Assembly: GCF_003555545.1 (NCBI RefSeq)
Contig: NZ_CP032157.1
Span: forward strand, 6,948,546 to 7,012,545
Direction of reading: 5' to 3'
Origin: Paraflavitalea soli
Lineage (GTDB): Bacteria > Bacteroidota > Bacteroidia > Chitinophagales > Chitinophagaceae
Length of the DNA: 64,000 nucleotides
Under the pieces are notes generated by a model that was not told the origin of the DNA, searched no databases, and saw nothing but the letters and a program-made list of their open reading frames with translations. Position 1 is the first letter of the stretch, and every line of letters begins with the position of its first letter. Below are positions 1 through 64,000 of this stretch, one piece after another. The translations under genes were made by a program, and so were the position numbers.

Positions 1-1281
1 GCCGTGGCTATTTCCTTAGGCGATTGTTATACCGCTTTGAAACAATACGAGCTGGCAGAACAGTATTACCTGGAGATGGTGGCCTGGGAAGAAAAAATGA
101 ACCAGGGTAATTCCTTCACATTCGATGTGTATTTTCTCATGGGTCAATTCTACCTCAACAGGCAACGCTTTGACCTGGCCCGTCCTTACCTCTCAAAAGC
201 AATGGCCCTGGCTCCGGGTATAGCCATAGCGTCCAGGGTCAGGGATCTTCACTATTTAATGTTCAGGGTTGACTCCGCCACAGGCAATTACCTGTCCGCT
301 ATCACCCATTTCAATAAACATAAAGCATTAAATGATTCCCTGTTCAATGAAAATAAAAGCAGGCAAATAGAAGAACTCCAGGTAAAATATGAGACCAGCA
401 AAAAAGAAGAGAATATAGGGTTGCTCCAACAGAAAAATCAATGGCAGAATGACCAGTTAAAGCAGGCAAGGCTCACCGGCAATCTCACCATTGGAGCCGT
501 AATCCTGCTGCTCATCATTGTAGCATTGCTGTACAATCGCTACCGTACACGCCAGCGCAACAACCATCGCCTGGAAATGAAGCAGGAAGAGATCAATGCC
601 CAAAATTCCTCCCTGCAGCAACTCCTTACCGAAAAGGATAAGTTGCTCGAAGAAAAAGAGTGGCTGGTGAAAGAGATCCATCACCGGGTAAAAAACAACC
701 TCCAGATCGTTATCAGCCTGCTCAATACACAAACCGCTTACCTCGACAACGAAGCAGCCCTTACCGCAATCCGGGATAGCCAGCACCGCATGCGCGCCAT
801 GTCCCTCATCCACCAGCGACTGTACCAATCCGAAAAGGATTCCTGTATAGATATGCAGCATTACATCCGGGAGTTAGTCGATTATCTGGACGATAACTTC
901 AACCTCGGCCATCGCATCCGCTTTGACCTGAGCATGGAAAAGATTGACCTGGATGTAGCGCAGGCTGTACCGGTTGGCCTTATACTCAATGAAGCCATTA
1001 CCAATGCCATCAAATATGCTTTCCCCGGCAACACGGCAGGCATCATTTCCGTTTCGATGAGCTTGGCAGATAACAACTTGCTATTGGTCATCAGCGACAA
1101 TGGACCGGGGTTGCCGGCCGGTTTTGACATAACAAAGATCAAATCCCTGGGCATGAGCCTCATGCAGGGACTCACACGACAATTAAATGGTACTTTTAAT
1201 ACCACAAACAACGATGGCCTTCAGATCACGATCCAATTTCCGGATGAGAAAATGACAAAATACAGTGCACTTACTGCATAG
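1..1281 (+). CDS. TPR sensor histidine kinase (HisKA_2 type), 5' truncated by window edge
   Basis: This is the C-terminal 426 codons of a membrane sensor kinase; the frame is open at base 1, so the start lies outside the window. The first ~130 residues are tetratricopeptide-like helices. One transmembrane helix follows around residues 160-180 (LLLIIVALLY), then a coiled coil. The phospho-acceptor region is EIHHRVKNNLQ, with the candidate His near residue 226, typical of the HisKA_2 family. The HATPase domain shows an N box (NEAITNAIKY) and a G1 box (DNGPGLP). It should phosphorylate a response regulator, and the candidate is the sigma54-activator gene two genes downstream. It ends 48 bp before a full-length paralogue with which it shares long stretches, so the pair is a tandem duplication. 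Kinase assignment is firm; the signal sensed is unknown. Confidence 0.9.
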   Translation, partial: AVAISLGDCYTALKQYELAEQYYLEMVAWEEKMNQGNSFTFDVYFLMGQFYLNRQRFDLARPYLSKAMALAPGIAIASRVRDLHYLMFRVDSATGNYLSAITHFNKHKALNDSLFNENKSRQIEELQVKYETSKKEENIGLLQQKNQWQNDQLKQARLTGNLTIGAVILLLIIVALLYNRYRTRQRNNHRLEMKQEEINAQNSSLQQLLTEKDKLLEEKEWLVKEIHHRVKNNLQIVISLLNTQTAYLDNEAALTAIRDSQHRMRAMSLIHQRLYQSEKDSCIDMQHYIRELVDYLDDNFNLGHRIRFDLSMEKIDLDVAQAVPVGLILNEAITNAIKYAFPGNTAGIISVSMSLADNNLLLVISDNGPGLPAGFDITKIKSLGMSLMQGLTRQLNGTFNTTNNDGLQITIQFPDEKMTKYSALTA

Positions 1282-1329
1282 CCCGCTATGACATAACTGC
1301 CCTGGCAACGATAACCAAATCATTTCCCA

Positions 1330-3447
1330 ATGCTCAAATGGCTGCTTTTAACCTGCCTCACAGCATTCGCTGGCATCAATGCTGCGGCACAAAAGCAGTC
1401 CGTACAATCAACAACAGAACAACCCGGCAATCCTGCCGCACAAGCTGTCGCCCTGCTGAAGGCGGGAAAAATACCCGAAGGAAAAGCGGCATTTATGAAC
1501 CTCATAAAGAAGGCGCAGCAACAAAACAACAAAGAACAGGAAGCTGCGTGGTGGATGCAATTGGGCAATAGCCTGCCCGAAGAAGACACTGCTGCTGCCG
1601 GAAAGATCGCCAGCCTGCAAAAAGCATTGGAAGCGTATGAGTCGATACCCAACATTAAAAAACAGATAGCGCTTCTGGAAAAAATAGCCTCCCTATACAT
1701 CCGGCTGGATAATATGGACAAGGCCGAATTAGAATTGAATAAATTGTTACAACTACAGCAATCCCAGAGCATCCGGGAAATACAGAATACCTGCGATCTG
1801 CTCACCATAGTATACCGGGCCAAAGGCAATTTAAGCCAGGCGCTTTATTATGCCATGCAAGCCATCAAAATAGCCGAAGGTGTAAACGATTCTATCAAAT
1901 TAGGCCGTTTTTACAGCAGATTGTCCTTCGTTTACAAAGACCTGGAGCAACACGAACAATGCATGTACTGGCAAAGAAAGGCGTTTGAATGGCAGTTGCG
2001 GCAGCCAGCAAAAGACACTTTTGCACTCTATACAGCAACAGATAACATCGTTAATACCTTGATCCTGGTAAACAATCCCCGCGAGGCATTGAAAACTGCC
2101 CTGGAGATCATGGACAAATACCCCGCTGAAAAACCCGATCAAAAGCATGTGGCCGCTATGATGCTGGCTAAGTCCTATGAAGCCCTTACCCAACCACAAT
2201 TGGCTGAAAAATATTACCTCGAGGCTGTTGCATGGGAAGAGCAAAACCCACATGGATTTACCTTGCGGTTTCAAACCTATTACCAAACAGGAAGGTTTTA
2301 CAGCGAGCAACGGAAATATGAACAATCACGGTATTACCTCACCCAGGCCGCTAATACAAAAGGCTTCGTCAATAGCGCAACCCAACGGAATGTACAGCTC
2401 TTGCTTTTCAGGGCCGACTCAGCCGCAGGCAATTACCAGGCCGCCATCGATCACTACCAGCGATACAAGGCCATCAACGACACCATGTATAATGTTGCCA
2501 AAAGCCGGCAAATTGAGGAAATGCAGGCCAAGTATGAGTCCGATAAAAAAGAGAAGGACATACAACTTCTGCGCAGGGAAAGCCAGTTGCAACAAAGTCA
2601 GTTGAAACAGGCTTCCCTCGCATGGACCGTTACCATTGCCATTATAGCCCTGCTGCTTATCATCATCGCTCTATTATACAACCGGTATAGGATCAGGCAA
2701 CGTAGCAACCGCCAATTAGAGAACCAGCAAAAAGAGATCAACCTTAAAAATGTATCCCTTCAAAAACTGGTCAATGAGAAAGATGGGCTCCTGGAAGAAA
2801 AAGAATGGCTGCTGAAAGAAATACACCACCGCGTCAACAACAACCTGCAGATAGTGATGAGCCTCCTCAATACACAATCTGCCTACCTCGACAATGACTC
2901 TGCTATTCTTGCTATCCGCGATAGCCAGCACCGCATGCGCGCCATGTCACTCATCCACCAGAAACTATACCAGTCTGATAAGGTCGCCAATATCGACATG
3001 CAGGCATACATTGAAGAATTGACCAGCTACCTGGATGATAATTTCAATGTCAATAACAGGATCAGATTCCAGTTATACCTGGCTCCGCTTGAACTGGATA
3101 TTGCTCAAGCTGTCCCCCTGGGCCTCATTATCAATGAGATCATCACCAACTCCATGAAGTACGCTTTTCCCGGTAACAGTCAGGGAACGATCCATATTTC
3201 CATGGAACTGGTGGAGCTGGGTGATGTACTCCTGGTGATAGCCGATAACGGAAAAGGATTACCACCCGGTTTTGATATAGCCGGTACCCCTTCACTGGGC
3301 ATGAGCCTGGTACAGGGCCTTACCAAACAACTAAACGGAACCTTTGTCATCAAAAGCCGGGAAGGCGTTACCGTTAATATCAGGTTCCCACAGGAACGGA
3401 GCGGATATTTCACAGCAGTCGATCACGTAGAAGAACAACCTGTCTGA
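1330..3447 (+). CDS. TPR sensor histidine kinase (HisKA_2 type), full length
   Basis: This 705-residue protein starts with a signal peptide (cleavage near AAAQ, residue ~20), so the TPR solenoid (about residues 25-400) is predicted to be periplasmic. One transmembrane helix lies at about residues 434-455, followed by a coiled coil. The catalytic part carries [11 protein letters not shown] (His499/His500), the N box [12 protein letters not shown] near residue 602 and the G1 box [11 protein letters not shown] near 639. It is a close paralogue of the preceding gene and probably co-transcribed with it (48 bp gap) and with the response regulator 46 bp downstream. One kinase may act on the shared regulator, or the two may form heterodimers; both ideas are inference. 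TPR-HisKA_2 kinases of this layout are common in Bacteroidetes. Confidence 0.93.
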
Positions 3448-3493
3448 TCAAAAGACCGGTAATGCTTATTCCAGCATAGCGAAATGAAATTGT

Positions 3494-5470
3494 ATGACCG
3501 AACAAGTATTGATTGTAGAAGATGAATTCATCGTGGCCAATGACCTCATGCTCATATTGGAGAAAGCAGGTTATAAGGTTTGTGGCATTGCTGCTTCCGT
3601 AGAAGAAGCCCGTGCAATCATCCGGGAGAATAAACCGGGCATGGTATTGTTGGACATCTACCTCAAAGGTAAGTTGACCGGCATTGATCTTGCCCACGAG
3701 TTGAGAGAACAACACATCCCCTTTGTCTACCTGTCCGCCAATTCCAACCAGCGCGTACTCGAAGCTGCCAAAGCCACCGGGCCCTATGGCTTCCTGGTAA
3801 AACCTTTCCGCGCAAAAGATGTATTGATAACACTCGACATTGCACGCTACCGCCACAAACACAGCCTTGAGTTCAGCCTCCGGCAGGAAGCCCTTCTCCA
3901 GGAAAAACTAACTGCCATCTCTACACAGCCATTCGATCGGGAGAAAAAAATGTTCATGGCGATCAGTATCCTGCAGCCTTTTATTCCCTTTGATTTGCTA
4001 GTCGTTAATAATATAAAGAATATACAGGAACATAGATCATTTGAAGCTTTTCTGCGGATAGGGTTTGATGAATACCAGGCCATTGGTGTCAGTGAACTAT
4101 TGACGATTACCGGGCTCAGGATGCAGGAATGGAATAAGATACAAACTGAGACCATTTCAACAATTACACCCGCCTGTATCAATAACACTGAATTTCAAAA
4201 AGCCTGTGAGGCCGATCCCATAAAGAAACTGGTAGCTACTGCTTTCCAGGTAAATGCCGTACTCACCCAGCCTGTTACCACAGGCGCCGGTGAAACATAT
4301 GTCCTGTCATTTTTCAACCGCTCCTCCGATACCTGGCATGCAGGTCACCTGGCATTATTACAAAGATTACAACCATCCCTGGGGTCCATCATTAGCCAGG
4401 AGCCCATTGCAGGCAATGAAGATCCTTCCACTGCGCCCTATAAAAATGCGCGATCAGGTACTGAAAACCCTGGCGTCATTTCCCGTTTCGAAGGCATCGT
4501 AGGCAATAGCCATCAATTATTGGCAGTGCTGGACCAAGTAGCCCAGGTAGCTCCCTTCGATACTTCTGTATTGATATTGGGCGAAAGCGGTACCGGTAAA
4601 GAACGCATTGCCCATTCCCTGCACCATATGTCCGCCCGTGGATCGAAGCCATTCATAAAAGTCAACTGTGCCGCCCTGCCGCCCACCTTGATCGAGTCTG
4701 AATTATTTGGTCACGAAAAAGGAGCATTTACCGGCGCCACCGACCGGAGGGTGGGGAAGTTTGAACAGGCCAATGACGGTACCATCTTCCTGGATGAGAT
4801 CGGCGAAATGCCCCTCGAATTACAGGTCAAATTGTTGCGTGTATTGCAGGAAAAAGAGATAGAACGCATTGGTGGCCGGTCCTCTTTCAAGATCAATGTA
4901 CGTATTGTTGCCGCCACCAACCGTCACCTCGAAAGAGAAGTAGCAGAAGGCCGTTTCCGGCTCGACCTCTATTACCGCCTCAATGTATTTCCCATCATCC
5001 TGCCGCCTTTACGCGAGCGCAGGGAAGATATCAAACACCTGGCTCATCATTTTGCTGCCCTGGCCTGCCATCGCAACCGGAAAGCTTTTAACGGCATTAC
5101 ACCAAAGATGGTAGCTGAGCTCGAAACCTGGAACTGGCCCGGCAATATCAGGGAATTGGAAAATGTAATAGAACAAGCTGTCATACTCAATGATGGCATC
5201 TCTCCCCTTGAATTAAAACGACCTCTCAATACAGGTGTTGTCCGTGAACCGGTACTCCTTTCCCCACTTCAAAATGTGTCCACCGCCCAGTCACTCACCG
5301 ATATCCGGAAGATGCAGGATGATACCGAACGTGAATACATCATCAGCATCCTTCGCAAAGCCAATGGCCGCATCAGGGGAGAAGGTGGGGCCGCACAACT
5401 GCTCAACCTCAAACCCACCACCCTCGAATCCAAAATGCTTAAACTTGGTATAAAGAAAGATAATCTCTAA
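3494..5470 (+). CDS. Response regulator, REC - sigma54 AAA+ activator - Fis-type HTH
   Basis: This NtrC-like transcription activator has 658 residues. Residues 1-120 are a receiver domain with acidic pair ED near residue 10, phospho-acceptor Asp54 (LLDIYLKG) and the conserved Lys in LVKPF. Residues ~130-320 form a spacer that may be a GAF-like sensor but has no clear motif. The AAA+ domain has Walker A GESGTGKE (near 363), the sigma54-contact loop GAFTGA (near 409), Walker B LDEIGEM and the arginine-finger region FRLDLYYRLNVFP. The C-terminus (about 610-655) is a Fis-like helix-turn-helix ending in LESKMLKLGIKK. It should activate RpoN-dependent promoters when phosphorylated, most likely by the two kinases just upstream. 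Its targets are not visible here. Confidence 0.94.
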   Translation: MTEQVLIVEDEFIVANDLMLILEKAGYKVCGIAASVEEARAIIRENKPGMVLLDIYLKGKLTGIDLAHELREQHIPFVYLSANSNQRVLEAAKATGPYGFLVKPFRAKDVLITLDIARYRHKHSLEFSLRQEALLQEKLTAISTQPFDREKKMFMAISILQPFIPFDLLVVNNIKNIQEHRSFEAFLRIGFDEYQAIGVSELLTITGLRMQEWNKIQTETISTITPACINNTEFQKACEADPIKKLVATAFQVNAVLTQPVTTGAGETYVLSFFNRSSDTWHAGHLALLQRLQPSLGSIISQEPIAGNEDPSTAPYKNARSGTENPGVISRFEGIVGNSHQLLAVLDQVAQVAPFDTSVLILGESGTGKERIAHSLHHMSARGSKPFIKVNCAALPPTLIESELFGHEKGAFTGATDRRVGKFEQANDGTIFLDEIGEMPLELQVKLLRVLQEKEIERIGGRSSFKINVRIVAATNRHLEREVAEGRFRLDLYYRLNVFPIILPPLRERREDIKHLAHHFAALACHRNRKAFNGITPKMVAELETWNWPGNIRELENVIEQAVILNDGISPLELKRPLNTGVVREPVLLSPLQNVSTAQSLTDIRKMQDDTEREYIISILRKANGRIRGEGGAAQLLNLKPTTLESKMLKLGIKKDNL

Positions 5471-5481
5471 CTCTCCTTTTT

Positions 5482-5586
5482 TGTCATCTCGAACGAAGGA
5501 TACCCCCAATTTGACATTTCGAATCCCCCTTTCTGTCATTTCGAACGAAGCGTAGCGGAGTGAGAAATCCGCTATCGAAGCAAAGG
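5482..5586. repeat. Dispersed TGTCATYTCGAACG repeats within the 5471-5857 intergenic region
   Basis: Two recognisable copies of a dispersed repeat beginning TGTCATYTCGAACGAAG start at 5482 and 5534, with a degenerate copy between them. The second is full length and contains the inverted repeat TAGCGGA/TCCGCTA, followed by ATCGAAGCAAA. A related copy lies at 42764-42814. Short repeats of this form are widespread in Bacteroidetes genomes. The remainder of the gap holds a fragment of the AGCTCGC heptamer family near 5590 and the operator-like repeats listed separately. Confidence 0.7.
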
Positions 5587-5767
5587 CTCACCGCTCGCAG
5601 CTTTCTTCAAACTCCATTTTCTTCGGAGGCAGCTTCTAAAAACTCCGAAATTATTGGAGTTGCTATTCCTTGCCTTCCGCCGCCTGAAAAAAATATTATA
5701 GCCTCCTAATAGCCTGCCAGTCACAATCCTGCAGATATGTCAAGGACGATCTCACTATCCTTCCTGT

Positions 5768-5845
5768 TTATGGCGTATAAATTGAACCTGTTATGGCGTA
5801 AAAAATAACCAGTAAAACTGACCTTCTTGCCAGGTCAGTACGCCA
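5768..5845. promoter_or_regulatory. TGGCGTA repeats upstream of the AraC-type gene
   Basis: TTATGGCGTA occurs at 5768-5777 and again at 5791-5800, 23 bp apart (about two helical turns). An inverted TACGCCA copy lies at 5839-5845, 13 bp before the AraC-type start codon. Direct repeats on one face of the helix are typical AraC-family operators, so autoregulation is a reasonable guess. No TAnnTTTG promoter box is obvious here. Confidence 0.4.
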
Positions 5846-5857
5846 AAATTAATCAAT

Positions 5858-6763
5858 ATGATACGCGACAAACAATCGGGTAAACCCGTAACACATGCTA
5901 AGCAGGCCATACCCTTTCAGCAAAACAACCTGCCGTTTGAGATACGTACCATTGATTGGATGGAAAAGAACAGGCAGCAAAACCAAAGCCCGCACCGCCA
6001 CAACTACTATGAGATCATCTGGATAAGGCAGGGTTCGGGCATGTACCTCGTCGATCTGGAAAAGCATGAGGTAGCAGAAAACACCGTCTGTTGTGCCGCC
6101 CCTGGTCAGGTACACCAGTTGAAAGGGGGCGAACAGACCCAGGGCTTTGTAATATCCTTCAACAATGATTTCCTGCTCCTGGGTCAGGATAAATCTGCAG
6201 TCTGGTTAAACGAACGCGCTTCTCCTTCTTTTTCAAACTTTAGCGTGGCAAGGCTCAACGATGAGACAACCATCGAGGTAGACCATTTAATACAAAAGAT
6301 GGTGAAGGAGTTTGATAACTTCTTCCTCCTCCGTACCGAAATACTCCTGGGATTTTTTAGGATACTCCTTATTTACCTGGCCCGTCAATCTGATAGTTCA
6401 ACCCAGGCAGTTAATCAAACAAGAAATGTGGACCTGGTGAAAAGGTTCTTTACGATTGTGGAGAATAAGTATATCTCCCTCAAAAAGGTCACCGAGTATG
6501 CTGAGCATTTGGCAGTAACACCTAATTACCTGAACGAGATCGTGAAAAAAGTATCAGGTTTTCCCGCCAGTCACCATATCCAGCAAAGGATTGTGTTGGA
6601 AGCAAAGCGGCATGCTGCTTACTCCGATTCCAGTATGAAAGAAATAGCGTACAACCTGGGTTTCGATGATATAGCCCATTTCAGCAAGTTCTTTAAAAAT
6701 GTATCCGGACAAAGTTTCACCGATTTTAAGAAGCAGGCTGTATATCCTTTCAACCAGGCATAA
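5858..6763 (+). CDS. AraC-family transcriptional regulator
   Basis: This 301-residue protein has an N-terminal cupin-like sensing domain (about residues 25-150; PHRHNYYEIIWI and APGQVHQL are typical) and a C-terminal double helix-turn-helix (about 200-295). The signature is MKEIAYNLGFDDIAHFSKFFK. It heads a block of redox and electrophile-stress genes and is the only DNA-binding protein in that block. It is therefore the best candidate to bind the 30-bp motif shared by the promoters of the pirin, dps and second yceI genes; this link is inference. The NAD(P)-binding gene follows after 21 bp and is probably co-transcribed. The ligand is unknown. Confidence 0.92.
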   Translation: MIRDKQSGKPVTHAKQAIPFQQNNLPFEIRTIDWMEKNRQQNQSPHRHNYYEIIWIRQGSGMYLVDLEKHEVAENTVCCAAPGQVHQLKGGEQTQGFVISFNNDFLLLGQDKSAVWLNERASPSFSNFSVARLNDETTIEVDHLIQKMVKEFDNFFLLRTEILLGFFRILLIYLARQSDSSTQAVNQTRNVDLVKRFFTIVENKYISLKKVTEYAEHLAVTPNYLNEIVKKVSGFPASHHIQQRIVLEAKRHAAYSDSSMKEIAYNLGFDDIAHFSKFFKNVSGQSFTDFKKQAVYPFNQA

Positions 6764-6784
6764 GCAGCCATTTCGAATAATATT

Positions 6785-7438
6785 ATGCATATACTTAAGA
6801 TCGCATTGGTGGGCGCAACAGGCTTTATAGGATCAGCTATACTGCAGGAAGCGCTAAGCCGGGGACATACCGTCACCGCCATGGCGCGTGATCCGGGAAA
6901 AATTATAATACAGCACAACAAGCTGCATATCCTGCCCATCGATGTGCTGGATACGGTAGCCTTGACAACAGTATTAATAGATCATGACGTGATCATCAGT
7001 GCCTGGAACCCCGGATGGGGAACGGCCAATTTATATGAACAATTATTGGAAGGATCAATATCTATTCAGCGGGCTGCTAAAAGGGCCGCTGTTCCAAGGC
7101 TCCTGGTAGTAGGGCATGCAGGAAGCCTGTATATAGGTCCTTCTCTGCAATGGGTGGACGCACCGGAATATCCGGCCTCCTGGCGGCCTGCATCCGCTGC
7201 ATCGCGCGATTACCTGAACCTGCTGCAGCAGGAGTCCCAACTCGATTGGACATACATTACCCCTCCCCTTGATTTAGTGCCCGGTACCCGCACCGGTCAA
7301 TACAACATCGGTACCCATAGCCCCGTATACAATGCACATGGCAAAAGTACCATCTCCGTGCAAGACCTCGCAGTAGCCGTACTGGATGAGGCGGAGAGCC
7401 CCCGGCATAGCCGCCGGCGTTTTACGGTGGCTTATTGA
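6785..7438 (+). CDS. NAD(P)-binding Rossmann protein (NmrA/SDR-like)
   Basis: The 217-residue protein opens with the dinucleotide-binding motif VGATGFIGSAI at residues ~9-19. A basic residue follows the second strand (MARDP), which favours NADP. The rest matches the short atypical SDR family (NAD(P)H-binding domain, PF13460 type) often annotated as putative NADH-flavin reductase or quinone oxidoreductase-like. The classical SDR YxxxK catalytic pair is not evident, consistent with the atypical group. It probably forms an operon with the AraC regulator upstream. A role in reducing quinones or sensing the NADPH state fits the neighbourhood but is inference. Confidence 0.8.
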   Translation: MHILKIALVGATGFIGSAILQEALSRGHTVTAMARDPGKIIIQHNKLHILPIDVLDTVALTTVLIDHDVIISAWNPGWGTANLYEQLLEGSISIQRAAKRAAVPRLLVVGHAGSLYIGPSLQWVDAPEYPASWRPASAASRDYLNLLQQESQLDWTYITPPLDLVPGTRTGQYNIGTHSPVYNAHGKSTISVQDLAVAVLDEAESPRHSRRRFTVAY

Positions 7439-7446
7439 AAGGGAGC

Positions 7447-7513
7447 AACAGTAATATATACAACTCTTTCCCCCATTTGGCAAACATGCACAAGTTGCCT
7501 TACCGTACATTTG
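7447..7513 (+). promoter_or_regulatory. Shared 30-bp operator plus -7 box upstream of pirin
   Basis: The motif at 7447-7476 reads AACAGTAATATATACA followed by ACTCTTTCC. Near-identical copies lie at 8444-8473 and 9913-9942. A Bacteroidetes -7 box TACATTTG lies at 7506-7513, starting 30 bp after the motif end. The motif therefore sits where an upstream activator would contact polymerase. No good -33 TTTG at the normal distance is present, which suits an activator-dependent promoter. Confidence 0.7.
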
Positions 7514-7548
7514 CTGATTCAATAGGACTATTCCATTGAATACAGCAT

Positions 7549-8403
7549 ATGAAAAAGATTGAGCACATTTTATACGGTCGGGAAAAGAAGATCACCGAAG
7601 AAGAAACAGTACGACAGGCACTGCCCCACAAGGACTTCCGTTTTGCCAATCCATTTATCGTACTGCACCACGCTGGCCCCACCACCATAGAAGCCGGGCA
7701 GCAGGTAAGGATCCATCCCCATCCCCATCGTGGTTTTTCACCCTATACCTTTATGTTACAGGGAGCGGGTTTTCACCGCGATAATGCCGGTAATGATGAA
7801 GTGATAAAAGCAGGTGGTGTACAGTGGATGTTTGCCGGCAAAGGTATCCTGCACAGCGAAGGCCCCACACCACAAATGCAGCAGGAGGGTGGCGTACAGG
7901 AGCTCGTACAGCTTTGGATAAATGCTCCCCGCGCCAACAAATGGGATAAGCCCTTTTACCAGGCGGCTTCCAAAGAACAATTACCCCGGGTGCTTCAGCA
8001 GGAAGGCGTACACCTCCGCTTGGCCAGTGGTGATTACGATGGCCAAACAGGACCTATCCAAAACTTCACCCCCGTGATATCAGTGGTGGGTGAGATCAGT
8101 GCAGGCCGTCAGGTATTGTTTCCCGCTACTCCCGGATATTGGGCTTTACTATACGTAATTAAGGGAGCCGTACTGATCAATAATAAGGAGGAAGTGGCGC
8201 TTCACAACCTGATCGTATTCAGCAAAGAAGGGGAGGAGTTTACCGTTAGTGCAAGTGAAGATGCGCAGGTTTTATTCCTGTCGGCAGAACCCCTGGACGA
8301 ACCGGTGGCTGCCAAAGACAATTACGTAATGAACACCCCCGAAGAAATAGAACAGGCTATGGAAGATTATAAGAACGGCGTGTTTGGCCAATTAGATTAC
8401 TAA
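7549..8403 (+). CDS. Pirin-family bicupin protein
   Basis: This 284-residue protein is a typical pirin. The N-terminal cupin carries the metal-binding segment HPHPHRGFSPYTFML (about residues 56-70) and a later HSEGPTP block, and a C-terminal cupin-like domain follows. Some bacterial pirins act as quercetin 2,3-dioxygenases; others bind regulators, and the exact activity cannot be read from sequence. No signal peptide is present, so it is cytosolic. The gene has its own promoter with the shared 30-bp motif. Pirins are often found with electrophile- and quinone-stress genes, as here. Confidence 0.92.
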   Translation: MKKIEHILYGREKKITEEETVRQALPHKDFRFANPFIVLHHAGPTTIEAGQQVRIHPHPHRGFSPYTFMLQGAGFHRDNAGNDEVIKAGGVQWMFAGKGILHSEGPTPQMQQEGGVQELVQLWINAPRANKWDKPFYQAASKEQLPRVLQQEGVHLRLASGDYDGQTGPIQNFTPVISVVGEISAGRQVLFPATPGYWALLYVIKGAVLINNKEEVALHNLIVFSKEGEEFTVSASEDAQVLFLSAEPLDEPVAAKDNYVMNTPEEIEQAMEDYKNGVFGQLDY

Positions 8404-8443
8404 CAAACTTAATAGCCCCCCGCACGTCTGTCTTTTCACGTCT

Positions 8444-8511
8444 CACTGTAAAATGTACATCTCTTTCCATCATATGTCAATTGATTGTACTGCCTCATGC
8501 GCATAGCTTTG
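8444..8511 (+). promoter_or_regulatory. Shared 30-bp operator plus promoter of dps
   Basis: The motif copy at 8444-8473 contains TGTAAAATGTACATCTCTTTCC. The -7 box TAGCTTTG is at 8504-8511, 30 bp beyond the motif end, and an ATTG at 8480-8483 stands 20 bp before it as a weak -33 element. The dps start codon follows at 8551. Confidence 0.7.
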
Positions 8512-8550
8512 TATTACTAAACCGGATCAACAACCATTAATTTTTCATAT

Positions 8551-9024
8551 ATGACACCAGCCATCGGAATAGATCAGAAAGACCTGACAGAAGTAGCACA
8601 CACGCTCGCCAAAGTATTGGCAGACGAGTTCCTGCTGTATACCAAAACCCGCAATGCCCATTGGAATGTAGAAGGCCCGGACTTCCATACCAAACATCTT
8701 TTCTTCGAAAGCCAGTATGAAATACTGGATGAGACCATGGATAATGTGGCAGAGCGAATCCGTGCACTGGGGCATTATGCGCCGGCAACCCTGAAACAGT
8801 TCCTGCAGCTTACCCACCTGACCGAATCCTCCAGGGAATTGAACGACAGTACAGGGTTTATCAAAGAGCTGCTTGCCGATCACGAGAGTATCATCGTATT
8901 CCTCCGGTCAAACATCAACCGGTTTGCCAACGAGCTGCATGATGCAGGCACCAGCGATTTTATCACCGGCCTCATGGAAACCCATGAGAAAATGGCCTGG
9001 ATGCTGAGAGCCCATTTGAAATAA
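8551..9024 (+). CDS. dps: Dps-like ferritin, DNA protection during starvation
   Basis: This 157-residue four-helix ferritin-like protein has the Dps signature: AHWNVEG (first ferroxidase His), HTKHLFFE, and ESQYEILDETMDNVAERI with the acidic ligands. Dps dodecamers oxidise ferrous iron with hydrogen peroxide and store it, limiting Fenton damage; many also bind DNA. Length and motifs are normal for the family. The promoter carries the same 30-bp motif as the pirin and second yceI genes, pointing to shared oxidative or electrophile control. A weak hairpin with GCTGTGC/GCACAGC arms follows at 9043-9074. Confidence 0.95.
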   Translation: MTPAIGIDQKDLTEVAHTLAKVLADEFLLYTKTRNAHWNVEGPDFHTKHLFFESQYEILDETMDNVAERIRALGHYAPATLKQFLQLTHLTESSRELNDSTGFIKELLADHESIIVFLRSNINRFANELHDAGTSDFITGLMETHEKMAWMLRAHLK

Positions 9025-9192
9025 AGGAAATGCGGTCGGATCGCTGTGCTCAACGATTCAATGCCGGGCACAGCATTCCGTCTTCCGCCTTGTGTAGGAT
9101 AGACATTTTTTTGGCCGCAGTATCTTACCATATTATATTCACAGATCAATGTTGTGCAGTGCCTGTTACACTAAGCATTAAACGCGCCATGT

Positions 9193-9735
9193 ATGGAAGA
9201 GATAAATAAGGAAGTGGTTTGGGTGATCGATCCTGTGCATACAAGGATACGGTTCGATACGAAATACCTGCTCCTTACACCTGTTTCCGGGTGGTTTACC
9301 CAATTTGAAGGATCTGTTGCAACAACGGAAGACAATTTCAATGACAGCCGGGCACAGCTCACCATCTATACCAACTCTGTATACACCGGCAATGAAGAAA
9401 GAGATGCCCACCTCAGGTCTCCCGATTTCTTTGATGCAGCCAGGCACCCCGTCATCACCTGGAAGTCAAAGGCTGTTACCGTCCGGGGCGACCTGATAGA
9501 AGCCACCGGCACCTTATCCATCAAAGGCGTAGAACAGGAAATAACCCTCCAGGCCCGGCATGTAGGCTCTTGCCCCGATCCTATGGGCAATACAAAAGCA
9601 GGCTTTACACTCGATGCCACCCTGAACCGGAAAGACTTCAACATCACCTGGAACCAGTATATTGACAAACATGGTTTACTCTTATCCGATGAAGTCGTGC
9701 TCCATTGTGATGTACAGTTGTTGAAACTTCCCTGA
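9193..9735 (+). CDS. YceI-family lipocalin-like protein (copy 1)
   Basis: This 180-residue protein is a YceI family member: WVIDPVHTRIRFDTKYLL at the start, RDAHLRSPDFFDAARHPVITW in the middle, and KAGFTLDATLNRKDFNITWN near the end. YceI proteins form a lipocalin-like barrel that binds isoprenoid or quinone-like lipids in the structures known. There is no signal peptide, so this version is cytosolic. It is paralogous to the next gene. No copy of the 30-bp motif precedes it, and it may be transcribed by read-through from dps (168 bp gap). Confidence 0.92.
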   Translation: MEEINKEVVWVIDPVHTRIRFDTKYLLLTPVSGWFTQFEGSVATTEDNFNDSRAQLTIYTNSVYTGNEERDAHLRSPDFFDAARHPVITWKSKAVTVRGDLIEATGTLSIKGVEQEITLQARHVGSCPDPMGNTKAGFTLDATLNRKDFNITWNQYIDKHGLLLSDEVVLHCDVQLLKLP

Positions 9736-9806
9736 TCCTGCCACCTCGCCACCATCCACACAAGTGCAGGCAGCCTTTTTGCATCAAACCCTCGTTGCCT
9801 TTCACG

Positions 9807-9846
9807 CTTCCGGACTTTCCGACTTCCGGACTTTCGGACTCTAAAG
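9807..9846. repeat. 8-bp-period short tandem repeat (CTTCCGGA type)
   Basis: Four octamers follow one another: CTTCCGGA, CTTTCCGA, CTTCCGGA and CTTTCGGA, then a decayed fifth. The array sits in the 9736-10031 gap between the two yceI genes, well upstream of the second gene's promoter. It belongs to the set of 7/8-bp-period arrays described in the findings. Confidence 0.8.
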
Positions 9847-9912
9847 CCCTTATTCCCTTTTGATCAGTCCCTAACCCATTGACACTAAACTAAATTCTCG
9901 AAAACGGCCCTC

Positions 9913-9980
9913 AACAGTAATATGTACAACTCTTTCCGCCGTATAGCTATTCCTTGAGAGTGATTAATGTTGCAACTTTG
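9913..9980 (+). promoter_or_regulatory. Shared 30-bp operator plus -7 box of second yceI operon
   Basis: The motif copy at 9913-9942 contains AACAGTAATATGTACA and ACTCTTTCC. It is followed, 30 bp later, by CAACTTTG at 9973-9980, one base off the TAnnTTTG consensus. The start codon at 10032 follows. This promoter probably drives yceI copy 2, the two dioxygenase genes and possibly the hydrolase. Confidence 0.65.
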
Positions 9981-10031
9981 TATAGTCAATGAGACAAATA
10001 AACAAATTGATAATCAATAAATTAACACAAC

Positions 10032-10565
10032 ATGTCAAAGACTAAATGGGTTCTCGATCCAGCACACAGCGAAATTCAGTTTAAGGTAAAACACCTGATG
10101 ATCACCACCGTAACCGGTTACTTCAAAAAGTTTAACCTGGAAGTGGAAACAGATGGCGACGACTTTACCAACGCTTCTAAGATTGAGTTTACAGCCGATG
10201 TAGATTCTATCGATACCAACAACGAACAAAGGGACAACCACCTGAAGTCTGCAGACTTCTTCAATGCATCTGAATACAAGGAAATTAAGTTCAGCGGCAT
10301 CAAGTACACCGGTACCAAAGAAGAAGGTAAGTTGCAGGGGGCATTGACCTTAAGAGGCGTTACCGGAAATGTGATTGCCAATGTAGAGTTTGGCGGTATT
10401 ACCGTTGACCCTTATGGTCAAACAAAAGCTGGTTTTACAGTTACCGGTAAATTAAACCGTAAAGAGTTTGGTCTCGGCTGGGGTGCCGTTACAGAAGCCG
10501 GGAACGTAGTAGTAAGTGATGAAGTGAAATTTGCAGGTGAGTTTCAGTTAATCAAACAGGCTTAA
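10032..10565 (+). CDS. YceI-family lipocalin-like protein (copy 2)
   Basis: A 177-residue YceI protein with KWVLDPAHSEIQFKVKHL at the N-terminus, RDNHLKSADFFNASEYKEI in the centre and KAGFTVTGKLNRKEFGLGW near the C-terminus. It lacks a signal peptide and is expected in the cytosol, where it probably binds a hydrophobic ligand such as a polyprenyl quinone (family knowledge, not shown here). It has its own promoter with the 30-bp motif. The gap to the first dioxygenase gene is 31 bp, so the two are almost certainly co-transcribed. Confidence 0.93.
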   Translation: MSKTKWVLDPAHSEIQFKVKHLMITTVTGYFKKFNLEVETDGDDFTNASKIEFTADVDSIDTNNEQRDNHLKSADFFNASEYKEIKFSGIKYTGTKEEGKLQGALTLRGVTGNVIANVEFGGITVDPYGQTKAGFTVTGKLNRKEFGLGWGAVTEAGNVVVSDEVKFAGEFQLIKQA

Positions 10566-10596
10566 AAAGAGCGATACAGCTCAAAAGGAGATTTTT

Positions 10597-11532
10597 ATGG
10601 ACAACAGGATATTGGGCTTGCACCACATCACTGCCATAGCAGGAAATGCCCAACGTAATTTTGATTTCTATACCAGGGTGCTTGGTTTAAGATTGGTAAA
10701 AAAGACAGTGAACTTTGATGATCCCGGTACCTACCACTTTTACTACGGTAATGAGGTGGGCACTCCCGGTACCATCCTCACCTTCTTTCCCTGGGAGGGC
10801 ATAACCACCGGCTATGCAGGAACGGGTATGGCTACCGAGATTGGCTATTCCGTACCCGCTGGTAGCCTCGATTTCTGGAAAGAGAGATTTGATCAGTACA
10901 AGGTAAAGCAGGAAGCCACCGGCGAAAGGTTTGGCGAACTCTACCTTCCTTTCCAGGATCCTGATGGTCTCAGACTCGCCTTGAATGTGCCCAAAGTAGC
11001 TGATAACCGAAAAGCCTGGGTAACTTCAGGTATTACAGAACAGGCTGCTGCCAAAGGGTTTCACAGCGTCACCCTCACACTGAAAAGTATCAAGGGAACC
11101 GTAGCCGTATTGACCGAAATATTCGGATACAAACTGTTGGAACAGGAAGGTAACAGGTACCGGTTTATCACCGATGCTGTTGACAATGCAGCCATTGTAG
11201 ATATCATTGAAGATCCCCAGGGTAAGACCGGGCAGGTAGCTGGTGGTACCAATCACCACGTAGCCTTCCGCGTGGCCAATGATAATATACTGATGGAGTT
11301 CCGGGAGAAGATCGAAAAACGTGGTTTTAATATCACCCCGAAGATCGATCGTAATTATTTCTTCTCTTTGTATTTCCGCGAGCCGGGTGGCGTATTGTTT
11401 GAAGTAGCTTCCGACAACCCGGGTTTTGCTACCGATGAATCCGTAGCCGAATTGGGTACCAATCTTAGGTTACCGGCACAGTACGAACCCATGCGGCAGG
11501 ATATTGAAAAACAATTACCCGTACTTCATTAG
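10597..11532 (+). CDS. Ring-cleaving dioxygenase, VOC family, MhqO-like (copy 1)
   Basis: This 311-residue protein holds two glyoxalase/VOC modules. The first begins GLHHITAIAGNAQRNFDFY, the second around residue 150 (GFHSVTLTLKS). Metal-ligand candidates are the His of HHITAI, the His of NHHVAF and the Glu of LFEVASD in the FREPGGVLFEV motif. The layout matches MhqO-type putative ring-cleavage dioxygenases, which in Bacillus are induced by hydroquinone and catechol stress. An SD-like AAAAGGAG lies just before the start. A tandem paralogue follows after an 82-bp gap that contains a palindromic repeat. Confidence 0.88.
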   Translation: MDNRILGLHHITAIAGNAQRNFDFYTRVLGLRLVKKTVNFDDPGTYHFYYGNEVGTPGTILTFFPWEGITTGYAGTGMATEIGYSVPAGSLDFWKERFDQYKVKQEATGERFGELYLPFQDPDGLRLALNVPKVADNRKAWVTSGITEQAAAKGFHSVTLTLKSIKGTVAVLTEIFGYKLLEQEGNRYRFITDAVDNAAIVDIIEDPQGKTGQVAGGTNHHVAFRVANDNILMEFREKIEKRGFNITPKIDRNYFFSLYFREPGGVLFEVASDNPGFATDESVAELGTNLRLPAQYEPMRQDIEKQLPVLH

Positions 11533-11554
11533 TACGAAATGTCAGTTTGTCGAA

Positions 11555-11585
11555 GGGTGGGTCGCCTTTCCAAGGCGGCTCACCC
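11555..11585 (+). repeat. Palindromic repeat R1 (REP-like)
   Basis: Core GTGGGTCGCC, loop, then GGCGGCTCAC. The outer stem is only GGGTG/CACCC. It lies between the two dioxygenase genes and adjoins a TTGTCGAAGG remnant. Confidence 0.85.
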
Positions 11586-11614
11586 CGTCCAAACTGCAAC
11601 ATCAAACTTAGCAT

Positions 11615-12568
11615 ATGGGAAAGTTAATAACTGGTATTCATCATGTAACCGCCATTGCCGGCGATGCCCGGAAGAACCTTGAGTTTTACGCTGGTATCCT
11701 TGGTGTAAGAATGGTAAAGAAGACCGTGAACTTTGATGCGCCCGAAGTATACCATTTTTACTACGGCGATCAAACAGGACAACCAGGCAGCATCCTCACC
11801 TTTTTTCCTTATCAGGCACTCGTAAGAGGCCGGCATGGAAAGGGCATGTTGAATACCACCACTTTCTCAGTGCCCACTACTTCTCTCGATTATTGGCTCG
11901 GCAGGTTGAAGAAATATGGCATAGCGTACAAAGAACCGGAAGAAAGATTTGCCAATGAAGTAGTAGTGTATTTTGAAGATACCGACGGATTGGGATTAGA
12001 GTTTGTGTTCAATGATAAAGACACAAGGACAGGCTATAGTAACGGCATCGTTCCGGCTCAGCATGCCATCAAGGGGTTTTACAATGTGGAAATATGGGAA
12101 GAAGGGTATGAACGCACAGCGGGATTATTGACCGAACAACTCGATCACACCCTGATAGCAGAAAAAGGCAACCGGTTTCGGTTTGCAGCCAATGATGCTC
12201 CTGGTAACTATGTTGATATAATATGTTCTCCCGATAGCCTGAAGGGCCTGGGTGGCAGTGGTACTGTGCACCATATCGCTTTCAGTACACCCGATAGGGC
12301 AGCGCAGGAGGAAGTGAGACTGCGCATTGTAAAGCGGATGCTGAACCCCACCCCTGTATTGGACAGGAACTATTTCACCTCGATCTATTTTCGCGAACCC
12401 GGTGGTGTACTCTTTGAAGTCGCTACAGCCGGTCCCGGATTTGCCATAGATGAAAGTCCCGACCACCTGGGCGAAGCCCTCAAATTGCCACCACAGTTTG
12501 AAAAGAAACGTGCCCACCTGGAAGAAGTACTCACCCCCGTTTCCATTGACCTGGCCAATTATAAGTAA
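11615..12568 (+). CDS. Ring-cleaving dioxygenase, VOC family, MhqO-like (copy 2)
   Basis: This 317-residue paralogue of the preceding gene keeps the same plan: GIHHVTAIAGDARKNLEFY opens the first VOC module, and HHIAFS plus FREPGGVLFEVAT mark the second. Metal ligands are therefore conserved. Divergence between the two copies is substantial in the middle of the protein, so substrate range may differ. MhqO-like enzymes are thought to open aromatic rings of quinol-type compounds, but the true substrate cannot be read here. It is followed closely by the hydrolase gene, repeating the mhqO-mhqD pairing known from Firmicutes. Confidence 0.88.
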   Translation: MGKLITGIHHVTAIAGDARKNLEFYAGILGVRMVKKTVNFDAPEVYHFYYGDQTGQPGSILTFFPYQALVRGRHGKGMLNTTTFSVPTTSLDYWLGRLKKYGIAYKEPEERFANEVVVYFEDTDGLGLEFVFNDKDTRTGYSNGIVPAQHAIKGFYNVEIWEEGYERTAGLLTEQLDHTLIAEKGNRFRFAANDAPGNYVDIICSPDSLKGLGGSGTVHHIAFSTPDRAAQEEVRLRIVKRMLNPTPVLDRNYFTSIYFREPGGVLFEVATAGPGFAIDESPDHLGEALKLPPQFEKKRAHLEEVLTPVSIDLANYK

Positions 12569-12583
12569 CTATTACTTTTGTCA

Positions 12584-12602
12584 CCCTGAGCTTGTCGAAG
12601 GG
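12584..12602. repeat. Short dispersed CTGAGCTTGTCGAAGG repeat
   Basis: An imperfect palindrome CCCTGAGCTTGTCGAAGGG. Related copies, with YTGAGCYTGTCGAAG in common, lie at 13321-13351, 50521-50552 and 50623-50643. This short repeat is common in many bacterial genomes. It spans the apparent upstream extension of the hydrolase gene, which argues for the later start. Confidence 0.7.
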
Positions 12603-12636
12603 CTATATCAGGGTGTTGATTATTGAAAGATTTTAT

Positions 12637-13257
12637 ATGCACCAGAAAGATATTATAACAGCAGGCAAGAAATTAACAGAAGCCAAAAAGGTATTGATCA
12701 TGATCCATGGCCGCGGTGGTACAGCCGAAAACATACTGTCGCTGGCTGAGCACCTTGCTGTGGATGACTATGCCCTGCTTGCGCCCCAGGCTACCGACAA
12801 CACCTGGTATCCTTATTCTTTCATTGCGCCCCTGCAGCAAAATGAGCCCTCCCTATCTTCAGCCCTCTCTGTACTCAGCGATACCGTGAATGAACTGATT
12901 ACCCAGGGTTTTACGGAAAAACAACTGTACTTCCTGGGTTTCTCCCAGGGAGCTTGTCTTACCCTGGAGTTTGTGACCCGCAATGCTGCCCGCTACGGAG
13001 GTGTAGTTGCCTTTACGGGCGGATTGATTGGCGACAAGATCTACCAGGAACACTATAGTGGCGACTTTAAAGGAACCCCTGTTTTCATAGGTACCAGCAA
13101 CCCCGATATGCATGTGCCCGTAGAAAGAGTGTATGCTACCTCTAATATTTTAAGGGATATGAATGCCGATGTCACCGAAAAGGTATACCCCAATATGGGC
13201 CATACCATTACCCAGGATGAGATCGACAATGCCAATACCCTGATATTTAATAAATAG
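12637..13257 (+). CDS. Alpha/beta hydrolase, phospholipase/carboxylesterase family, MhqD-like
   Basis: The chosen ATG gives 206 residues (MHQKDII...). An in-frame start at 12592 would translate a dispersed repeat and is unlikely. The oxyanion-hole region is MIHGRGGTAEN, the nucleophile elbow is GFSQGA, and the catalytic His lies in MGHTITQDE near the C-terminus. An Asp of the NPDMHVP segment completes the triad. This is the LysoPL/carboxylesterase group that includes MhqD, usually encoded next to MhqO dioxygenases and induced by quinones. It is cytosolic. It is probably the last gene of the stress operon that starts at the second yceI gene. Confidence 0.88.
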   Translation: MHQKDIITAGKKLTEAKKVLIMIHGRGGTAENILSLAEHLAVDDYALLAPQATDNTWYPYSFIAPLQQNEPSLSSALSVLSDTVNELITQGFTEKQLYFLGFSQGACLTLEFVTRNAARYGGVVAFTGGLIGDKIYQEHYSGDFKGTPVFIGTSNPDMHVPVERVYATSNILRDMNADVTEKVYPNMGHTITQDEIDNANTLIFNK

Positions 13258-13383
13258 TTGGAAAAATCAATGCACGATCTTTAACTTCACGGCATAAACA
13301 GTGCGGTTGGCAGAGTTTATCCCGCTTTGCGGGACTGAGCTTGTCGAAGCCTTCGAAACCAGGCCCTGTTGGTTGTGAATATT

Positions 13384-16296
13384 ATGCTCCGGATACGATA
13401 CGTCATATCACTAACTATAATTTGCTGTAACTTCTTTATTGCGTCTGCGCAAAATACCATTGGCATTCCCACCATTGTCAATTATACCCGCCAGGCCTAC
13501 AATGCCGGCAACCAGAACTGGAATATTGGTCAGGACAACAATGGCTTAATGTATTTTGCCAATAATAAAGGCTTACTGGTCTTTGATGGCACTTCCTGGA
13601 GAACTTATCCCATGCCCGGCGGCACCATCGTCCGTTCATTGGCCATCGGCGACAGCAATAAAATATATGTAGGAGGACAGGGCGAATTTGGTTACTTCTC
13701 TCCCGCAAAGAATGGTGAACTGACTTATAACTCACTCAAAAAATTAATACCCCCAAACGACAATGACTTTGCCGATGTATGGAATATCTGTATCTGGCAA
13801 AAACGGGTATTCTTTCGCTCCAATAAAAGGATATTTGAACTGGAAGGCAATGTGATCACCGTTCACAAAAGCATCGACTGGGCATACATGGGTATCACCC
13901 CGGCTGGCCTGATGGCCTGGGACTTTACCAATCGGCTCGTTACTTATAACAGGGGCGAATGGTTGCCCGTCATCAAAGTAGGCGTCCTTCCCCATGATGT
14001 GCGGTTAACCACTGTCCTGTCCATTGGTAAAGACAGTATTTTATTAGGCACCCTCAATCATGGATTGTTCATCTTAAAGAAAGATACCGTATCCTGGTTC
14101 AATGCGCCGGGCATTAAGAATTTCCTCGGAAAGAATATCTTTAATGCCTGCCTCCTTTCCCCTGACAGGATCGCACTCGTTACCAATTTAGTAGGGTGCA
14201 TTGTCATTAATAAGCAGGGTGAATTTATTCAGCGCTTTTCCAAAAAAGAAGGCCTCCAGAATAATAATATCTTAAGCATAAAATTAGACCGCGATAAAAA
14301 CCTTTGGCTCGGTCTGGACAATGGTATTGACCTTATTTCCTACGACAACGCCATTAAAAGTATTTACCCCGATGGCGAGAATAAGAATACCGGCTATACT
14401 TCCATTTTTTACCACGATCAATTGTACTTTGGACTATCTACCGGACTATATAAAGTAAACCTGCCACCAGGTAATACCGATTATAGCTATGCCAGTGCTG
14501 ATATTGATTTTGTGCCCCAAACAGAAGGGCAGGTGTGGGGACTTTCTATTGTCAACGATCATTTACTGGTAGCCCACAATAGAGGAGCTTACCAGGTAGA
14601 GAATGGGAAAATTAAAGTAATTGACGATAAAACAGGGTTCTGGACCTTCAGACCCTTGTATACGACCGATCCTTCACCGGTTATGTTTGCCGGTACCTAC
14701 AACGGGATCAACTTCTACAATTACAACAAGGGAGCTTTTACCAATCCTGTTATCCACGCCCAGTTTGAATCAGCCCGCTATGTGGTAATGGAAAAGGATA
14801 CTATTTGGATAGCGCATCCCTATAAGGGGCTGTACAAGGTAGCTTTCAATGCAAAAGGACAACCTTTTGCTATCAGGTACCAGGATAAGAAAGGGATATT
14901 GTCGGCCAACCGCAACCACCTGTACAAGCTCATGGGTAAGATGGTGCTCACTTCCGATAATGGCATTTTCGAATATGACAGCATTCAAAATGATTTTGTA
15001 AGGTCGGCTGCCCTGGAAAAACTCCTCGGTACCGATCCCTTGAGTTATATCAAGGAGGATAAGTTTGGTAACCTGTGGTTTAGCCGCGATAAAAGAGTAG
15101 GCATTGTCGACAGGTCGGGGCCCACTCCCCGCCTATTGTACATCTCCGAAATTGACGATAAAATAATGGGCAATGGATTTGAGAACATCAACGTAGTGGA
15201 CAGCAACAACGTTTTCATTGCAGCCGAAAAAGGGTTCTTCCATATAAATTATGCCCAGTATAAAAAGAGTAGACATCCTTTATTTGTGCGCATCCGGCTG
15301 GTAAGATCTGCGGCACAAAAAGAAAGTACAATTGTTGGCGGTTATGGTCCAGCGCCAACGGAGCTTCCAATGCCAAACATTAAATACAGCGATAACTCCC
15401 TGCATTTTGAAATGGCTTCCAGTGTATATGGGCAGGAACAAAACACCGAATACGCCTGGTACCTGGAGGGATTTGATAGAGATTGGTCTCCCTGGATCAA
15501 AAAAACAGAGAAGGATTATACCAATTTGCCCGAAGGTACTTATACATTCAAGGTCAAGTGCCGCAATACTGCAGACAATGAGTCAACCGTTGCCACCTGG
15601 TCATTTCGCGTATTACCACCCTGGTACAGGAGTTGGTGGGCCTACTCCCTGTATGCATGCTTATTATTTGGCTTGCTCTACATTTTTTACAAACGGCAGC
15701 AGGACAAATACAAGCGTCTGCAACAGTTAAAACTCCTGGAACAGCAGCAAAAGTATGCCGAAGAGCAAAGGCAGTTACAGGTGCAGCATGAGCTGGAGAT
15801 CGGCAGAAGCGAGAAGCAGATCATGCAGTTGGAAAATGAAAAGCTGGAGGCTGCATTAGAACACAAAAATGCTGAGCTTGCCTCTTCTGCCATGAGCCTC
15901 GTCCGGAAGATGGAAATATTGACAAGGCTCAAAGAAGACCTGGTTCAATATAAGAACAGCGCCGGGACCGATAAGGGTGGTAAAGAGTTTCAGAAGATCA
16001 TGCGCGTAATGGACAAAGAACTGGACCATGATGGTGAGTGGGAGCAGTTTGCCAACCATTTCGATACCGTGCATACCAATTACCTCCGCAAGCTCAAAGA
16101 ACAGTGTCCCGAGATCACCGCCTCAGAGCTGAAACTGGCCGCCTACCTCAGGCTTAGCCTTACCACCAAAGAGATTGCTCAATTGATGAATATCTCGATT
16201 CGTGGGGTAGAGACCAGCCGGTACCGGCTCCGCAAAAAACTGGGCATCTCCAATGACGTTAATCTCTTCGACTACCTTATCAGCATCACCCGGTAG
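13384..16296 (+). CDS. Hybrid periplasmic beta-propeller / Y_Y_Y / LuxR-HTH regulator
   Basis: From the ATG at 13384 the protein has 970 residues; an upstream TTG (13369) is less likely because the signal peptide then starts late. After the signal peptide (cleavage near IASAQ) come many two-component-regulator propeller repeats, to about residue 640. A Y_Y_Y domain follows (near 680-750; YAWYLEGFD and YTFKVKCRN are typical). Then come one transmembrane helix (YACLLFGLLYIFY), a coiled coil and a C-terminal LuxR-like helix-turn-helix (TTKEIAQLMNISIRGVETS). The histidine kinase and receiver domains of classical hybrid two-component systems are absent, so it would pass signals directly from periplasm to DNA. 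It lies next to polysaccharide-degradation genes and may control them. Confidence 0.9.
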   Translation: MLRIRYVISLTIICCNFFIASAQNTIGIPTIVNYTRQAYNAGNQNWNIGQDNNGLMYFANNKGLLVFDGTSWRTYPMPGGTIVRSLAIGDSNKIYVGGQGEFGYFSPAKNGELTYNSLKKLIPPNDNDFADVWNICIWQKRVFFRSNKRIFELEGNVITVHKSIDWAYMGITPAGLMAWDFTNRLVTYNRGEWLPVIKVGVLPHDVRLTTVLSIGKDSILLGTLNHGLFILKKDTVSWFNAPGIKNFLGKNIFNACLLSPDRIALVTNLVGCIVINKQGEFIQRFSKKEGLQNNNILSIKLDRDKNLWLGLDNGIDLISYDNAIKSIYPDGENKNTGYTSIFYHDQLYFGLSTGLYKVNLPPGNTDYSYASADIDFVPQTEGQVWGLSIVNDHLLVAHNRGAYQVENGKIKVIDDKTGFWTFRPLYTTDPSPVMFAGTYNGINFYNYNKGAFTNPVIHAQFESARYVVMEKDTIWIAHPYKGLYKVAFNAKGQPFAIRYQDKKGILSANRNHLYKLMGKMVLTSDNGIFEYDSIQNDFVRSAALEKLLGTDPLSYIKEDKFGNLWFSRDKRVGIVDRSGPTPRLLYISEIDDKIMGNGFENINVVDSNNVFIAAEKGFFHINYAQYKKSRHPLFVRIRLVRSAAQKESTIVGGYGPAPTELPMPNIKYSDNSLHFEMASSVYGQEQNTEYAWYLEGFDRDWSPWIKKTEKDYTNLPEGTYTFKVKCRNTADNESTVATWSFRVLPPWYRSWWAYSLYACLLFGLLYIFYKRQQDKYKRLQQLKLLEQQQKYAEEQRQLQVQHELEIGRSEKQIMQLENEKLEAALEHKNAELASSAMSLVRKMEILTRLKEDLVQYKNSAGTDKGGKEFQKIMRVMDKELDHDGEWEQFANHFDTVHTNYLRKLKEQCPEITASELKLAAYLRLSLTTKEIAQLMNISIRGVETSRYRLRKKLGISNDVNLFDYLISITR

Positions 16297-16333
16297 AATG
16301 GAACTCCGTCACGCAAAGCTGATCGTAGCAAAC

Positions 16334-16368
16334 GGCTCGCAGCTCATAGCTCGCGGCTCGTAGCTTTT
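16334..16368. repeat. 7-bp-period short tandem repeat (AGCTCGC type)
   Basis: Five heptamers: GGCTCGC, AGCTCAT, AGCTCGC, GGCTCGT and AGCTTTT. They lie in the gap between the convergent regulator and GH18 genes. The preceding AGCAAAC is shared with the related array at 42847-42881. Confidence 0.8.
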
Positions 16369-16410
16369 CGGAAAATGCTTTTCTCCGTAAGAAATACTGG
16401 AAAGGGAGAC

Positions 16411-17517
16411 CTATAGAAATTTGTCAACGGCATTAAGCAGATAAGTTTTTGGGTCAGAAGAATACTCCCAAAACATCACTCCACCCAGTTTGTGCTTCTT
16501 CACATACCGGCACTTATACTTGATAGAGCGTTCATTATCGTAAGTGGCAAACTTCTTTTCTGCTGCATTGAAGAGATAAGGTGCCTTGGCCTTCTTATCC
16601 CAGTAAGCACGAAATCCTTTCTGGTTGATCAGGCTGTCTTTGATATAAGTGTAGCCGCCTACCCTGAAAGTAGAATTGATCTTCTGGTTAAAGCCACGGT
16701 CATCAACAGTTTCTACTACACCGCCACGGCCATAGAAAGCCAATCCTACTACCAGCTTATGCGCCGGCACACCAGCCGCCAGGTACGTCGTCACCGCTTT
16801 GTGTGCAGAGTTTTCCTTGTCATAGTCTTTCGAAGGAAACAGGTTAGTATGATGACCTGCCTTACCATAACTATAATCATACGTCATGAGGTTTACATAA
16901 TCCAGGTATTCCTGTGCTTTACCCATCTCTGTATGGTCCAGGTAGCTTGGAAACCCGCCCGTAGCCGTGGTCAGCAGGTAATACTTTCCCGTCTCCTGTT
17001 GCAGCTTCGTCAGCTCCTCCCGGATCGCCTGAAACATCAACGTGTAATTTTGTTTGTCTTCCGGCCGGAACACATTGCCATCACCCACCATGCCAGGATA
17101 CTCCCAGTCAATATCCACTCCATCCAGTTGGTATTTCTTAATGATGTCTACCGAAGAAATAGCAAAGGCCCGGCGGCTAGTATCAGTCAATACAGCATTC
17201 GAAAAATTCTTGCTCCAGGTCCAGCCGCCAATGGAGATCAATATCTTCAGCGCAGGATTTTGTTCCTTCAACAGATTAAGCGTCCTGAAATTCGTAGTAT
17301 CCGTTTTCTCATTCGTGAGCCAGGCCCGGTTGTCCTTCACATCTACAAAAGCATAGTTGATATGCGTGAGTTTCTTTACATCAATAATCGCCGTATTGAC
17401 CAGGCCCCTGTAGCCGCCTACATAGCCAATCACAACTGGTTTGTTAGTACCATTGGCCTGACTGTGCACAAGCGGAGCAATCGTGGATAAAGCAAAAAGG
17501 ATAGCAAGCGTTTTCAT
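16411..17517 (-). CDS. Secreted GH18 chitinase
   Basis: This 368-residue protein has a signal peptide (cleavage near VHSQA). Its GH18 TIM barrel carries DGVDIDWE at residues 132-139, so Glu139 is the acid/base, and the second-strand motif ILISIGGWTWS. The late MTYDY and GVMFWEYSSD segments complete the substrate cleft. GH18 enzymes hydrolyse chitin by substrate-assisted catalysis with retention; the size suggests a single-domain endo- or exo-chitinase. No binding module or sorting domain is visible. It sits 32 bp downstream of the ThuA-like gene on the same strand, so the two are probably one operon. Confidence 0.94.
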   Translation of the reverse strand: MKTLAILFALSTIAPLVHSQANGTNKPVVIGYVGGYRGLVNTAIIDVKKLTHINYAFVDVKDNRAWLTNEKTDTTNFRTLNLLKEQNPALKILISIGGWTWSKNFSNAVLTDTSRRAFAISSVDIIKKYQLDGVDIDWEYPGMVGDGNVFRPEDKQNYTLMFQAIREELTKLQQETGKYYLLTTATGGFPSYLDHTEMGKAQEYLDYVNLMTYDYSYGKAGHHTNLFPSKDYDKENSAHKAVTTYLAAGVPAHKLVVGLAFYGRGGVVETVDDRGFNQKINSTFRVGGYTYIKDSLINQKGFRAYWDKKAKAPYLFNAAEKKFATYDNERSIKYKCRYVKKHKLGGVMFWEYSSDPKTYLLNAVDKFL

Positions 17518-17549
17518 TATAGATGGTTAGTTTTAGCGTATGCTTATGA

Positions 17550-18320
17550 TCAATGGCCACTGGCCCAAAAGATGGCATTCCGGAAGATCCTGGTATAAGC
17601 CACGTTGTCAAACAGGTCCGGACCATGTCCCATAAAAATATAGACATTCCGGGCCTTTACCTGTGGATTACTCCAGATTACCGGATGATCGCCCATTTTA
17701 GTAGCAGAAGCCGGAGAATAAGATCCCTCATCCACACTGGCCAGTACCTGCACATTCGCGCGCGGACTTTTATTCCAGGTGTACCATTCTTCTTTGGCAA
17801 TCACAAACCCAGGGCCTACACCTTTCATCACAGGGTGCAGGCTGTCTTCAACCATTACCCGGCCCGAGGCAAATCCCGGGATATAATTGGTGAAGCGTAT
17901 ATCGCCCATCAGTTTTGAAAACCACGGCCACATCGCATAACCATCAAATTCCCCCAGCAGTGTGGCATGGTGAAAGCCGATCCAGCCTCCTTTGCCCTTT
18001 TCTATGTATTCCTGAAATGCTTTCACAGCCTGGGCAGGCCAGCCATAAGGCGGATAATCCAGCTGAATAAACAAGCTATAGGGAGCCAGGTAGGCTGAGT
18101 CCACCTTGTCCATATTGGTAATATAATCTATGACAAAACTGCTGTCGGCCGCCAGCTGATCCAGCCAGGGCCGGGCTACTTTCGAATAGGCAAGGTGATG
18201 CCCCCCGTTTTCATATACCGCCAGCGCCTTGAAACGCGGAGCCTTCGATTGCCCCCATCCCTGCCCACAGAGCAGCAACCCAATGAATCCCATAAAAACG
18301 AACATGATAAATTGCTTCAT
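17550..18320 (-). CDS. Secreted ThuA-like (trehalose-utilisation fold) protein
   Basis: The 256-residue protein has a signal peptide (cleavage near GWGQS) and one ThuA domain, a class I glutamine-amidotransferase-like fold. Matching segments are ALAVYENGGHH, GWIGFHHATL, HPVIWSNP and VYIFMGHGPDLF. ThuA proteins are linked to sugar utilisation and oxidised-sugar metabolism, but their biochemistry is poorly defined, so no reaction is given. It is the first gene of a two-gene minus-strand unit with the GH18 chitinase. Confidence 0.88.
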   Translation of the reverse strand: MKQFIMFVFMGFIGLLLCGQGWGQSKAPRFKALAVYENGGHHLAYSKVARPWLDQLAADSSFVIDYITNMDKVDSAYLAPYSLFIQLDYPPYGWPAQAVKAFQEYIEKGKGGWIGFHHATLLGEFDGYAMWPWFSKLMGDIRFTNYIPGFASGRVMVEDSLHPVMKGVGPGFVIAKEEWYTWNKSPRANVQVLASVDEGSYSPASATKMGDHPVIWSNPQVKARNVYIFMGHGPDLFDNVAYTRIFRNAIFWASGH

Positions 18321-18391
18321 GTTTGATAAGTTTAATGGCTATCTCGGTAAAAGCATTTCATTCCAACCGCAATACGTATCCATCGTGTTTG

Positions 18392-18422
18392 TTGTCCCTT
18401 TAGGGACTATAGCTTTATAGCA
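18392..18422. repeat. Double-hairpin repeat (GCCCC-TATA-GGGGC family), single copy
   Basis: The 18321-18751 region separates divergent genes. It holds one diverged copy of a two-hairpin unit, GTCCC/GGGAC followed by CTATA/TATAG. Tandem copies of the same unit lie at 21694-21846 and 40343-40406. Apart from this and the GH30 promoter I see nothing else in this gap. Confidence 0.65.
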
Positions 18423-18519
18423 TGAAAATACAGGTTGTAACCTCTCCATGATTCACATGCGTAGAATGAAGGATCGTTGAATTGTATTAAATAGCTGATA
18501 GTCAATATTTAATTTTTAT

Positions 18520-18551
18520 TTTGTAGTGGTTTTGGCGTAGTAATAAATTTG
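18520..18551 (+). promoter_or_regulatory. Bacteroidetes promoter for the GH30 genes
   Basis: TTTG at 18520-18523 and TAAATTTG at 18544-18551 are separated by 20 bp, matching the -33/-7 consensus of Bacteroidetes. The start codon chosen for the GH30 gene is about 200 bp further on, which implies a long untranslated leader. Confidence 0.6.
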
Positions 18552-18751
18552 GAGCTATCCCTTGTAAATCAGCACTTTTGGGCTTTCAATCCATAGCGGG
18601 AGAAAATAAAATTAAACCCCATTTTGTGATGAAAAGACCCCTGCCATAAAAAGCATTGGATTCAATTAAAGTAGAATTTTGTATATCAGGGTCTGGTGCT
18701 GTCAGGGGCTGTAGGTTCATGTTGGCCATATTAAAAATAATAACTATTCAG

Positions 18752-20170
18752 ATGAAAAGAATGCTTGCCATGTTGATGGTGCCCGCCTGTCTGTCCGTAC
18801 AGGCGCAGAAGAAGATCACTGTCTATACCACCGCCAGCCAAACCGATCTCCGGTTGTCCCAAAATGCACAACTCAGTTTTAAGGAATTCAAACAACCCCT
18901 CGAAACCCAGCCTTGCGTATTCATTGATCCCGCCAATACTTTCCAGTCCTTTATTGGAATAGGGGCGGCCCTCACCGATGCATCGGCCGAAACATTTGCC
19001 AAACTTCCCAAACCCGAACAACAGGAATTCCTCCGGGCTTACTTCGATAAAGACAAAGGCATTGGCTACACCCTGGCCCGCACTACCATTCACAGTTGCG
19101 ATTTTTCCAGTGGCAGTTATACCTATGTCAGCGATAATGATACTGCACTCAAATCTTTCAGCGTTGCCCACGACGAGCAGTACCGTATTCCCTTTATTAA
19201 GCAGGCTATTCAGGCTGCCGGTGGAAAACTCACCACCTATGTAAGCCCCTGGAGTCCGCCAGCCTGGATGAAAGACAACAATAGTTTGCTGCAGGGTGGC
19301 AAGTTAAGACCCGAAGCAAGGCAGCAATGGGCCAACTACTTTGTAAAGTTTATTAAGACCTATGAAGCCAAAGGCATACCCATCTGGGGATTGTCCGTCC
19401 AAAATGAACCCATGGCCAAACAAAGATGGGAATCCTGCATCTTTTCAGCCGAAGAAGAGCGCGACTTCATAAAGCAATACCTCGGACCCACTTTACAAAA
19501 AGCAGGTATGAGCAGTAAAAAGCTCATCGCCTGGGACCACAACCGCGATCTGTTGTACCAGCGCGCCAGCGTTATCCTCAACGATAAGGAAGCCGCTAAA
19601 TACGTTTGGGGTATCGGTTTCCATTGGTATGAAACCTGGACGGGCGGTCCCATGCAGTTCGATAACCTGCGTCTTGTAAACCAGGCCTTCCCCGGCAAAA
19701 ACCTCATTTTCACCGAAGGTTGCAAAGAGAAATTCCATATCGACAGCGTCAACAACTGGTCATTGGGTGAAAAATACGGTTACTCCATGATCAATGATTT
19801 CAATAATGGTACCGTGGCCTGGACAGATTGGAATATCCTGCTCGATGAGACCGGCGGCCCCAACCATGTAGGTAATTTTTGCTTTGCCCCTGTTCATGCA
19901 GATACAAAGACAGGTAAGCTCATCTATACCAATGCATACTATTATATAGGCCATTTCTCTAAGTTCATTCGCCCCGGCGCCAGGCGTATCGGCGCATCTT
20001 CCAGCAGGGCCCAATTGCAAACCACCGCTTTTGCAAACACCGATGGAAGCATTGTGGTGGTAGTAATGAACACGACCGATCAAAAATTGCCTTATCACCT
20101 GTGGTTGAAAGGCAATGGAGCAGCTACCGAAAGCCTGCCCCATTCCATCAGTACCATCGTTATAAAATAA
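18752..20170 (+). CDS. Secreted GH30 glycoside hydrolase (copy 1)
   Basis: The ATG at 18752 places the signal peptide (MKRMLAMLMVPACLSVQAQ) at the N-terminus and gives 472 residues; the 32 extra upstream codons are unlikely. The GH30 barrel has SPWSPPAWMKDN, the acid/base Glu219 in LSVQNEP and the nucleophile Glu322 in FTEGCKE, followed by a beta-sandwich side domain ending in the usual small C-terminal strands. GH30 includes beta-glucosylceramidases, beta-1,6-glucanases and xylanases; the subfamily cannot be settled by eye. The next GH30 gene starts 24 bp downstream, so the two form an operon. Confidence 0.92.
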   Translation: MKRMLAMLMVPACLSVQAQKKITVYTTASQTDLRLSQNAQLSFKEFKQPLETQPCVFIDPANTFQSFIGIGAALTDASAETFAKLPKPEQQEFLRAYFDKDKGIGYTLARTTIHSCDFSSGSYTYVSDNDTALKSFSVAHDEQYRIPFIKQAIQAAGGKLTTYVSPWSPPAWMKDNNSLLQGGKLRPEARQQWANYFVKFIKTYEAKGIPIWGLSVQNEPMAKQRWESCIFSAEEERDFIKQYLGPTLQKAGMSSKKLIAWDHNRDLLYQRASVILNDKEAAKYVWGIGFHWYETWTGGPMQFDNLRLVNQAFPGKNLIFTEGCKEKFHIDSVNNWSLGEKYGYSMINDFNNGTVAWTDWNILLDETGGPNHVGNFCFAPVHADTKTGKLIYTNAYYYIGHFSKFIRPGARRIGASSSRAQLQTTAFANTDGSIVVVVMNTTDQKLPYHLWLKGNGAATESLPHSISTIVIK

Positions 20171-20194
20171 TTGATCATCCCCAACCATTCAGTA

Positions 20195-21595
20195 ATGACT
20201 ACAGTGTACAAAGCAGTTGGATTAAGCGTATTGCTCGCCACAGCAGTAAACACCTTTGCACAAAAAGGTCCAGTCGATGTATGGCTCACCGATCCTGTCA
20301 ATAACGTATTCTTTCAGCAACAAACACAGCAGCCGGCTTTTGCAAAAAAGGCAGCCGGACAAACTACCATTACCGTAGATGATGGACCCAAGTACCAAAA
20401 GATAGATGGCTTTGGCTGGGCCTTAACAGGTGGCAGCGCAGGCCATTTGCAGCAAATGAGTCCTGCTGCCCGTACAGCCCTTTTAAAGGACCTGTTTACC
20501 GCTGATGCCAACCACATTGGCGGCAGTTATATCCGCCTGAGTATCGGCGCTTCCGACCTCGATGAAAAAGTGTTCTCTTACAACGACCTGCCAGCCGGGC
20601 AAGTCGATACACTCATGCAGCGTTTCGATCTCGGGCATGATCGTGTGGCGGTGATCCCAATTGTAAAAGAGATACTGGCCATTTATCCCCGTATAAAGAT
20701 CATGGGTTCTCCCTGGTCGCCACCCGTATGGATGAAGACCAATGGCGATGCAAGAGGTGGCAGCCTGAAACCCGAGTACTACAGCGCTTACGCCAGGTAC
20801 TTTGTCAGGTACATACTGGCCATGAAGGCCGAAGGTATTAATATCGATGCCATCACCGTACAGAATGAACCCTTACATCCGGGCAATACCCCGAGCTTAT
20901 TAATGCTGGCGCCCGATCAGGCCACATTTATTAAAGACCACCTCGGACCGGCATTTAAAAGAGCAGGTATAAAAACTAAGATCATTATCTACGACCACAA
21001 TGCCGATAAACCAGAGTATCCCATCACTATCTTAAACGATCCCGAAGCCAAAAAATACATTGACGGATCTGCTTTCCATTTGTATGGCGGTAAAATAGAA
21101 GCCTTGTCACAGGTGCATGAAGCCCATCCCGATAAGAACCTCTACTTTACAGAGCAGTGGGTAGGTGCCCCCGGCAATATGAAAAAAGATATTGCAGAGC
21201 ACGTGCGTAACCTCATCATTGGTGCCTCCCGCAATTGGAGCCGTACCGTTATTGAATGGAACCTTTCTTCCAATCCCCAGTTGAAACCCCATACCGATAG
21301 AGGCGGCTGTGATCGTTGCCTGGGAGCAGTAACCATAGACAAAGACAGCGTAAAACAAAATCCTGCTTATTATATCATTGCCCATGCAGGCAAGTTTGTA
21401 CGCCCGGGTTCAGTACGCATTGCTTCCAATATACCAGGCACCTTTCCCAATGTGGCTTTCAAAAACCCGCAGGGAAAAACAGTACTCATTGTACTCAATG
21501 ATGGTAAGGAGTCGGCATCGTTTGATGTAGAATTTAAAAAGAAAACATTCACAGCAACCCTCAACCCAGGCGCCATGGCTACCTATGTTTGGTAA
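20195..21595 (+). CDS. Secreted GH30 glycoside hydrolase (copy 2)
   Basis: Starting at the ATG at 20195 the protein has 466 residues and a signal peptide ending near NTFAQK. The catalytic residues are Glu225 (acid/base, TVQNEPLHPG) and Glu320 (nucleophile, YFTEQWVG); MGSPWSPPVWMK marks the barrel. Similarity to the preceding GH30 is clear but distant, so they are unlikely to be recent duplicates. The sequence resembles the beta-1,6-glucanase-like GH30 group by general appearance, which is only a guess. It is followed by a palindromic repeat and a 51-bp repeat array rather than a T-rich terminator. Confidence 0.92.
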   Translation: MTTVYKAVGLSVLLATAVNTFAQKGPVDVWLTDPVNNVFFQQQTQQPAFAKKAAGQTTITVDDGPKYQKIDGFGWALTGGSAGHLQQMSPAARTALLKDLFTADANHIGGSYIRLSIGASDLDEKVFSYNDLPAGQVDTLMQRFDLGHDRVAVIPIVKEILAIYPRIKIMGSPWSPPVWMKTNGDARGGSLKPEYYSAYARYFVRYILAMKAEGINIDAITVQNEPLHPGNTPSLLMLAPDQATFIKDHLGPAFKRAGIKTKIIIYDHNADKPEYPITILNDPEAKKYIDGSAFHLYGGKIEALSQVHEAHPDKNLYFTEQWVGAPGNMKKDIAEHVRNLIIGASRNWSRTVIEWNLSSNPQLKPHTDRGGCDRCLGAVTIDKDSVKQNPAYYIIAHAGKFVRPGSVRIASNIPGTFPNVAFKNPQGKTVLIVLNDGKESASFDVEFKKKTFTATLNPGAMATYVW

Positions 21596-21610
21596 ATTAT
21601 GGTGTGGTAA

Positions 21611-21649
21611 ATTAAGGTGGGTCGCCTTTCAAAGGCGGCTCACCTTAAT
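21611..21649 (+). repeat. Palindromic repeat R2 (REP-like)
   Basis: The standard core lies between outer arms ATTAAGGTG and CACCTTAAT, which pair perfectly over 9 bp. The copy is 15 bp after the second GH30 stop codon. Confidence 0.9.
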
Positions 21650-21693
21650 CGAAGGAAGTTTTTAACAGTCGCTAGCCTCCGGCTTTGACCTGC

Positions 21694-21846
21694 GTATCAA
21701 AAGTGTATTTGCCCCTATAGGGGCTAACGCTTTGTAGCAACAGGTATCAAAAGTGTATTGTGCCCCTATAGGGGCTAACGCTTTGTAGCAACACGTATCA
21801 AAAGTGTATTCTGCCCCTTTAGGGGCTACAGCCTTGTAGCATAAAA
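21694..21846. repeat. Three tandem 51-bp units of a double-hairpin repeat
   Basis: Three units start at 21694, 21745 and 21796, exactly 51 bp apart. Each has GTATCAAAAGTGTATT, then a GCCCC/GGGGC hairpin, then a GCTA/TAGC hairpin around CGCTTTG. The third unit is the most diverged. The array ends 15 bp before the GH5 start codon, so it lies in that gene's leader. Confidence 0.9.
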
Positions 21847-21861
21847 TCGTTAATAATAATT

Positions 21862-23598
21862 ATGTTCAGAATTATTCCGCTTCTCACCGTAGTATTGCTT
21901 GCTCTCCAATCATATGGCCAGGGCTTTCTCAAAGCAGATGGTAAATTGATCGTCAACGAAAAAGGCGAAAAGGTCATCCTGCGTGGCATGGGCCTCGGAG
22001 GATGGATGCTCCAGGAAGGATACATGTTCAGGCTGAGCAATATTGGCCAGCAACACCGTATCAAAGCAAAAATTGAAGACGTCGTTGGCAAAGAAAAAAC
22101 AAACCAGTTCTACGAAGCCTGGCTAGCCAACCATACTACCAAAGCCGATATCGATGCCATGGCTGCCTGGGGATTCAACTCCATGCGCCTGCCCATGCAT
22201 TACAACCTCTACACCTTGCCCGTAGAAGAAGAAAAGGTAGCGGGAGAGAACACCTGGCTCGAGAAAGGATTTGCCATGACCGATTCCTTGCTCCAATGGT
22301 GCAAAGCCAATAAAATATACCTCATCCTGGACCTCCATGCAGCACCAGGTGGACAAGGCAACGACCTGAATATCTCCGACCGCGACCCTGCAAAACCTTC
22401 TCTCTGGGACAGCGAGGCCAACCAGCAAAAAACAATTGCATTGTGGCGCAAGCTCGCACAGCGTTATGCCAATGAACCCTGGATAGGAGGGTACGACATC
22501 ATCAACGAACCCAACTGGGGTTTTGAAGATCCCAAAGACACACGCGGTACTTCCGAAAAAAAGAACGAGCCCCTGCGAAAACTCATGGTCGATATCACCA
22601 AAGCCATCAGGGAGGTTGATACCCGGCACATTGTTATCATAGAAGGTAACGGTTTTGGTAATAACTACCGCGGCGTATTACCTGTTTGGGACAACAATAT
22701 GGTACTGAGTTTTCACAAATACGGCAACTTCAATACCACCGGTGCCATTCGCAATTTCCTCAACCTGCGTGATCAGCACAATGTACCCATTTGGCTGGGT
22801 GAGTCCGGTGAAAACTCCAATACCTGGTTCACCGAAGCCATTCACCTGGCTGAAACCAATGACATTGGTTGGGCCTGGTGGCAAAACAAGAAAATGGGTT
22901 TGAACAATCCCCTTGAAATAAAAGCTCCCGAAGGTTACCAGCAACTGCTCAACTATTGGGCTGGTAAAGGCCCCAAACCATCCGAAGCAGAAGCCTGGAA
23001 AACATTGCAGCAGTTGCTTGAAAACCTGAAGATCAAAAACAATATCCCCCACCCCGATGTAGTGGATGCAATGTTCAGGCAGGTACAGACCAATGCCACC
23101 ATTCCTTTTAAGAAGAACGTCCTGACCAATAATACCACCATTCAGGCCGTTGATTTTGACCTTGGCCGTCAACGTGCTGCATACTATGATAAAGACACCG
23201 CCAGCTACCAGTATACCCAGGGCGTCAATACCCGTGGCAACAGGGGAGGGGCTTACCGTAATGATGGCGTGGATATCAAGGCCGATAGCAATGGTGCTTA
23301 TATCTTTTACATTGAGGACGAAGAATGGTTGCAATACACCCTCACCGTCCCCAAGGCCGGTAAATACGATATTGCATTCAATGTGTCTGCTACCAGCGAT
23401 ACAGGGCGTATTGCCGTGTTGTTGGAAAATGCACCCATAGGTGAAGAGATACTGGTGCCCAATACCGGCGGTGATAAGAACTGGCAACTCACCAAACCCC
23501 AATACCTCTACCTGAAAGGAAGCCCCTTGCGTCTACAGGTAGTGGCCAAAAAAGGTGGCTTCAACCTGAGCAGTATAAAACTAATAAAGAGAAAATAG
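21862..23598 (+). CDS. Secreted GH5 endoglucanase-like enzyme with C-terminal CBM6-like module
   Basis: This 578-residue protein has a signal peptide (cleavage near LQSYGQ). The GH5 barrel spans about residues 25-390: LRGMGLGGWML near the start, the acid/base Glu216 in DIINEPNWG, and the nucleophile Glu314 in WLGESGEN. After a linker, residues ~425-575 form a beta-sandwich of CBM6 type (EDEEWLQYTLTVPKAGKYDI is the usual strand pattern). GH5 covers cellulases, mannanases and beta-1,3/1,6-glucanases; the subfamily is not resolved here. It follows two GH30 genes on the same strand, separated by repeats. Confidence 0.92.
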   Translation: MFRIIPLLTVVLLALQSYGQGFLKADGKLIVNEKGEKVILRGMGLGGWMLQEGYMFRLSNIGQQHRIKAKIEDVVGKEKTNQFYEAWLANHTTKADIDAMAAWGFNSMRLPMHYNLYTLPVEEEKVAGENTWLEKGFAMTDSLLQWCKANKIYLILDLHAAPGGQGNDLNISDRDPAKPSLWDSEANQQKTIALWRKLAQRYANEPWIGGYDIINEPNWGFEDPKDTRGTSEKKNEPLRKLMVDITKAIREVDTRHIVIIEGNGFGNNYRGVLPVWDNNMVLSFHKYGNFNTTGAIRNFLNLRDQHNVPIWLGESGENSNTWFTEAIHLAETNDIGWAWWQNKKMGLNNPLEIKAPEGYQQLLNYWAGKGPKPSEAEAWKTLQQLLENLKIKNNIPHPDVVDAMFRQVQTNATIPFKKNVLTNNTTIQAVDFDLGRQRAAYYDKDTASYQYTQGVNTRGNRGGAYRNDGVDIKADSNGAYIFYIEDEEWLQYTLTVPKAGKYDIAFNVSATSDTGRIAVLLENAPIGEEILVPNTGGDKNWQLTKPQYLYLKGSPLRLQVVAKKGGFNLSSIKLIKRK

Positions 23599-23605
23599 TT
23601 GTTAT

Positions 23606-23658
23606 AAGGTGGGTCGCTTTTGTGTGATGCCTTGTGTAAAGCCAAAGCGGCTCACCTT
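23606..23658 (+). repeat. Palindromic repeat R3 with enlarged loop
   Basis: Arms AAGGTGGGTCGCTTTTG and CAAAGCGGCTCACCTT surround a loop of about 20 bases, compared with 4-6 in other copies. It lies between the GH5 and GH2 genes. Confidence 0.75.
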
Positions 23659-23700
23659 GACATAAGATCGTGTAACTGTATTAGCATTAAATCCTCCCAC

Positions 23701-26394
23701 GTGAAGTACTTCTTCTTTGCATATTGTTTGTTCATCACTACTCAATTGATCGCCCAAACAGGTACCCCTGCTGCCCGTACTGCCATCACCATCAATGAAG
23801 CCTGGAGCTTTTCCAAAGCGCCCACGGGTATCACCAATATTGCACAGGTGCCCCAGGCAGGTTGGCAATCGGTCAACATCCCCCATACCTGGAATGCAAC
23901 CGATGTGATGGACGATGAACCCGGTTATTACCGTGGCAACGGTTGGTACAAAAAGAAACTGACCATCAACAATACCTGGAAAGCAAAGAAAGTATACCTG
24001 TATTTTGAAGGAGCCAACCAGGAAACTGAAGTATGGATCAATGGACAAATAGCAGGGAGGCACATTGGTGGATATACCGGATTTTATATACCCGTTAGCC
24101 AATGGCTGCAGTTTGATGGTAAGGAAAACCTCAATGAAATAGTAGTACGCGTAAACAATAGCCACAACGAAAACATACCGCCCCTCACTGCCGACTTTAC
24201 CTTTTATGGCGGCATCTATCGTGATTGCTGGCTGGTGACAACAGAGCCCCTGCACTTTTCCCTCGCCGATCATGGCTCCACCGGTATTTTCCTTACTACT
24301 CCACAGGTGTCTGCAGAAAATGCTTCCGTACAGGTCAATGGCGCTATTGCCAATGAAACCGGTGCCGACAAAAAAGTACAGGTCACCACTACAGTCAGCG
24401 ATAAGACCGGTAAAGCTGTGGGAACGGTAAGCTCCACCATTACTGTTAAAAAGAACAGCGAAGCTGCATTCCGGCAGGATATCAAATCCATCGTCAATCC
24501 TCAATTGTGGACGCCCGATCATCCTTACTGTTATACCGCCAGTACAACCATCAAGGATGCTAAGACCGGTACTGTAGCAGATCAGTTAACAAATACACTC
24601 GGCTTCCGTTGGTTCTCTTTCGATGCTGACAAAGGTTTTTTCCTTAATGGCAATCCATATAAACTAATTGGTTCCAGTCGCCACCAGGACTATAAGGATT
24701 TGGGCAATGCAGTGCCCGATGAATTGGCCAGGCGCGATGTGCAGTTGTTGAAGCAAATGGGAGGAAACTTCCTCCGGATAGCCCACTATCCGCAGGACCC
24801 TGCCATTTTGCAAGCCTGCGATCAATTGGGCATCCTCACTTCTGTAGAGATTCCCGTGGTCAATGAGATCACCGAGTCAGATACTTTCACCCGCAATTGT
24901 GCCAACATGCAGGTAGAGATGATCAGGCAAAACTTCAACCACCCCAGTATCATCATCTGGTGTTATATGAATGAGACCTTATTAAGGCCTCATTTCAACA
25001 ACGATAAGCCCCGGCAGGAGATATATTTTAGCAATGTGGCAAAGCTGGCCCGCACCCTCGACAGCATCACCCGCAAGGAAGATCCCTCTCGCTACACCAT
25101 GCTCGTAAATCATGGTGATTTCAACCGCTACAAAACAGTTGGCCTTACTGATATACCTATGATCGTAGGATGGAATTTATATTCCGGCTGGTACGGCGGT
25201 AGCCTCACCGACTTTCCGGCTTTCCTGGAACGTCACCACAAAGAGCTATCCACCAAACCCTTGATGGTAACTGAGTACGGAGCAGATGCCGATCCGCGCA
25301 TCAGGAGCCTGCATCCCGTTCGCTTTGATAAGAGCGTTGAATATACCACGGCATTCCACCAGTACTACCTTACCGAAATGCTGAAGCGACCTTTTGTAGC
25401 TGGCGCCATGTTGTGGAACCTGGCCGATTTCAATTCCGAGACCCGCGAAGAGACCATGCCCCATATCAACAACAAGGGATTGCTCACCTGGGACAGGACC
25501 CCTAAGGATCCCTGGTATTTTTATCAGGCCATCCTGCGCAAAGAACCCTTCCTGAAAATAACATCCGGTTATTGGAAATTAAGAGGTGGCGTGGCTGATT
25601 CAAATGCCCTGGTTTGTAACCAGCCTGTGCAGGTAGCTGCCAACCTCGATGAGGTAGAGCTGTTCATGAATGGAAAAAGCATGGGGACAAAGAAGGTAGA
25701 AAATGGATTGGCCCAATGGTCCGTTCCTTTTGTAGATGGTACCAATGATATAGTGGTGCGGGGCACTAAAGAAGGTAAACCCTATACTGATCAGCTGACT
25801 GTCAACTTTCAGTTGCAGCCTTACCGGTTGGACAATGAACAATTACCGTTCAGCCAACTCAACATCCTGCTGGGCGCTGACCGGTACTTTATAGATGAAC
25901 AGCGGCAACAATTTTGGCTGCCCGATCAGCCATACAGACCAGGAAGTTGGGGACATATTGGTGGCAAGCCTTTCAAAATTGCCAACGGTGGCCGGCTTCC
26001 TTATGGTACAGATAAAAATATCGTCGGTACCGATGATGATCCCATTTACCAAACCCAGCAAACCGGCATAGAGCAATACCGCCTCGATGTGCCATCCGGT
26101 GAATACGAGATCACCCTTCACTTTGCTGAGCTGCTGGGTGGTACCGTAAAAGGATTGCCTTACAACCTGTCTGCCGATACCCGTAAGGAAGACGAAGTGC
26201 AACGCAGCTTTCATGTACTGGTCAACAATACCCCTGTATTGGAAAACTTCAACATCGCCCGGCAGTATGGTGTAGCCAGGGCCGTAGCTAAGAAGGTTAG
26301 AATTACCGTTACCGGCCAGCAGGGGATCATCATTGCCTTCACCCCCATTACCGGCGAACCGGTATTGAATGCGATCCAGGTAACTAAGCTGTAA
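23701..26394 (+). CDS. Secreted GH2 beta-glycosidase with C-terminal malectin-like domain
   Basis: I place the start at the GTG at 23701, which gives a signal peptide (VKYFFFAYCLFITTQLIAQ) and 897 residues. The longer reading from 23620 runs through repeat R3. Domains in order: sugar-binding jelly roll (VNIPHTWNATD), immunoglobulin-like sandwich, then a TIM barrel with acid/base Glu425 (MNETLLRP) and nucleophile Glu525 (VTEYGAD). An extra sandwich and a malectin-like carbohydrate-binding domain (about 755-895; YRLDVPSGEYEITLHFAE) close the protein. The GH2 fold is certain; beta-galactosidase is the default name but other beta-glycosidase activities are possible. It is the last gene of the CAZyme cluster. 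Confidence 0.92.
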   Translation: MKYFFFAYCLFITTQLIAQTGTPAARTAITINEAWSFSKAPTGITNIAQVPQAGWQSVNIPHTWNATDVMDDEPGYYRGNGWYKKKLTINNTWKAKKVYLYFEGANQETEVWINGQIAGRHIGGYTGFYIPVSQWLQFDGKENLNEIVVRVNNSHNENIPPLTADFTFYGGIYRDCWLVTTEPLHFSLADHGSTGIFLTTPQVSAENASVQVNGAIANETGADKKVQVTTTVSDKTGKAVGTVSSTITVKKNSEAAFRQDIKSIVNPQLWTPDHPYCYTASTTIKDAKTGTVADQLTNTLGFRWFSFDADKGFFLNGNPYKLIGSSRHQDYKDLGNAVPDELARRDVQLLKQMGGNFLRIAHYPQDPAILQACDQLGILTSVEIPVVNEITESDTFTRNCANMQVEMIRQNFNHPSIIIWCYMNETLLRPHFNNDKPRQEIYFSNVAKLARTLDSITRKEDPSRYTMLVNHGDFNRYKTVGLTDIPMIVGWNLYSGWYGGSLTDFPAFLERHHKELSTKPLMVTEYGADADPRIRSLHPVRFDKSVEYTTAFHQYYLTEMLKRPFVAGAMLWNLADFNSETREETMPHINNKGLLTWDRTPKDPWYFYQAILRKEPFLKITSGYWKLRGGVADSNALVCNQPVQVAANLDEVELFMNGKSMGTKKVENGLAQWSVPFVDGTNDIVVRGTKEGKPYTDQLTVNFQLQPYRLDNEQLPFSQLNILLGADRYFIDEQRQQFWLPDQPYRPGSWGHIGGKPFKIANGGRLPYGTDKNIVGTDDDPIYQTQQTGIEQYRLDVPSGEYEITLHFAELLGGTVKGLPYNLSADTRKEDEVQRSFHVLVNNTPVLENFNIARQYGVARAVAKKVRITVTGQQGIIIAFTPITGEPVLNAIQVTKL

Positions 26395-26399
26395 TCGCC

Positions 26400-26434
26400 A
26401 ACAGCTAAAAGCTAACACCTAAAAGCTAAACCCT
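26400..26434. repeat. 7-bp-period short tandem repeat (AAAAGCT type)
   Basis: Heptamers AACAGCT, AAAAGCT, AACACCT, AAAAGCT and AAACCCT follow the GH2 stop codon directly. A sister array with the same words is at 43905-43939. Confidence 0.75.
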
Positions 26435-26466
26435 CTTGATTTTATCGATCTTTAACCCTAAAATCA

Positions 26467-26871
26467 ATGCTTATGATACGTGTATTCTTTTCTTTGATCC
26501 TTTGTTGCACAAGCATCCTTTGCGTTGCGCAATCCCAGGTCGATATGAACCTAGATGCTAAAAAGAAATTCCAGGCTGCCGACAAAGAGTTGAATGCGAC
26601 CTACCAGCAGATCTTAAAAGATTACAGCAAAGACCCCGTATTCATTGCCAATTTTAAAAAGGCCCAAAAACTTTGGGTCCAGTTTCGCGATGCAGAAATG
26701 AAAGCCAAATACCCCGACAGAGAACCAGGCTATTATGGAAGCGTTCAGCCAATGTGCTGGTCTATGTACCTGACCGAACTCACCATAGAGCGAACCACTA
26801 AATTGAAAGTCTGGACAACAGGCATTGAAGAAGGCGATGTATGCGCCGGTACTGTAAAGACCAAAAAATAA
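26467..26871 (+). CDS. Secreted LprI/DUF1311-like protein
   Basis: This 134-residue protein has a signal peptide (cleavage near CVAQS). The mature part matches the lysozyme-inhibitor LprI N-terminal domain (DUF1311). AADKELNATYQQIL is the paired-helix start, KAQKLWVQFRDAEMKAKYP the centre, and a Cys in MCWSMYLTELTIERTTKL follows. In Mycobacterium LprI inhibits lysozyme; in Bacteroidetes the function is unknown. The gene stands alone between the CAZyme cluster and a convergent gene, with repeat R4 between the two 3' ends. Confidence 0.82.
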   Translation: MLMIRVFFSLILCCTSILCVAQSQVDMNLDAKKKFQAADKELNATYQQILKDYSKDPVFIANFKKAQKLWVQFRDAEMKAKYPDREPGYYGSVQPMCWSMYLTELTIERTTKLKVWTTGIEEGDVCAGTVKTKK

Positions 26872-26877
26872 AATAAC

Positions 26878-26920
26878 AGCGAGGGGTGGGTCGCCTTTTT
26901 AAGGCGGCTCACCCCTCGCT
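26878..26920 (+). repeat. Palindromic repeat R4 (REP-like)
   Basis: Outer arms AGCGAGGGGTG and CACCCCTCGCT pair perfectly over 11 bp around the standard core. It lies between convergent genes, where it could also block transcription, although no T-run follows on either strand. Confidence 0.92.
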
Positions 26921-26956
26921 TCTTAATTCTTTAAACCCACCAAATCATAGTTCAAA

Positions 26957-28384
26957 CTATTGCGCATTAAACGCGATCATGAAACTGAAATCAGTAGCAA
27001 TCGTATCCTTGTCATAAATGATCCTGGCATCCCTATGACAGGTGATGCAACTGGCGTTAAGCAATTGGAAGGTTTCCAAACTACTGTTGCCAAGAAAGGC
27101 CGGCACATTGGGGCTCGTTTTAACACCCGGATCGGCAGCTGTCCATTGACTACCTATTAGTTTGTAGTTGGCCCATACCGTTCCTTGCAATTTATTCTGC
27201 CAGGCCTTATTCACCACTTCTGTTCTGTAGTAGATCGGATAGATGCGTTGAGCCTGCGTGCCATATATTTTTTTGCCATCGTGTTCACCCGCCACAGAAT
27301 CTGCATAGCGTTTGGCATAAGGTTTTGTGGAATCAAATTTGTAACTCTTGTTATCACCAGGTTGAAAAGCAGCCGGTTGATTGGGTGTCAATCCTAGCGT
27401 TCCAATATTGAAATATGACCACCGCGTAGGATGATTGGATGGTACTTGTGCTTCCTGCAGGTTATCCGGCGTATTATCAATGTGCTCAAAGGTGCTCCAT
27501 ACCCAGGTAGTAAAGCGGGCTGTTTTTCGTACGATATGCATGCCCGTCAATCCAACCAGCGCTTTGATCGTAAATGCTTTGCCGCTTACACTGTTGCCTG
27601 CGTCTACCAGGATCAGCGCTTCCCTTGTATAATACCGGGCAGGAATATCACCTTTCGCAGTATCCAATATGCGCCAGGAAGTTTTGATCTCCATAGAACC
27701 CTCCGATCCAATATGCCCTTTGACAGGTACTACACTGGGAGGTAATGCAAAACTTTTACCGTGTTTCCGGTAGAAGGAGTCGATGCCTACCTGTGTGTTA
27801 AGGTTGTTATGGATTATAAAATCAGCTTCTATAGGGTTTGTTTTTACTTCAAAGACTGCGAAGTTCAGGTTGCGGTCAATGAGCGGTTTCTCATCCGGGT
27901 TCAACACATCAACCAACGAATCCCTGAGCGTGGAAAATTTACTGATCATGTAAAATACCTTCTGCTTAGTGTCACGGGATTTCTTTATCTGTAACAACAA
28001 GGGTGTTTGCGCATTAAACACCTCCGCTATGTCTGGATAATGCTCCCATACCCGCTGTGCTTCCGGATGATCTCCCATGCTGTTGCCGATGGGATGGCCG
28101 GCTGAATCCGCAGGCCAGTTCAGCGCAGCAAAGCTCTGCCAGCTAAACATGTCAAAAGCCGGTTGGATCTTAGGGTCGAGAATAGCTGTATAACCTGCCT
28201 GGAAGGGGAAGTTGACATCATAGGGAAGCTGCGGACAAAGATTATTGCCCTGCGTGGTATCCGGGCAAAATTGCATCACAATGGGTTCGTCTGTTCCGTT
28301 GCCGGGAGAAGGTGGGGTGTCGAGTTGGTTGCAGGCAAATACAATGGCTGTCAGCAACAACACCGTGATCAGGTAACTTTTCAT
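26957..28384 (-). CDS. Lipoprotein with C-terminal CxxCH haem motif, unknown function
   Basis: I do not recognise a named family for this 475-residue protein. It starts with a lipoprotein signal (LLLTAIVFACNQ, lipobox Cys at residue 18), so it should be anchored on the periplasmic or outer face. A long central region includes FDMFSWQSFAALNWPAD and VGLTGMHIVRKTARFTTWVWSTFEH, which look like conserved enzyme-type blocks. Near the C-terminus lies ASCITCHRDARI, a CxxCH motif able to bind c-type haem; the distal part ends only ~25 residues later. It may therefore be a cytochrome-containing oxidoreductase. It is monocistronic and convergent with the DUF1311 gene. Confidence 0.7.
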   Translation of the reverse strand: MKSYLITVLLLTAIVFACNQLDTPPSPGNGTDEPIVMQFCPDTTQGNNLCPQLPYDVNFPFQAGYTAILDPKIQPAFDMFSWQSFAALNWPADSAGHPIGNSMGDHPEAQRVWEHYPDIAEVFNAQTPLLLQIKKSRDTKQKVFYMISKFSTLRDSLVDVLNPDEKPLIDRNLNFAVFEVKTNPIEADFIIHNNLNTQVGIDSFYRKHGKSFALPPSVVPVKGHIGSEGSMEIKTSWRILDTAKGDIPARYYTREALILVDAGNSVSGKAFTIKALVGLTGMHIVRKTARFTTWVWSTFEHIDNTPDNLQEAQVPSNHPTRWSYFNIGTLGLTPNQPAAFQPGDNKSYKFDSTKPYAKRYADSVAGEHDGKKIYGTQAQRIYPIYYRTEVVNKAWQNKLQGTVWANYKLIGSQWTAADPGVKTSPNVPAFLGNSSLETFQLLNASCITCHRDARIIYDKDTIATDFSFMIAFNAQ

Positions 28385-28617
28385 GTATGGATGGTTTATT
28401 GGTTACTTAGCATAAATAACTTCTACCGGCTGTTTCAGAAGCCATAATCAAAAGCCTGCGTAATACGGATAAAAAGGAGAGTAAGGTTGCTATCTGGTGG
28501 AGTTGCGATGGCACACTATCCTCGTGCCTCGCTGTATTCTGTAGTCGAATATACAAATTCTTCGTCGCCCGGTTTCTATATTTTAGTAAACGGTGTCCGG
28601 CACGATCCGGCTTCATC

Positions 28618-28886
28618 AGGCTTTGTCCTCAATGCTACCTCGATAGATTCGAACATCCTCCTCTTTGGGTCCTCTTTGCTTCCCCGGAGCCCGAGGAGGC
28701 AAAGAGGAGGCATTGAGGAGGATCCGGGGAGGCAAAGAGAAGAAAGGGTGAAAAATGTGTTATTCGTCCCTGAACATATGCCGTTCATCCTGAGTGTTTC
28801 CCTTCCTCGTCCCTACCCGCCAGGTGTTTTGGAGGAGAAAAAGCTGTTCGTCCCAAGACATATGTCGTTCGTCCCAAGTGTTGGAC
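28618..28886. repeat. Complex inverted and direct repeats in the 28385-29087 gap
   Basis: This 700-bp gap has no supported gene. From about 28618 to 28750 purine- and pyrimidine-rich words pair with each other: CTCTTTGCTTCCCCGG with CCGGGGAGGCAAAGAG (one mispair), and CCTCAATGC with GCATTGAGG. From 28764 to 28886 two related units of ~37 bp repeat TTCGTCCC and an ACATATG centre. Read-through ORFs here show no protein character. Confidence 0.6.
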
Positions 28887-29087
28887 AAGCCCAACCCATT
28901 TTTGAACAACAGGAGTGCGGGCCGCTGTAAATTTGCTGTATCAATCTGCCATTGCCTGGGAGATTTCGCTTGGGAAAGCAGGAAAAGCGAACCTGCTAAC
29001 CCTCTCCCAACAGCAGTGGTAAAAAGTAGGAAAGTCGTCTGTAGTTCTTTGACATGATCTAATAAAAGCACCCATTGATAAGCACCT

Positions 29088-29717
29088 TCACTTCCCCCTT
29101 ACCTTCTTGATCACTTTCTCTACCCTTATTCGCTTGGTGTCTTTTTCAATGTCACCCAGCCTGGATGTCAGTGTCTTTATGAATAGTGCTTTGTTTTTGT
29201 CAGTGATAATGGGTAGCGCCTTCTCAGCATACATGGGCAGCTGATTCGTTGGGCTATTCAGTAGCTGTTCTATTAACAGCGGAAATGCTTTATCAGTATA
29301 TGGCTTTAGAGAACACAGACTAATGAGAATATTTACCGCATAGTCTTTCGTGATCACCGATCCTTTGTCGGCCGCATCCAATATCCTGGGTAGCGCAGCA
29401 TAGACCTCTTTGGGCTTTTCAAGCGTTATGGTGGAAAGGGCTGTCATGGCTCCCCATTGCAGCCGGTTGTTTTTATGATCGAGTAGCCCCACAAATACGT
29501 TGGCATGGTCTGCGATGAGGGCAGGCGCCTCTTCCCCGATCTCATAGAGCACTTTTATACAATCATGTTGAATATCCTTGCTTTTATTACCCAGGTTGTC
29601 CACCAGCTCCCGGACAGCGATTTTATCTTTCTTGCTAACGATCTTCCTGGCCAATTCCTGGTTGGGAACCTCATCCCTTCGGTCCAGCGATGACGCCAAT
29701 TGACTAATGATATTCAT
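29088..29717 (-). CDS. HEAT-repeat-like helical protein, unknown function
   Basis: The chosen ATG (29717) gives 209 residues beginning MNIISQLASSLDRRDE; a longer reading would overlap the upstream gene by 4 bp. The sequence is a run of paired helices resembling HEAT or adaptin-type repeats (AVRELVDNLGNKSKDIQHDC, then FVGLLDHKNNRLQWGAMTAL). It ends in a strongly basic tail (KRIRVEKVIKKVRGK). Such solenoids bind proteins or, with a basic tail, possibly nucleic acid. It has no signal peptide. It lies downstream of two other small unknown genes on the same strand. Confidence 0.75.
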   Translation of the reverse strand: MNIISQLASSLDRRDEVPNQELARKIVSKKDKIAVRELVDNLGNKSKDIQHDCIKVLYEIGEEAPALIADHANVFVGLLDHKNNRLQWGAMTALSTITLEKPKEVYAALPRILDAADKGSVITKDYAVNILISLCSLKPYTDKAFPLLIEQLLNSPTNQLPMYAEKALPIITDKNKALFIKTLTSRLGDIEKDTKRIRVEKVIKKVRGK

Positions 29718-29779
29718 ACGCGTATAGTTAGTAGTCCTGATTCTAACATAAGCAGGTGGCAAGTTCCTGCTGGTCAATC

Positions 29780-30232
29780 TCACCTTGGACGCCCGTATAG
29801 TAAAGAATCATGTTCCCTGGTCAATATATTCATAGCCTCGATAGTTGATGCATAACGATCACCCGACAGTAAAGTAGAAACAATTGAATAATGGTCGTCA
29901 ATTACAGCTGTTTCTTCCTCACACGAAAGTGTCCTGGATAGGATCATCTTTTTGTCCCAGGCATTGGTGGCTTGCTCAGGGTATACTGTCAACCGGATAT
30001 GAGCAAAGAAAAGGTAAATATCAAAATATTGGTCAGGATCATAAAGAGAAGCCAGTTCTCCATTGATAAGCCCCCGGTCATTGACTATCCTGATCTTAAA
30101 TGAATCATTTTGATAAGTGTACAATATCCCCGGGCCTTCCGAAAGCGTCTCTACCAGATGGAAATGAAATTTGCCAATTACTTTCGAATAATAAAGTTTA
30201 ATGCATTCGTCCAGGTATTCTTTCAATGTCAT
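29780..30232 (-). CDS. Unknown cytosolic protein, 150 aa
   Basis: I do not recognise this gene. The 150-residue product is acidic and hydrophobic in alternation (MTLKEYLDECIKLYYSKVIG at the start, YDPDQYFDIYLFFAHIRL in the middle), suggesting a compact alpha/beta fold. It has no signal peptide or membrane segment. The character resembles small immunity or SMI1-like proteins, but no defining motif supports that. The HEAT-like gene follows 62 bp downstream and a further unknown gene precedes it by 60 bp, so the three may be one transcript. Confidence 0.65.
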   Translation of the reverse strand: MTLKEYLDECIKLYYSKVIGKFHFHLVETLSEGPGILYTYQNDSFKIRIVNDRGLINGELASLYDPDQYFDIYLFFAHIRLTVYPEQATNAWDKKMILSRTLSCEEETAVIDDHYSIVSTLLSGDRYASTIEAMNILTREHDSLLYGRPR

Positions 30233-30292
30233 GGAGTACTTTGAATTTCAAACTTAAACATAATTATTAAGCCCAGGGTTGACTGCATTCGT

Positions 30293-30916
30293 CTACCAAA
30301 ACTTCCACCAGGGTTTTCTTGCATCATGTAATTCCTTCACTGCCTGGGCCACCGTTTTCCCTGTGCTCCTACCCTTCAGCATGCTCCACTCAAAATCCTG
30401 GTAATTGCATTGGATCGTTAAGCCAAACTCGCTGCAATACCGTTCTATGCTGTCAAAGTCGAAAAGAAAGGTACTATCCCCATTGTATTCGATTTCATCG
30501 CCGGGCTCTTCCGCTTCGAAATCAAATTTCTTGCCCAGATTTGTAGGTATATAATCTTCAGAATAACAATATTCAAGCTCCCGTTTCATTTCGCCTTTGT
30601 CATACAAGGCAAAATAGTAATAGTCAGAAGTGTTTTGAGCAAGCGTTACGATCACCTGAGTGTTAAATTGTTTTGAGATATCAATACACCAATCCGCCAG
30701 TTTATGCGCGCTGTTGTAAACGATCGTAACCCATCCTGGCTGTGTGGAGGTAAAGACCAGGTAACTGGGTGCTGCTTCATCGATCAAATAACTGTTATGA
30801 AAGTCTGAAGGGAACCTACCCTCCAAGGCTGTAGAAATACCTGTTAGTGCAATCAGCTTTTCTTTGAGACCTGCTTCGTTCGTTGTCTTAACGTAAAATG
30901 CTGTCCAGGTGGCCAT
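30293..30916 (-). CDS. Unknown cytosolic protein, 207 aa
   Basis: I take the ATG at 30916, giving MATWTAFYVKTTNE and 207 residues; the 33 extra upstream codons look non-coding. No family is recognised. The middle (YLVFTSTQPGWVTIVYN, then HKLADWCIDISKQFNTQVI) and the acidic stretch DFEAEEPGDEIEYNGDST suggest a globular alpha/beta protein. The C-terminus is HDARKPWWKFW. There is no export signal. It is the first of three small minus-strand genes, divergent from the giant helicase, and all three could be accessory genes of a mobile or defence locus (inference from position only). Confidence 0.65.
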   Translation of the reverse strand: MATWTAFYVKTTNEAGLKEKLIALTGISTALEGRFPSDFHNSYLIDEAAPSYLVFTSTQPGWVTIVYNSAHKLADWCIDISKQFNTQVIVTLAQNTSDYYYFALYDKGEMKRELEYCYSEDYIPTNLGKKFDFEAEEPGDEIEYNGDSTFLFDFDSIERYCSEFGLTIQCNYQDFEWSMLKGRSTGKTVAQAVKELHDARKPWWKFW

Positions 30917-31124
30917 AAAGCAATCGTGTTGTTGGTTAGGGGAATGAAGTGATAGCCTGTTGAAATTAAGAAAAAGTACCGGCACTCCCGCATCCCTTCC
31001 TCCCCGCACACCCATTAGATCAAATTCATCAGCCTGTTACCCTGGCGCAGGTATGCAGCCCGGCCTTGTGTGGCAGCGTACTTGTGCTCTTGAAGTAAAC
31101 GACTGCTCCCACCAGGGAGCGGAA

Positions 31125-31215
31125 CCGACTGCCGACTGCCGACTGCCGACTCTCGACTCTCGACTCCCGACTACCGATTGCTGACTACCGATTGCTGACT
31201 GCCGATTGCCGACTG
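31125..31215. repeat. 13-copy 7-bp short tandem repeat (CCGACTG type)
   Basis: Thirteen uninterrupted heptamers with consensus YYGAYTN: CCGACTG three times, then variants such as TCGACTC, CCGATTG and CTGACTA. It occupies the 30917-31408 gap between divergent genes. A short GCTCCC/GGGAGC hairpin at 31105-31120 precedes it. Copies alternate between variants, suggesting expansion by blocks as well as single units. Confidence 0.9.
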
Positions 31216-31408
31216 CTTCCTCCCCCCTTGCTTTTCTTCCCAAACAATCTTACCTTGGAAGAGCAAAAGGGCACCACCATTCCCATCATTTTTAGACTAA
31301 TTCACTCATCCCGACCAACTTCTACATTTATTAATTTATTACTTGTGCTACAGCCAGTGCTGCCAACAGCCCTGTATCCTGTTTTATCCGTATTTTTCAT
31401 CCCGTTTT

Positions 31409-34400
31409 ATGAGTGAAACCATATTGAACAAGCTCGAAGCTTCGCGTAAAGAATTGCTGGACCTGGGCCTGCGCAATCCCCTGTTGAATTACAAAATGCC
31501 CGCTTCCCGCGGCCTCCAGATTGTACAGGAAAAGTCAGTAGCCGTCTATGATATACTCGTGCGCCAGGGTAAAGCCATGACCTTTCTCAGCAAGCCTGCC
31601 AAAGAAGACAATAAACCCGTAAAGGATAATAATAAGAACGGAACAGCTATTGAGCTCTTTCCCGAGCCAGCCGTCAGTGCCCTGCCCGAACACGAGGTCA
31701 ACCTGCTGCCCGCACAAAATGCAAATGGCTTGCCTGCATTGGCTGAAGACAGGCTCCCGGTACTGGAAGAAGAGACCCTTCCCGAACCAGTTTCAGAAGA
31801 GGCTTACACCGATACAAAACTGCAGACCAACGAAACCGATATCAACCTCCAGCGCAGGTTACTGAATACCTACTACGATGCCCGCACCAGCATAGAAGAA
31901 CAAGGCGTCAATATCCTGTACCTGTCCCTGGGCATGTTGCATTGGTACGATGCCGATAACAGCCAGGAAATTCGGAAAGCTCCGCTTGTATTAATACCCG
32001 TGAGCCTTGACCGATCCAGTGCTCGGGAGCGCTTTCGCCTCCGCTACACCCTGGAAGAAATGGGAGCCAATATATCCCTGCAGGCGAAAATGAAAGCCGA
32101 GTTTGGCATCATTATTCCCGATATGCCCGAGCCCGAAGACTTTGACATCAATGCATATTTCGATGCCATAAATACCGCCATTGACAAAGCCCCCCGCTGG
32201 AAGATCGAACACAACCAGGTGGAACTGGGATTTTTTTCCTTCGGGAAATTCATGATCTACAATGATCTTGACAGCAACAAATGGCCTGCCGATAAGAAAC
32301 CTGCCCTCCATCCCATTGTCATCAACCTGTTTGAAAGAGGCTTTGGCCATGAAGGAATAGGTATTCCCGAAGACGCACACATTGATGAAGATACCAATGC
32401 CCATCAGCTATTCCAGGTAGTGGACGCCGACAGTTCACAGCTCCTGGCCATGCTGGCTGTAAACGAAGGCAGGAACCTCGTCATACAAGGTCCGCCCGGT
32501 ACCGGCAAATCGCAAACCATCACCAATATCATTGCCAATGCTATTGGCCAGGGAAAGAAAGTATTGTTTGTAGCAGAGAAAATGGCTGCCCTGGAAGTGG
32601 TAAAACGCAGGCTCGACAATATCAACCTCGGCGAAGCCTGCCTCGAATTACACTCCCACAAAGCCAATAAAAAAGAATTACACCAGGAGTTGCGCCGCGT
32701 GCTCGACCTTGGGAGGCCCACCCTCCAGCAGCTACAGCAACATGTATCCTTGCTGGAAACCCACAAAGATGAGCTTAATGCCTATTGCTATGCCATCAAT
32801 TCACCCATCGCCAATAGCGACCTCACCGCCCACCAGGTTATTGGTTATTTGTTACAGATACACGACCATACACGCAATCGGCCAGTAGAAAAGATACCCC
32901 TGGCAGATATAGACAACTGGGATGCCGAACGCATGAAGCGGGCTGAAGCATTTTCCGATAGAGTGCAGGCCAGGTTAAAAGAGATTGGTGTGCCCGCCAA
33001 CCTCCTCTTCTGGGGTAGCCGCTTACTCGTCCTGTTGCCACATGAACAGGAAGTGCTGTTAAAGTCATTCCAGCAAGCCGAAACCGCTACAAAAGAAATA
33101 GCAGCGACTGCTGATCAATCAGCCCCACACATTGGCGTGGCCGTTCCCGTCAACCACGAAGAAACGGTGGCCCTGGCCTCCATCTTCAAGCTGCTTTCCC
33201 TGAAGCCTGCTCTGGAATCATGCGCCATCAAGCATGAAGCATGGCTATTGAACCAGGCCGATATAGAAGAACTGCTGCAAACGGGCAAGCGCCTTGCCGC
33301 ATTACGTGAGCAATACAACGATATTTTTATTCCTGAAGCCTGGCAGCAGGATGTCATGGAAATAAGGCAAAACCTCCTGGCCCATGGGCACAAATGGTAC
33401 AGGTTCATCATCGGTGCTTACAACAAAAGCAATAAACAACTAGCGACCTGCTGTAAAACATCTTTGCCTAAAGACAATAACAGCAAACTTCAATATGTAG
33501 ATGCCATCCTGGAAAGTAAACGCCTCGAAGCTACTTTGCAGGAACACGATGCCCTGGCTGCTGAACTCTTCGGCCGGCGCTGGCAAAAGCTAAGGTCCGA
33601 CTGGGCTGCATTGGAAGCGGCCAACCGTTACCTGCTCATCGTGCACAAACAGATCGCCACAGGCACCTGCCCCAGAATTGTATTGGACTACCTGGAAAAA
33701 CACGAAGACCCTGCTATCGCTAAAAAGCACCACGATGCCTTGATGGCCAAAGCAGACCAGCATAAAAATGCCACTCAGCAGGTAGTCGCCAAACTGGCCC
33801 TCGATGAGGCCCTGCGTTTTGGCAACAAGACCTTATTGCAACAAACGTTTTCCGGGCAAATAACCTTGCTGCAGGATTGGCAAAATGGCATAGCAGCCAT
33901 ACACCAGGCCATCCTGTGGAATAGCCTTACTGAAACAGCTGCCACAGAAAACCTGCAATCCCTCATCCATACTGCCACCCATTGGCCGCAGGCAAAAGAC
34001 CTGCTCACCATGTCTGTGCAGAAAACCTGGTATGAATACCTGTTGGAGCAAGCCATCATGGATAATCCCGCCCTCCGGAAATTCGAACGTGCCAGCCACG
34101 AAGAAGTGGTACAGCAGTTTCAGCAAACAGATCGGCTCAACCTGCAATACAACCGTGCCCGCGCCGCTGCCCGGCATTGGGAAAACATGCCACGTCTCGA
34201 AGCAGGTGGCCAGGTCAATACCCTGCGTACCGAGTTCAATAAAAAGTCACGCCACAAACCCATCCGCAAATTGGTGGAAGAAGCCGGGCTCGCCATACAG
34301 GCCATCAAACCAGTATTCATGATGAGCCCCCTGTCCATTGCTAATTTCCTGCCACCGGGTTCCGTGGAGTTTGATATCGTCATCTTTGATGAGGCCAGCC

Positions 34401-36223
34401 AGGTACGGCCCGTGGAAGCATTGGGCGCCATCCTGCGCGGTAAACAGGTAGTGGTGGTTGGGGATACCAAACAGTTGCCGCCTACCAGCTTCTTCGATTC
34501 GCTGACCAATGAAATAGAAGATGAAGACAATGTAACAGCCGATCTGCCCAGCATATTGGGTATGTGTGATGCGCAAGGCGCCCCACAGAGAATGTTGAGG
34601 TGGCACTACCGTAGCCGGCATGAATCACTCATCATGCTGTCCAACCATGAGTTCTATGAGAATAAACTCGTCATCTTCCCCAGTCCCGGTTCAAAACACC
34701 GGATGGGTCTGGTATTCCATCACCTGAAAGATACCATCTACGACAGGGGCAAAACAAGGACCAATCAAAAGGAAGCGGAAATAGTAGCAGAAGCTGTACT
34801 CGAGCATGCACGCCGCTCACCAAAACTGAGTTTGGGCGTAGCAGCATTCAGCAGCGCACAACGGCAGGCCATTCAGGATGCACTGGAAACGAGAAGAAGA
34901 AAACATCCCGAACTGGAACCATTCTTCACCGCCCATGCTGATGAACCCTTCTTTGTGAAGAACCTGGAAAATGTGCAGGGCGATGAACGTGATGTGATCT
35001 TCATCAGCATAGGTTATGGCCGTTCTGCCGATGGTGTGGTGAGCATGTCATTTGGCCCCCTCAACAACGATGGGGGAGAGCGCCGCCTCAACGTATTGAT
35101 CACCCGGGCTAAGCTGCGCTGCGAAGTATTTACCAACATCACAGCCGATGATATCGATCTTAGCCGTACCACCCGCTACAGCATCCAGGCCCTGAAGAGC
35201 TTCCTGTATTTTGCACAACATGGAAAATTGTACCTGCCCCAAAAGATAGAAGGCCTGCCCGCCGATAGTCCTTTTGAAGAAACAGTGGCTGATAAGCTAG
35301 CCGCTCTTGGTTATACTGTAAGAAGGCAGGTAGGTTCCCGCGGCTATTACCTCGACCTTGCCATTGTAGATGAAAACAATCCCGGCAGGTACATACTCGG
35401 CATTGAATGCGATGGCGCTGCCTACCATGCAGCCCGTTCCGCCCGCGACAGGGATCGTCTGCGTCAGCAGGTACTCGAAGCCATCGGTTGGCGCATCTAT
35501 CGCGTATGGAGTACCGACTGGTTCAGGAACCCTGAGCGCGAATTAAAAAGACTGGTAGAAGCCATTGAGCAGGCAAAAACATTACAACACATCGATGACG
35601 ATGTATATGAAGAAGAAGGGGATGTGATAGAGCCAGTTGTCCTGGAACGTGAAGAGATCATGGAGCAAGCCACAGATATTCCGGCTTATGAATTAGCAAA
35701 AGTACCCCCCGATATCGCTTCCCTGGAGATCCACCTGCATTCAGTGGGCAAACTATCCATCTGGATCGAAGAAATTGTAAAGGTCGAAAGTCCTGTCCAT
35801 TTTGATGAAGTAGCCAGAAGGATGATTGAAGCCGCTGGCATGGCCAGGGTAGGCTCCCGTATCCGTGATGCCCTCCTGCAGGCCGTTAAATATGCCGAAG
35901 CCAATAAATGGATCAGGGTCAGCGAGGACTTTCTCTGGCACCGCGAAATGAAACAGCCCCAGCTTCGCGACCGGAGCAAACTTCCTGCGCCTGTCAAAAA
36001 ACTCAAATACATTGCGCCCGAAGAATTTATCCTTGCCATTGAAAAAGTAGTGCGCGGGTCAATCGCTATTCAACCCGAGGCCGTAGTGCCCCTGGTGGCC
36101 CGCCTTTTCGGTTTTGGCAGGGTTACCGAAGAAATGAAAGCCGAAATACTCGGCATGATCGGCAGAAGCCTGCAGCAAGGCCATATTTACCAGGAAGGCG
36201 ACTTTTTAAAAGCAATTAATTAA
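31409..36223 (+). CDS. DUF4011 - SF1 helicase - Vsr-like nuclease - DUF3320 protein, probable defence gene
   Basis: From the ATG at 31409 the protein has 1604 residues. Residues ~1-300 resemble DUF4011 (RKELLDLGLRNPLLNY is the signature start). The split SF1 helicase has Walker A GPPGTGKSQ (near 361), Walker B DEASQ (994-995), VVGDTKQLPPTSFF, and the C-terminal motifs VQGDERDVIFIS and RRLNVLITRAK. Near 1290-1390 a PD-(D/E)xK Vsr/MTES_1575-like nuclease domain is visible (YYLDLAI, then GIECDGAAYH). The DUF3320 domain follows (about 1435 on; HFDEVARRMIEAAG). I recall a single-gene phage-defence type of this architecture (Hhe in defence catalogues), but antiphage activity here is inference. All helicase motifs appear intact. 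Confidence 0.9.
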   Translation: MSETILNKLEASRKELLDLGLRNPLLNYKMPASRGLQIVQEKSVAVYDILVRQGKAMTFLSKPAKEDNKPVKDNNKNGTAIELFPEPAVSALPEHEVNLLPAQNANGLPALAEDRLPVLEEETLPEPVSEEAYTDTKLQTNETDINLQRRLLNTYYDARTSIEEQGVNILYLSLGMLHWYDADNSQEIRKAPLVLIPVSLDRSSARERFRLRYTLEEMGANISLQAKMKAEFGIIIPDMPEPEDFDINAYFDAINTAIDKAPRWKIEHNQVELGFFSFGKFMIYNDLDSNKWPADKKPALHPIVINLFERGFGHEGIGIPEDAHIDEDTNAHQLFQVVDADSSQLLAMLAVNEGRNLVIQGPPGTGKSQTITNIIANAIGQGKKVLFVAEKMAALEVVKRRLDNINLGEACLELHSHKANKKELHQELRRVLDLGRPTLQQLQQHVSLLETHKDELNAYCYAINSPIANSDLTAHQVIGYLLQIHDHTRNRPVEKIPLADIDNWDAERMKRAEAFSDRVQARLKEIGVPANLLFWGSRLLVLLPHEQEVLLKSFQQAETATKEIAATADQSAPHIGVAVPVNHEETVALASIFKLLSLKPALESCAIKHEAWLLNQADIEELLQTGKRLAALREQYNDIFIPEAWQQDVMEIRQNLLAHGHKWYRFIIGAYNKSNKQLATCCKTSLPKDNNSKLQYVDAILESKRLEATLQEHDALAAELFGRRWQKLRSDWAALEAANRYLLIVHKQIATGTCPRIVLDYLEKHEDPAIAKKHHDALMAKADQHKNATQQVVAKLALDEALRFGNKTLLQQTFSGQITLLQDWQNGIAAIHQAILWNSLTETAATENLQSLIHTATHWPQAKDLLTMSVQKTWYEYLLEQAIMDNPALRKFERASHEEVVQQFQQTDRLNLQYNRARAAARHWENMPRLEAGGQVNTLRTEFNKKSRHKPIRKLVEEAGLAIQAIKPVFMMSPLSIANFLPPGSVEFDIVIFDEASQVRPVEALGAILRGKQVVVVGDTKQLPPTSFFDSLTNEIEDEDNVTADLPSILGMCDAQGAPQRMLRWHYRSRHESLIMLSNHEFYENKLVIFPSPGSKHRMGLVFHHLKDTIYDRGKTRTNQKEAEIVAEAVLEHARRSPKLSLGVAAFSSAQRQAIQDALETRRRKHPELEPFFTAHADEPFFVKNLENVQGDERDVIFISIGYGRSADGVVSMSFGPLNNDGGERRLNVLITRAKLRCEVFTNITADDIDLSRTTRYSIQALKSFLYFAQHGKLYLPQKIEGLPADSPFEETVADKLAALGYTVRRQVGSRGYYLDLAIVDENNPGRYILGIECDGAAYHAARSARDRDRLRQQVLEAIGWRIYRVWSTDWFRNPERELKRLVEAIEQAKTLQHIDDDVYEEEGDVIEPVVLEREEIMEQATDIPAYELAKVPPDIASLEIHLHSVGKLSIWIEEIVKVESPVHFDEVARRMIEAAGMARVGSRIRDALLQAVKYAEANKWIRVSEDFLWHREMKQPQLRDRSKLPAPVKKLKYIAPEEFILAIEKVVRGSIAIQPEAVVPLVARLFGFGRVTEEMKAEILGMIGRSLQQGHIYQEGDFLKAIN

Positions 36224-36324
36224 ACTACTTTTTTAGGCAATCGTTTGCAATGGGAAAAGCATGTTTGCAGACTTTTTAACAGCGCGATCTGTGACGGATT
36301 TGCCCGTTTTTTTAGTTAACTTAC

Positions 36325-36365
36325 GATCAGGGTGGGTCGCCTTCCAAAGGCGGCTCACCCTGGTC
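36325..36365 (+). repeat. Palindromic repeat R5 (REP-like)
   Basis: Outer arms GATCAGGGTG and CACCCTGGTC pair over 10 bp with one G-T pair; the standard core is inside. It lies 45 bp before the start chosen for the next gene. Confidence 0.88.
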
Positions 36366-36409
36366 TTTGTCGACCGGAAAAAAGGATTCCTGATTTCAAT
36401 ATTGCCTGT

Positions 36410-38749
36410 ATGATCATCACCGATTGTTTCCGCCGGTTCAAGTGGCTATGGATAGCCTGCACCCTGTGTTTGGCTATCATGATAGCAACACTGGCCTGTA
36501 ACCCAAAGGCCTCCTCAGGCAAGGTTGCCGGAACCATCAGCTACAATTTTCACATTCGCCCCATTCTTTCCGATAAATGCTTTGTGTGTCACGGGCCCGA
36601 TGCCAATAAGCGTGCAGCCCACCTGCGCCTCGATAATCCCGAATCTGCTTACGCACCATTAACAGAAACCAAAGGCGCCTTTGCCATTGTGCCCGGCAAG
36701 CCCGATGAAAGTGAGCTCTACAAAAGGATTATCTCCACCGATCCCGCCTACCAGATGCCGGCAGCAGAATCACACCTCGGATTGCTGAATGAACACGAGA
36801 TCAGCCTCGTCAGGAAATGGATCCAGCAAGGTGCCAAATACGAAAGACACTGGGCTTTTATACCTCCTGTAAAGGCTGCTCTGCCCGAAGTAGACAACCA
36901 GCAATGGGTAAAGAATGAATTGGATAATTTTATCCTGGCAGCCATGCAGGAGAAAGGGCTTAAACCCAACGAAGAGGCCGATAAAGAACGACTGCTCAAA
37001 CGCGTGGCTTTCGACCTCACCGGACTTCCCCCCACCATGCAGATGATGGATGATTTTATCAACGATGCCAGTTCCAATGCCTATGAAAAGATGGTAGACC
37101 GCCTGCTGGCAAGCCCTGCCTACGGAGAGAAGATGGCCGTCCATTGGCTCGACGTAGCCCGCTATTCAGATTCTTATGGCTACCAGGACGATAATATCCG
37201 TACACAATGGGCCTGGCGCGATTGGGTCATCCATGCATTCAATAAAAACCTTGCTTACGATCAGTTCCTGACCTGGCAAATTGCAGGCGATCTGTTGCCC
37301 GACGCTACCAAAGAACAAATGCTGGCCACCGGCTTTTTCCGCAACCACAAGTTTACTGAAGAAGGGGGTGTTATACCTGAAGAGTACCGCGTGGAATACA
37401 ACCTCGATAAAACTAAGACCTACGGTAAAGGCATCATGGGCATTACCATCGAATGCGCCCAATGCCACGATCATAAATACGACCCTTTCAGCCAGAAAGA
37501 CTACTACCAGCTCTTCGCTTTTTTCAACAATACAAAAGAAGTAGGATATGAAGGCGATGTTACCCAGTCGAAGCCCGCAAAAAAGCCTGTCCTGCAAATA
37601 TCGCAGGACGAAAGACAACAACTGCTCAACTTCATCAATTATAAAGATACCGGCAGCCTCTTTGTGTCTGTAATGGGGGATAATGATACCCTCCGTAAAA
37701 CCTATGTATTGAAAAGAGGCTCCTATGATGCCCCATCAGTGGAAGTAAGCCCTGCGGCAGTGAATGCCGTCATGCCTTATGATACTACCCGGTATCAGCG
37801 CAACAGGTTGGGCCTCGCTGCCTGGACCGTCAACAAAAATAATCCCCTTACTGCACGCGTATTTGTAAACCAGCTATGGCAGGAGTTCTTTGGAAAAGGC
37901 ATTGTAAAGACCACTGGTGATTTCGGTATGCAGGGCGAGCTGCCTTCTCATCCGGCCCTGCTCGATTGGATGGCCATTGATTTCATGGAACACAAGTGGG
38001 ATATCAAAAGGCTCGTAAAACAAATGGTGATGAGCGCTACTTACAGGCAGTCCACCAAAGTTACTCCTGACAAGCTCGGCATCGATCCCGACAATATTTA
38101 CCTCTCCCACGGGCCCCGCAACAGGCTCCCGGCAGAATTTATCAGGGATATGGTGCTCGCCAGCAGTGGATTGCTCATCAATACCATCGGAGGTCCCAGC
38201 GTAAAACCTTACCAGCCCAAAGGTTTGTGGGAAGCAGCTACCTCCGGCAGGGGTGTATTGGCCACCTACCAGCAGGATCATGGCGAACAATTATACCGCC
38301 GTGGTATGTATACCTTTATCAAGCTCACCGTGCCGCCTCCTTCCATGCTGATATTTGATGCCAGCAACCGTGATCAATGCGAGGTCAAGCGATTAAAGAC
38401 CAATACCCCCTTGCAGGCCCTCATTATGATGAACGATCCCACTACCCTCGAAGCTTCCCGTGTACTGGCACAACAGCTTGAGGCGCAAAGCGGATCTGCA
38501 AAAGATAAAATAGCAACCGCCTTCCGCCGCATCATTTGTCGTAAGGCATCCGATAAGGAACTGCAGGTATTGCAATCTTATTACGAGGAGCAACTGAAAC
38601 TGTTCTCACAAAAACAACTCGATGCAGCAAAGACCTTAAAAGTGGGCGAATACCCGGGCAACGATAAACTTGATGCCAATACCTGTGCTGCATTAATGAA
38701 AACCGTCAATACAATTTATAACCTGGAAGAAGCCATCTCCAAATCATAG
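36410..38749 (+). CDS. Planctomycete-type cytochrome: PSCyt1 - DUF1549 - DUF1553 protein
   Basis: The ATG at 36410 gives 779 residues and a membrane-anchor or lipoprotein-like N-terminus (TLCLAIMIATLACN). The PSCyt1 domain has a c-type haem motif CFVCHG near residue 55. DUF1549 (PSCyt2) follows (MAVHWLDVARYSDSYGYQ), then CAQCHDHKYDPF, a second CxxCH site, and finally DUF1553 (VNQLWQEFFGKGIVKTTGDFG). This architecture is abundant in Planctomycetes and Verrucomicrobia and is present in some Bacteroidetes, usually beside DUF1501 genes, as here. The function is unknown; an electron-transfer or oxidase role in polysaccharide or other substrate use is presumed. It ends 41 bp before the DUF1501 start. 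Confidence 0.9.
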   Translation: MIITDCFRRFKWLWIACTLCLAIMIATLACNPKASSGKVAGTISYNFHIRPILSDKCFVCHGPDANKRAAHLRLDNPESAYAPLTETKGAFAIVPGKPDESELYKRIISTDPAYQMPAAESHLGLLNEHEISLVRKWIQQGAKYERHWAFIPPVKAALPEVDNQQWVKNELDNFILAAMQEKGLKPNEEADKERLLKRVAFDLTGLPPTMQMMDDFINDASSNAYEKMVDRLLASPAYGEKMAVHWLDVARYSDSYGYQDDNIRTQWAWRDWVIHAFNKNLAYDQFLTWQIAGDLLPDATKEQMLATGFFRNHKFTEEGGVIPEEYRVEYNLDKTKTYGKGIMGITIECAQCHDHKYDPFSQKDYYQLFAFFNNTKEVGYEGDVTQSKPAKKPVLQISQDERQQLLNFINYKDTGSLFVSVMGDNDTLRKTYVLKRGSYDAPSVEVSPAAVNAVMPYDTTRYQRNRLGLAAWTVNKNNPLTARVFVNQLWQEFFGKGIVKTTGDFGMQGELPSHPALLDWMAIDFMEHKWDIKRLVKQMVMSATYRQSTKVTPDKLGIDPDNIYLSHGPRNRLPAEFIRDMVLASSGLLINTIGGPSVKPYQPKGLWEAATSGRGVLATYQQDHGEQLYRRGMYTFIKLTVPPPSMLIFDASNRDQCEVKRLKTNTPLQALIMMNDPTTLEASRVLAQQLEAQSGSAKDKIATAFRRIICRKASDKELQVLQSYYEEQLKLFSQKQLDAAKTLKVGEYPGNDKLDANTCAALMKTVNTIYNLEEAISKS

Positions 38750-38790
38750 GAGAAAGCCCGGCAGCAATGCCCCGGTTTAAAACATTGGAT

Positions 38791-40236
38791 ATGAAAAAAG
38801 AAATACTGGAACATGGACTCAGCTACAACCGCCGCAAGTTCCTGTCCAGGCTCAGTCTTGGCATAGGTAGCGTGGCCCTGGGGTCATTATTGATACCAGA
38901 CCTTTTTGGTAAAGATCCTGAAGAGGCCATCATAGCAGGCCTCCCCCGTTTTGCACCCAAAGCAAAACGCATCATCTACCTGTTCCAGAATGGCGCTCCA
39001 TCTCAATTGGACCTGTTCGATTACAAGCCCCTCCTCCAAAAGATGCATGGCCAGGACCTCCCGGCAAGCATCCGTATGGGCCAGCGCCTGACAGGCATGA
39101 CCAGCGGCCAGGAGCATTTTCCACTGGCAGGTTCCATCTTCCGGTTTGACGAGTACGGACGGGCAAGAGCGCATATCAGTGAATTACTCCCTTATACAGC
39201 AGGGGTGGTAGACGATCTCTGTATCATCAAGACATTGTATACCGAGGCCATCAACCACGATCCCGCACTCACCTTTTTTCAAACAGGTGCACAGGTGGGC
39301 AACAGGCCCAGCATGGGCGCCTGGTTGAGTTATGGATTGGGCAGCGAGAATAAGAACCTGCCGGCATTCTGTGTGCTCCTGTCCAAAGGCAAGGGCAATG
39401 GTCAGGGTGTTTATGGAAAACTGTGGACCAATGGTTTCCTCGATTCCATGCACCAGGGTGTACAGTTCAGCAGTGGCGAGAATCCCGTGCTCTACCTCAA
39501 CAATCCCGAGAGCATGGACAAGGCCGACAGGCGAAAGATGCTGGATAAAGTAGCCGAGCTCAATGAAGCGTCTTACCAGGAGTTTGGTGATCCTGAAATA
39601 AAGGCCAAGATCCAGCAATATGAAATGGCCTTTCGCATGCAGACCGCTGTGCCCGAAATTACCGACATGAACAAAGAGCCCGAATCCATCATCAAGCTCT
39701 ACGGCCCTGATTGCCTGGTGCCCGGCTCCTATGCCGCCAATTGTCTGCTGGCCCGCAAGTTGAGTGAAAGTGGCGTTCGCTTTGTACAATTGTACCACCA
39801 GGGTTGGGATGCACACGATAACCTGCCCGGACAGATAAAAGGACAATGCAAGGATGTGGACCAGGCCAGTGCCGCCCTGATTACTGACCTCAAGCAGCGT
39901 GGTCTGCTCGATGAGACCCTGGTCATTTGGGGAGGCGAGTTTGGCCGTACCAACTACTGCCAGGGCAACCTGACCAAAGACAATTATGGCAGGGACCACC
40001 ACCCCCGTTGTTTCACCGTGTGGATGGCTGGTGGCGGCGTGAAGCCCGGCGTGTATGGCGAAACCGATGAATTTGGTTACAACATAGCCAGCAATCCCGT
40101 GCATGTGCACGACTTCCATGCCACCATTTTGAACCTGATGGGCCTCAACCATGAGCAACTTGTTTTCAAGCACCTTGGCCGCCGCTATCGCCTCACCGAT
40201 GTCGCCGGCAATGTGGTCAAAGACCTGATTGCGTAA
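38791..40236 (+). CDS. DUF1501 (sulfatase-like) secreted protein
   Basis: I use the ATG at 38791 (481 residues); one at 38767 preceded by AGGAGAAAG is also possible. A twin-arginine signal is visible: NRRKFLSRLSLGIGSVALG. The body is DUF1501, an alkaline-phosphatase/sulfatase superfamily relative, with FQNGAPSQLDLFDYKP near the start, QLYHQGWDAHDNL and VIWGGEFGRTNY as metal-site-like segments, and a final VHDFHATILNLMGL. Tat export fits cofactor loading before export. DUF1501 genes are nearly always paired with PSCyt/DUF1549/DUF1553 genes, so the two products probably act together in the periplasm. Substrate unknown. Confidence 0.9.
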   Translation: MKKEILEHGLSYNRRKFLSRLSLGIGSVALGSLLIPDLFGKDPEEAIIAGLPRFAPKAKRIIYLFQNGAPSQLDLFDYKPLLQKMHGQDLPASIRMGQRLTGMTSGQEHFPLAGSIFRFDEYGRARAHISELLPYTAGVVDDLCIIKTLYTEAINHDPALTFFQTGAQVGNRPSMGAWLSYGLGSENKNLPAFCVLLSKGKGNGQGVYGKLWTNGFLDSMHQGVQFSSGENPVLYLNNPESMDKADRRKMLDKVAELNEASYQEFGDPEIKAKIQQYEMAFRMQTAVPEITDMNKEPESIIKLYGPDCLVPGSYAANCLLARKLSESGVRFVQLYHQGWDAHDNLPGQIKGQCKDVDQASAALITDLKQRGLLDETLVIWGGEFGRTNYCQGNLTKDNYGRDHHPRCFTVWMAGGGVKPGVYGETDEFGYNIASNPVHVHDFHATILNLMGLNHEQLVFKHLGRRYRLTDVAGNVVKDLIA

Positions 40237-40238
40237 TT

Positions 40239-40287
40239 GCCTGAACAGGGTGGGTCGCCTTTCAAAGGCGGCTCACCCTGTTCAGGC
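40239..40287 (+). repeat. Palindromic repeat R6 with 14-bp perfect outer arms
   Basis: Outer arms GCCTGAACAGGGTG and CACCCTGTTCAGGC pair perfectly over 14 bp around the standard core. It starts 2 bp after the DUF1501 stop. A second hairpin, CGTCGTCCCG/CGGGATGACG at 40288-40316, abuts it; its TCCCGGCC-like form is another common bacterial repeat. Confidence 0.95.
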
Positions 40288-40342
40288 CGTCGTCCCGACC
40301 TATGGCCGGGATGACGTCTATTTCAAAGCCTCCGGCTTTATT

Positions 40343-40406
40343 GCCCCGTAGGGGCTACCGCTTTGTAGCAAACGATCGTGTTAAATGTATTTTGCCCCAT
40401 AGGGGC
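40343..40406. repeat. 51-bp-period double-hairpin repeat, 1.5 copies
   Basis: GCCCCGTAGGGGC starts at 40343 and GCCCCATAGGGGC at 40394, 51 bp apart, the same period as the array at 21694-21846. The second unit lacks its GCTTTGTAGC half. Both arrays follow a palindromic repeat and a CCTCCGGCTTT word. Confidence 0.8.
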
Positions 40407-40429
40407 AACCCTTAATTCGCCGCAGTAGC

Positions 40430-42571
40430 ATGAAATTAAAAAAAGGAATTGCCGTATCCCTCTTACCGCTCAACGTATTGCTCCTGTTCTTCCTATGCTT
40501 CAGTAGTAAGATCGTTGTCCCCGCATGGCTCCAGGTTCCCGGACGCACCCATCCATTGCTGCTCCATTTTCCCATCGTATTGATCTTACTCTATGCCGCA
40601 TGGATATGGTTGGCGCCCCGTGACATCAAAAGCGCTCCCTGGTATAAAACCATGGCCGAAGGCCTGCTCATAGCTGCTGCTTTCACAGCCGTGCTTACCG
40701 CCTTGACCGGATTCCTGTTGTCAAAAGAACAAGGATATGAAGAAGGTACAGTAGACACCCACAAATGGCTGGGCGCTACCCTTTCTTTCCTGCTGTATAT
40801 AATGTATAGCTTCCGCGAAAAGATACGATCCTCTTTGCTCCTGAATACCGCGGTGCTGGCAGTGACCGTGTTATTGGTGCTGGCCGCTCACCTCGGTGGT
40901 ACCATTACCCATGGACAAAACTTTGTGCTGGCCCCTGTTACCCCCGATAAGCAAAAACCAGTGCCCCTCCTCGAAGAAGCAGTGGTATATGCCGATATTA
41001 TTGAGCCCATCCTGCAGACCAAATGCATGAGCTGTCACAACAGCAGCAAGTCAAAAGGTGAACTGATCATGGAAACCAAAGAAAGCCTACTCAAAGGCGG
41101 GAAGAGTGGTGTATTGTGGGATACTGCAAAAGACGATCTGGGACTGCTGCTACAACGTGTCCATTTACCCGTAGAGGCAAAAAAACACATGCCTCCCATT
41201 GGCAAACCCCAACTCTCTGACTTCGAAGTAAGCCTCCTCAAAGCGTGGATCAGGGGTGGGGCTTTATTCGACAAAAAGGTGATGGAGCTGCCCGACGGTG
41301 ATACCCTGAGGACACTGGCGGCCACCATGCTCCGTACTGCCGAAGAAGAAACCTATGATTTTGAAGCGCCGGATGATAAGCAGGTAAAACAGTTGAGCAA
41401 TAACAACCGTGTCATCACGCCACTGGCTGCAGGTTCACCTGCATTGATAGTGAGTTTCTACAACCGTGCCTTCTATAATGCGAAGGAGCTAGAAGCATTA
41501 AGTCCCATCGAAGCGCAGATCGTATCGTTGAACCTCGACAATATGCCCGTGAAAGATGAAGACCTGGCCATCATTGCCCGGATGAAAAACCTGCGTAAGC
41601 TTAACCTCAACTTTACAACCATTACGGGTAATTCATTGGCCGAACTAAAGAAACTCCAACAGCTTAAAAGCCTATCACTGACAGGTACAGCAGTGAAGGC
41701 CGAACAGGTAAAAACACTTCAGGCCCTGCCACAGTTAAAGGCTGTTTACGTTTGGAATACCGGCATCAATGACCAGCAGGCTGCGCTGCTGCAGCAGGCT
41801 CATCCTGCCGTTCATTACCATACAGGGTTTAAGGATACCGCTACTTTAAAGATCATTCCGCCTGTGATTGAAAATGAAGACCAGGTGATCACAGGCCCCG
41901 TGCCGTTAAAAATGAAACATTATATAAAGGGTGCAGAGATCAGGTATACCCTTGATGGTAAGGATCCCGACAGCGCCACTTCCCCCATCTATGGTAAGGA
42001 AGTATTGTTGCAGGAAACCAGCCTCGTAAAAGCCAGGGCGTTCAAGCCAGGGTGGATAGGCAGTGAAGTGGTACAGCAGCGTTTTTTCAAATCAACCTTT
42101 AAGGCTGATAGCGCCGTCATTTCACCCGATCCTGATCCCAAGTACAGGGGTAAGGGGGGCAATACCATTATCGACCTGGTAAAGAGCGACCTCAACCATG
42201 GCAATGGAAAATGGATTGGCTACCATGGTCAGCAGATAACAGCTACTTTATTGTTTGATCAACCTAAGCTTATCGGCAGTCTCTCTATCAGTATGATCAG
42301 GTCTGTGAATGAACACATCTTCACACCGGCATCCATTCAGGTATGGGGTGGTAAGGATAAAGACCATTTGTCGTTGTTGCAAACCCTGCGCCCGCCGCTA
42401 CCGGATAAAGAAGACCGTAAAAAGGAAAATGTCTTATTGGATAGCCGCTTCACGCCTAAAGAAATGGGCTGCATTAAACTCGTGTTTACACCTATTGCCA
42501 ATATTTCCGGGTGGATCAAAGATAAGGGCGCCCAAAGCTGGCTCTTCATCGATGAGGTCTTTATCAATTGA
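40430..42571 (+). CDS. Membrane protein: DUF2231 - PSCyt1 - LRR-like - chitobiase C-terminal-like domains
   Basis: This 713-residue protein starts with about four transmembrane helices resembling DUF2231 (HPLLLHFPIVLILLYAAWIW). A PSCyt1 cytochrome domain follows with haem motif CMSCH at residues 199-203. Residues ~360-460 show leucine-rich-repeat periodicity (LRKLNLNFTTITGNSLAELK). Then comes a CHB_HEX_C-like domain (RYTLDGKDPDSATSPIYG) and a C-terminal discoidin-like sandwich. The mixture suggests a membrane-tethered cytochrome with carbohydrate-binding ectodomains. It lies downstream of the DUF1549/DUF1553 and DUF1501 genes and is probably the third partner of that module. Confidence 0.85.
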   Translation: MKLKKGIAVSLLPLNVLLLFFLCFSSKIVVPAWLQVPGRTHPLLLHFPIVLILLYAAWIWLAPRDIKSAPWYKTMAEGLLIAAAFTAVLTALTGFLLSKEQGYEEGTVDTHKWLGATLSFLLYIMYSFREKIRSSLLLNTAVLAVTVLLVLAAHLGGTITHGQNFVLAPVTPDKQKPVPLLEEAVVYADIIEPILQTKCMSCHNSSKSKGELIMETKESLLKGGKSGVLWDTAKDDLGLLLQRVHLPVEAKKHMPPIGKPQLSDFEVSLLKAWIRGGALFDKKVMELPDGDTLRTLAATMLRTAEEETYDFEAPDDKQVKQLSNNNRVITPLAAGSPALIVSFYNRAFYNAKELEALSPIEAQIVSLNLDNMPVKDEDLAIIARMKNLRKLNLNFTTITGNSLAELKKLQQLKSLSLTGTAVKAEQVKTLQALPQLKAVYVWNTGINDQQAALLQQAHPAVHYHTGFKDTATLKIIPPVIENEDQVITGPVPLKMKHYIKGAEIRYTLDGKDPDSATSPIYGKEVLLQETSLVKARAFKPGWIGSEVVQQRFFKSTFKADSAVISPDPDPKYRGKGGNTIIDLVKSDLNHGNGKWIGYHGQQITATLLFDQPKLIGSLSISMIRSVNEHIFTPASIQVWGGKDKDHLSLLQTLRPPLPDKEDRKKENVLLDSRFTPKEMGCIKLVFTPIANISGWIKDKGAQSWLFIDEVFIN

Positions 42572-42700
42572 AAAAAGTATATCAGATCAACTGAAACAAC
42601 CAACCACATCAATTGAAAAAGCAGGCCACTTGCCAGCCTGCTCTTCATGCTATATTCTGTTAAACTGACGCAAGTCCACAGTTATCGCCACTTCCCTCTT

Positions 42701-42814
42701 TGTCATTGTCCCTCCCTTCCTTGTCATCGTCACTCCCTTTCTTGTCATCGTTACTCCCTTTCTTGTCATCTCGAACGCAGCGCAGCGAAGTGAGAGATCC
42801 GCTATCGAAGCAAA
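42701..42814. repeat. 21-bp tandem array running into a dispersed TGTCATCTCGAACG repeat
   Basis: TGTCAT starts at 42701, 42722, 42743 and 42764, an exact 21-bp period, with CCCTTTC words between. The fourth copy continues as the dispersed repeat also seen at 5534-5586. It fills most of the 42572-42876 gap. A GCAGGC/GCCTGC hairpin at 42621-42641 lies just after the upstream stop codon. Confidence 0.8.
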
Positions 42815-42846
42815 CGCCTAATCGAAGCAAAAGATTCAAAGCAAAC

Positions 42847-42881
42847 GGCTCGTAGCTCGCAGCTCATAGCTCGAAGCTATT
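42847..42881. repeat. 7-bp-period short tandem repeat (AGCTCGC type)
   Basis: Heptamers GGCTCGT, AGCTCGC, AGCTCAT, AGCTCGA and AGCTATT. The last one supplies the stop codon of the minus-strand gene that ends at 42877. Confidence 0.8.
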
Positions 42882-43350
42882 TCCCCGCCGTCTTCCCATT
42901 TCCCCCTACCACAATTGCTGCCAACACCTGGCCATTGGGAAGTTCTTTGGAAGAATAGAACAGTTGCAGTTTGCCTTGCTTGTTCTTTTGCAGGTCCAGG
43001 ATATCACCCACTTTACAATTCATGGTTGATTTGGCCGTCTTGCCATCGCCAAAATGCCATTCCTTCAACGTCTTGCCTTGCTCATCTTTGATCGCAATAC
43101 TCCTGTCTTTGCCCGGCTGGCCGCAATGACTGTAATAAATACTTAGCTGGTCATTGTAATTGGCCTTGCCCAGCTCAAAACTTTTTGTGCCTTCTTTCAT
43201 GGCTACATGTTGTTCAAACACCAGTTTGTTGTTCAGAAAAATACTGAAGCTATCGCCTCCACGGTAAGAAGAAAAGGAAAATAAAGTGGCACATACCGCC
43301 AGCAACGCCAATGTTTTGGCTGCTATACCGTGGCTGTTGTTGAGTTTCAT
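42877..43350 (-). CDS. Small secreted protein, unknown function
   Basis: I do not recognise a family. The 157-residue product has a signal peptide (hydrophobic ALLAVCATLFSFSS after a basic start). The mature part has many short beta-strand-like stretches, such as SFSIFLNNKLVFEQHVAM and YNDQLSIYYSHCGQ, with two cysteines (HCGQ and MNCK) that could pair. It ends in a Gly/Lys tail (GGNGKTAGK). It resembles secreted beta-sandwich proteins of unknown role in Bacteroidetes. The stop codon lies in a heptamer repeat, which may have altered the original C-terminus. Confidence 0.75.
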   Translation of the reverse strand: MKLNNSHGIAAKTLALLAVCATLFSFSSYRGGDSFSIFLNNKLVFEQHVAMKEGTKSFELGKANYNDQLSIYYSHCGQPGKDRSIAIKDEQGKTLKEWHFGDGKTAKSTMNCKVGDILDLQKNKQGKLQLFYSSKELPNGQVLAAIVVGGNGKTAGK

Positions 43351-43535
43351 AAAAGCTATTTTTGAAGTGAATAATTATAGTACACCACAAAAAAACAGCT
43401 TAACCAGGCCCCATAATAATTACTTTGACGAACCAGTTAATAACCTTGACGATGCGCAGAAAACGGCCTCACTCGCGTATCAGGCACAGCCCCTTGAAGG
43501 AGATCTGCAACATCCCTGTAATCCACCAATCCGCG

Positions 43536-43564
43536 AAAAAAAGCCCTGCTCCAATGAGCAGGGC
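43536..43564 (-). terminator. Strong intrinsic terminator (minus strand)
   Basis: A 9-bp perfect stem GCCCTGCTC/GAGCAGGGC with loop CAAT is followed on the minus strand by seven T residues. It lies 35 bp beyond the stop codon of the small minus-strand ORF at 43599-43760. Confidence 0.8.
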
Positions 43565-43598
43565 CTTATCATATCTCTGGTGAGATCAACAGTTTAAT

Positions 43599-43760
43599 TT
43601 ACCCTCCGGATACCCGGAAACCTCCGTGCAGACAGAATTGCCCGCAACGATGCCGCCGGTTACCGGCCAGGCGATGATCGTTTATAACCAGCAACCAAAT
43701 CCTGGCTTCTGCCTCCTCGTTTTTATCCCGTTCTTCCTCTCGTAAATGTTCCGCAGCCAT
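43599..43760 (-). CDS. Possible small protein, 53 aa
   Basis: This small ORF starts at the ATG at 43760. The product is charged at the N-terminus (MAAEHLREEERDKNEEAEAR), with a short hydrophobic stretch IWLLVI and a basic, Cys- and Gly-containing C-terminus (RRHRCGQFCLHGGFRVSGG). No family is recognised. Its main support is the strong minus-strand terminator 35 bp after the stop; no other gene on that strand within 1 kb needs one. A good promoter box is not visible; ATCCTTTG lies ~40 bp upstream. A non-coding RNA ending at the same terminator is an equal alternative. Confidence 0.35.
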   Translation of the reverse strand: MAAEHLREEERDKNEEAEARIWLLVINDHRLAGNRRHRCGQFCLHGGFRVSGG

Positions 43761-43904
43761 TCAGCATAGATTCAGATCCGGGAAACAAAGGATCAATACC
43801 AGTGGCAATAGCCCTCAGTTGACAGCTAAAAACCAATCAGTCAACCGCCAATCGCTATACCTTAACAGCGAAAGTCTAATCCCCAAACACAAATACCAAC
43901 CATT

Positions 43905-43939
43905 AACAGCTAATTGCTAAAAGCTAACCGCTAACAGCC
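43905..43939. repeat. 7-bp-period short tandem repeat (AAAAGCT type)
   Basis: Heptamers AACAGCT, AATTGCT, AAAAGCT, AACCGCT and AACAGCC in the long 43351-44598 gap. This is the same word family as at 26400-26434. Confidence 0.75.
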
Positions 43940-44057
43940 TTTCATCCGCAAGTGTTGCACAACACTTAGTAGTTTCCATCAACCATGCTTAGGGGCCCCG
44001 TCCACATGGTCGATTGCTTTGGTAACTGTTCCATACAAACGTACGACATTCACATAC

Positions 44058-44107
44058 CCGTTTCCAAATTGTCAATGTCTGCTTGTGGTTGATATGACTG
44101 GAAACGG
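44058..44107. promoter_or_regulatory. Inverted repeat CCGTTTCCA/TGGAAACGG
   Basis: Nine-bp perfect arms at 44058-44066 and 44099-44107 are separated by 32 bp and followed by TTGTTTTT. It could be a long-loop terminator for the plus strand or a two-site operator. The surrounding gap has no supported gene. Confidence 0.4.
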
Positions 44108-44208
44108 TTGTTTTTCCACACATTTTTAATCTGAATTTTAAAAATAGGCGGAATACCAGAAATCCCTTTGCACTATAATATACAAAGTATTCGATATATC
44201 TACAAAAG

Positions 44209-44263
44209 TTATAGAGCTATTATAGAGCTGTTATAGAGCACTTATAGAGCTCTTATAGAGGCC
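44209..44263. repeat. Five tandem 11-bp iteron-like repeats (TTATAGAGCNN)
   Basis: TTATAGAGC followed by two variable bases occurs five times in a row: TA, TG, AC, TC, and a last copy with GCC. The period of 11 bp is close to one helical turn, so all copies face the same side of DNA. It lies about 340 bp upstream of the S9 peptidase gene within the largest gene-free gap. Confidence 0.85.
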
Positions 44264-44598
44264 ATGGTAGTAGTATTCTTCTGGGATATCTCTGGGACTA
44301 CTATAGGGAGCTTTACAGGTAAGCCATAGAACACCCACAAACCAAAACAGTGATAGATGTAGATAGGTTGCACCATGGGCAACCGCTTCACACAGTTCTT
44401 TTGTCAGGTGGTCTTCCTGAATACACGGGTTGTCAGGCAGGGTTTCGCCGAAGGCGCCTTCCGCAAATCCCGCCTCATAGACAATGGCAGACAATGATTT
44501 CTGCGCATTTTATATGATCCAGGCGGATATGCCGAACTTTTTTATCTTACCTACTCTTCCTTTGGCGTATTTTAGCCCCCATTAAACCCACGCTCATT

Positions 44599-47403
44599 AT
44601 GAAGTCGCTCGTTTCCCTGACCTTGTTCCTGTTATTGGCCGTCATAGCGCCGGCACAGAAAAAGAACCTTACACCCGATGATTATGGTAAATGGCAAACC
44701 CTCAGTTATGCCGACGTTTCCGCCAACGGAGAATGGGTGGCCTACATCGTGGCTTCCCAGGAAGAAAATGATACCCTCTATGTGGTAAACAGGCTCACCA
44801 ATAAGACCTATAAACTGGAGTTTGCCACCAACTTCGAGTTGTCCAAAGACAACCAGTGGATTGCCTGGCAGATCGGCGTCTCTTATAAAGAAGCCGAAAA
44901 GCTCCGTGATCAAAAACAGCCCATCCGCTATAAAATGGGCCTGCTCAACCTGGCTACCGGTAAAAAGCAGATCGTACAGGACGTTACCGCCTTCCGCTTT
45001 TCCCGCAATGGTAAGCTCCTTGCCATCAGCCTCGAGCCGCCAAAGGAAAACAAAGACAAAGGCGCCGTCTTGTTATTAAGAAAACTGGCCGATAGCAGCA
45101 CCCGCACCATCGGTAATGTGACCGCTTACGCCTTCAATAAAAAAAGTGACTACCTCGCGTATATTGTAGAGTCGGCCAATATTGCCGGCAATTCCGTAGA
45201 GTTGTTCAACCTCGACAACTACTCCCTCAGGATCATTGCCAGCGATACCTGTAAGTTTTCCAAACTCACCTGGCAGAAAGAAGGGGAGGGCCTCGCTTTC
45301 TATAAAACCTTTAAAAAAGAAACCTACGAAGAAGAGAACGCCATGGTATATGCTTACGTAAATATCTACAAAGCCCCCGCCTTGAAGATATTCGATGGCA
45401 CTTCCTTTAAAGGTTTTCCAGACAGTATGCGCATCAACAATGCGTCTAACCTGGTCCTCAGTGATGATATGAACGCTGCCTTCTTCGGTATCAAAAGCTG
45501 GACCGCCAAGCCTAAGAAAGACGAGAAAAAAGCAAGTGATAGCAGCAAATTAAAAGCCGATACTACTAAAAAGGGCGATATCGCCAAGAAAACAGATTCT
45601 ACAAAAAGTGTAGCAGCGGCGCCAAAGAAAGAAGATAAACTGGCAGCCGTAGACGTATGGCATTGGAAGGATACAGAGATCCAGCCCCGTCAAAAAATGA
45701 CCTATACCCAGGATAAAGACCTTAGCCTCCATGCTGTATGGAATATCGACAACAACAGCTACTTTCAACTGTCCAAAGACGATGCCCCTTATGCCTCCTA
45801 CAGCGATAACAGGAAGATTGCAGTAGTGTATACCAATAAGAAATACAAGCCCGCTTTTAAAGAAGACTATGCCGACTATTACCTGGTCAATACCCGCACC
45901 GGCGAACAAAAACTATTGTTCGAAAAAATGCTGGCAGGATTCTTCACCGCTCCCCAGCCTTCTACCGAAGGAAAATATGTAGTGTATTTTAAAGACAAGA
46001 ACTGGTGGAGTTACAACACCACTACCGGCCAGGCCATCAACCTTACCGAAAAGACCGGCGCTACTTTCTGGAATACCCGCGATGACCACCCTGCTACCAA
46101 ACCTCCCTATGGTTTTGGCGGATGGCTCAAAGGCGATAAAGAACTCCTGGTATATGATGAATACAATGTGTGGGCCCTCAATCCCGATGGCAAAGGTGCA
46201 CGCAAACTCACCGATGGGGAGAAAGAAGAGATCCAGTACCGCGTAAACCGCCTGGATTTTGAAGACCCCTTTATTGATGATACCAAACCCATCTACTTGT
46301 CCGCCTATGGCGATAAGAGCAAGAAGTTTGGCTACTATAAGCTGGAGAAGAATAAGGTGAGCAAACTGTTGTTTGAAGATGCTACCATCTTCAGGCTCAG
46401 CAAAGCAAAAGACGCCAACGTATTTACCTATTCAAAACAGGACTACAACATATCTCCTGAATTGTATGTAACCGAAAACTTTACCGACAACAAAAAGATA
46501 GTAGCCACCAACCCCCAGCAGCAAAACTACTATTGGGGTAAAAGCGAGCTTGTGAGTTTTACCAATAAGAAAGGAAAGCCAATGCAGGGAGCACTGTTCT
46601 ATCCTGCCAATTATGAGCCCGGCAAAAAGTATCCCATGATCGTGTACATCTACGAGATACTGTCCAACACCGTGCACATGTATACTTCCCCTTCTGTAAG
46701 GAGTGCGTACAATACTACCAACTACACCACCAATGGTTATTTCATCTTCAGGCCCGATATCGTATATGACATTAACGAGCCCGGCACCAGTGCCGTGGAT
46801 TGTGTAGTGCCTGCTGTAGAAGAGGTCTTAAAGACCGGCATGATCGATAAGGACAAGATCGGCCTGATGGGTCATAGCTGGGGCGCTTACCAGACTTCTT
46901 TTATCATCACACAAACCAACCTGTTCAAGGCCGCTTGTGCAGGTGCACCCCTTACCGATCTCATCAGTATGTCCCTGTCCATCTATTGGAACAGCGGTAC
47001 CCCCGATCAAAAGATATTCGAGACCAGTCAGGGACGTTTTGATGGCCCCTGGTATGATCGCATGGATGCCCATATGCGCAACTCGCCCATGTTCAATGCC
47101 GACAAGATTAAAACTCCTTTACTCGTAGCTTTTGGCGATAAGGATGGCGCCGTAGACTGGCACCAGGGTATTGAAATGTATGGCACCATGCGCCGCATGG
47201 AAAAAGAACATGTAATGCTCGTATATGCCGATGAGAACCATGGCCTGGCTAAAAAAGAAAACCAGATCGATTACCAGAAGCGCCAGCGCGAATGGTTCGA
47301 TCACTTCTTGTTGGGCAAGCCAGCACCAGCCTGGATCACAGAAGGTACCAGCTACCAGGATAAAATGAAAGCCGTGGAAAAAGAAAACAAATCAACTCAA
47401 TAA
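44599..47403 (+). CDS. Secreted S9 family peptidase (prolyl oligopeptidase-like)
   Basis: This 934-residue protein has a signal peptide (cleavage near APAQK). The N-terminal two-thirds form a beta-propeller, interrupted near residues 300-350 by a Lys/Ser/Asp-rich low-complexity insert (KKADTTKKG-like). The C-terminal alpha/beta hydrolase has nucleophile Ser760 in GHSWGA, a candidate Asp in GDKDGAVDW (near 847-853) and His881 in ENHGL. S9 peptidases release dipeptides or short peptides, often after proline. A -7-like TTCCTTTG lies at 44557-44564. The hydroxyacid dehydrogenase gene follows after 15 bp and is probably co-transcribed. Confidence 0.92.
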   Translation: MKSLVSLTLFLLLAVIAPAQKKNLTPDDYGKWQTLSYADVSANGEWVAYIVASQEENDTLYVVNRLTNKTYKLEFATNFELSKDNQWIAWQIGVSYKEAEKLRDQKQPIRYKMGLLNLATGKKQIVQDVTAFRFSRNGKLLAISLEPPKENKDKGAVLLLRKLADSSTRTIGNVTAYAFNKKSDYLAYIVESANIAGNSVELFNLDNYSLRIIASDTCKFSKLTWQKEGEGLAFYKTFKKETYEEENAMVYAYVNIYKAPALKIFDGTSFKGFPDSMRINNASNLVLSDDMNAAFFGIKSWTAKPKKDEKKASDSSKLKADTTKKGDIAKKTDSTKSVAAAPKKEDKLAAVDVWHWKDTEIQPRQKMTYTQDKDLSLHAVWNIDNNSYFQLSKDDAPYASYSDNRKIAVVYTNKKYKPAFKEDYADYYLVNTRTGEQKLLFEKMLAGFFTAPQPSTEGKYVVYFKDKNWWSYNTTTGQAINLTEKTGATFWNTRDDHPATKPPYGFGGWLKGDKELLVYDEYNVWALNPDGKGARKLTDGEKEEIQYRVNRLDFEDPFIDDTKPIYLSAYGDKSKKFGYYKLEKNKVSKLLFEDATIFRLSKAKDANVFTYSKQDYNISPELYVTENFTDNKKIVATNPQQQNYYWGKSELVSFTNKKGKPMQGALFYPANYEPGKKYPMIVYIYEILSNTVHMYTSPSVRSAYNTTNYTTNGYFIFRPDIVYDINEPGTSAVDCVVPAVEEVLKTGMIDKDKIGLMGHSWGAYQTSFIITQTNLFKAACAGAPLTDLISMSLSIYWNSGTPDQKIFETSQGRFDGPWYDRMDAHMRNSPMFNADKIKTPLLVAFGDKDGAVDWHQGIEMYGTMRRMEKEHVMLVYADENHGLAKKENQIDYQKRQREWFDHFLLGKPAPAWITEGTSYQDKMKAVEKENKSTQ

Positions 47404-47418
47404 GATTGTTTAGTGCTC

Positions 47419-48342
47419 ATGAAGAAAGTTATTGTTACAGCCAAAGTGCACAGCTACCTCGTGGAACAACTGCAACTCAAAGGGTATACTGTAGAATATG
47501 TACCACAGATCACCTATGAAGAATTGTTGCAGCAGATAGGAGACGCTACCGGTCTCATCGTTACTACCCGGTTGAAGATCGACAAGCCCATGCTCGATCA
47601 GGCCGGAAAACTCCAATGGATTGGCCGGCTGGGAAGTGGGATGGAATTGATCGACGTGCCGTATGCCCAGGCCAAAGGCATCACCTGTGTGAGCAGTCCC
47701 GAGGGCAACCGCAATGCCGTGGGTGAACAGGCCCTGGGCATGTTGCTTAGCCTCATGAATAAGCTCAACAGCTCCATGCAGGAGATACGGGAGGGCAAAT
47801 GGATCCGCGACCTCAACCGGGGCACTGAATTGACCGGCAAAACCGTTGGCATCATCGGCTTTGGAAATACAGGTGGCGCCTTTGCCAAAGTACTGTCCTC
47901 TTTCGATGTGACCATCCTGGCGCACGATAAGTATAAGTTCGGCTTTGCCAAAGGGTTGGTCAAAGAGGCTAATGCAGAACAGGTGGCCCGCTATGCCGAG
48001 GTGATCAGCCTGCACCTTCCGTTGACCGAAGAGACCCTTCATTATGCCAATGATGATTTCTTCAATTCCTTGGAGCGCGTACCCTTTTTCATCAATACCT
48101 CCCGGGGTAAAGTGCACCATACCGCTGCCCTTATCCGGGCTTTAAAGAATGGAAAGATTGCCGGTGCTGCGCTTGATGTATTGGAGAATGAAAAGCTGCC
48201 CACTTATACCGACGAAGAAAAGCAGCAGCTCGACTGGTTGCTGGCCCAACCCAATGTGTTGATCACTCCGCATATTGCCGGCTACACCCACGAAGCCTTT
48301 TACAAAATGGCCAAGGTGGTCCTGGATAAACTGGGAATATAA
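47419..48342 (+). CDS. D-isomer-specific 2-hydroxyacid dehydrogenase
   Basis: From the ATG at 47419 the protein has 307 residues (a GTG two codons upstream is less likely). It has the NAD-binding motif [14 protein letters not shown] near residue 145 and the catalytic triad: Arg in NTSRGKV, Glu in DVLENE and His in TPHIAGYT. This is the SerA/PdxB/formate-dehydrogenase superfamily. It lacks the C-terminal ACT domain of long SerA forms. The exact substrate (3-phosphoglycerate, glyoxylate, lactate or other) is not decidable from sequence. It is probably in an operon with the S9 peptidase. Confidence 0.9.
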
Positions 48343-48605
48343 CGGCCTGGGCGGGTCATCTGGCAGCATAGAAGGACAACGCGGCTTTTGGTGCCTGATA
48401 GAATGGCCCCCTGATCAGATGGACTGTCTGGCTTTTAAGGTGCCAGGTTAGCTGTTTGATGGGCTGTTTGTGTACGGTTCACACGAATTGCTCCTTCCAG
48501 CTGTATGTCTTACAAGGCCTTATAGCGTAGCGGGGCATGCTGCGACTGGTTTGCCTGCAGCAACAATATTCCGGTTTATTGGAGCAGTATTTGGGAATTT
48601 AATCT

Positions 48606-48671
48606 TAGATTTGCTTTGTTATACAATCATGCAACGCTTCAGCGGGATACCTGAGGCGTTGTTCTTTTTTT
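48606..48671 (+). promoter_or_regulatory. greA promoter and leader attenuator-like hairpin
   Basis: A -7 box TAGATTTG at 48606-48613 would start transcription near 48620. A hairpin follows at once: CAACGCTTCAG (48632-48642) pairs with CTGAGGCGTTG (48651-48661, one G-T pair) and runs into TTCTTTTTTT. This is an intrinsic terminator inside the greA leader, 50 bp before the start codon. It could make a ~50-nt small RNA and limit greA expression. The rest of the 48343-48721 gap shows nothing clear. Confidence 0.6.
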
Positions 48672-48721
48672 CTGTTACCGCAAGCCGGAATAGCTTTCGG
48701 GTTAAAAATAAGGAGGTTTTT

Positions 48722-49195
48722 ATGAGTAGTGTTTTATATGTAAGTAAGGAAACACTTGAGCAAATGAAGGATGAATTGTTGCGTATGCGTACGGTAGACA
48801 GGCCCGCTGCCGCCCGCGCAATTGCTGAAGCACGTGAAAAAGGTGACTTGAAGGAGAATGCAGAATACGATGCAGCCAAAGAAGCCCAGGGTATCCTGGA
48901 AGCTAAGATAAAAAAATTGGAAGGTGACCTCGCCAGCGCCCGTATCCTTGATGCAGACAATGTAGATACCAGCAAGGTTTCCATTCTTACCAAGGTTACC
49001 CTTAAGAATTTGACAACTAAAAAAGAACTCACTTACCAGATCGTTTCTGAAAAAGAAGCCGATCTTAAGCTTGGTAAAATATCCATTACCTCACCCATTG
49101 GCAAAGGTTTGCTGGGTAAAGTGGTAGGTGATGTAGCTGAAGTGCAGATACCTGCCGGTGTGGTTAAGTTCAAGATTGAAAATATCACCGTATAG
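48722..49195 (+). CDS. greA: Transcription elongation factor GreA
   Basis: The ATG at 48722 has a perfect Shine-Dalgarno AAGGAGG at 48710-48716, unusual in this phylum, and gives 157 residues; upstream in-frame codons are non-coding. The N-terminal coiled coil contains REKGDLKENAEYDAAKEAQG, with the acidic tip residues that stimulate RNA polymerase cleavage of backtracked transcripts. The C-terminal FKBP-like domain ends SPIGKGLLGKVVGDVAEVQIP. It is monocistronic, with a leader terminator before it and a clean terminator after it. Confidence 0.97.
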   Translation: MSSVLYVSKETLEQMKDELLRMRTVDRPAAARAIAEAREKGDLKENAEYDAAKEAQGILEAKIKKLEGDLASARILDADNVDTSKVSILTKVTLKNLTTKKELTYQIVSEKEADLKLGKISITSPIGKGLLGKVVGDVAEVQIPAGVVKFKIENITV

Positions 49196-49232
49196 TATAC
49201 CGTCCGATAAAAATATCCCTGAACAAGGATAG

Positions 49233-49256
49233 CCCCGCCCACCAGCGGGGTTTTTT
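49233..49256 (+). terminator. Intrinsic terminator after greA
   Basis: CCCCGC at 49233-49238 pairs with GCGGGG at 49245-49250 and is followed by six T residues, 37 bp after the greA stop. Confidence 0.9.
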
Positions 49257-49267
49257 GTTGGAGTTAA

Positions 49268-49319
49268 AGGGTGGGTCGCCCTCTAAAGGGCGGCTCACCC
49301 TCTAAAGGACGGCTCACCC
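49268..49319 (+). repeat. Palindromic repeat R7 with duplicated right arm
   Basis: A standard element (AGGGTG ... CACCCT) spans 49268-49301. Its loop and right arm are then repeated with a 19-bp period (CTCTAAAGGACGGCTCACCC), a partial tandem duplication not seen in other copies. It follows the greA terminator. Confidence 0.88.
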
Positions 49320-49322
49320 GAC

Positions 49323-49355
49323 CTTTGTATCCTACATTCGGAATCCTTAGCTTTG
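49323..49355 (+). promoter_or_regulatory. Promoter of the HIT gene
   Basis: TTTG at 49323-49326 and TAGCTTTG at 49348-49355 are separated by 21 bp, a near-perfect Bacteroidetes promoter. Transcription would start near 49362, which excludes the upstream in-frame ATG at 49360 as the start codon. Confidence 0.7.
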
Positions 49356-49428
49356 CCACATGAAAGGCTACACTTTCATACGACTCAAATCTGCATTGCT
49401 TAACCTTATTTCCAAAATGACTGGTAGT

Positions 49429-49818
49429 ATGACCATTTTTTCAAAGATCATAGCGGGAGAAATTCCTTCTTATAAGATAGCCGAGAATGATAAGTTCTTT
49501 GCCTTTCTCGATATCTTCCCCTTGGTGGAAGGTCATGTACTGATCGTACCGAAAACAGAAGTAGATAAGTTCTTTGATGTGCCCGATGAGTACCTGGCGG
49601 AGATATTGCTGTTTGCCAAACCCATTGCACGGGCTATTGAAAGCGCGATCCCCTGCAACCGATGTGGTATTTCTGTGGTAGGATTGGAAGTGCCCCATGC
49701 ACACCTGCACCTGATGCCTGTTAATACTGCTGATGACCTCAATTTCACCCGGGGAAAACTGAAGTTGAGCCCCGATCAGCTAAAAGCCGTACAAGAAAAG
49801 ATATTGTCAAAACTGTGA
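49429..49818 (+). CDS. HIT-family nucleotide hydrolase
   Basis: I choose the ATG at 49429 (MTIFSKIIAGEIP, 129 residues), the usual HIT start; an ATG at 49417 adds four residues. The signature HAHLHLMP, with its middle His as the nucleophile, is present near residue 95. A conserved FLDIFPLVEGHVLIVPK strand pair binds the nucleotide. Bacterial HIT proteins of this branch hydrolyse adenosine 5'-monophosphoramidates and related dinucleotides. Its own promoter lies immediately upstream. Confidence 0.94.
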   Translation: MTIFSKIIAGEIPSYKIAENDKFFAFLDIFPLVEGHVLIVPKTEVDKFFDVPDEYLAEILLFAKPIARAIESAIPCNRCGISVVGLEVPHAHLHLMPVNTADDLNFTRGKLKLSPDQLKAVQEKILSKL

Positions 49819-49898
49819 GGTATGGGGGGGAGTCTGTGGTCTGAAGCCACGGCTGTCGCCTCAAAGGCTTCTGTATGCTGTATTCTAAATTCTGTATT

Positions 49899-50483
49899 CT
49901 ATTCCTGCTTCTTCACCCTTCCCGGATTCGCTTTAATAAAATCCCCCCAACCCTTTACCTTGCTGCCGGTATCCTGGCGTACCATGCGTTCCTGGTAATG
50001 ATGGCACACCGCTACCGCCAGTGCATCCGAAATATCATGGTTGGAAATAACGGTATCCTGTAGCTTTAATATCGTTTGCAGCATTTTCCATACCTGGTCC
50101 TTATCTGCATTACCATTACCCGTAATGGATTGCTTTACCTTTTTAGGAGAGTATTCATATACTGTTAGCCCGGCCCCCATGGCAGCAGCAATCGCTACCC
50201 CCTGGGCCCGGCCCAGTTTTAGCATACTCTGGACGTTCTTGCCGAAGAAAGGGGCCTCAATGGCGAAGTATTGCGGCTTGAAAGTAACAATGAGTGACGT
50301 GATCTTATGGTGAATGAGCTGCAGCCGTTCATAGTGGTCTTTCTTATTGCTCAGCCGCAGTACATCCATATCGAGTACCGTTATCTGTCGTGGAGTGGCG
50401 GCAATAATACTGTACCCCATCATCAGCGTACCGGGGTCAATGCCAAGAATTATTTTGGGTGAGTTTTGCAAGGAGTGCGTCAA
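49899..50483 (-). CDS. ruvC: Holliday junction endonuclease RuvC
   Basis: This 194-residue protein has all RuvC landmarks: GIDPGT with the first catalytic Asp, AIEAPFFG with the catalytic Glu, KKVKQSITGNGNADK, and HDISDALAVAV with the final acidic residues. RuvC resolves Holliday junctions made during recombination, working with RuvAB, whose genes are not in this window. The frame has no ATG; the start must be TTG at 50483 or the TTG four codons later, since a stop codon lies just upstream. A basic tail beyond the core (VKANPGRVKKQE-like) is normal for the phylum. Confidence 0.96.
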   Translation of the reverse strand: MTHSLQNSPKIILGIDPGTLMMGYSIIAATPRQITVLDMDVLRLSNKKDHYERLQLIHHKITSLIVTFKPQYFAIEAPFFGKNVQSMLKLGRAQGVAIAAAMGAGLTVYEYSPKKVKQSITGNGNADKDQVWKMLQTILKLQDTVISNHDISDALAVAVCHHYQERMVRQDTGSKVKGWGDFIKANPGRVKKQE

Positions 50484-50520
50484 TTCAGTTTATTTTGTAC
50501 CTCAATGTTGTCAGAGTTGA

Positions 50521-50643
50521 CCCCGCCTGAGCGGGGCTGAGCCTGTCGAAGCCGCCTCAAGGGTGGGTCGCCCTATAAGGGCGGCTCACCCTGGTCTGAA
50601 GTTGCCTGTCTAAGTCCGTTGTCAGGCTGAGCCTGTCGAAGCC
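50521..50643. repeat. Two TGAGCCTGTCGAAG repeats flanking palindromic repeat R8
   Basis: The copies at 50521-50552 and 50623-50643 share CTGAGCCTGTCGAAGCC. The first includes a CCCCGC/GCGGGG palindrome. Between them, R8 lies at 50560-50592 with outer arms AGGGTG/CACCCT around the standard core. Confidence 0.8.
50560..50592 (+). repeat. Palindromic repeat R8 (REP-like)
   Basis: Standard core in plus orientation; the outer stem is AGGGTG/CACCCT (6 bp). Confidence 0.88.
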
Positions 50644-50683
50644 TTCTTCTTCAGTTTCCGTATGACAACTTAATTTATAGCCG

Positions 50684-51673
50684 CTGAACAAAAATATTAA
50701 AATAATCCTCAACTATGTGATTGGCCCGTTGGTGTTCTGCCTCCTGGCCTGGTCCATTTATCATCAATTGCAGCGACAGCCCAATTGGAAAGAATCTTTC
50801 CGGCATATCCGGCACGCACTTACCGGACCCGGTATATGGAAATTATGGGTGGCCATTATCTTAATGCTCGTCAACTGGGGTATTGAGGCCCGTAAATGGC
50901 AGGTGGTTATTCGCCGCATACAGCCGATTTCCTTCCTTCAGTCCTGGAAAGCCATCTTTACAGGCACTACCATGGCGTTTTTTACGCCCAACCGCATAGG
51001 GGAGTATGTTGGTCGCATTTTATATATCGAAGACAATAAGCGTATCCAGGCCATCTCCCTTACCATTGTGTGCAGTATTGCCCAGTTGCTCGTTACCCTC
51101 CTGGCCGGATTGGGCGCCCTCCTGTATATGAAAAATGTCATTGCTGCAAAACAGCCAGCCGATGTTTCCCTGCTGTTTTGGATCAATGCCCTCCTCTGGA
51201 TCACTGCCTTGGGCACCCTTATTTTAACATTATTTTATTTCCGGCTGGCCTGGCTCGTCAAGTGGATCGAGAAAATACCCCGTATTGAACGTTTTGTTCG
51301 TCATATCCGGGTTTTAGATTCCTTTAACGCAACTATCCTGCTGCACATTTTGTCTTTATCTGTAGCCCGATATCTCGTGTTTATCGGGCAATATTATTTG
51401 CTCTTTGCAGTTTTTGACGTGTCACTGACACCCGGACAGGTTTTTGCATCCATAGGGGTGGTTTTCCTGGTGCTGGCCGTGGTGCCTACCATCGCTGTCA
51501 TAACCGAACTGGGTGTAAGATGGAAGGCCAGCATAGAGTTGGTACAATTTTTTAGTACCAACACATGGGGGGTATTGGCTACCTCGTTGTCTGTATGGGT
51601 TATTAATTTAGTAATACCTGCGTTGATCGGGAGTTTGCTAATTTTAGGAATCCGTATCTTCAGGAACAGGTAA
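50684..51673 (+). CDS. Flippase-like integral membrane protein (LPG synthase TM-region family)
   Basis: This protein with ~8 transmembrane helices belongs to the UPF0104/lysylphosphatidylglycerol-synthase membrane family: ILMLVNWGIEARKWQVVIR, then FFTPNRIGEYVGRI are the usual first signatures. The related group moves lipids between leaflets. The first GTG (50717) would cut into the first helix. Upstream, the frame reads CTG AAC AAA AAT ATT AAA before a TAG stop at 50678, so the sensible N-terminus (LNKNIKIILNYVIGPLVF) would need a CTG start at 50684. I annotate from there, with uncertain start. The DUF3108 gene follows after 57 bp, probably in the same operon. Confidence 0.85.
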   Translation: MNKNIKIILNYVIGPLVFCLLAWSIYHQLQRQPNWKESFRHIRHALTGPGIWKLWVAIILMLVNWGIEARKWQVVIRRIQPISFLQSWKAIFTGTTMAFFTPNRIGEYVGRILYIEDNKRIQAISLTIVCSIAQLLVTLLAGLGALLYMKNVIAAKQPADVSLLFWINALLWITALGTLILTLFYFRLAWLVKWIEKIPRIERFVRHIRVLDSFNATILLHILSLSVARYLVFIGQYYLLFAVFDVSLTPGQVFASIGVVFLVLAVVPTIAVITELGVRWKASIELVQFFSTNTWGVLATSLSVWVINLVIPALIGSLLILGIRIFRNR

Positions 51674-51730
51674 AAGGGATGAGATCCCGGCAATATTGGT
51701 TCGTATTATATATAAGAATAAGATCCTTAC

Positions 51731-52540
51731 ATGAAATTATATCGACCTTTGGCTTTCTTCCTGCTTACGGTGATCAGCTTTCCCATCCGGGCGGGTAATG
51801 GTTCAGGCAATGGCTTTTGCGATATCCGTAACACCGCCTTTCAGGCCAGTGAAACATTAACCTACAAGGTTTTTTATACCGTGGCAGGTGCTTTCTTTGG
51901 CGCCGGCGAAGCCACCTTCAGATCGAATATTGAAAGGCTCAATAATAAACCCGTTTATCATATCATAGGAGAGGGAAGTACCTACAGCTTTTACGATGGT
52001 ATCTTCAAAGTGCGCGACAAATATGAGACCTATATAGATACGGCTACCTTCCAGCCCTACCGGTTTGTACGCAATGTGAACGAAGGCAGCTACAAAAAAT
52101 ACGAACACGTAGATTTCAACAAGACCACCAACGCCGCCGTCACCAATGATGGTGTGTACAAAGTGCCTGAATGTATACAGGATGTATTGAGCGCCATCTA
52201 TTATGCCCGCAATATTGATTTTAATAAATACAAACCCAACGATAAGATCAACTTCTCCTTGTTCCTCGACAAGGAAGTCTTCGAAATGTACATACGCTAC
52301 CTGGGTAAAGAAACCGTGAAGACCAAATATGGTAAGTTCAGGGCTATTAAATTCAAGCCTTTGCTCATCAAGGGAACCATTTTTGAAGGCGGAGAGAAAA
52401 TGACCGTATGGGTAAGCGATGATCAAAACCATGTACCCCTTAGGGTGGAAAGCCCCATCTCTGTGGGTAGTGTAAAAGTGGATATGATCAGTTACCGCAA
52501 CCTTCGTTACCCACTTTCTTCACTGATCGACCTCCGTTGA
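51731..52540 (+). CDS. Secreted DUF3108 protein
   Basis: This 269-residue protein has a signal peptide (cleavage near PIRAGN). The body is DUF3108, an all-beta domain seen in many Bacteroidetes and Proteobacteria: ASETLTYKVFYTVAGAFFGA at the start, DKYETYIDTATFQPYRFVRN in the middle, and KMTVWVSDDQNHVPLRVE near the end. These proteins are thought to bind outer-membrane or lipid partners; the biochemical role is unknown. It follows the flippase-like gene and is convergent with the MBL hydrolase, separated by only 7 bp. Confidence 0.88.
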   Translation: MKLYRPLAFFLLTVISFPIRAGNGSGNGFCDIRNTAFQASETLTYKVFYTVAGAFFGAGEATFRSNIERLNNKPVYHIIGEGSTYSFYDGIFKVRDKYETYIDTATFQPYRFVRNVNEGSYKKYEHVDFNKTTNAAVTNDGVYKVPECIQDVLSAIYYARNIDFNKYKPNDKINFSLFLDKEVFEMYIRYLGKETVKTKYGKFRAIKFKPLLIKGTIFEGGEKMTVWVSDDQNHVPLRVESPISVGSVKVDMISYRNLRYPLSSLIDLR

Positions 52541-52547
52541 TTCGCGC

Positions 52548-53387
52548 TTAGAAATCTGCAAGCCTGAACGTGTCTTTGGACCGTATGCCTTTCTCTGTCA
52601 TTTGCAGGGTGCAGCATTCATTGACCGGATCATGCTCGAAGAAGAGGATATAATCTTTCTCCACAGCTTCTGTGAGAAAAGCCTTCTTTTCCTGTAAGGT
52701 GGTCAGTGGAAACATATCATAGGCCATCACATAGGGCAGGGGAATATGCCCCGTAGAAGGCAGCAGGTCTGCCATGAAGATGACCGTACGGTCTTTGTAT
52801 TGGATCTGTGGCAGCATCATCGCATCCGTATGACCGTTCACAAACCGCACCGACATATGCTTTCCAAAAGCGATCCCGTCCAGCGGTTCCACAAACTTCA
52901 GCTGGCCGCTTTGTTCTATCGGTAATATATTTTCCTTGAGGAAGGAGGCTTTCTCCCGTTCATTCGGTTTGGTAGCCCATTCCCAATGCCGCAGGTTACT
53001 CCAGTAGGTAGCGTTCTTAAAGGCAGGTACCAGTTTGTCTCCTTCCCGCGTAATACTGCCGCCGCAATGGTCAAAGTGCAGGTGCGTAAGGAATACATCC
53101 GTGATGTCATTGCGGTGGAAGCCGATCTTCTGAAGCGATCCGTCCAGCGAATCATCACCATGCAGGTAATAATGCCCCAGGAACTTGGCATCCTGTTTAT
53201 TGCCGATACCATTGTCTACAAGTATCAACCGGTTGCCATCTTCGATCAGCAGGCAGCGCATAGCCCAGCTGCAAAGGTTGTTCTCATCCGATGGGTTCAG
53301 TTTGTTCCAGATACTCTTGGGCACCACGCCAAACATAGCGCCCCCATCCAACTTGAAATTGCCCGTATTAATAGTATGTAGTTTCAT
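52548..53387 (-). CDS. MBL-fold metallo-hydrolase
   Basis: This 279-residue cytosolic protein has the metallo-beta-lactamase signature THLHFDHCGG (Zn-binding His and Asp) around residue 108. Later come NGHTDAMM (third His), FMADLLPS (bridging Asp) and FEHDP (last His). The glyoxalase II/lactonase-like branch contains lactonases and other hydrolases; the substrate is unknown. It lies 2 bp downstream of the MFS gene, so the two are co-transcribed. Confidence 0.92.
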   Translation of the reverse strand: MKLHTINTGNFKLDGGAMFGVVPKSIWNKLNPSDENNLCSWAMRCLLIEDGNRLILVDNGIGNKQDAKFLGHYYLHGDDSLDGSLQKIGFHRNDITDVFLTHLHFDHCGGSITREGDKLVPAFKNATYWSNLRHWEWATKPNEREKASFLKENILPIEQSGQLKFVEPLDGIAFGKHMSVRFVNGHTDAMMLPQIQYKDRTVIFMADLLPSTGHIPLPYVMAYDMFPLTTLQEKKAFLTEAVEKDYILFFEHDPVNECCTLQMTEKGIRSKDTFRLADF

Positions 53388-53389
53388 CT

Positions 53390-54697
53390 TCAGGTTACTT
53401 TTTGACGATTCTGCCTATACAGCGCTGAATATAACCAGATAAGCCCTATAGCAAAAAAAACGATTAACGACAATACCGATGTTTTCATACTGCCGGTCAA
53501 CTCTTCTATAAGGCCAAAACTGAAAATGCCGATCACAATGGCAATCTTTTCCGTGAGGTCATAATAACTGAAAAAAGAAGCTGTGTCTTTCGTTTCAGGC
53601 ATCAGCTTGGAATAGGTAGACCGGCTCAGCGATTGAATACCGCCCATTACCAACCCTACAGCTATAGCCAGCCCGTAGAAATGAAACTCCGGATCTACTC
53701 CATTTTCTTTCAGTACAGCCGTATAATAAGCAGCTACGCAAATAACGATCCAAAGAATTACTACACCCATCAATACTTTCAGGTTGCCATACACAGCCGA
53801 TAACCTCGACATACCCCAGGCCCCTATAATGGCTACCAGCTGAATGATCACTACCGTAATGATCAGTTTCGTTTCATTTAGCCCCAGCATCTTGCTGCCA
53901 AACATGGTAGCTGCCAGCATCACCGTTTGTACCCCCATGCTGTAGAAGAAGAAGCCACGCAGAAAGCGTTTCAACACCGGCATCAGTTTTACCTGGCCAT
54001 ATACTTTTTTGATCTCACTAAAACTTTCTTTGAACACACCCGCCGTATGCTTTTCAATGGATGGAACAGACACTGGTAATACCCGGAAAGTGATCTGTGC
54101 AAAGCCCAGCCACCAAAGCCCTGTAAGCAGGAAGGTAATACGGGAAGCCAGCCCCGCGCTGGGCAATACGATCACCAGCACAAAGCCAATGATCTGCAGC
54201 AATACACTACCTACATAGCCAAATGAATATCCCCGCGCACTGATCCGGTCCCTGTCCTGCTCTGCGGCAATTTCGGGCAGGTAAGAATTATAAAATACCA
54301 GGCTGCCGCAATAACCAATGGCAGCCAGGATAAAGAAGAAGATGCCAAACTCTACATTAGCGCCATTGAAAAAATACAAAGCACTGCAGCCGATGGCTCC
54401 CATGTAACAAAAGAATTGCATGAAACCCTTCTTATTGCCTCGTGTATCGGCAATAGAAGTAAGCAGGGGGTACAACAAGGCTATGACAAGATAGGCAGCT
54501 GCAATCGCATAGTCGTACAGCGCAGAATTGACAAACTTCCTGCCTAAAAAGCTGATCTCATCACTCTTGAAGTGATCCTTTGTAGCAGCATTAAAGTAGA
54601 TGGGGAAGAACGTTGTTGTAATAACAAGGTTGTACACAGAGTTGGCCCAGTCATACATGGCCCACCCGTTGATCACTTTTTTGGAAGCAGTTTGCAT
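53390..54697 (-). CDS. MFS transporter, UMF1 family
   Basis: This 435-residue protein has 12 predicted transmembrane helices. NGWAMYDWANSVYNLVITT at the N-terminus is the hallmark of the UMF1 (Atg22-like) family, and SLSRSTYSKLMPETKDTASF lies in the central loop. Yeast Atg22 exports amino acids from the vacuole; the bacterial substrate is unknown. It sits between uppP and the MBL hydrolase on the minus strand and shares their transcript. Confidence 0.94.
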   Translation of the reverse strand: MQTASKKVINGWAMYDWANSVYNLVITTTFFPIYFNAATKDHFKSDEISFLGRKFVNSALYDYAIAAAYLVIALLYPLLTSIADTRGNKKGFMQFFCYMGAIGCSALYFFNGANVEFGIFFFILAAIGYCGSLVFYNSYLPEIAAEQDRDRISARGYSFGYVGSVLLQIIGFVLVIVLPSAGLASRITFLLTGLWWLGFAQITFRVLPVSVPSIEKHTAGVFKESFSEIKKVYGQVKLMPVLKRFLRGFFFYSMGVQTVMLAATMFGSKMLGLNETKLIITVVIIQLVAIIGAWGMSRLSAVYGNLKVLMGVVILWIVICVAAYYTAVLKENGVDPEFHFYGLAIAVGLVMGGIQSLSRSTYSKLMPETKDTASFFSYYDLTEKIAIVIGIFSFGLIEELTGSMKTSVLSLIVFFAIGLIWLYSALYRQNRQKVT

Positions 54698-54755
54698 GGC
54701 AGAAGGGTTTATAACATACGCTAAGCCGTCATCACGCCACAGAGGGCTGCCTTAC

Positions 54756-55589
54756 TCACGCTGTAATCACCTGGGTATAGATCAGGATCAGCAGTACAAT
54801 ACCCGCAATAATACGGTACCAGCCGAATAAACGGAATCCACGTTTTTGTAAAAAGCCTATAAAGAATTTGATGGCCAGCATCGCCACCACAAAGGCTACG
54901 ATATTGCCTACAATAAAAGCATATAAGTTATCAGATGAACTTAAGATCAGCTCATACCCCTTTTGCACCGTACCTGAGCCATCCCATTTTTTAACGAACA
55001 GCGAGTAGCCACTGGCCGCACACATCGTAGGCACCGCCAGGAAGAAGGAGAACTCAGCCGCCAGCTTCCGTGTCAGCTTTTGTTGCATACCCCCAATGAT
55101 CGTGGCCGCACTGCGGCTTACACCCGGTATCATCGCAATACACTGCCACAGGCCGATCGCAAAGGCCCTGCCATTGCTGATCTTTTCCTCTGTGTCGATC
55201 TGGCTGGTGGCTTGCTGGTTGAATACCTTGTCTACAAACAACAGGAAAATTCCTCCCACCAGCAGCGTAATCGCTACCGTAGTAGGACTTTCCAGTAATG
55301 CATCGATCTTATCAGAAAAGAGAAAACCCAGCACCAGTGCGGGAATCACCGCAATGACCAGCTTCACATAGAACTGCCAGCGTTTAAAATCGAAAAACTT
55401 CCTCCAGTATAATACCACTACCGCCAGGATGGCTCCCAGCTGTATAGCTACTTCAAAAAGTTTGGTAAATTCCTGCTTGTGAATATCCATCAGGCTGCTG
55501 GCGATGATCATATGCCCGGTGGAAGAAATAGGAAGATATTCGGTAATGCCTTCTACAATAGCGATGATAATAGCCTGGAGTATACTCAT
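54756..55589 (-). CDS. uppP: Undecaprenyl-diphosphatase
   Basis: This 277-residue protein with ~8 transmembrane helices carries the UppP/BacA signatures [14 protein letters not shown] (residues ~14-27) and PGVSRSAAT (catalytic Arg/Ser region, near 154). UppP recycles undecaprenyl diphosphate to the monophosphate, the lipid carrier for peptidoglycan and O-antigen, and confers some bacitracin resistance. It is downstream of DUF3098 and ftsX, a conserved Bacteroidetes neighbourhood. A hairpin with AAAACC/GGTTTT arms separates it from DUF3098. Confidence 0.96.
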
Positions 55590-55630
55590 GGGGAATTTGA
55601 TAATTTGAGAATTTGAAAATGCTGTAACTG

Positions 55631-55661
55631 AAAAACCCGCCTGTAATTATAACGCGGTTTT
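55631..55661 (-). terminator. Weak terminator-like hairpin between DUF3098 and uppP
   Basis: AAAACCCGC and GCGGTTTT pair with one bulged base; on the minus strand the arm runs into GGGTTTTTC. AATTTGA-type words on both sides (55594-55615 and 55662-55682) form a second, outer inverted repeat. Confidence 0.45.
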
Positions 55662-55695
55662 CATTCTCAAATTTTCAAATTGACTCATTTTCAAA

Positions 55696-55953
55696 TTAGC
55701 TTTTCGGTTTCCGGAAAATGGCAAATACTTCAATGCCCAATCCAAGCAGGATCACAATGGGAGCAAGGGTAATGCGCCGGAAGCTATACACTTCATCATT
55801 GGTAAATACATTGGGGTCCTTGCTGTTACCCCCTGCCATCAGCAGCAGGCCCAGCAACATCACCACCAGTCCGGCCAGGATCCAGATATAGTTCTCCTTC
55901 CCAAACAGGGTATTCGGAGTTTGCTTTTTTTCAGTCGTTAACTTTTCAGCCAT
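55696..55953 (-). CDS. Small DUF3098 membrane protein
   Basis: This 85-residue protein has two transmembrane helices (YIWILAGLVVMLLGLLLMAGG, then TLAPIVILLGLGIEVFAIF), a charged start (TTEKKQTPNTLFGKENY) and a short RKPKS tail. It matches DUF3098, a Bacteroidetes family found next to ftsX and uppP. A role in cell division or envelope assembly is inferred from neighbours only. Confidence 0.9.
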   Translation of the reverse strand: MAEKLTTEKKQTPNTLFGKENYIWILAGLVVMLLGLLLMAGGNSKDPNVFTNDEVYSFRRITLAPIVILLGLGIEVFAIFRKPKS

Positions 55954-56079
55954 TATCCAATGAAATTAGGGCTGCAATATAGGAAATTAGGCAGAAGTCA
56001 CAAGTTTTGGGTTGCGTGTTTGGTGTTCCGGGCCTTCCAGGGTGCAACTTCCTGAACAATAACTGGTTTCATGAAAATT

Positions 56080-56113
56080 AAAGGACCGGTGAAGCCGCCT
56101 CCACCGGTCCTTT
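56080..56113 (-). terminator. Strong hairpin between ftsX and DUF3098
   Basis: AAAGGACCGGTG (56080-56091) and CACCGGTCCTTT (56102-56113) form a 12-bp perfect stem with a 10-base loop. On the minus strand it is followed by AATTTTC, so it may end ftsX transcripts. The loop (AAGCCGCCTC) next to GGTG looks like part of the palindromic repeat core, possibly a decayed copy. Confidence 0.7.
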
Positions 56114-56171
56114 ACAATATATTAACGGGGTACGCACGAAGAACCCGAAACGCTACACGCTAAACCCGAAA

Positions 56172-57047
56172 CTAATACAGGTCGTCCAGTTTCATTTTCA
56201 GGTATTTCACCACACTCCGGTAAGTGCTGAACAGCGAGATGCTGATGCCCAATATCACCAGGAAAGCAAAGAGCAGCACCAGCTTGCCATTATCCCGCAG
56301 GTCGCGCAGGTAGGGCAGGAAATACTCGCTCAGCATCATCACCACGTAAATGATCGCAATGGCCACCACAGCCGAAATAGTACCGTTGATAATGGCCCTT
56401 ACCGTCATGGGGCGGGCTATAAAACCGCGTGTAGCACCCACCATTTGCATGGTTTTGATGATAAACCGGTTGCTGTACATGGCCAGCCGGATCGTATTAT
56501 CGATCAGTACGATCGAGAAAATGCAGAAAATGCCCGCCAGGATGGCAAAAGCGATCAGTCCCACCCTCACCGAAGAGCTCATTTTTTCTACCACAAAAGC
56601 CGGGTACTGAACACTCTCGATCACCATGGACTGCTTTTCCAGGTCGGCCTTGATGGCTGTTACACTATCCCTTTGTACGTAATTGCTTTTCAGGTTCAGG
56701 TCAAAAGAGGCGGGCAGCGGATTCTCGTCCAGGAGCTCCTTAAAGTCATTTTCCCCGCTTTTCAGCCAGCGCTGTTTGGCCGCTTCCTTATCAATATATT
56801 CGTAAGATTTGGTATATGGCTGGGCCGCAATAAAGGTTTTGAGGGTCTCTACATCCTGGGGCGTAATGTTTTTCCGGAGAAACAACTGCACTTTCACATC
56901 TTCCTTCATCTCTTCCGTATATTGACGGGCATTGAGCAGCAGCCAACCGAAAATGCCGACGAAGAAAAGTACGATCGTGACCCCCAAAATGGCCATAAAA
57001 TACGAAGGCTTTGAACGCCTGGCCGATCCTTTACCTAATTGCGCCAT
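56172..57047 (-). CDS. ftsX: FtsX-like cell-division permease
   Basis: This 291-residue protein has a cytosolic basic start (KGSARRSKPSYFM), one N-terminal helix, a ~130-residue periplasmic domain (VKVQLFLRKNITPQDVETLK) and three more helices at the C-terminus, the FtsX plan. FtsX pairs with FtsE to control peptidoglycan hydrolases at the septum; ftsE is not in this window. The signature RFIIKTMQMVGATRGFIARPM is the cytosolic FtsX loop. Its promoter (TATTTTTG on the minus strand, 57090-57097) is divergent from that of leuS. Confidence 0.95.
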   Translation of the reverse strand: MAQLGKGSARRSKPSYFMAILGVTIVLFFVGIFGWLLLNARQYTEEMKEDVKVQLFLRKNITPQDVETLKTFIAAQPYTKSYEYIDKEAAKQRWLKSGENDFKELLDENPLPASFDLNLKSNYVQRDSVTAIKADLEKQSMVIESVQYPAFVVEKMSSSVRVGLIAFAILAGIFCIFSIVLIDNTIRLAMYSNRFIIKTMQMVGATRGFIARPMTVRAIINGTISAVVAIAIIYVVMMLSEYFLPYLRDLRDNGKLVLLFAFLVILGISISLFSTYRSVVKYLKMKLDDLY

Positions 57048-57089
57048 GAAACAATAATTTTGATGGGTTAGTTAATAAACGGATAACGG

Positions 57090-57138
57090 CAAAAATAGCG
57101 GTTTTATCCAGCTTAAAGCCGGATAATCCGTATTTTTG
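57090..57138. promoter_or_regulatory. Divergent ftsX/leuS promoters with shared palindrome
   Basis: The minus-strand -7 box TATTTTTG (57090-57097) and plus-strand -7 box TATTTTTG (57131-57138) face away from each other. Between them a near-perfect 23-bp palindrome, TTATCCAGCTT and AAGCCGGATAA around a central A, spans 57104-57126 with one mispaired position. It would cover both -33 regions. Confidence 0.6.
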
Positions 57139-57269
57139 ACGCCCTACTAACGGTTGCGGAGCCGGAAAAATTTTTCGGGGTAACGCCTTTTAACGTTTCC
57201 TCAACGAAATAATTCACCCTGTCAGTACAAGAACAATACCATTAAAACAATCAGAATCGTAACGGATAT

Positions 57270-60194
57270 ATGGAATACAAATTCAGCCATATTGAGAAGA
57301 AATGGCAACAGACCTGGAAAGAGACCAATGTTTACAAGGTGAGCAATGACAGCAGCCGGCCCAAATACTATGTGCTGGATATGTTTCCTTATCCCAGCGG
57401 CGCCGGCCTTCACGTAGGCCATCCCCTGGGCTATATAGCCAGCGATATCTTTGCCCGGTTCAAAAGGCTCAAGGGCTTTAATGTGCTTCACCCCATGGGA
57501 TACGATGCATTTGGCCTCCCGGCGGAACAATACGCCATTGACCATGGCATCCACCCCGCTGTTTCTACCGACGACAATATCAAAAATTTCCGTCAGCAAC
57601 TCGATAATATCGGCTTTTGTTACGATTGGGACCGCGAGATAAAGACCTCCGACCCCCATTACTACAAATGGACCCAATGGATCTTCCTCCAGCTTTTTCA
57701 CAGCTGGTTCAACCGCAAAACAAAAAAGGCCGAGCCCATTGACAAGTTGATCAAGCTGTTTGAAAAAGAAGGCAATGCCAGCCATCCCTGTCCCGGCGAT
57801 TCATCCATCCGCTTTACTGCTCCTTTGTGGATCAGCTTTGAAGAACACCAGCAGATGGATATCCTGATGCAGTACCGCCTGGCTTATTGCGGTATTGGTG
57901 AGGTGAACTGGTGCGAGGCCCTCGGCACCGTACTGGCCAATGACGAAGTGATCAATGGGGTGAGTGAGCGTGGCGGATTTCCCGTGGTCAAGAAAAAGCT
58001 CCGTCAATGGTACCTCCGCATCACCGAGTATGCCGATCGCCTCCTGGAAGGTCTTGAGACGGTGGAGTTCAGCGATGCTATGAAGGAAATGCAAAGCAAC
58101 TGGATCGGCAAAAGCTATGGCGCCGAGATCAGTTTTGCATTCAAATCTACAGGCCCGCAGCTCGCAGCTCAAAGCTCGCAGCTTACTGTCTACACTACCC
58201 GTCCCGATACCATCTTCGGCGTCGACTTCATGGTGATTGCCCCCGAGCATGAATTGATTGACCAGATCACTACCCCTGGGCAAAAACAGGCCGTAGAGGA
58301 CTATCTTACTTATGTAAAGAGCCGCAGTGAGCGTGAGCGCATGGCCGAGAAGAAGATCTCCGGTGTATTCACCGGCGCCTATGTGCTCAATCCATTTGAT
58401 GGCCGCGAAATACCTGTATGGATATCAGAATATGTATTGGCAGGATATGGTACCGGCGCCATCATGGCCGTACCATGTGGTGATGAGCGTGATCATAAGT
58501 TTGCCCGGCATTTCAATATTCCCATTACCAATATCATCGGCAGCTATTACAATGGCGAAGAGGCCAACCCCACCAAGGATGCCATACTGGAAAACTCCGG
58601 TTTCCTCAATGGCCTGGTGATGCGTGCAGCCATGGAAGTAGCCATTACCAAACTTGAAGAGTTGGGAATAGGTATCCGCAAGGTCAATTACAAGATGCGT
58701 GATGCCGCCTTCAGCCGCCAGCGGTACTGGGGCGAACCATTCCCCATTGCCTGGAAGGAGGGAGTGGCTTATGCTTTACCCGAAAGTGAATTGCCCGTTA
58801 CATTACCTCAGATAGATGAGATAAAGCCCGGTAAAGAAGGAGAGGGGCCCCTCAGCAACCTGCCTGAGTGGATCAATTCCTCACCCATCGGCGGACAAAG
58901 AGAAAGCTCCACCATGCCCGGTTATGCCGGCAGCAGCTGGTACTTCCTCCGCTATATGGACCCCCATAATGACAACGCCTTCTGCGACCGCAAGGCCAGT
59001 GATTACTGGGGCCAGGTAGATCTTTACATCGGCGGTACCGAACATGCTGTTGGTCACCTCCTCTACAGCCGCATGTGGACCAAGGCCCTCTACGATCTTG
59101 GCCATATCGGATTTGATGAGCCCTTTAAGAAACTGGTGAACCAGGGTATGATACAGGGTAGTAGCAGGTTTGTGTATAGATTCGTATGGCAGACGATGCA
59201 TAAAGTTGACGTTGACCCATCTCAGCTTCCTTCTTTCTTTATTTCCAAAGGAATAGTTGATAGTATTGAGAAAGGTGACGAAGATGCTATCCTTAAAGTC
59301 AAAGATACTGTTCAAGCGCGCCTTAAAGAGCTTGGCTTAAGTGTTTCATTTGTCGGAATTGGAGTAGAAGTAGCACCGTTACATGTAGATGTAAATATTG
59401 TAGATGGTGTTGAGCTGGATACAGCAGCTTTTAAGAAATGGCGCCATGAATATGCTAACGCTGAGTTCATTTTAGAAGAGGGGAAGTACATCTGTGGTTC
59501 CGAAGTCGAGAAGATGAGCAAAAGCAAGTTCAATACTGTTAATCCGGATATACTTGTTGAACGATATGGGTCAGACACTTTCCGCATGTACGAAATGTTC
59601 CTTGGTCCTGTGGGAGATAGCAAGCCTTGGGATACCAAAGGTATTGAGGGCGTGCACCGCTTCCTGAAAAAACTGTGGCGGTTGTTTTATGATGATGTGA
59701 AGGGACAGGTATGGAATACCAATGCGCCAACAGATGCAGAGTGGAAGGTGTTGCACAAAGCCATCAAGCGGGCGGAAGAAGATACCGAACGTTTTTCTTT
59801 CAACACCACCGTCAGTACGTTCATGATCTGTGTGAATGACCTGTCTGAGTTGAAGTGTACCAAGAAAGACATCCTCCAGCCCTTACTCATATTGCTTACT
59901 CCGTATGCACCCCATGTGTGCGAAGAGCTTTGGCATTTGTTGGGTAATACAACTACCATCCTGGATGCTACCTATCCTACCTTCGAACCAAAGTACCTGG
60001 TGGAAAGCAACAAGGAATACCCCATTTCTGTAAATGGTAAACTCCGTACCACCATCAATATTGCCCTGGATGCACCGCAGGAAGAAGTGGAAAAGCTGGT
60101 CCTTTCCAATGATGTGATCCAAAAGTGGATGGAAGGCAAGCCCCACAAAAAGGTCATCTATGTAAAAGGCAAGATGGTGAATGTAGTGATATAA
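57270..60194 (+). CDS. leuS: Leucyl-tRNA synthetase
   Basis: This class I synthetase has 974 residues; Bacteroidetes LeuRS is normally about 920-945. The HIGH-type motif is HVGH (47-50) and the KMSKS motif is EKMSKS (near 748). The editing domain includes TTRPDTIFG. Residues 295-306 (GPQLAAQSSQLT) are encoded by an AGCTCGC heptamer array in frame. The segment from about 631 to 775 is AT-richer than its surroundings and carries an extra ~45 residues before APLHVDVNIV compared with the LeuRS I remember from the phylum. Function is likely kept: catalytic motifs are intact and the gene must be essential unless a second copy exists. Confidence 0.95.
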   Translation: MEYKFSHIEKKWQQTWKETNVYKVSNDSSRPKYYVLDMFPYPSGAGLHVGHPLGYIASDIFARFKRLKGFNVLHPMGYDAFGLPAEQYAIDHGIHPAVSTDDNIKNFRQQLDNIGFCYDWDREIKTSDPHYYKWTQWIFLQLFHSWFNRKTKKAEPIDKLIKLFEKEGNASHPCPGDSSIRFTAPLWISFEEHQQMDILMQYRLAYCGIGEVNWCEALGTVLANDEVINGVSERGGFPVVKKKLRQWYLRITEYADRLLEGLETVEFSDAMKEMQSNWIGKSYGAEISFAFKSTGPQLAAQSSQLTVYTTRPDTIFGVDFMVIAPEHELIDQITTPGQKQAVEDYLTYVKSRSERERMAEKKISGVFTGAYVLNPFDGREIPVWISEYVLAGYGTGAIMAVPCGDERDHKFARHFNIPITNIIGSYYNGEEANPTKDAILENSGFLNGLVMRAAMEVAITKLEELGIGIRKVNYKMRDAAFSRQRYWGEPFPIAWKEGVAYALPESELPVTLPQIDEIKPGKEGEGPLSNLPEWINSSPIGGQRESSTMPGYAGSSWYFLRYMDPHNDNAFCDRKASDYWGQVDLYIGGTEHAVGHLLYSRMWTKALYDLGHIGFDEPFKKLVNQGMIQGSSRFVYRFVWQTMHKVDVDPSQLPSFFISKGIVDSIEKGDEDAILKVKDTVQARLKELGLSVSFVGIGVEVAPLHVDVNIVDGVELDTAAFKKWRHEYANAEFILEEGKYICGSEVEKMSKSKFNTVNPDILVERYGSDTFRMYEMFLGPVGDSKPWDTKGIEGVHRFLKKLWRLFYDDVKGQVWNTNAPTDAEWKVLHKAIKRAEEDTERFSFNTTVSTFMICVNDLSELKCTKKDILQPLLILLTPYAPHVCEELWHLLGNTTTILDATYPTFEPKYLVESNKEYPISVNGKLRTTINIALDAPQEEVEKLVLSNDVIQKWMEGKPHKKVIYVKGKMVNVVI
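58152..58186. repeat. In-frame 7-bp tandem repeat inside leuS
   Basis: Five heptamers: GGCCCGC, AGCTCGC, AGCTCAA, AGCTCGC and AGCTTAC. The same words form intergenic arrays at 16334 and 42847. The in-frame translation replaces a loop just before the editing-domain motif TTRPDT. Confidence 0.85.
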
Positions 60195-60195
60195 T

Positions 60196-60241
60196 CATTT
60201 TAAGGTGGGTCGCCCTCTCAGGGGCGGCTCACCTTAAAATG
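60196..60241 (+). repeat. Palindromic repeat R9 with 12-bp perfect outer arms
   Basis: CATTTTAAGGTG and CACCTTAAAATG pair perfectly around the core, 1 bp after the leuS stop codon. Confidence 0.95.
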
Positions 60242-60295
60242 GTTGAAAGTGGACAAGTGTGATGTTTCACGACATCCATATACACAGGGAATACG

Positions 60296-60346
60296 TAAAT
60301 GCAGACGGTGGGTCGCCCTTTAAGGGCGGCTCACCGTCTGCATTTA
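60296..60346 (+). repeat. Palindromic repeat R10 with 15-bp perfect outer arms, upstream of RAYT
   Basis: TAAATGCAGACGGTG and CACCGTCTGCATTTA pair perfectly, the longest outer stem in the family. It ends 23 bp before the RAYT start codon. Confidence 0.95.
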
Positions 60347-60369
60347 AAGAACAATTCAAACAATCCAAT

Positions 60370-61029
60370 ATGCCTGTTTCCGAACAGTACAAAGCTCCCT
60401 TTTACCCAGGTAATTCTTACCATATAACCTTTAGAAGTATTGATGGTTTAATATTATTTCATGACCTTGAAAATCATGACTTCTTCCTTCAAAGATTTAC
60501 TTACTTCTTACAGCCTGTTTTAAGCTGTCTTGCTTATTGTTTATTGAAGAATCATGCACATTTCATCGTGCATATAAACGATCGTAAAAACATATTGGAT
60601 TCTTTGGGCTTCATTGTAGAAGAAAAGAAGACTATGGCGATGAAAAAATTTATTAATGATCCTGAAAATGAAGGTTTAATAGATGAGTTGGTAGAAAGGC
60701 AGATAAATAACTTTATGATATCTTATGTAAATGCACTTAACAAGGCTCTTTCCCGGAAAGGCAGTTTATTTCAATCTCCGTTCAGGAGAGTACAAATTGA
60801 GGGAGATGCTCATTTGCAGCAAGCAATCATATATACAAACGCTAATGCCCAAAAGCATGGGATTGTCCGGGATTTTAAGGAACATAGGTATACTTCATAT
60901 CATGATGTAGTAGCGGATGTATCATCAGTTGTAGATATTGCTGCTATAGGGCGGTTTTTTAGGGGCAAGGAGCACTTTATAAAAGAACATGAAATACATG
61001 TTCAACGATATTATAAAGGAGAGGATTGA
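60370..61029 (+). CDS. REP-associated tyrosine transposase (RAYT, Y1_Tnp/IS200-like)
   Basis: I start at the ATG at 60370 (MPVSEQYKAPFYPGN, 219 residues); the in-frame start at 60259 would translate repeat R10. The HUH motif is HAH (His62, His64) and the catalytic Tyr is Tyr155 in IIYTNANAQKHG, the Y1 transposase pattern; FQSPFRRVQIEGDAHLQQA precedes it. RAYTs are domesticated IS200/IS605-type enzymes that bind and nick REP hairpins and are thought to spread them. Base composition is AT-richer than the neighbours. Repeats R10 and R11 flank the gene in inverted orientation, and R9, R12, R13 and R14 are within 1.5 kb. Confidence 0.92.
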   Translation: MPVSEQYKAPFYPGNSYHITFRSIDGLILFHDLENHDFFLQRFTYFLQPVLSCLAYCLLKNHAHFIVHINDRKNILDSLGFIVEEKKTMAMKKFINDPENEGLIDELVERQINNFMISYVNALNKALSRKGSLFQSPFRRVQIEGDAHLQQAIIYTNANAQKHGIVRDFKEHRYTSYHDVVADVSSVVDIAAIGRFFRGKEHFIKEHEIHVQRYYKGED

Positions 61030-61044
61030 GTTAAGATATTATTC

Positions 61045-61091
61045 AGGGTCAAAGGTGAGCCGCCCTTGGAGGGCGACCCACCTTTGACCCT
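61045..61091 (-). repeat. Palindromic repeat R11 with 13-bp perfect outer arms, inverted
   Basis: AGGGTCAAAGGTG and CACCTTTGACCCT pair perfectly. Orientation is opposite to R10 (GTGAGCCGCC first). It is 16 bp after the RAYT stop. Confidence 0.95.
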
Positions 61092-61159
61092 TTGATGCCA
61101 GCCAGGATAGAATACCAAGAGAATAATAGCGGACTTAAGCCAAATATTGTTCTCCTCAA

Positions 61160-61190
61160 AGGTGAGCCGCCCTTGGAGGGCGACCCACCT
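61160..61190 (-). repeat. Palindromic repeat R12, inverted
   Basis: The core matches R11, including the loop, but the outer stem is only AGGTG/CACCT. Confidence 0.88.
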
Positions 61191-61240
61191 CAATCCTCCA
61201 AACAAGCGCGCTATCTACCTGGAGTGTTCATCCATAACAA

Positions 61241-61288
61241 GTCAAACAGAGTGGGTCGCCTTCTAAAAGGCGGCTCACTCTGTTTGAC
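61241..61288 (+). repeat. Palindromic repeat R13 with 13-bp perfect outer arms
   Basis: GTCAAACAGAGTG and CACTCTGTTTGAC pair perfectly. This copy has AGTG rather than GGTG beside the core, changed together with CACT on the other arm. Confidence 0.93.
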
Positions 61289-61299
61289 GGATTACAAGA

Positions 61300-62382
61300 T
61301 TATTTGTCTCCATCCTGTTTGATCAACCTGATCAGCGCACTGCTGTGCTCGTCTGCATACAGGCGGGCTTCATAACGTTTCTTGCCTACAATGGCTACCA
61401 TGAACGAGGTATTGGGAGGTATCGAACCCAGGTTCTCCGCTACCATCACCAGTTCATTGTCGTCGCCCAGCTCGTCGGCATCCAGGAAGATAGTATAAGG
61501 CTGTTCCGTAAGCCGGATATTTTTAAAGATCAGCCGCTTGTTGAGGAACAGTGCAATGGAGTCTCCATCCACCTGGGCATTATCGTAAAAACGTAGTTCG
61601 ATCTTTTTAGCCGTGACCGGTATTACTGTTTGCAATTTATTGGTGCGGGCAGTAAACTTGTCTTCCGGTGTAAGGGGTGAGCCTACTGGCTTCTTTATTT
61701 CGGGAGGAGCCGCAGGTGGAGGGGCACTAACTTTCGGGGCAGCCACCACCACAGGTGCAGAAGGCCTGATCACGGCAGCTGGTATTTCCCGTTCTTCCAT
61801 GAGAGGCGGTGCAAAAGACATCCGCGCGATACTGTCAATAATATCCGGGTGATTGGCGCCTACCGTATAATTCTCGATCACATAATCCCATTCGTCCGTG
61901 AAAGTAGGGATGGCGATCTTTTCCAGGGCCACAGTACCCTTGGGAATATCCTTATGATCCCGCTCGGTACTGCTGCCATCGAGCAACATTTTATCCTCCC
62001 CGGGACAGTTGAAGTCGGCTACCGTAAGTACTGGTTCTTTGGAAGAGCCAAAGAGGTTGCCAGATGATCTGTCTTCCAATAATGTTTCATCCCACCACAC
62101 CACATCATTGGTCTGTCCGTCAAAATAGCCCCGCACCGCATAGCGGCGATAATGTGTTTTGGAAGTATAATAATAAGCTGTACCCAACAGGCTGTCGCCC
62201 TTCTTCACCAGTTTCAGTTCAGTACGCACATTGCCCGTCTTCCCTTTCCACGCCCCGGTAATGGTTTGTGACAGAGCAGCTGGCCTGGTCAGCAGGAAGG
62301 TTGCCAGCAGGCAACACAGCGGAATAGCGATCGTTTTCAAATGGTTATTGTTGGATGATACCCCTAAAAACGCCCTGCACAC
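61300..62382 (-). CDS. Secreted protein with proline-rich linker, unknown function
   Basis: I do not recognise a family. The 360-residue frame begins at GTG (62382); a TTG at 62340 (LKTIAIPLCCLLATFLL) would put the signal peptide at the very start and is a fair alternative. The N-terminal domain (ITGAWKGKTGNVRTELKL) looks like a lipocalin-like or DUF beta-barrel. A Pro/Ala-rich linker (APPPAAPPEIKKP) follows, then a C-terminal beta-rich domain (IELRFYDNAQVDGDSIALF). That last domain is similar in style to secreted domains that bind sugars or peptides. It lies 12 bp from repeat R13 at its 3' end. Confidence 0.75.
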   Translation of the reverse strand: MCRAFLGVSSNNNHLKTIAIPLCCLLATFLLTRPAALSQTITGAWKGKTGNVRTELKLVKKGDSLLGTAYYYTSKTHYRRYAVRGYFDGQTNDVVWWDETLLEDRSSGNLFGSSKEPVLTVADFNCPGEDKMLLDGSSTERDHKDIPKGTVALEKIAIPTFTDEWDYVIENYTVGANHPDIIDSIARMSFAPPLMEEREIPAAVIRPSAPVVVAAPKVSAPPPAAPPEIKKPVGSPLTPEDKFTARTNKLQTVIPVTAKKIELRFYDNAQVDGDSIALFLNKRLIFKNIRLTEQPYTIFLDADELGDDNELVMVAENLGSIPPNTSFMVAIVGKKRYEARLYADEHSSALIRLIKQDGDK

Positions 62383-62454
62383 ATTATTATTTTGTGTTAA
62401 GTTTCTTTTAACGAATGGGGCTGATGGGAAATACCAATGTAGCCTTTTAAAAGC

Positions 62455-62491
62455 AAACGGTGAGCCGCCTTTGTAAGGCGACCCACCGTTT
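62455..62491 (-). repeat. Palindromic repeat R14, inverted
   Basis: Outer arms AAACGGTG and CACCGTTT (8 bp) around a core in minus orientation, between two minus-strand genes. Confidence 0.9.
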
Positions 62492-62567
62492 CTTTATACA
62501 AATCTTACCATCCGTATTTATCAGTGTCATCTCAGAGGAGGTTGGCCCAGGCAGTTCCCGTATTGCT

Positions 62568-62607
62568 CTCGTTGCCTGGCTGCCTTGATGCCTCGTTGCC
62601 TCTCCTC
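62568..62607. repeat. 8-bp-period short tandem repeat (CTCGTTGC type)
   Basis: CTCGTTGC, CTGGCTGC, CTTGATGC, CTCGTTGC and a fifth partial word abut the stop codon of the S41 protease gene. Confidence 0.8.
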
Positions 62608-64000
62608 CTAAAACCCTTTCTTCGGTCCCTTCTTGATCTCTTCCAGCATTTCCTTCACCGCCCTTTCCAGTTGCTGGTCATAGCCTTTCAGGATCGCCTT
62701 GTAGTCATTGGTTAATTTAATATCCGGTTCCAGTTGCAGGTTCTCTGTAGGGCGATTTTCCTTACCAATAGTGGCAACCATGGGAATACCGAATACCAGG
62801 GTAGGGTCGATCTGTGTTTCCCACCATACCGCTGTACCCGTACCAGGCACGGGCATACCAATCAGCTTGCCCAGTTCGAGACTCTTGTAAGCATAAGGGA
62901 ATAGGAAGGCATCGGAATAGTTACTTTCACTCATCAGTACGCAGGAAGGATTACTCCACTTATTGCGTGGCTCACCTGATGTAGGTGTTGCCCCCTGTGG
63001 TGAAAAGTTCATGTACTTTTTACCACCCAGGAAGGTTACCAGGTCATCGTGCAGCCAGCCGCCACCATTGAAGCGCGTGTCTACGATCAATGCTTCCTTA
63101 TTGGCATTTTTACCCAATACTTCTTCATACACCGTGCGGTAACTGCCATCATTCATGCCCTGTATATGCACATAACCTACTTTGCCACCGGAAAGCTCAT
63201 CTACTTTCTGCCGCATGATCTTCGTCCAGCGGTTATACATCAACCCCTGCTCTTCACCCTGTGATATAGGTTTCAGCGTTTCTTCCCAGCGTTCCTTGGT
63301 GACAGGATTGTACAGGCTCAGCAATACATTCTTGCCGGCCTTGCGGTTCAAAAGCTTATTCCAGTCCATGTTCTCCGCAATCTGCTCACCATCTATCTTT
63401 TCGATCACTGTGCCTTTTACGATCTTTGTTTTGGCATTGAGCAAGGGACCGCCATCTATTACTTCCATCACTTTTACACCATCGCCATCAAAGGTTTCAT
63501 CGTACAGCAATCCCAGGCTGGCCGTAGCATCTGTATTCACCTGTGGCGGTGCATAGCGGCCGCCGGTATGAGAAGCATTCAGTTCACCCAGCAGCTCGCT
63601 CAGCAGTTCCTGGTAATCATAATTGTTATTGATATAAGGCAGGAATTTCTCGTAGGCTGTTTTATACAGCTTCCAATCCGTGCCTTGTAATTTGGGGTCA
63701 TAGAACTTCTTCACCACCTGCCGCCAGGCATGCTCAAAGATGTATTCCCTTTCTGCCGCTGCATTCAGGTTCATTTCACCATTCACGATCACCGGTGATA
63801 CCCTGCCCGCTTCCGCATCTACTTTCATAATGCGTCCATCACTCACTACAAACAGGCTCTTGCCATCTTTGGACACATCCAGTCCGGCAGGACCGCCATC
63901 CAGCTTTGTCAATATCTTCGTTTCCCGCGTGCGTGTATTGGTAAGCCACAGATCATATCCCTTTTCTACCCGCGCCAGGTAATACAACTTCTCCCCATCG
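62608..64000 (-). CDS. S41 peptidase, tricorn-like, C-terminal part (truncated by window edge)
   Basis: The frame is open at the right edge, so the 5' end lies outside the window. The visible part begins with propeller-like repeats (KILTKLDGGPAGLDVSKDGK), then a tricorn core domain (REYIFEHAWRQVVKKFYDP). A PDZ-like domain follows (VKVMEVIDGGPLLNAKTKIVKG). The S41 protease domain has DTRFNGGGW and the nucleophile-serine region MSESNYSDAFLFPYA. Tricorn-like S41 peptidases degrade peptides; in Bacteroidetes they are usually exported. The C-terminus is acidic then basic (LEEIKKGPKKGF). Confidence 0.9.
   Translation of the reverse strand, partial: DGEKLYYLARVEKGYDLWLTNTRTRETKILTKLDGGPAGLDVSKDGKSLFVVSDGRIMKVDAEAGRVSPVIVNGEMNLNAAAEREYIFEHAWRQVVKKFYDPKLQGTDWKLYKTAYEKFLPYINNNYDYQELLSELLGELNASHTGGRYAPPQVNTDATASLGLLYDETFDGDGVKVMEVIDGGPLLNAKTKIVKGTVIEKIDGEQIAENMDWNKLLNRKAGKNVLLSLYNPVTKERWEETLKPISQGEEQGLMYNRWTKIMRQKVDELSGGKVGYVHIQGMNDGSYRTVYEEVLGKNANKEALIVDTRFNGGGWLHDDLVTFLGGKKYMNFSPQGATPTSGEPRNKWSNPSCVLMSESNYSDAFLFPYAYKSLELGKLIGMPVPGTGTAVWWETQIDPTLVFGIPMVATIGKENRPTENLQLEPDIKLTNDYKAILKGYDQQLERAVKEMLEEIKKGPKKGF

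What the first reader, a model, noticed from the sequence alone, without database searches (positions are those of the whole stretch)
60196..61288. RAYT gene nested in inverted copies of its presumed REP, with one hairpin in its own leader
R10 (plus) and R11 (minus) flank the 219-aa transposase in inverted orientation, with R9, R12 and R13 just outside. R10 has the longest outer stem and ends 23 bp before the start codon, a position suited to autoregulation by the RAYT binding its own mRNA or DNA. The gene is AT-rich compared with leuS. This pairs the repeat family with a likely mobilising enzyme.
Basis: partly seen in the sequence, partly recalled or inferred. Interest (0 to 1): 0.6.

Follow-up and report, generated by a model that had tools for sequence, protein, structure and literature searches.

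The report
Transposase-like gene with its matching hairpins
A small gene for a single-stranded-DNA cutting enzyme of the RAYT family sits between inverted copies of the short hairpin repeat it almost certainly acts on; this is a clear, well-paired example of a known kind of bacterial repeat system, in a lineage where such pairs have been little described.

Summary
A 219-aa RAYT gene (60370-61029) lies between inverted copies of the hairpin GTGGGTCGCC-N7-GGCGGCTCAC. R9 and R10 are upstream in plus orientation, R11 and R12 downstream in minus, R13 plus; R10 ends 23 bp before the ATG. The core occurs 156 times in the genome (reversed-pattern control 0).

The protein is a RAYT: HUH and Tyr residues are invariant in 27 homologues, and the best matches by sequence profile and by fold are E. 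coli TnpA-REP (4ER8).

The gene-repeat pairing holds. A 44%-identical RAYT in another genome, between different genes, is flanked by the identical core in inverted orientation; other 37-47% relatives carry GTGRGYCRCC variants. Across 27 loci RAYT identity tracks hairpin similarity (Mantel r = 0.70, 0 of 5000 permutations).

Two corrections. A REP 13-136 bp before the start codon is the norm in this family, and downstream REPs lie even closer to the stop codon, so R10's position is no specific evidence for autoregulation. Two congeners carry 24 and 46 exact copies without a detectable RAYT, so repeats outlive the enzyme.

About a third of own copies have locus-specific complementary outer stems, often where congeners carry terminators. 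How these stems arise is open.

The parts
60192..60245 (+). R9: REP hairpin, core 60205-60232, starting at the leuS stop codon; outer arms cattttaag/cttaaaatg
60296..60346 (+). R10: REP hairpin in the RAYT leader, core 60308-60334, 24-pair stem, ends 23 bp before the ATG
60370..61029 (+). RAYT gene, 219 aa, HUH motif N61-H62-A63-H64, catalytic Tyr Y155
   Evidence: NCBIfam NF047646 3e-11 but below its cut-off; profile hit 4er8; AF2 pLDDT 94.8 and Foldseek top hit 4er8; invariant residues
61045..61091 (-). R11: inverted REP hairpin 15 bp after the RAYT stop, core 61055-61081
61156..61190 (-). R12: inverted REP, core 61162-61188; 35 nt identical to R11, including one outer arm only
61241..61288 (+). 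R13: REP hairpin next to the 3' end of the convergent gene, core 61251-61278, outer arms gtcaaacaga/tctgtttgac
62460..62486 (-). Further REP core, at a position where congeners have related terminator-like hairpins with the same outer stem (AAACGG...CCGTTT)

Best explanation
This is a REPtron: a Y1 (HUH) single-strand endonuclease gene of the RAYT/TnpA-REP family with its cognate REP hairpins on both sides in inverted orientation. Inferred mechanism: the RAYT recognises one strand of the REP, the one that folds into an unbroken hairpin through two G-T pairs (the other strand has two A-C mismatches), cuts and rejoins single-stranded DNA beside it with Y155, and so spreads short REPs in trans, as proposed for E. 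coli TnpA-REP. The 1.1-kb unit lies between leuS and a convergent gene in this genome only. Copies settle mainly at the 3' ends of genes, in sense orientation; there the RNA hairpin probably acts as a terminator or 3'-end stabiliser. R10 is most simply the upstream REP of the unit, not a dedicated regulatory site. Shown: identity of the protein, pairing with the repeat, copy number, orientation bias, empty site in four congeners. Inferred: cleavage, mobilisation, transcript effects.
For: Profile of 27 homologues hits only TnpArep 4er8 in the PDB (1.3e-5); the AF2 model (pLDDT 94.8) finds 4er8 first (1.3e-5), then ISDra2/IS608 transposases. HUH and Tyr invariant. Most homologous loci have REPs on both sides. 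The identical core flanks a 44%-identical RAYT between other genes in L145. RAYT-REP congruence r = 0.70. The relaxed core GTGRGYCRCC occurs in all nine genomes with a RAYT of this clade and in none of three genomes with RAYTs of other clades. 156 copies here. leuS and the next gene are neighbours, without RAYT or REP between them, in all four congeners. Strand asymmetry: core -11.3 against -8.1 kcal/mol as DNA, -23.8 against -15.4 as RNA. Sense orientation 46:19 (p = 0.001), convergent against divergent 30:7 (p = 0.0002).
Against: No activity was or can be shown here. G001 and G003 hold REPs without a detectable RAYT, and genomes with a clade RAYT can hold as few as 1-9 copies, so enzyme presence and copy number are loosely coupled. 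The protein misses Pfam Y1_Tnp and the NF047646 cut-off. H157, nearly invariant in the family, is Asn here, so lowered activity is possible. No canonical U-tract terminator is called at R9-R13.
Confidence: 0.85

Rival explanations
1. R10 is a dedicated autoregulatory site: the RAYT binds the R10 hairpin in its own leader (RNA or DNA) and limits its own expression.
For: 24-pair hairpin ending 23 bp before the ATG, z = -6.6; an upstream REP close to the start codon in 32 homologous loci, median 37 bp.
Against: The downstream REP is as close or closer (median 9 bp), so proximity follows from the unit's layout; leader spacing varies from 13 to 136 bp; no expression data.
Confidence: 0.2
2. The RAYT is a domesticated or dying enzyme in this genome and the repeats are fixed relics kept as terminators or mRNA 3' hairpins; no mobilisation occurs now.
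For: Two congeners keep many copies without a RAYT; N157 replaces a nearly invariant His; copies are biased to gene ends in sense orientation.
Against: The open frame and all key catalytic residues are intact; this genome has 3-7 times more copies than its RAYT-less relatives; R11 and R12 share a 35-nt identical stretch, suggesting recent copying.
Confidence: 0.3
3. The repeats are ordinary intrinsic terminators that look alike by convergence or DNA conversion, and the RAYT merely landed among them.
For: Long-stem copies often occupy terminator positions; congeners have unrelated terminators at some of the same sites.
Against: 156 copies with exact asymmetric arms and none in G002 or G004; the same core flanks a distant RAYT; RAYT-REP congruence.
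Confidence: 0.03

Closest known systems
TnpA-REP / RAYT subclass 2.4 of PMC6006769 (group 4 of Bertels)
   Same: Bacteroidetes among its hosts; NHxH and Y motifs; 'double foot' REPs with GTRG at the 5' end and its complement at the 3' end; REPs on both sides of the gene; some relatives here (L024, L026, L029, L037) carry a REP inside the RAYT ORF, which that paper calls unique to 2.4.
   Different: Own motif letters deviate (NHAH, FQ instead of WQ, YTNANA instead of YIxNNP); the 3' foot reads TCAC rather than CYAC; long locus-specific outer stems are not mentioned in the passages read. The subclass HMM itself was not available.
E. coli TnpA-REP and REP (PMC8266576, PDB 4ER8)
   Same: HUH/Tyr fold; strand-asymmetric REP hairpin; GTRG tetranucleotide; inverted REPs around the gene.
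   Different: 13% identity in the fold alignment; asymmetry through G-T pairs instead of an AA-GC bulge; own REP has paired feet on both sides.
REPtrons and GTAG-tagged REPs (PMC2817692, PMC3733652)
   Same: RAYT flanked by inverted REPs; REPs close to the 3' ends of ORFs.
   Different: The text of these surveys does not mention Chitinophaga; PMC3733652 names Bacteroidetes once, and only for CGTC repeats.
IS200/IS605 insertion sequences (IS608, ISDra2)
   Same: Y1 HUH transposase fold, subterminal hairpins as substrate.
   Different: No tnpB, single gene copy, flanked by dispersed REPs instead of IS ends.

Membership tests
RAYT / TnpA-REP | Y1 HUH fold with HxH and one catalytic Tyr | tested here: met
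   H62, H64, Y155 invariant in 27 sequences; Foldseek top hit 4er8; 4er8 the only PDB profile hit
RAYT / TnpA-REP | Gene flanked by at least two REPs in inverted orientation | tested here: met
   R10 (+) and R11 (-), with R9 and R12 outside
RAYT / TnpA-REP | Flanking palindrome dispersed in many copies in the genome | tested here: met
   156 exact-arm copies, control 0
RAYT / TnpA-REP | REP type co-varies with the RAYT clade | tested here: met
   Mantel r = 0.70, 0 of 5000; core found with this RAYT clade and in two congeners, not with other clades tested
RAYT / TnpA-REP | 5' GTAG/GTGG tetranucleotide at the hairpin foot | tested here: met
   Core begins GTGG in the plus orientation
RAYT / TnpA-REP | Score over the cut-off of a curated model (a practical, not a biological, criterion) | tested here: not met
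   NF047646 43 bits against a cut-off of 80; no Pfam hit. Probably a sensitivity limit: only 9 of 27 family members match Y1_Tnp at 0.01
RAYT / TnpA-REP | Cleaves and rejoins its cognate single-stranded REP | not testable with these tools
   needs biochemistry
RAYT subclass 2.4 (double-foot REPs) | REP with paired 5' and 3' feet; REP insertions inside some family ORFs | tested here: met
   GTGG...TCAC feet pair, one G-T included; hairpins inside the ORFs of L024, L026, L029, L037
RAYT subclass 2.4 (double-foot REPs) | Motifs NH[IFV]H, WQ, YIxNNP | tested here: not met
   Own sequence NHAH, FQ, YTNANA; several homologues fit better. Described as related to 2.4, not filed as a member
IS200/IS605 element | Multicopy transposase unit with IS ends, often with tnpB | tested here: not met
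   One copy in the genome; no tnpB in the 1.1-kb unit

The most novel reading that the evidence does not exclude
In this RAYT clade REPs carry locus-specific, perfectly complementary outer stems (up to 17 bp in relatives, e.g. L147) that are unrelated between copies. Insertion of the core either creates an inverted copy of the flank (fold-back copying or complementarity-guided insertion) or targets the tip of existing terminator hairpins, so that a mobile repeat builds or takes over intrinsic terminators genome-wide.
Probability: 0.25. Interest if true: 0.6.

Novelty: new member of a known kind. Interest (0 to 1): 0.42.

Why it matters
It gives a clean enzyme-repeat pair in Bacteroidota, where RAYT biology is little studied, with natural controls: a RAYT-bearing genome with 156 copies, relatives that kept 24-46 copies without the enzyme, and relatives with neither. 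The identical core beside a 44%-identical RAYT makes specificity directly testable. The terminator-like outer stems raise a concrete question about how mobile repeats reshape transcript ends.

Tried and rejected
Another resident Y1 protein as the mobiliser: the two other Y1 genes of G000 (L001, L002/L044) and those of G001-G004 have no GTGGGTCGCC hairpins beside them in the hairpin scans; G001's L041 has its own different REPs. A copy does lie about 0.9 kb from the L002 gene, but with no inverted pair. The 256-aa GTG start that reads through R10: rejected, homologues align from residue 1 of the 219-aa form. R9-R13 as canonical U-tract terminators: the simple scan did not call them. Low G+C as proof of recent transfer: weakened by the family-wide trend. 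Empty-site analysis to decide how outer stems arise: only one cleanly spanned site (window 36332, empty in G001; left arm GATCA old, right arm new) and two sites where congeners share an outer stem but differ in the core (62460; in G001 and G003 at the site of copy 9981 of L123); these point in different directions, so unresolved.

Full report
Observation. The window (G000:C1:6948546-7012545) holds 13 copies of a hairpin whose arms are GTGGGTCGCC and GGCGGCTCAC. Five surround a 219-aa ORF between leuS and a convergent gene: R9 (+), R10 (+), the gene 60370-61029, R11 (-), R12 (-), R13 (+). R10 ends 23 bp before the ATG and R11 starts 15 bp after the stop. Genome-wide, 156 copies have both arms exact and none match the reversed control pattern.

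The protein. Pfam gives nothing, and NCBIfam gives NF047646 REP_Tyr_transpos at 3e-11 but 43 bits against a cut-off of 80. A search of 296 genomes of the same family found homologues in 86, best 47% identity. In an alignment of 27, N61-H62-x-H64, Y155, N159 and H163 are invariant. Their profile hits one PDB sequence at E <= 1, E. coli TnpArep 4er8 (1.3e-5). The AF2 model (mean pLDDT 94.8) has 4er8 as its only match at E <= 0.001, followed by ISDra2 and IS608 transposases. It is a divergent RAYT with an intact catalytic set; N157 in place of a nearly invariant His is the one odd position.

Pairing of enzyme and repeat. Most homologous loci carry a hairpin on each side of the gene, inverted where the hairpin is asymmetric, and the hairpin sequence differs by RAYT clade. 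In one search the loci of minus-strand matches were not yet turned round; one search corrects this. Over 27 loci, RAYT identity and hairpin similarity correlate (r = 0.70; maximum of 5000 permutations 0.29). Caveat: I chose each locus's hairpin by proximity and repetition, and the permutation ignores shared ancestry. The strongest single case is L145, a Bacteroidota MAG: a 44%-identical RAYT between genes that I read as polA and purU has TGGGTGGGTCGCCCCCTAAGGGCGGCTCACCCA 41 bp before its ATG and the inverted core downstream. The relaxed core GTGRGYCRCC...GGYGRCYCAC occurs in all nine genomes with a RAYT of this clade (166, 18, 9, 7, 6, 5, 4, 2 and 1 copies) and not in three genomes with RAYTs of other clades.

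History. In G001-G004, leuS is followed within 11-215 bp by the same convergent gene, with no RAYT or REP between them. No RAYT of this clade is detected in these four genomes. G001 and G003 nevertheless hold 24 and 46 exact copies; G002 and G004 hold none. G001 is listed as fully complete; G003 is 93% complete in 170 contigs, so its absence is less certain. Their other Y1 proteins have no such hairpins beside them. A REP-type hairpin is shared by G000 and G003 in the same intergenic region at several sites (49271, 36332, and 9981 of L123), which fits a RAYT present in the ancestor of G000, G001 and G003 and later lost from two of them. This is inference.

The leader hairpin. R10 forms a 24-pair stem and the leader folds far better than shuffles (z = -6.6). 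But in 32 homologous loci the upstream REP lies 13-136 bp before the start (median 37) and in 33 loci the downstream REP lies closer to the stop (median 9, from the tables; a few loci are the same genome region met by two searches). The position therefore belongs to the unit's layout. Autoregulation is possible but gains no special support.

Strand asymmetry and location. The plus strand of the core folds without a break through two G-T pairs; the complement has two A-C mismatches (DNA -11.3 against -8.1, RNA -23.8 against -15.4 kcal/mol). Strand discrimination between REP and its complement is established for other TnpA-REP (PMC8266576). In 102 own copies the plus strand is co-directional with two flanking genes 46 times and against them 19 times, and copies lie between convergent genes 30 times against 7 between divergent ones. 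Genes were called mechanically as long ORFs, which limits precision.

Outer stems. Pairing beyond the core averages 4.7 bp against 2.9 with shuffled partners (maximum 3.1 in 200 shuffles). About 30 copies have outer arms of 6-13 bp that differ from copy to copy, and relatives reach 17 bp (L147). Many of the other copies lie in a longer composite repeat with CTGAGCCTGTCGAAGG. At orthologous sites congeners often carry ordinary terminators; at 62460 the outer stem AAACGG...CCGTTT is shared with G001 and G004 while the core differs. At 36332 G001 is empty and only the left arm pre-exists. R12 repeats R11 with one outer arm only. These facts do not decide between insertion into hairpin tips, inverted duplication of flanks, and later selection for longer terminators.

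Verdict. A real REPtron, a new member of a known kind, related to subclass 2.4 of PMC6006769 by its double-foot REPs and by REPs inside some relatives' ORFs, though its own motif letters deviate. Enzyme action and autoregulation remain to be tested.

Noticed in passing
window 50508-50645 and G000:C1 near 182960, 2177988, 4812014: The REP core is often part of a longer composite repeat with CTGAGCCTGTCGAAGG, in places tandem with a 63-bp period.
   Followed up: partly
window 28613-29019: A roughly 400-bp element with at least four other copies in the genome at 75-86% identity.
   Followed up: no
window 44103-44360: Another dispersed repeat, 86-90% identical to places at 1.03, 1.40, 1.91 and 2.63 Mb.
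   Followed up: no
window 21700-21850: Tandem copies of TATCAAAAGTGTATT-TGCCCCTATAGGGGCTAACGCTTTGTAGCAAC after the REP at 21617.
   Followed up: no
L041 1273-1369 and 2055-2151: G001 has a different RAYT with near-identical three-hairpin blocks (ATGCGAGGCTTGCAGCCTCGCAT ... CTTCGAGGCTGCAAGCCTCGAAG) on each side, as direct repeats.
   Followed up: no
L024, L026, L029, L037: RAYT homologues with a REP hairpin inside the open reading frame, without breaking it.
   Followed up: partly
L012-L040: In many flanking REPs each hairpin arm is itself nearly palindromic (GAGTG-AGC-CACTC, AGGTTG-C-CAACCT, GATATG-A-CATATC), so the whole element is a palindrome of palindromes.
   Followed up: no
window 61045-61091 and 61156-61190: R11 and R12 share 35 identical nt including only one of R11's two outer arms, a hint about what unit is copied.
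   Followed up: partly
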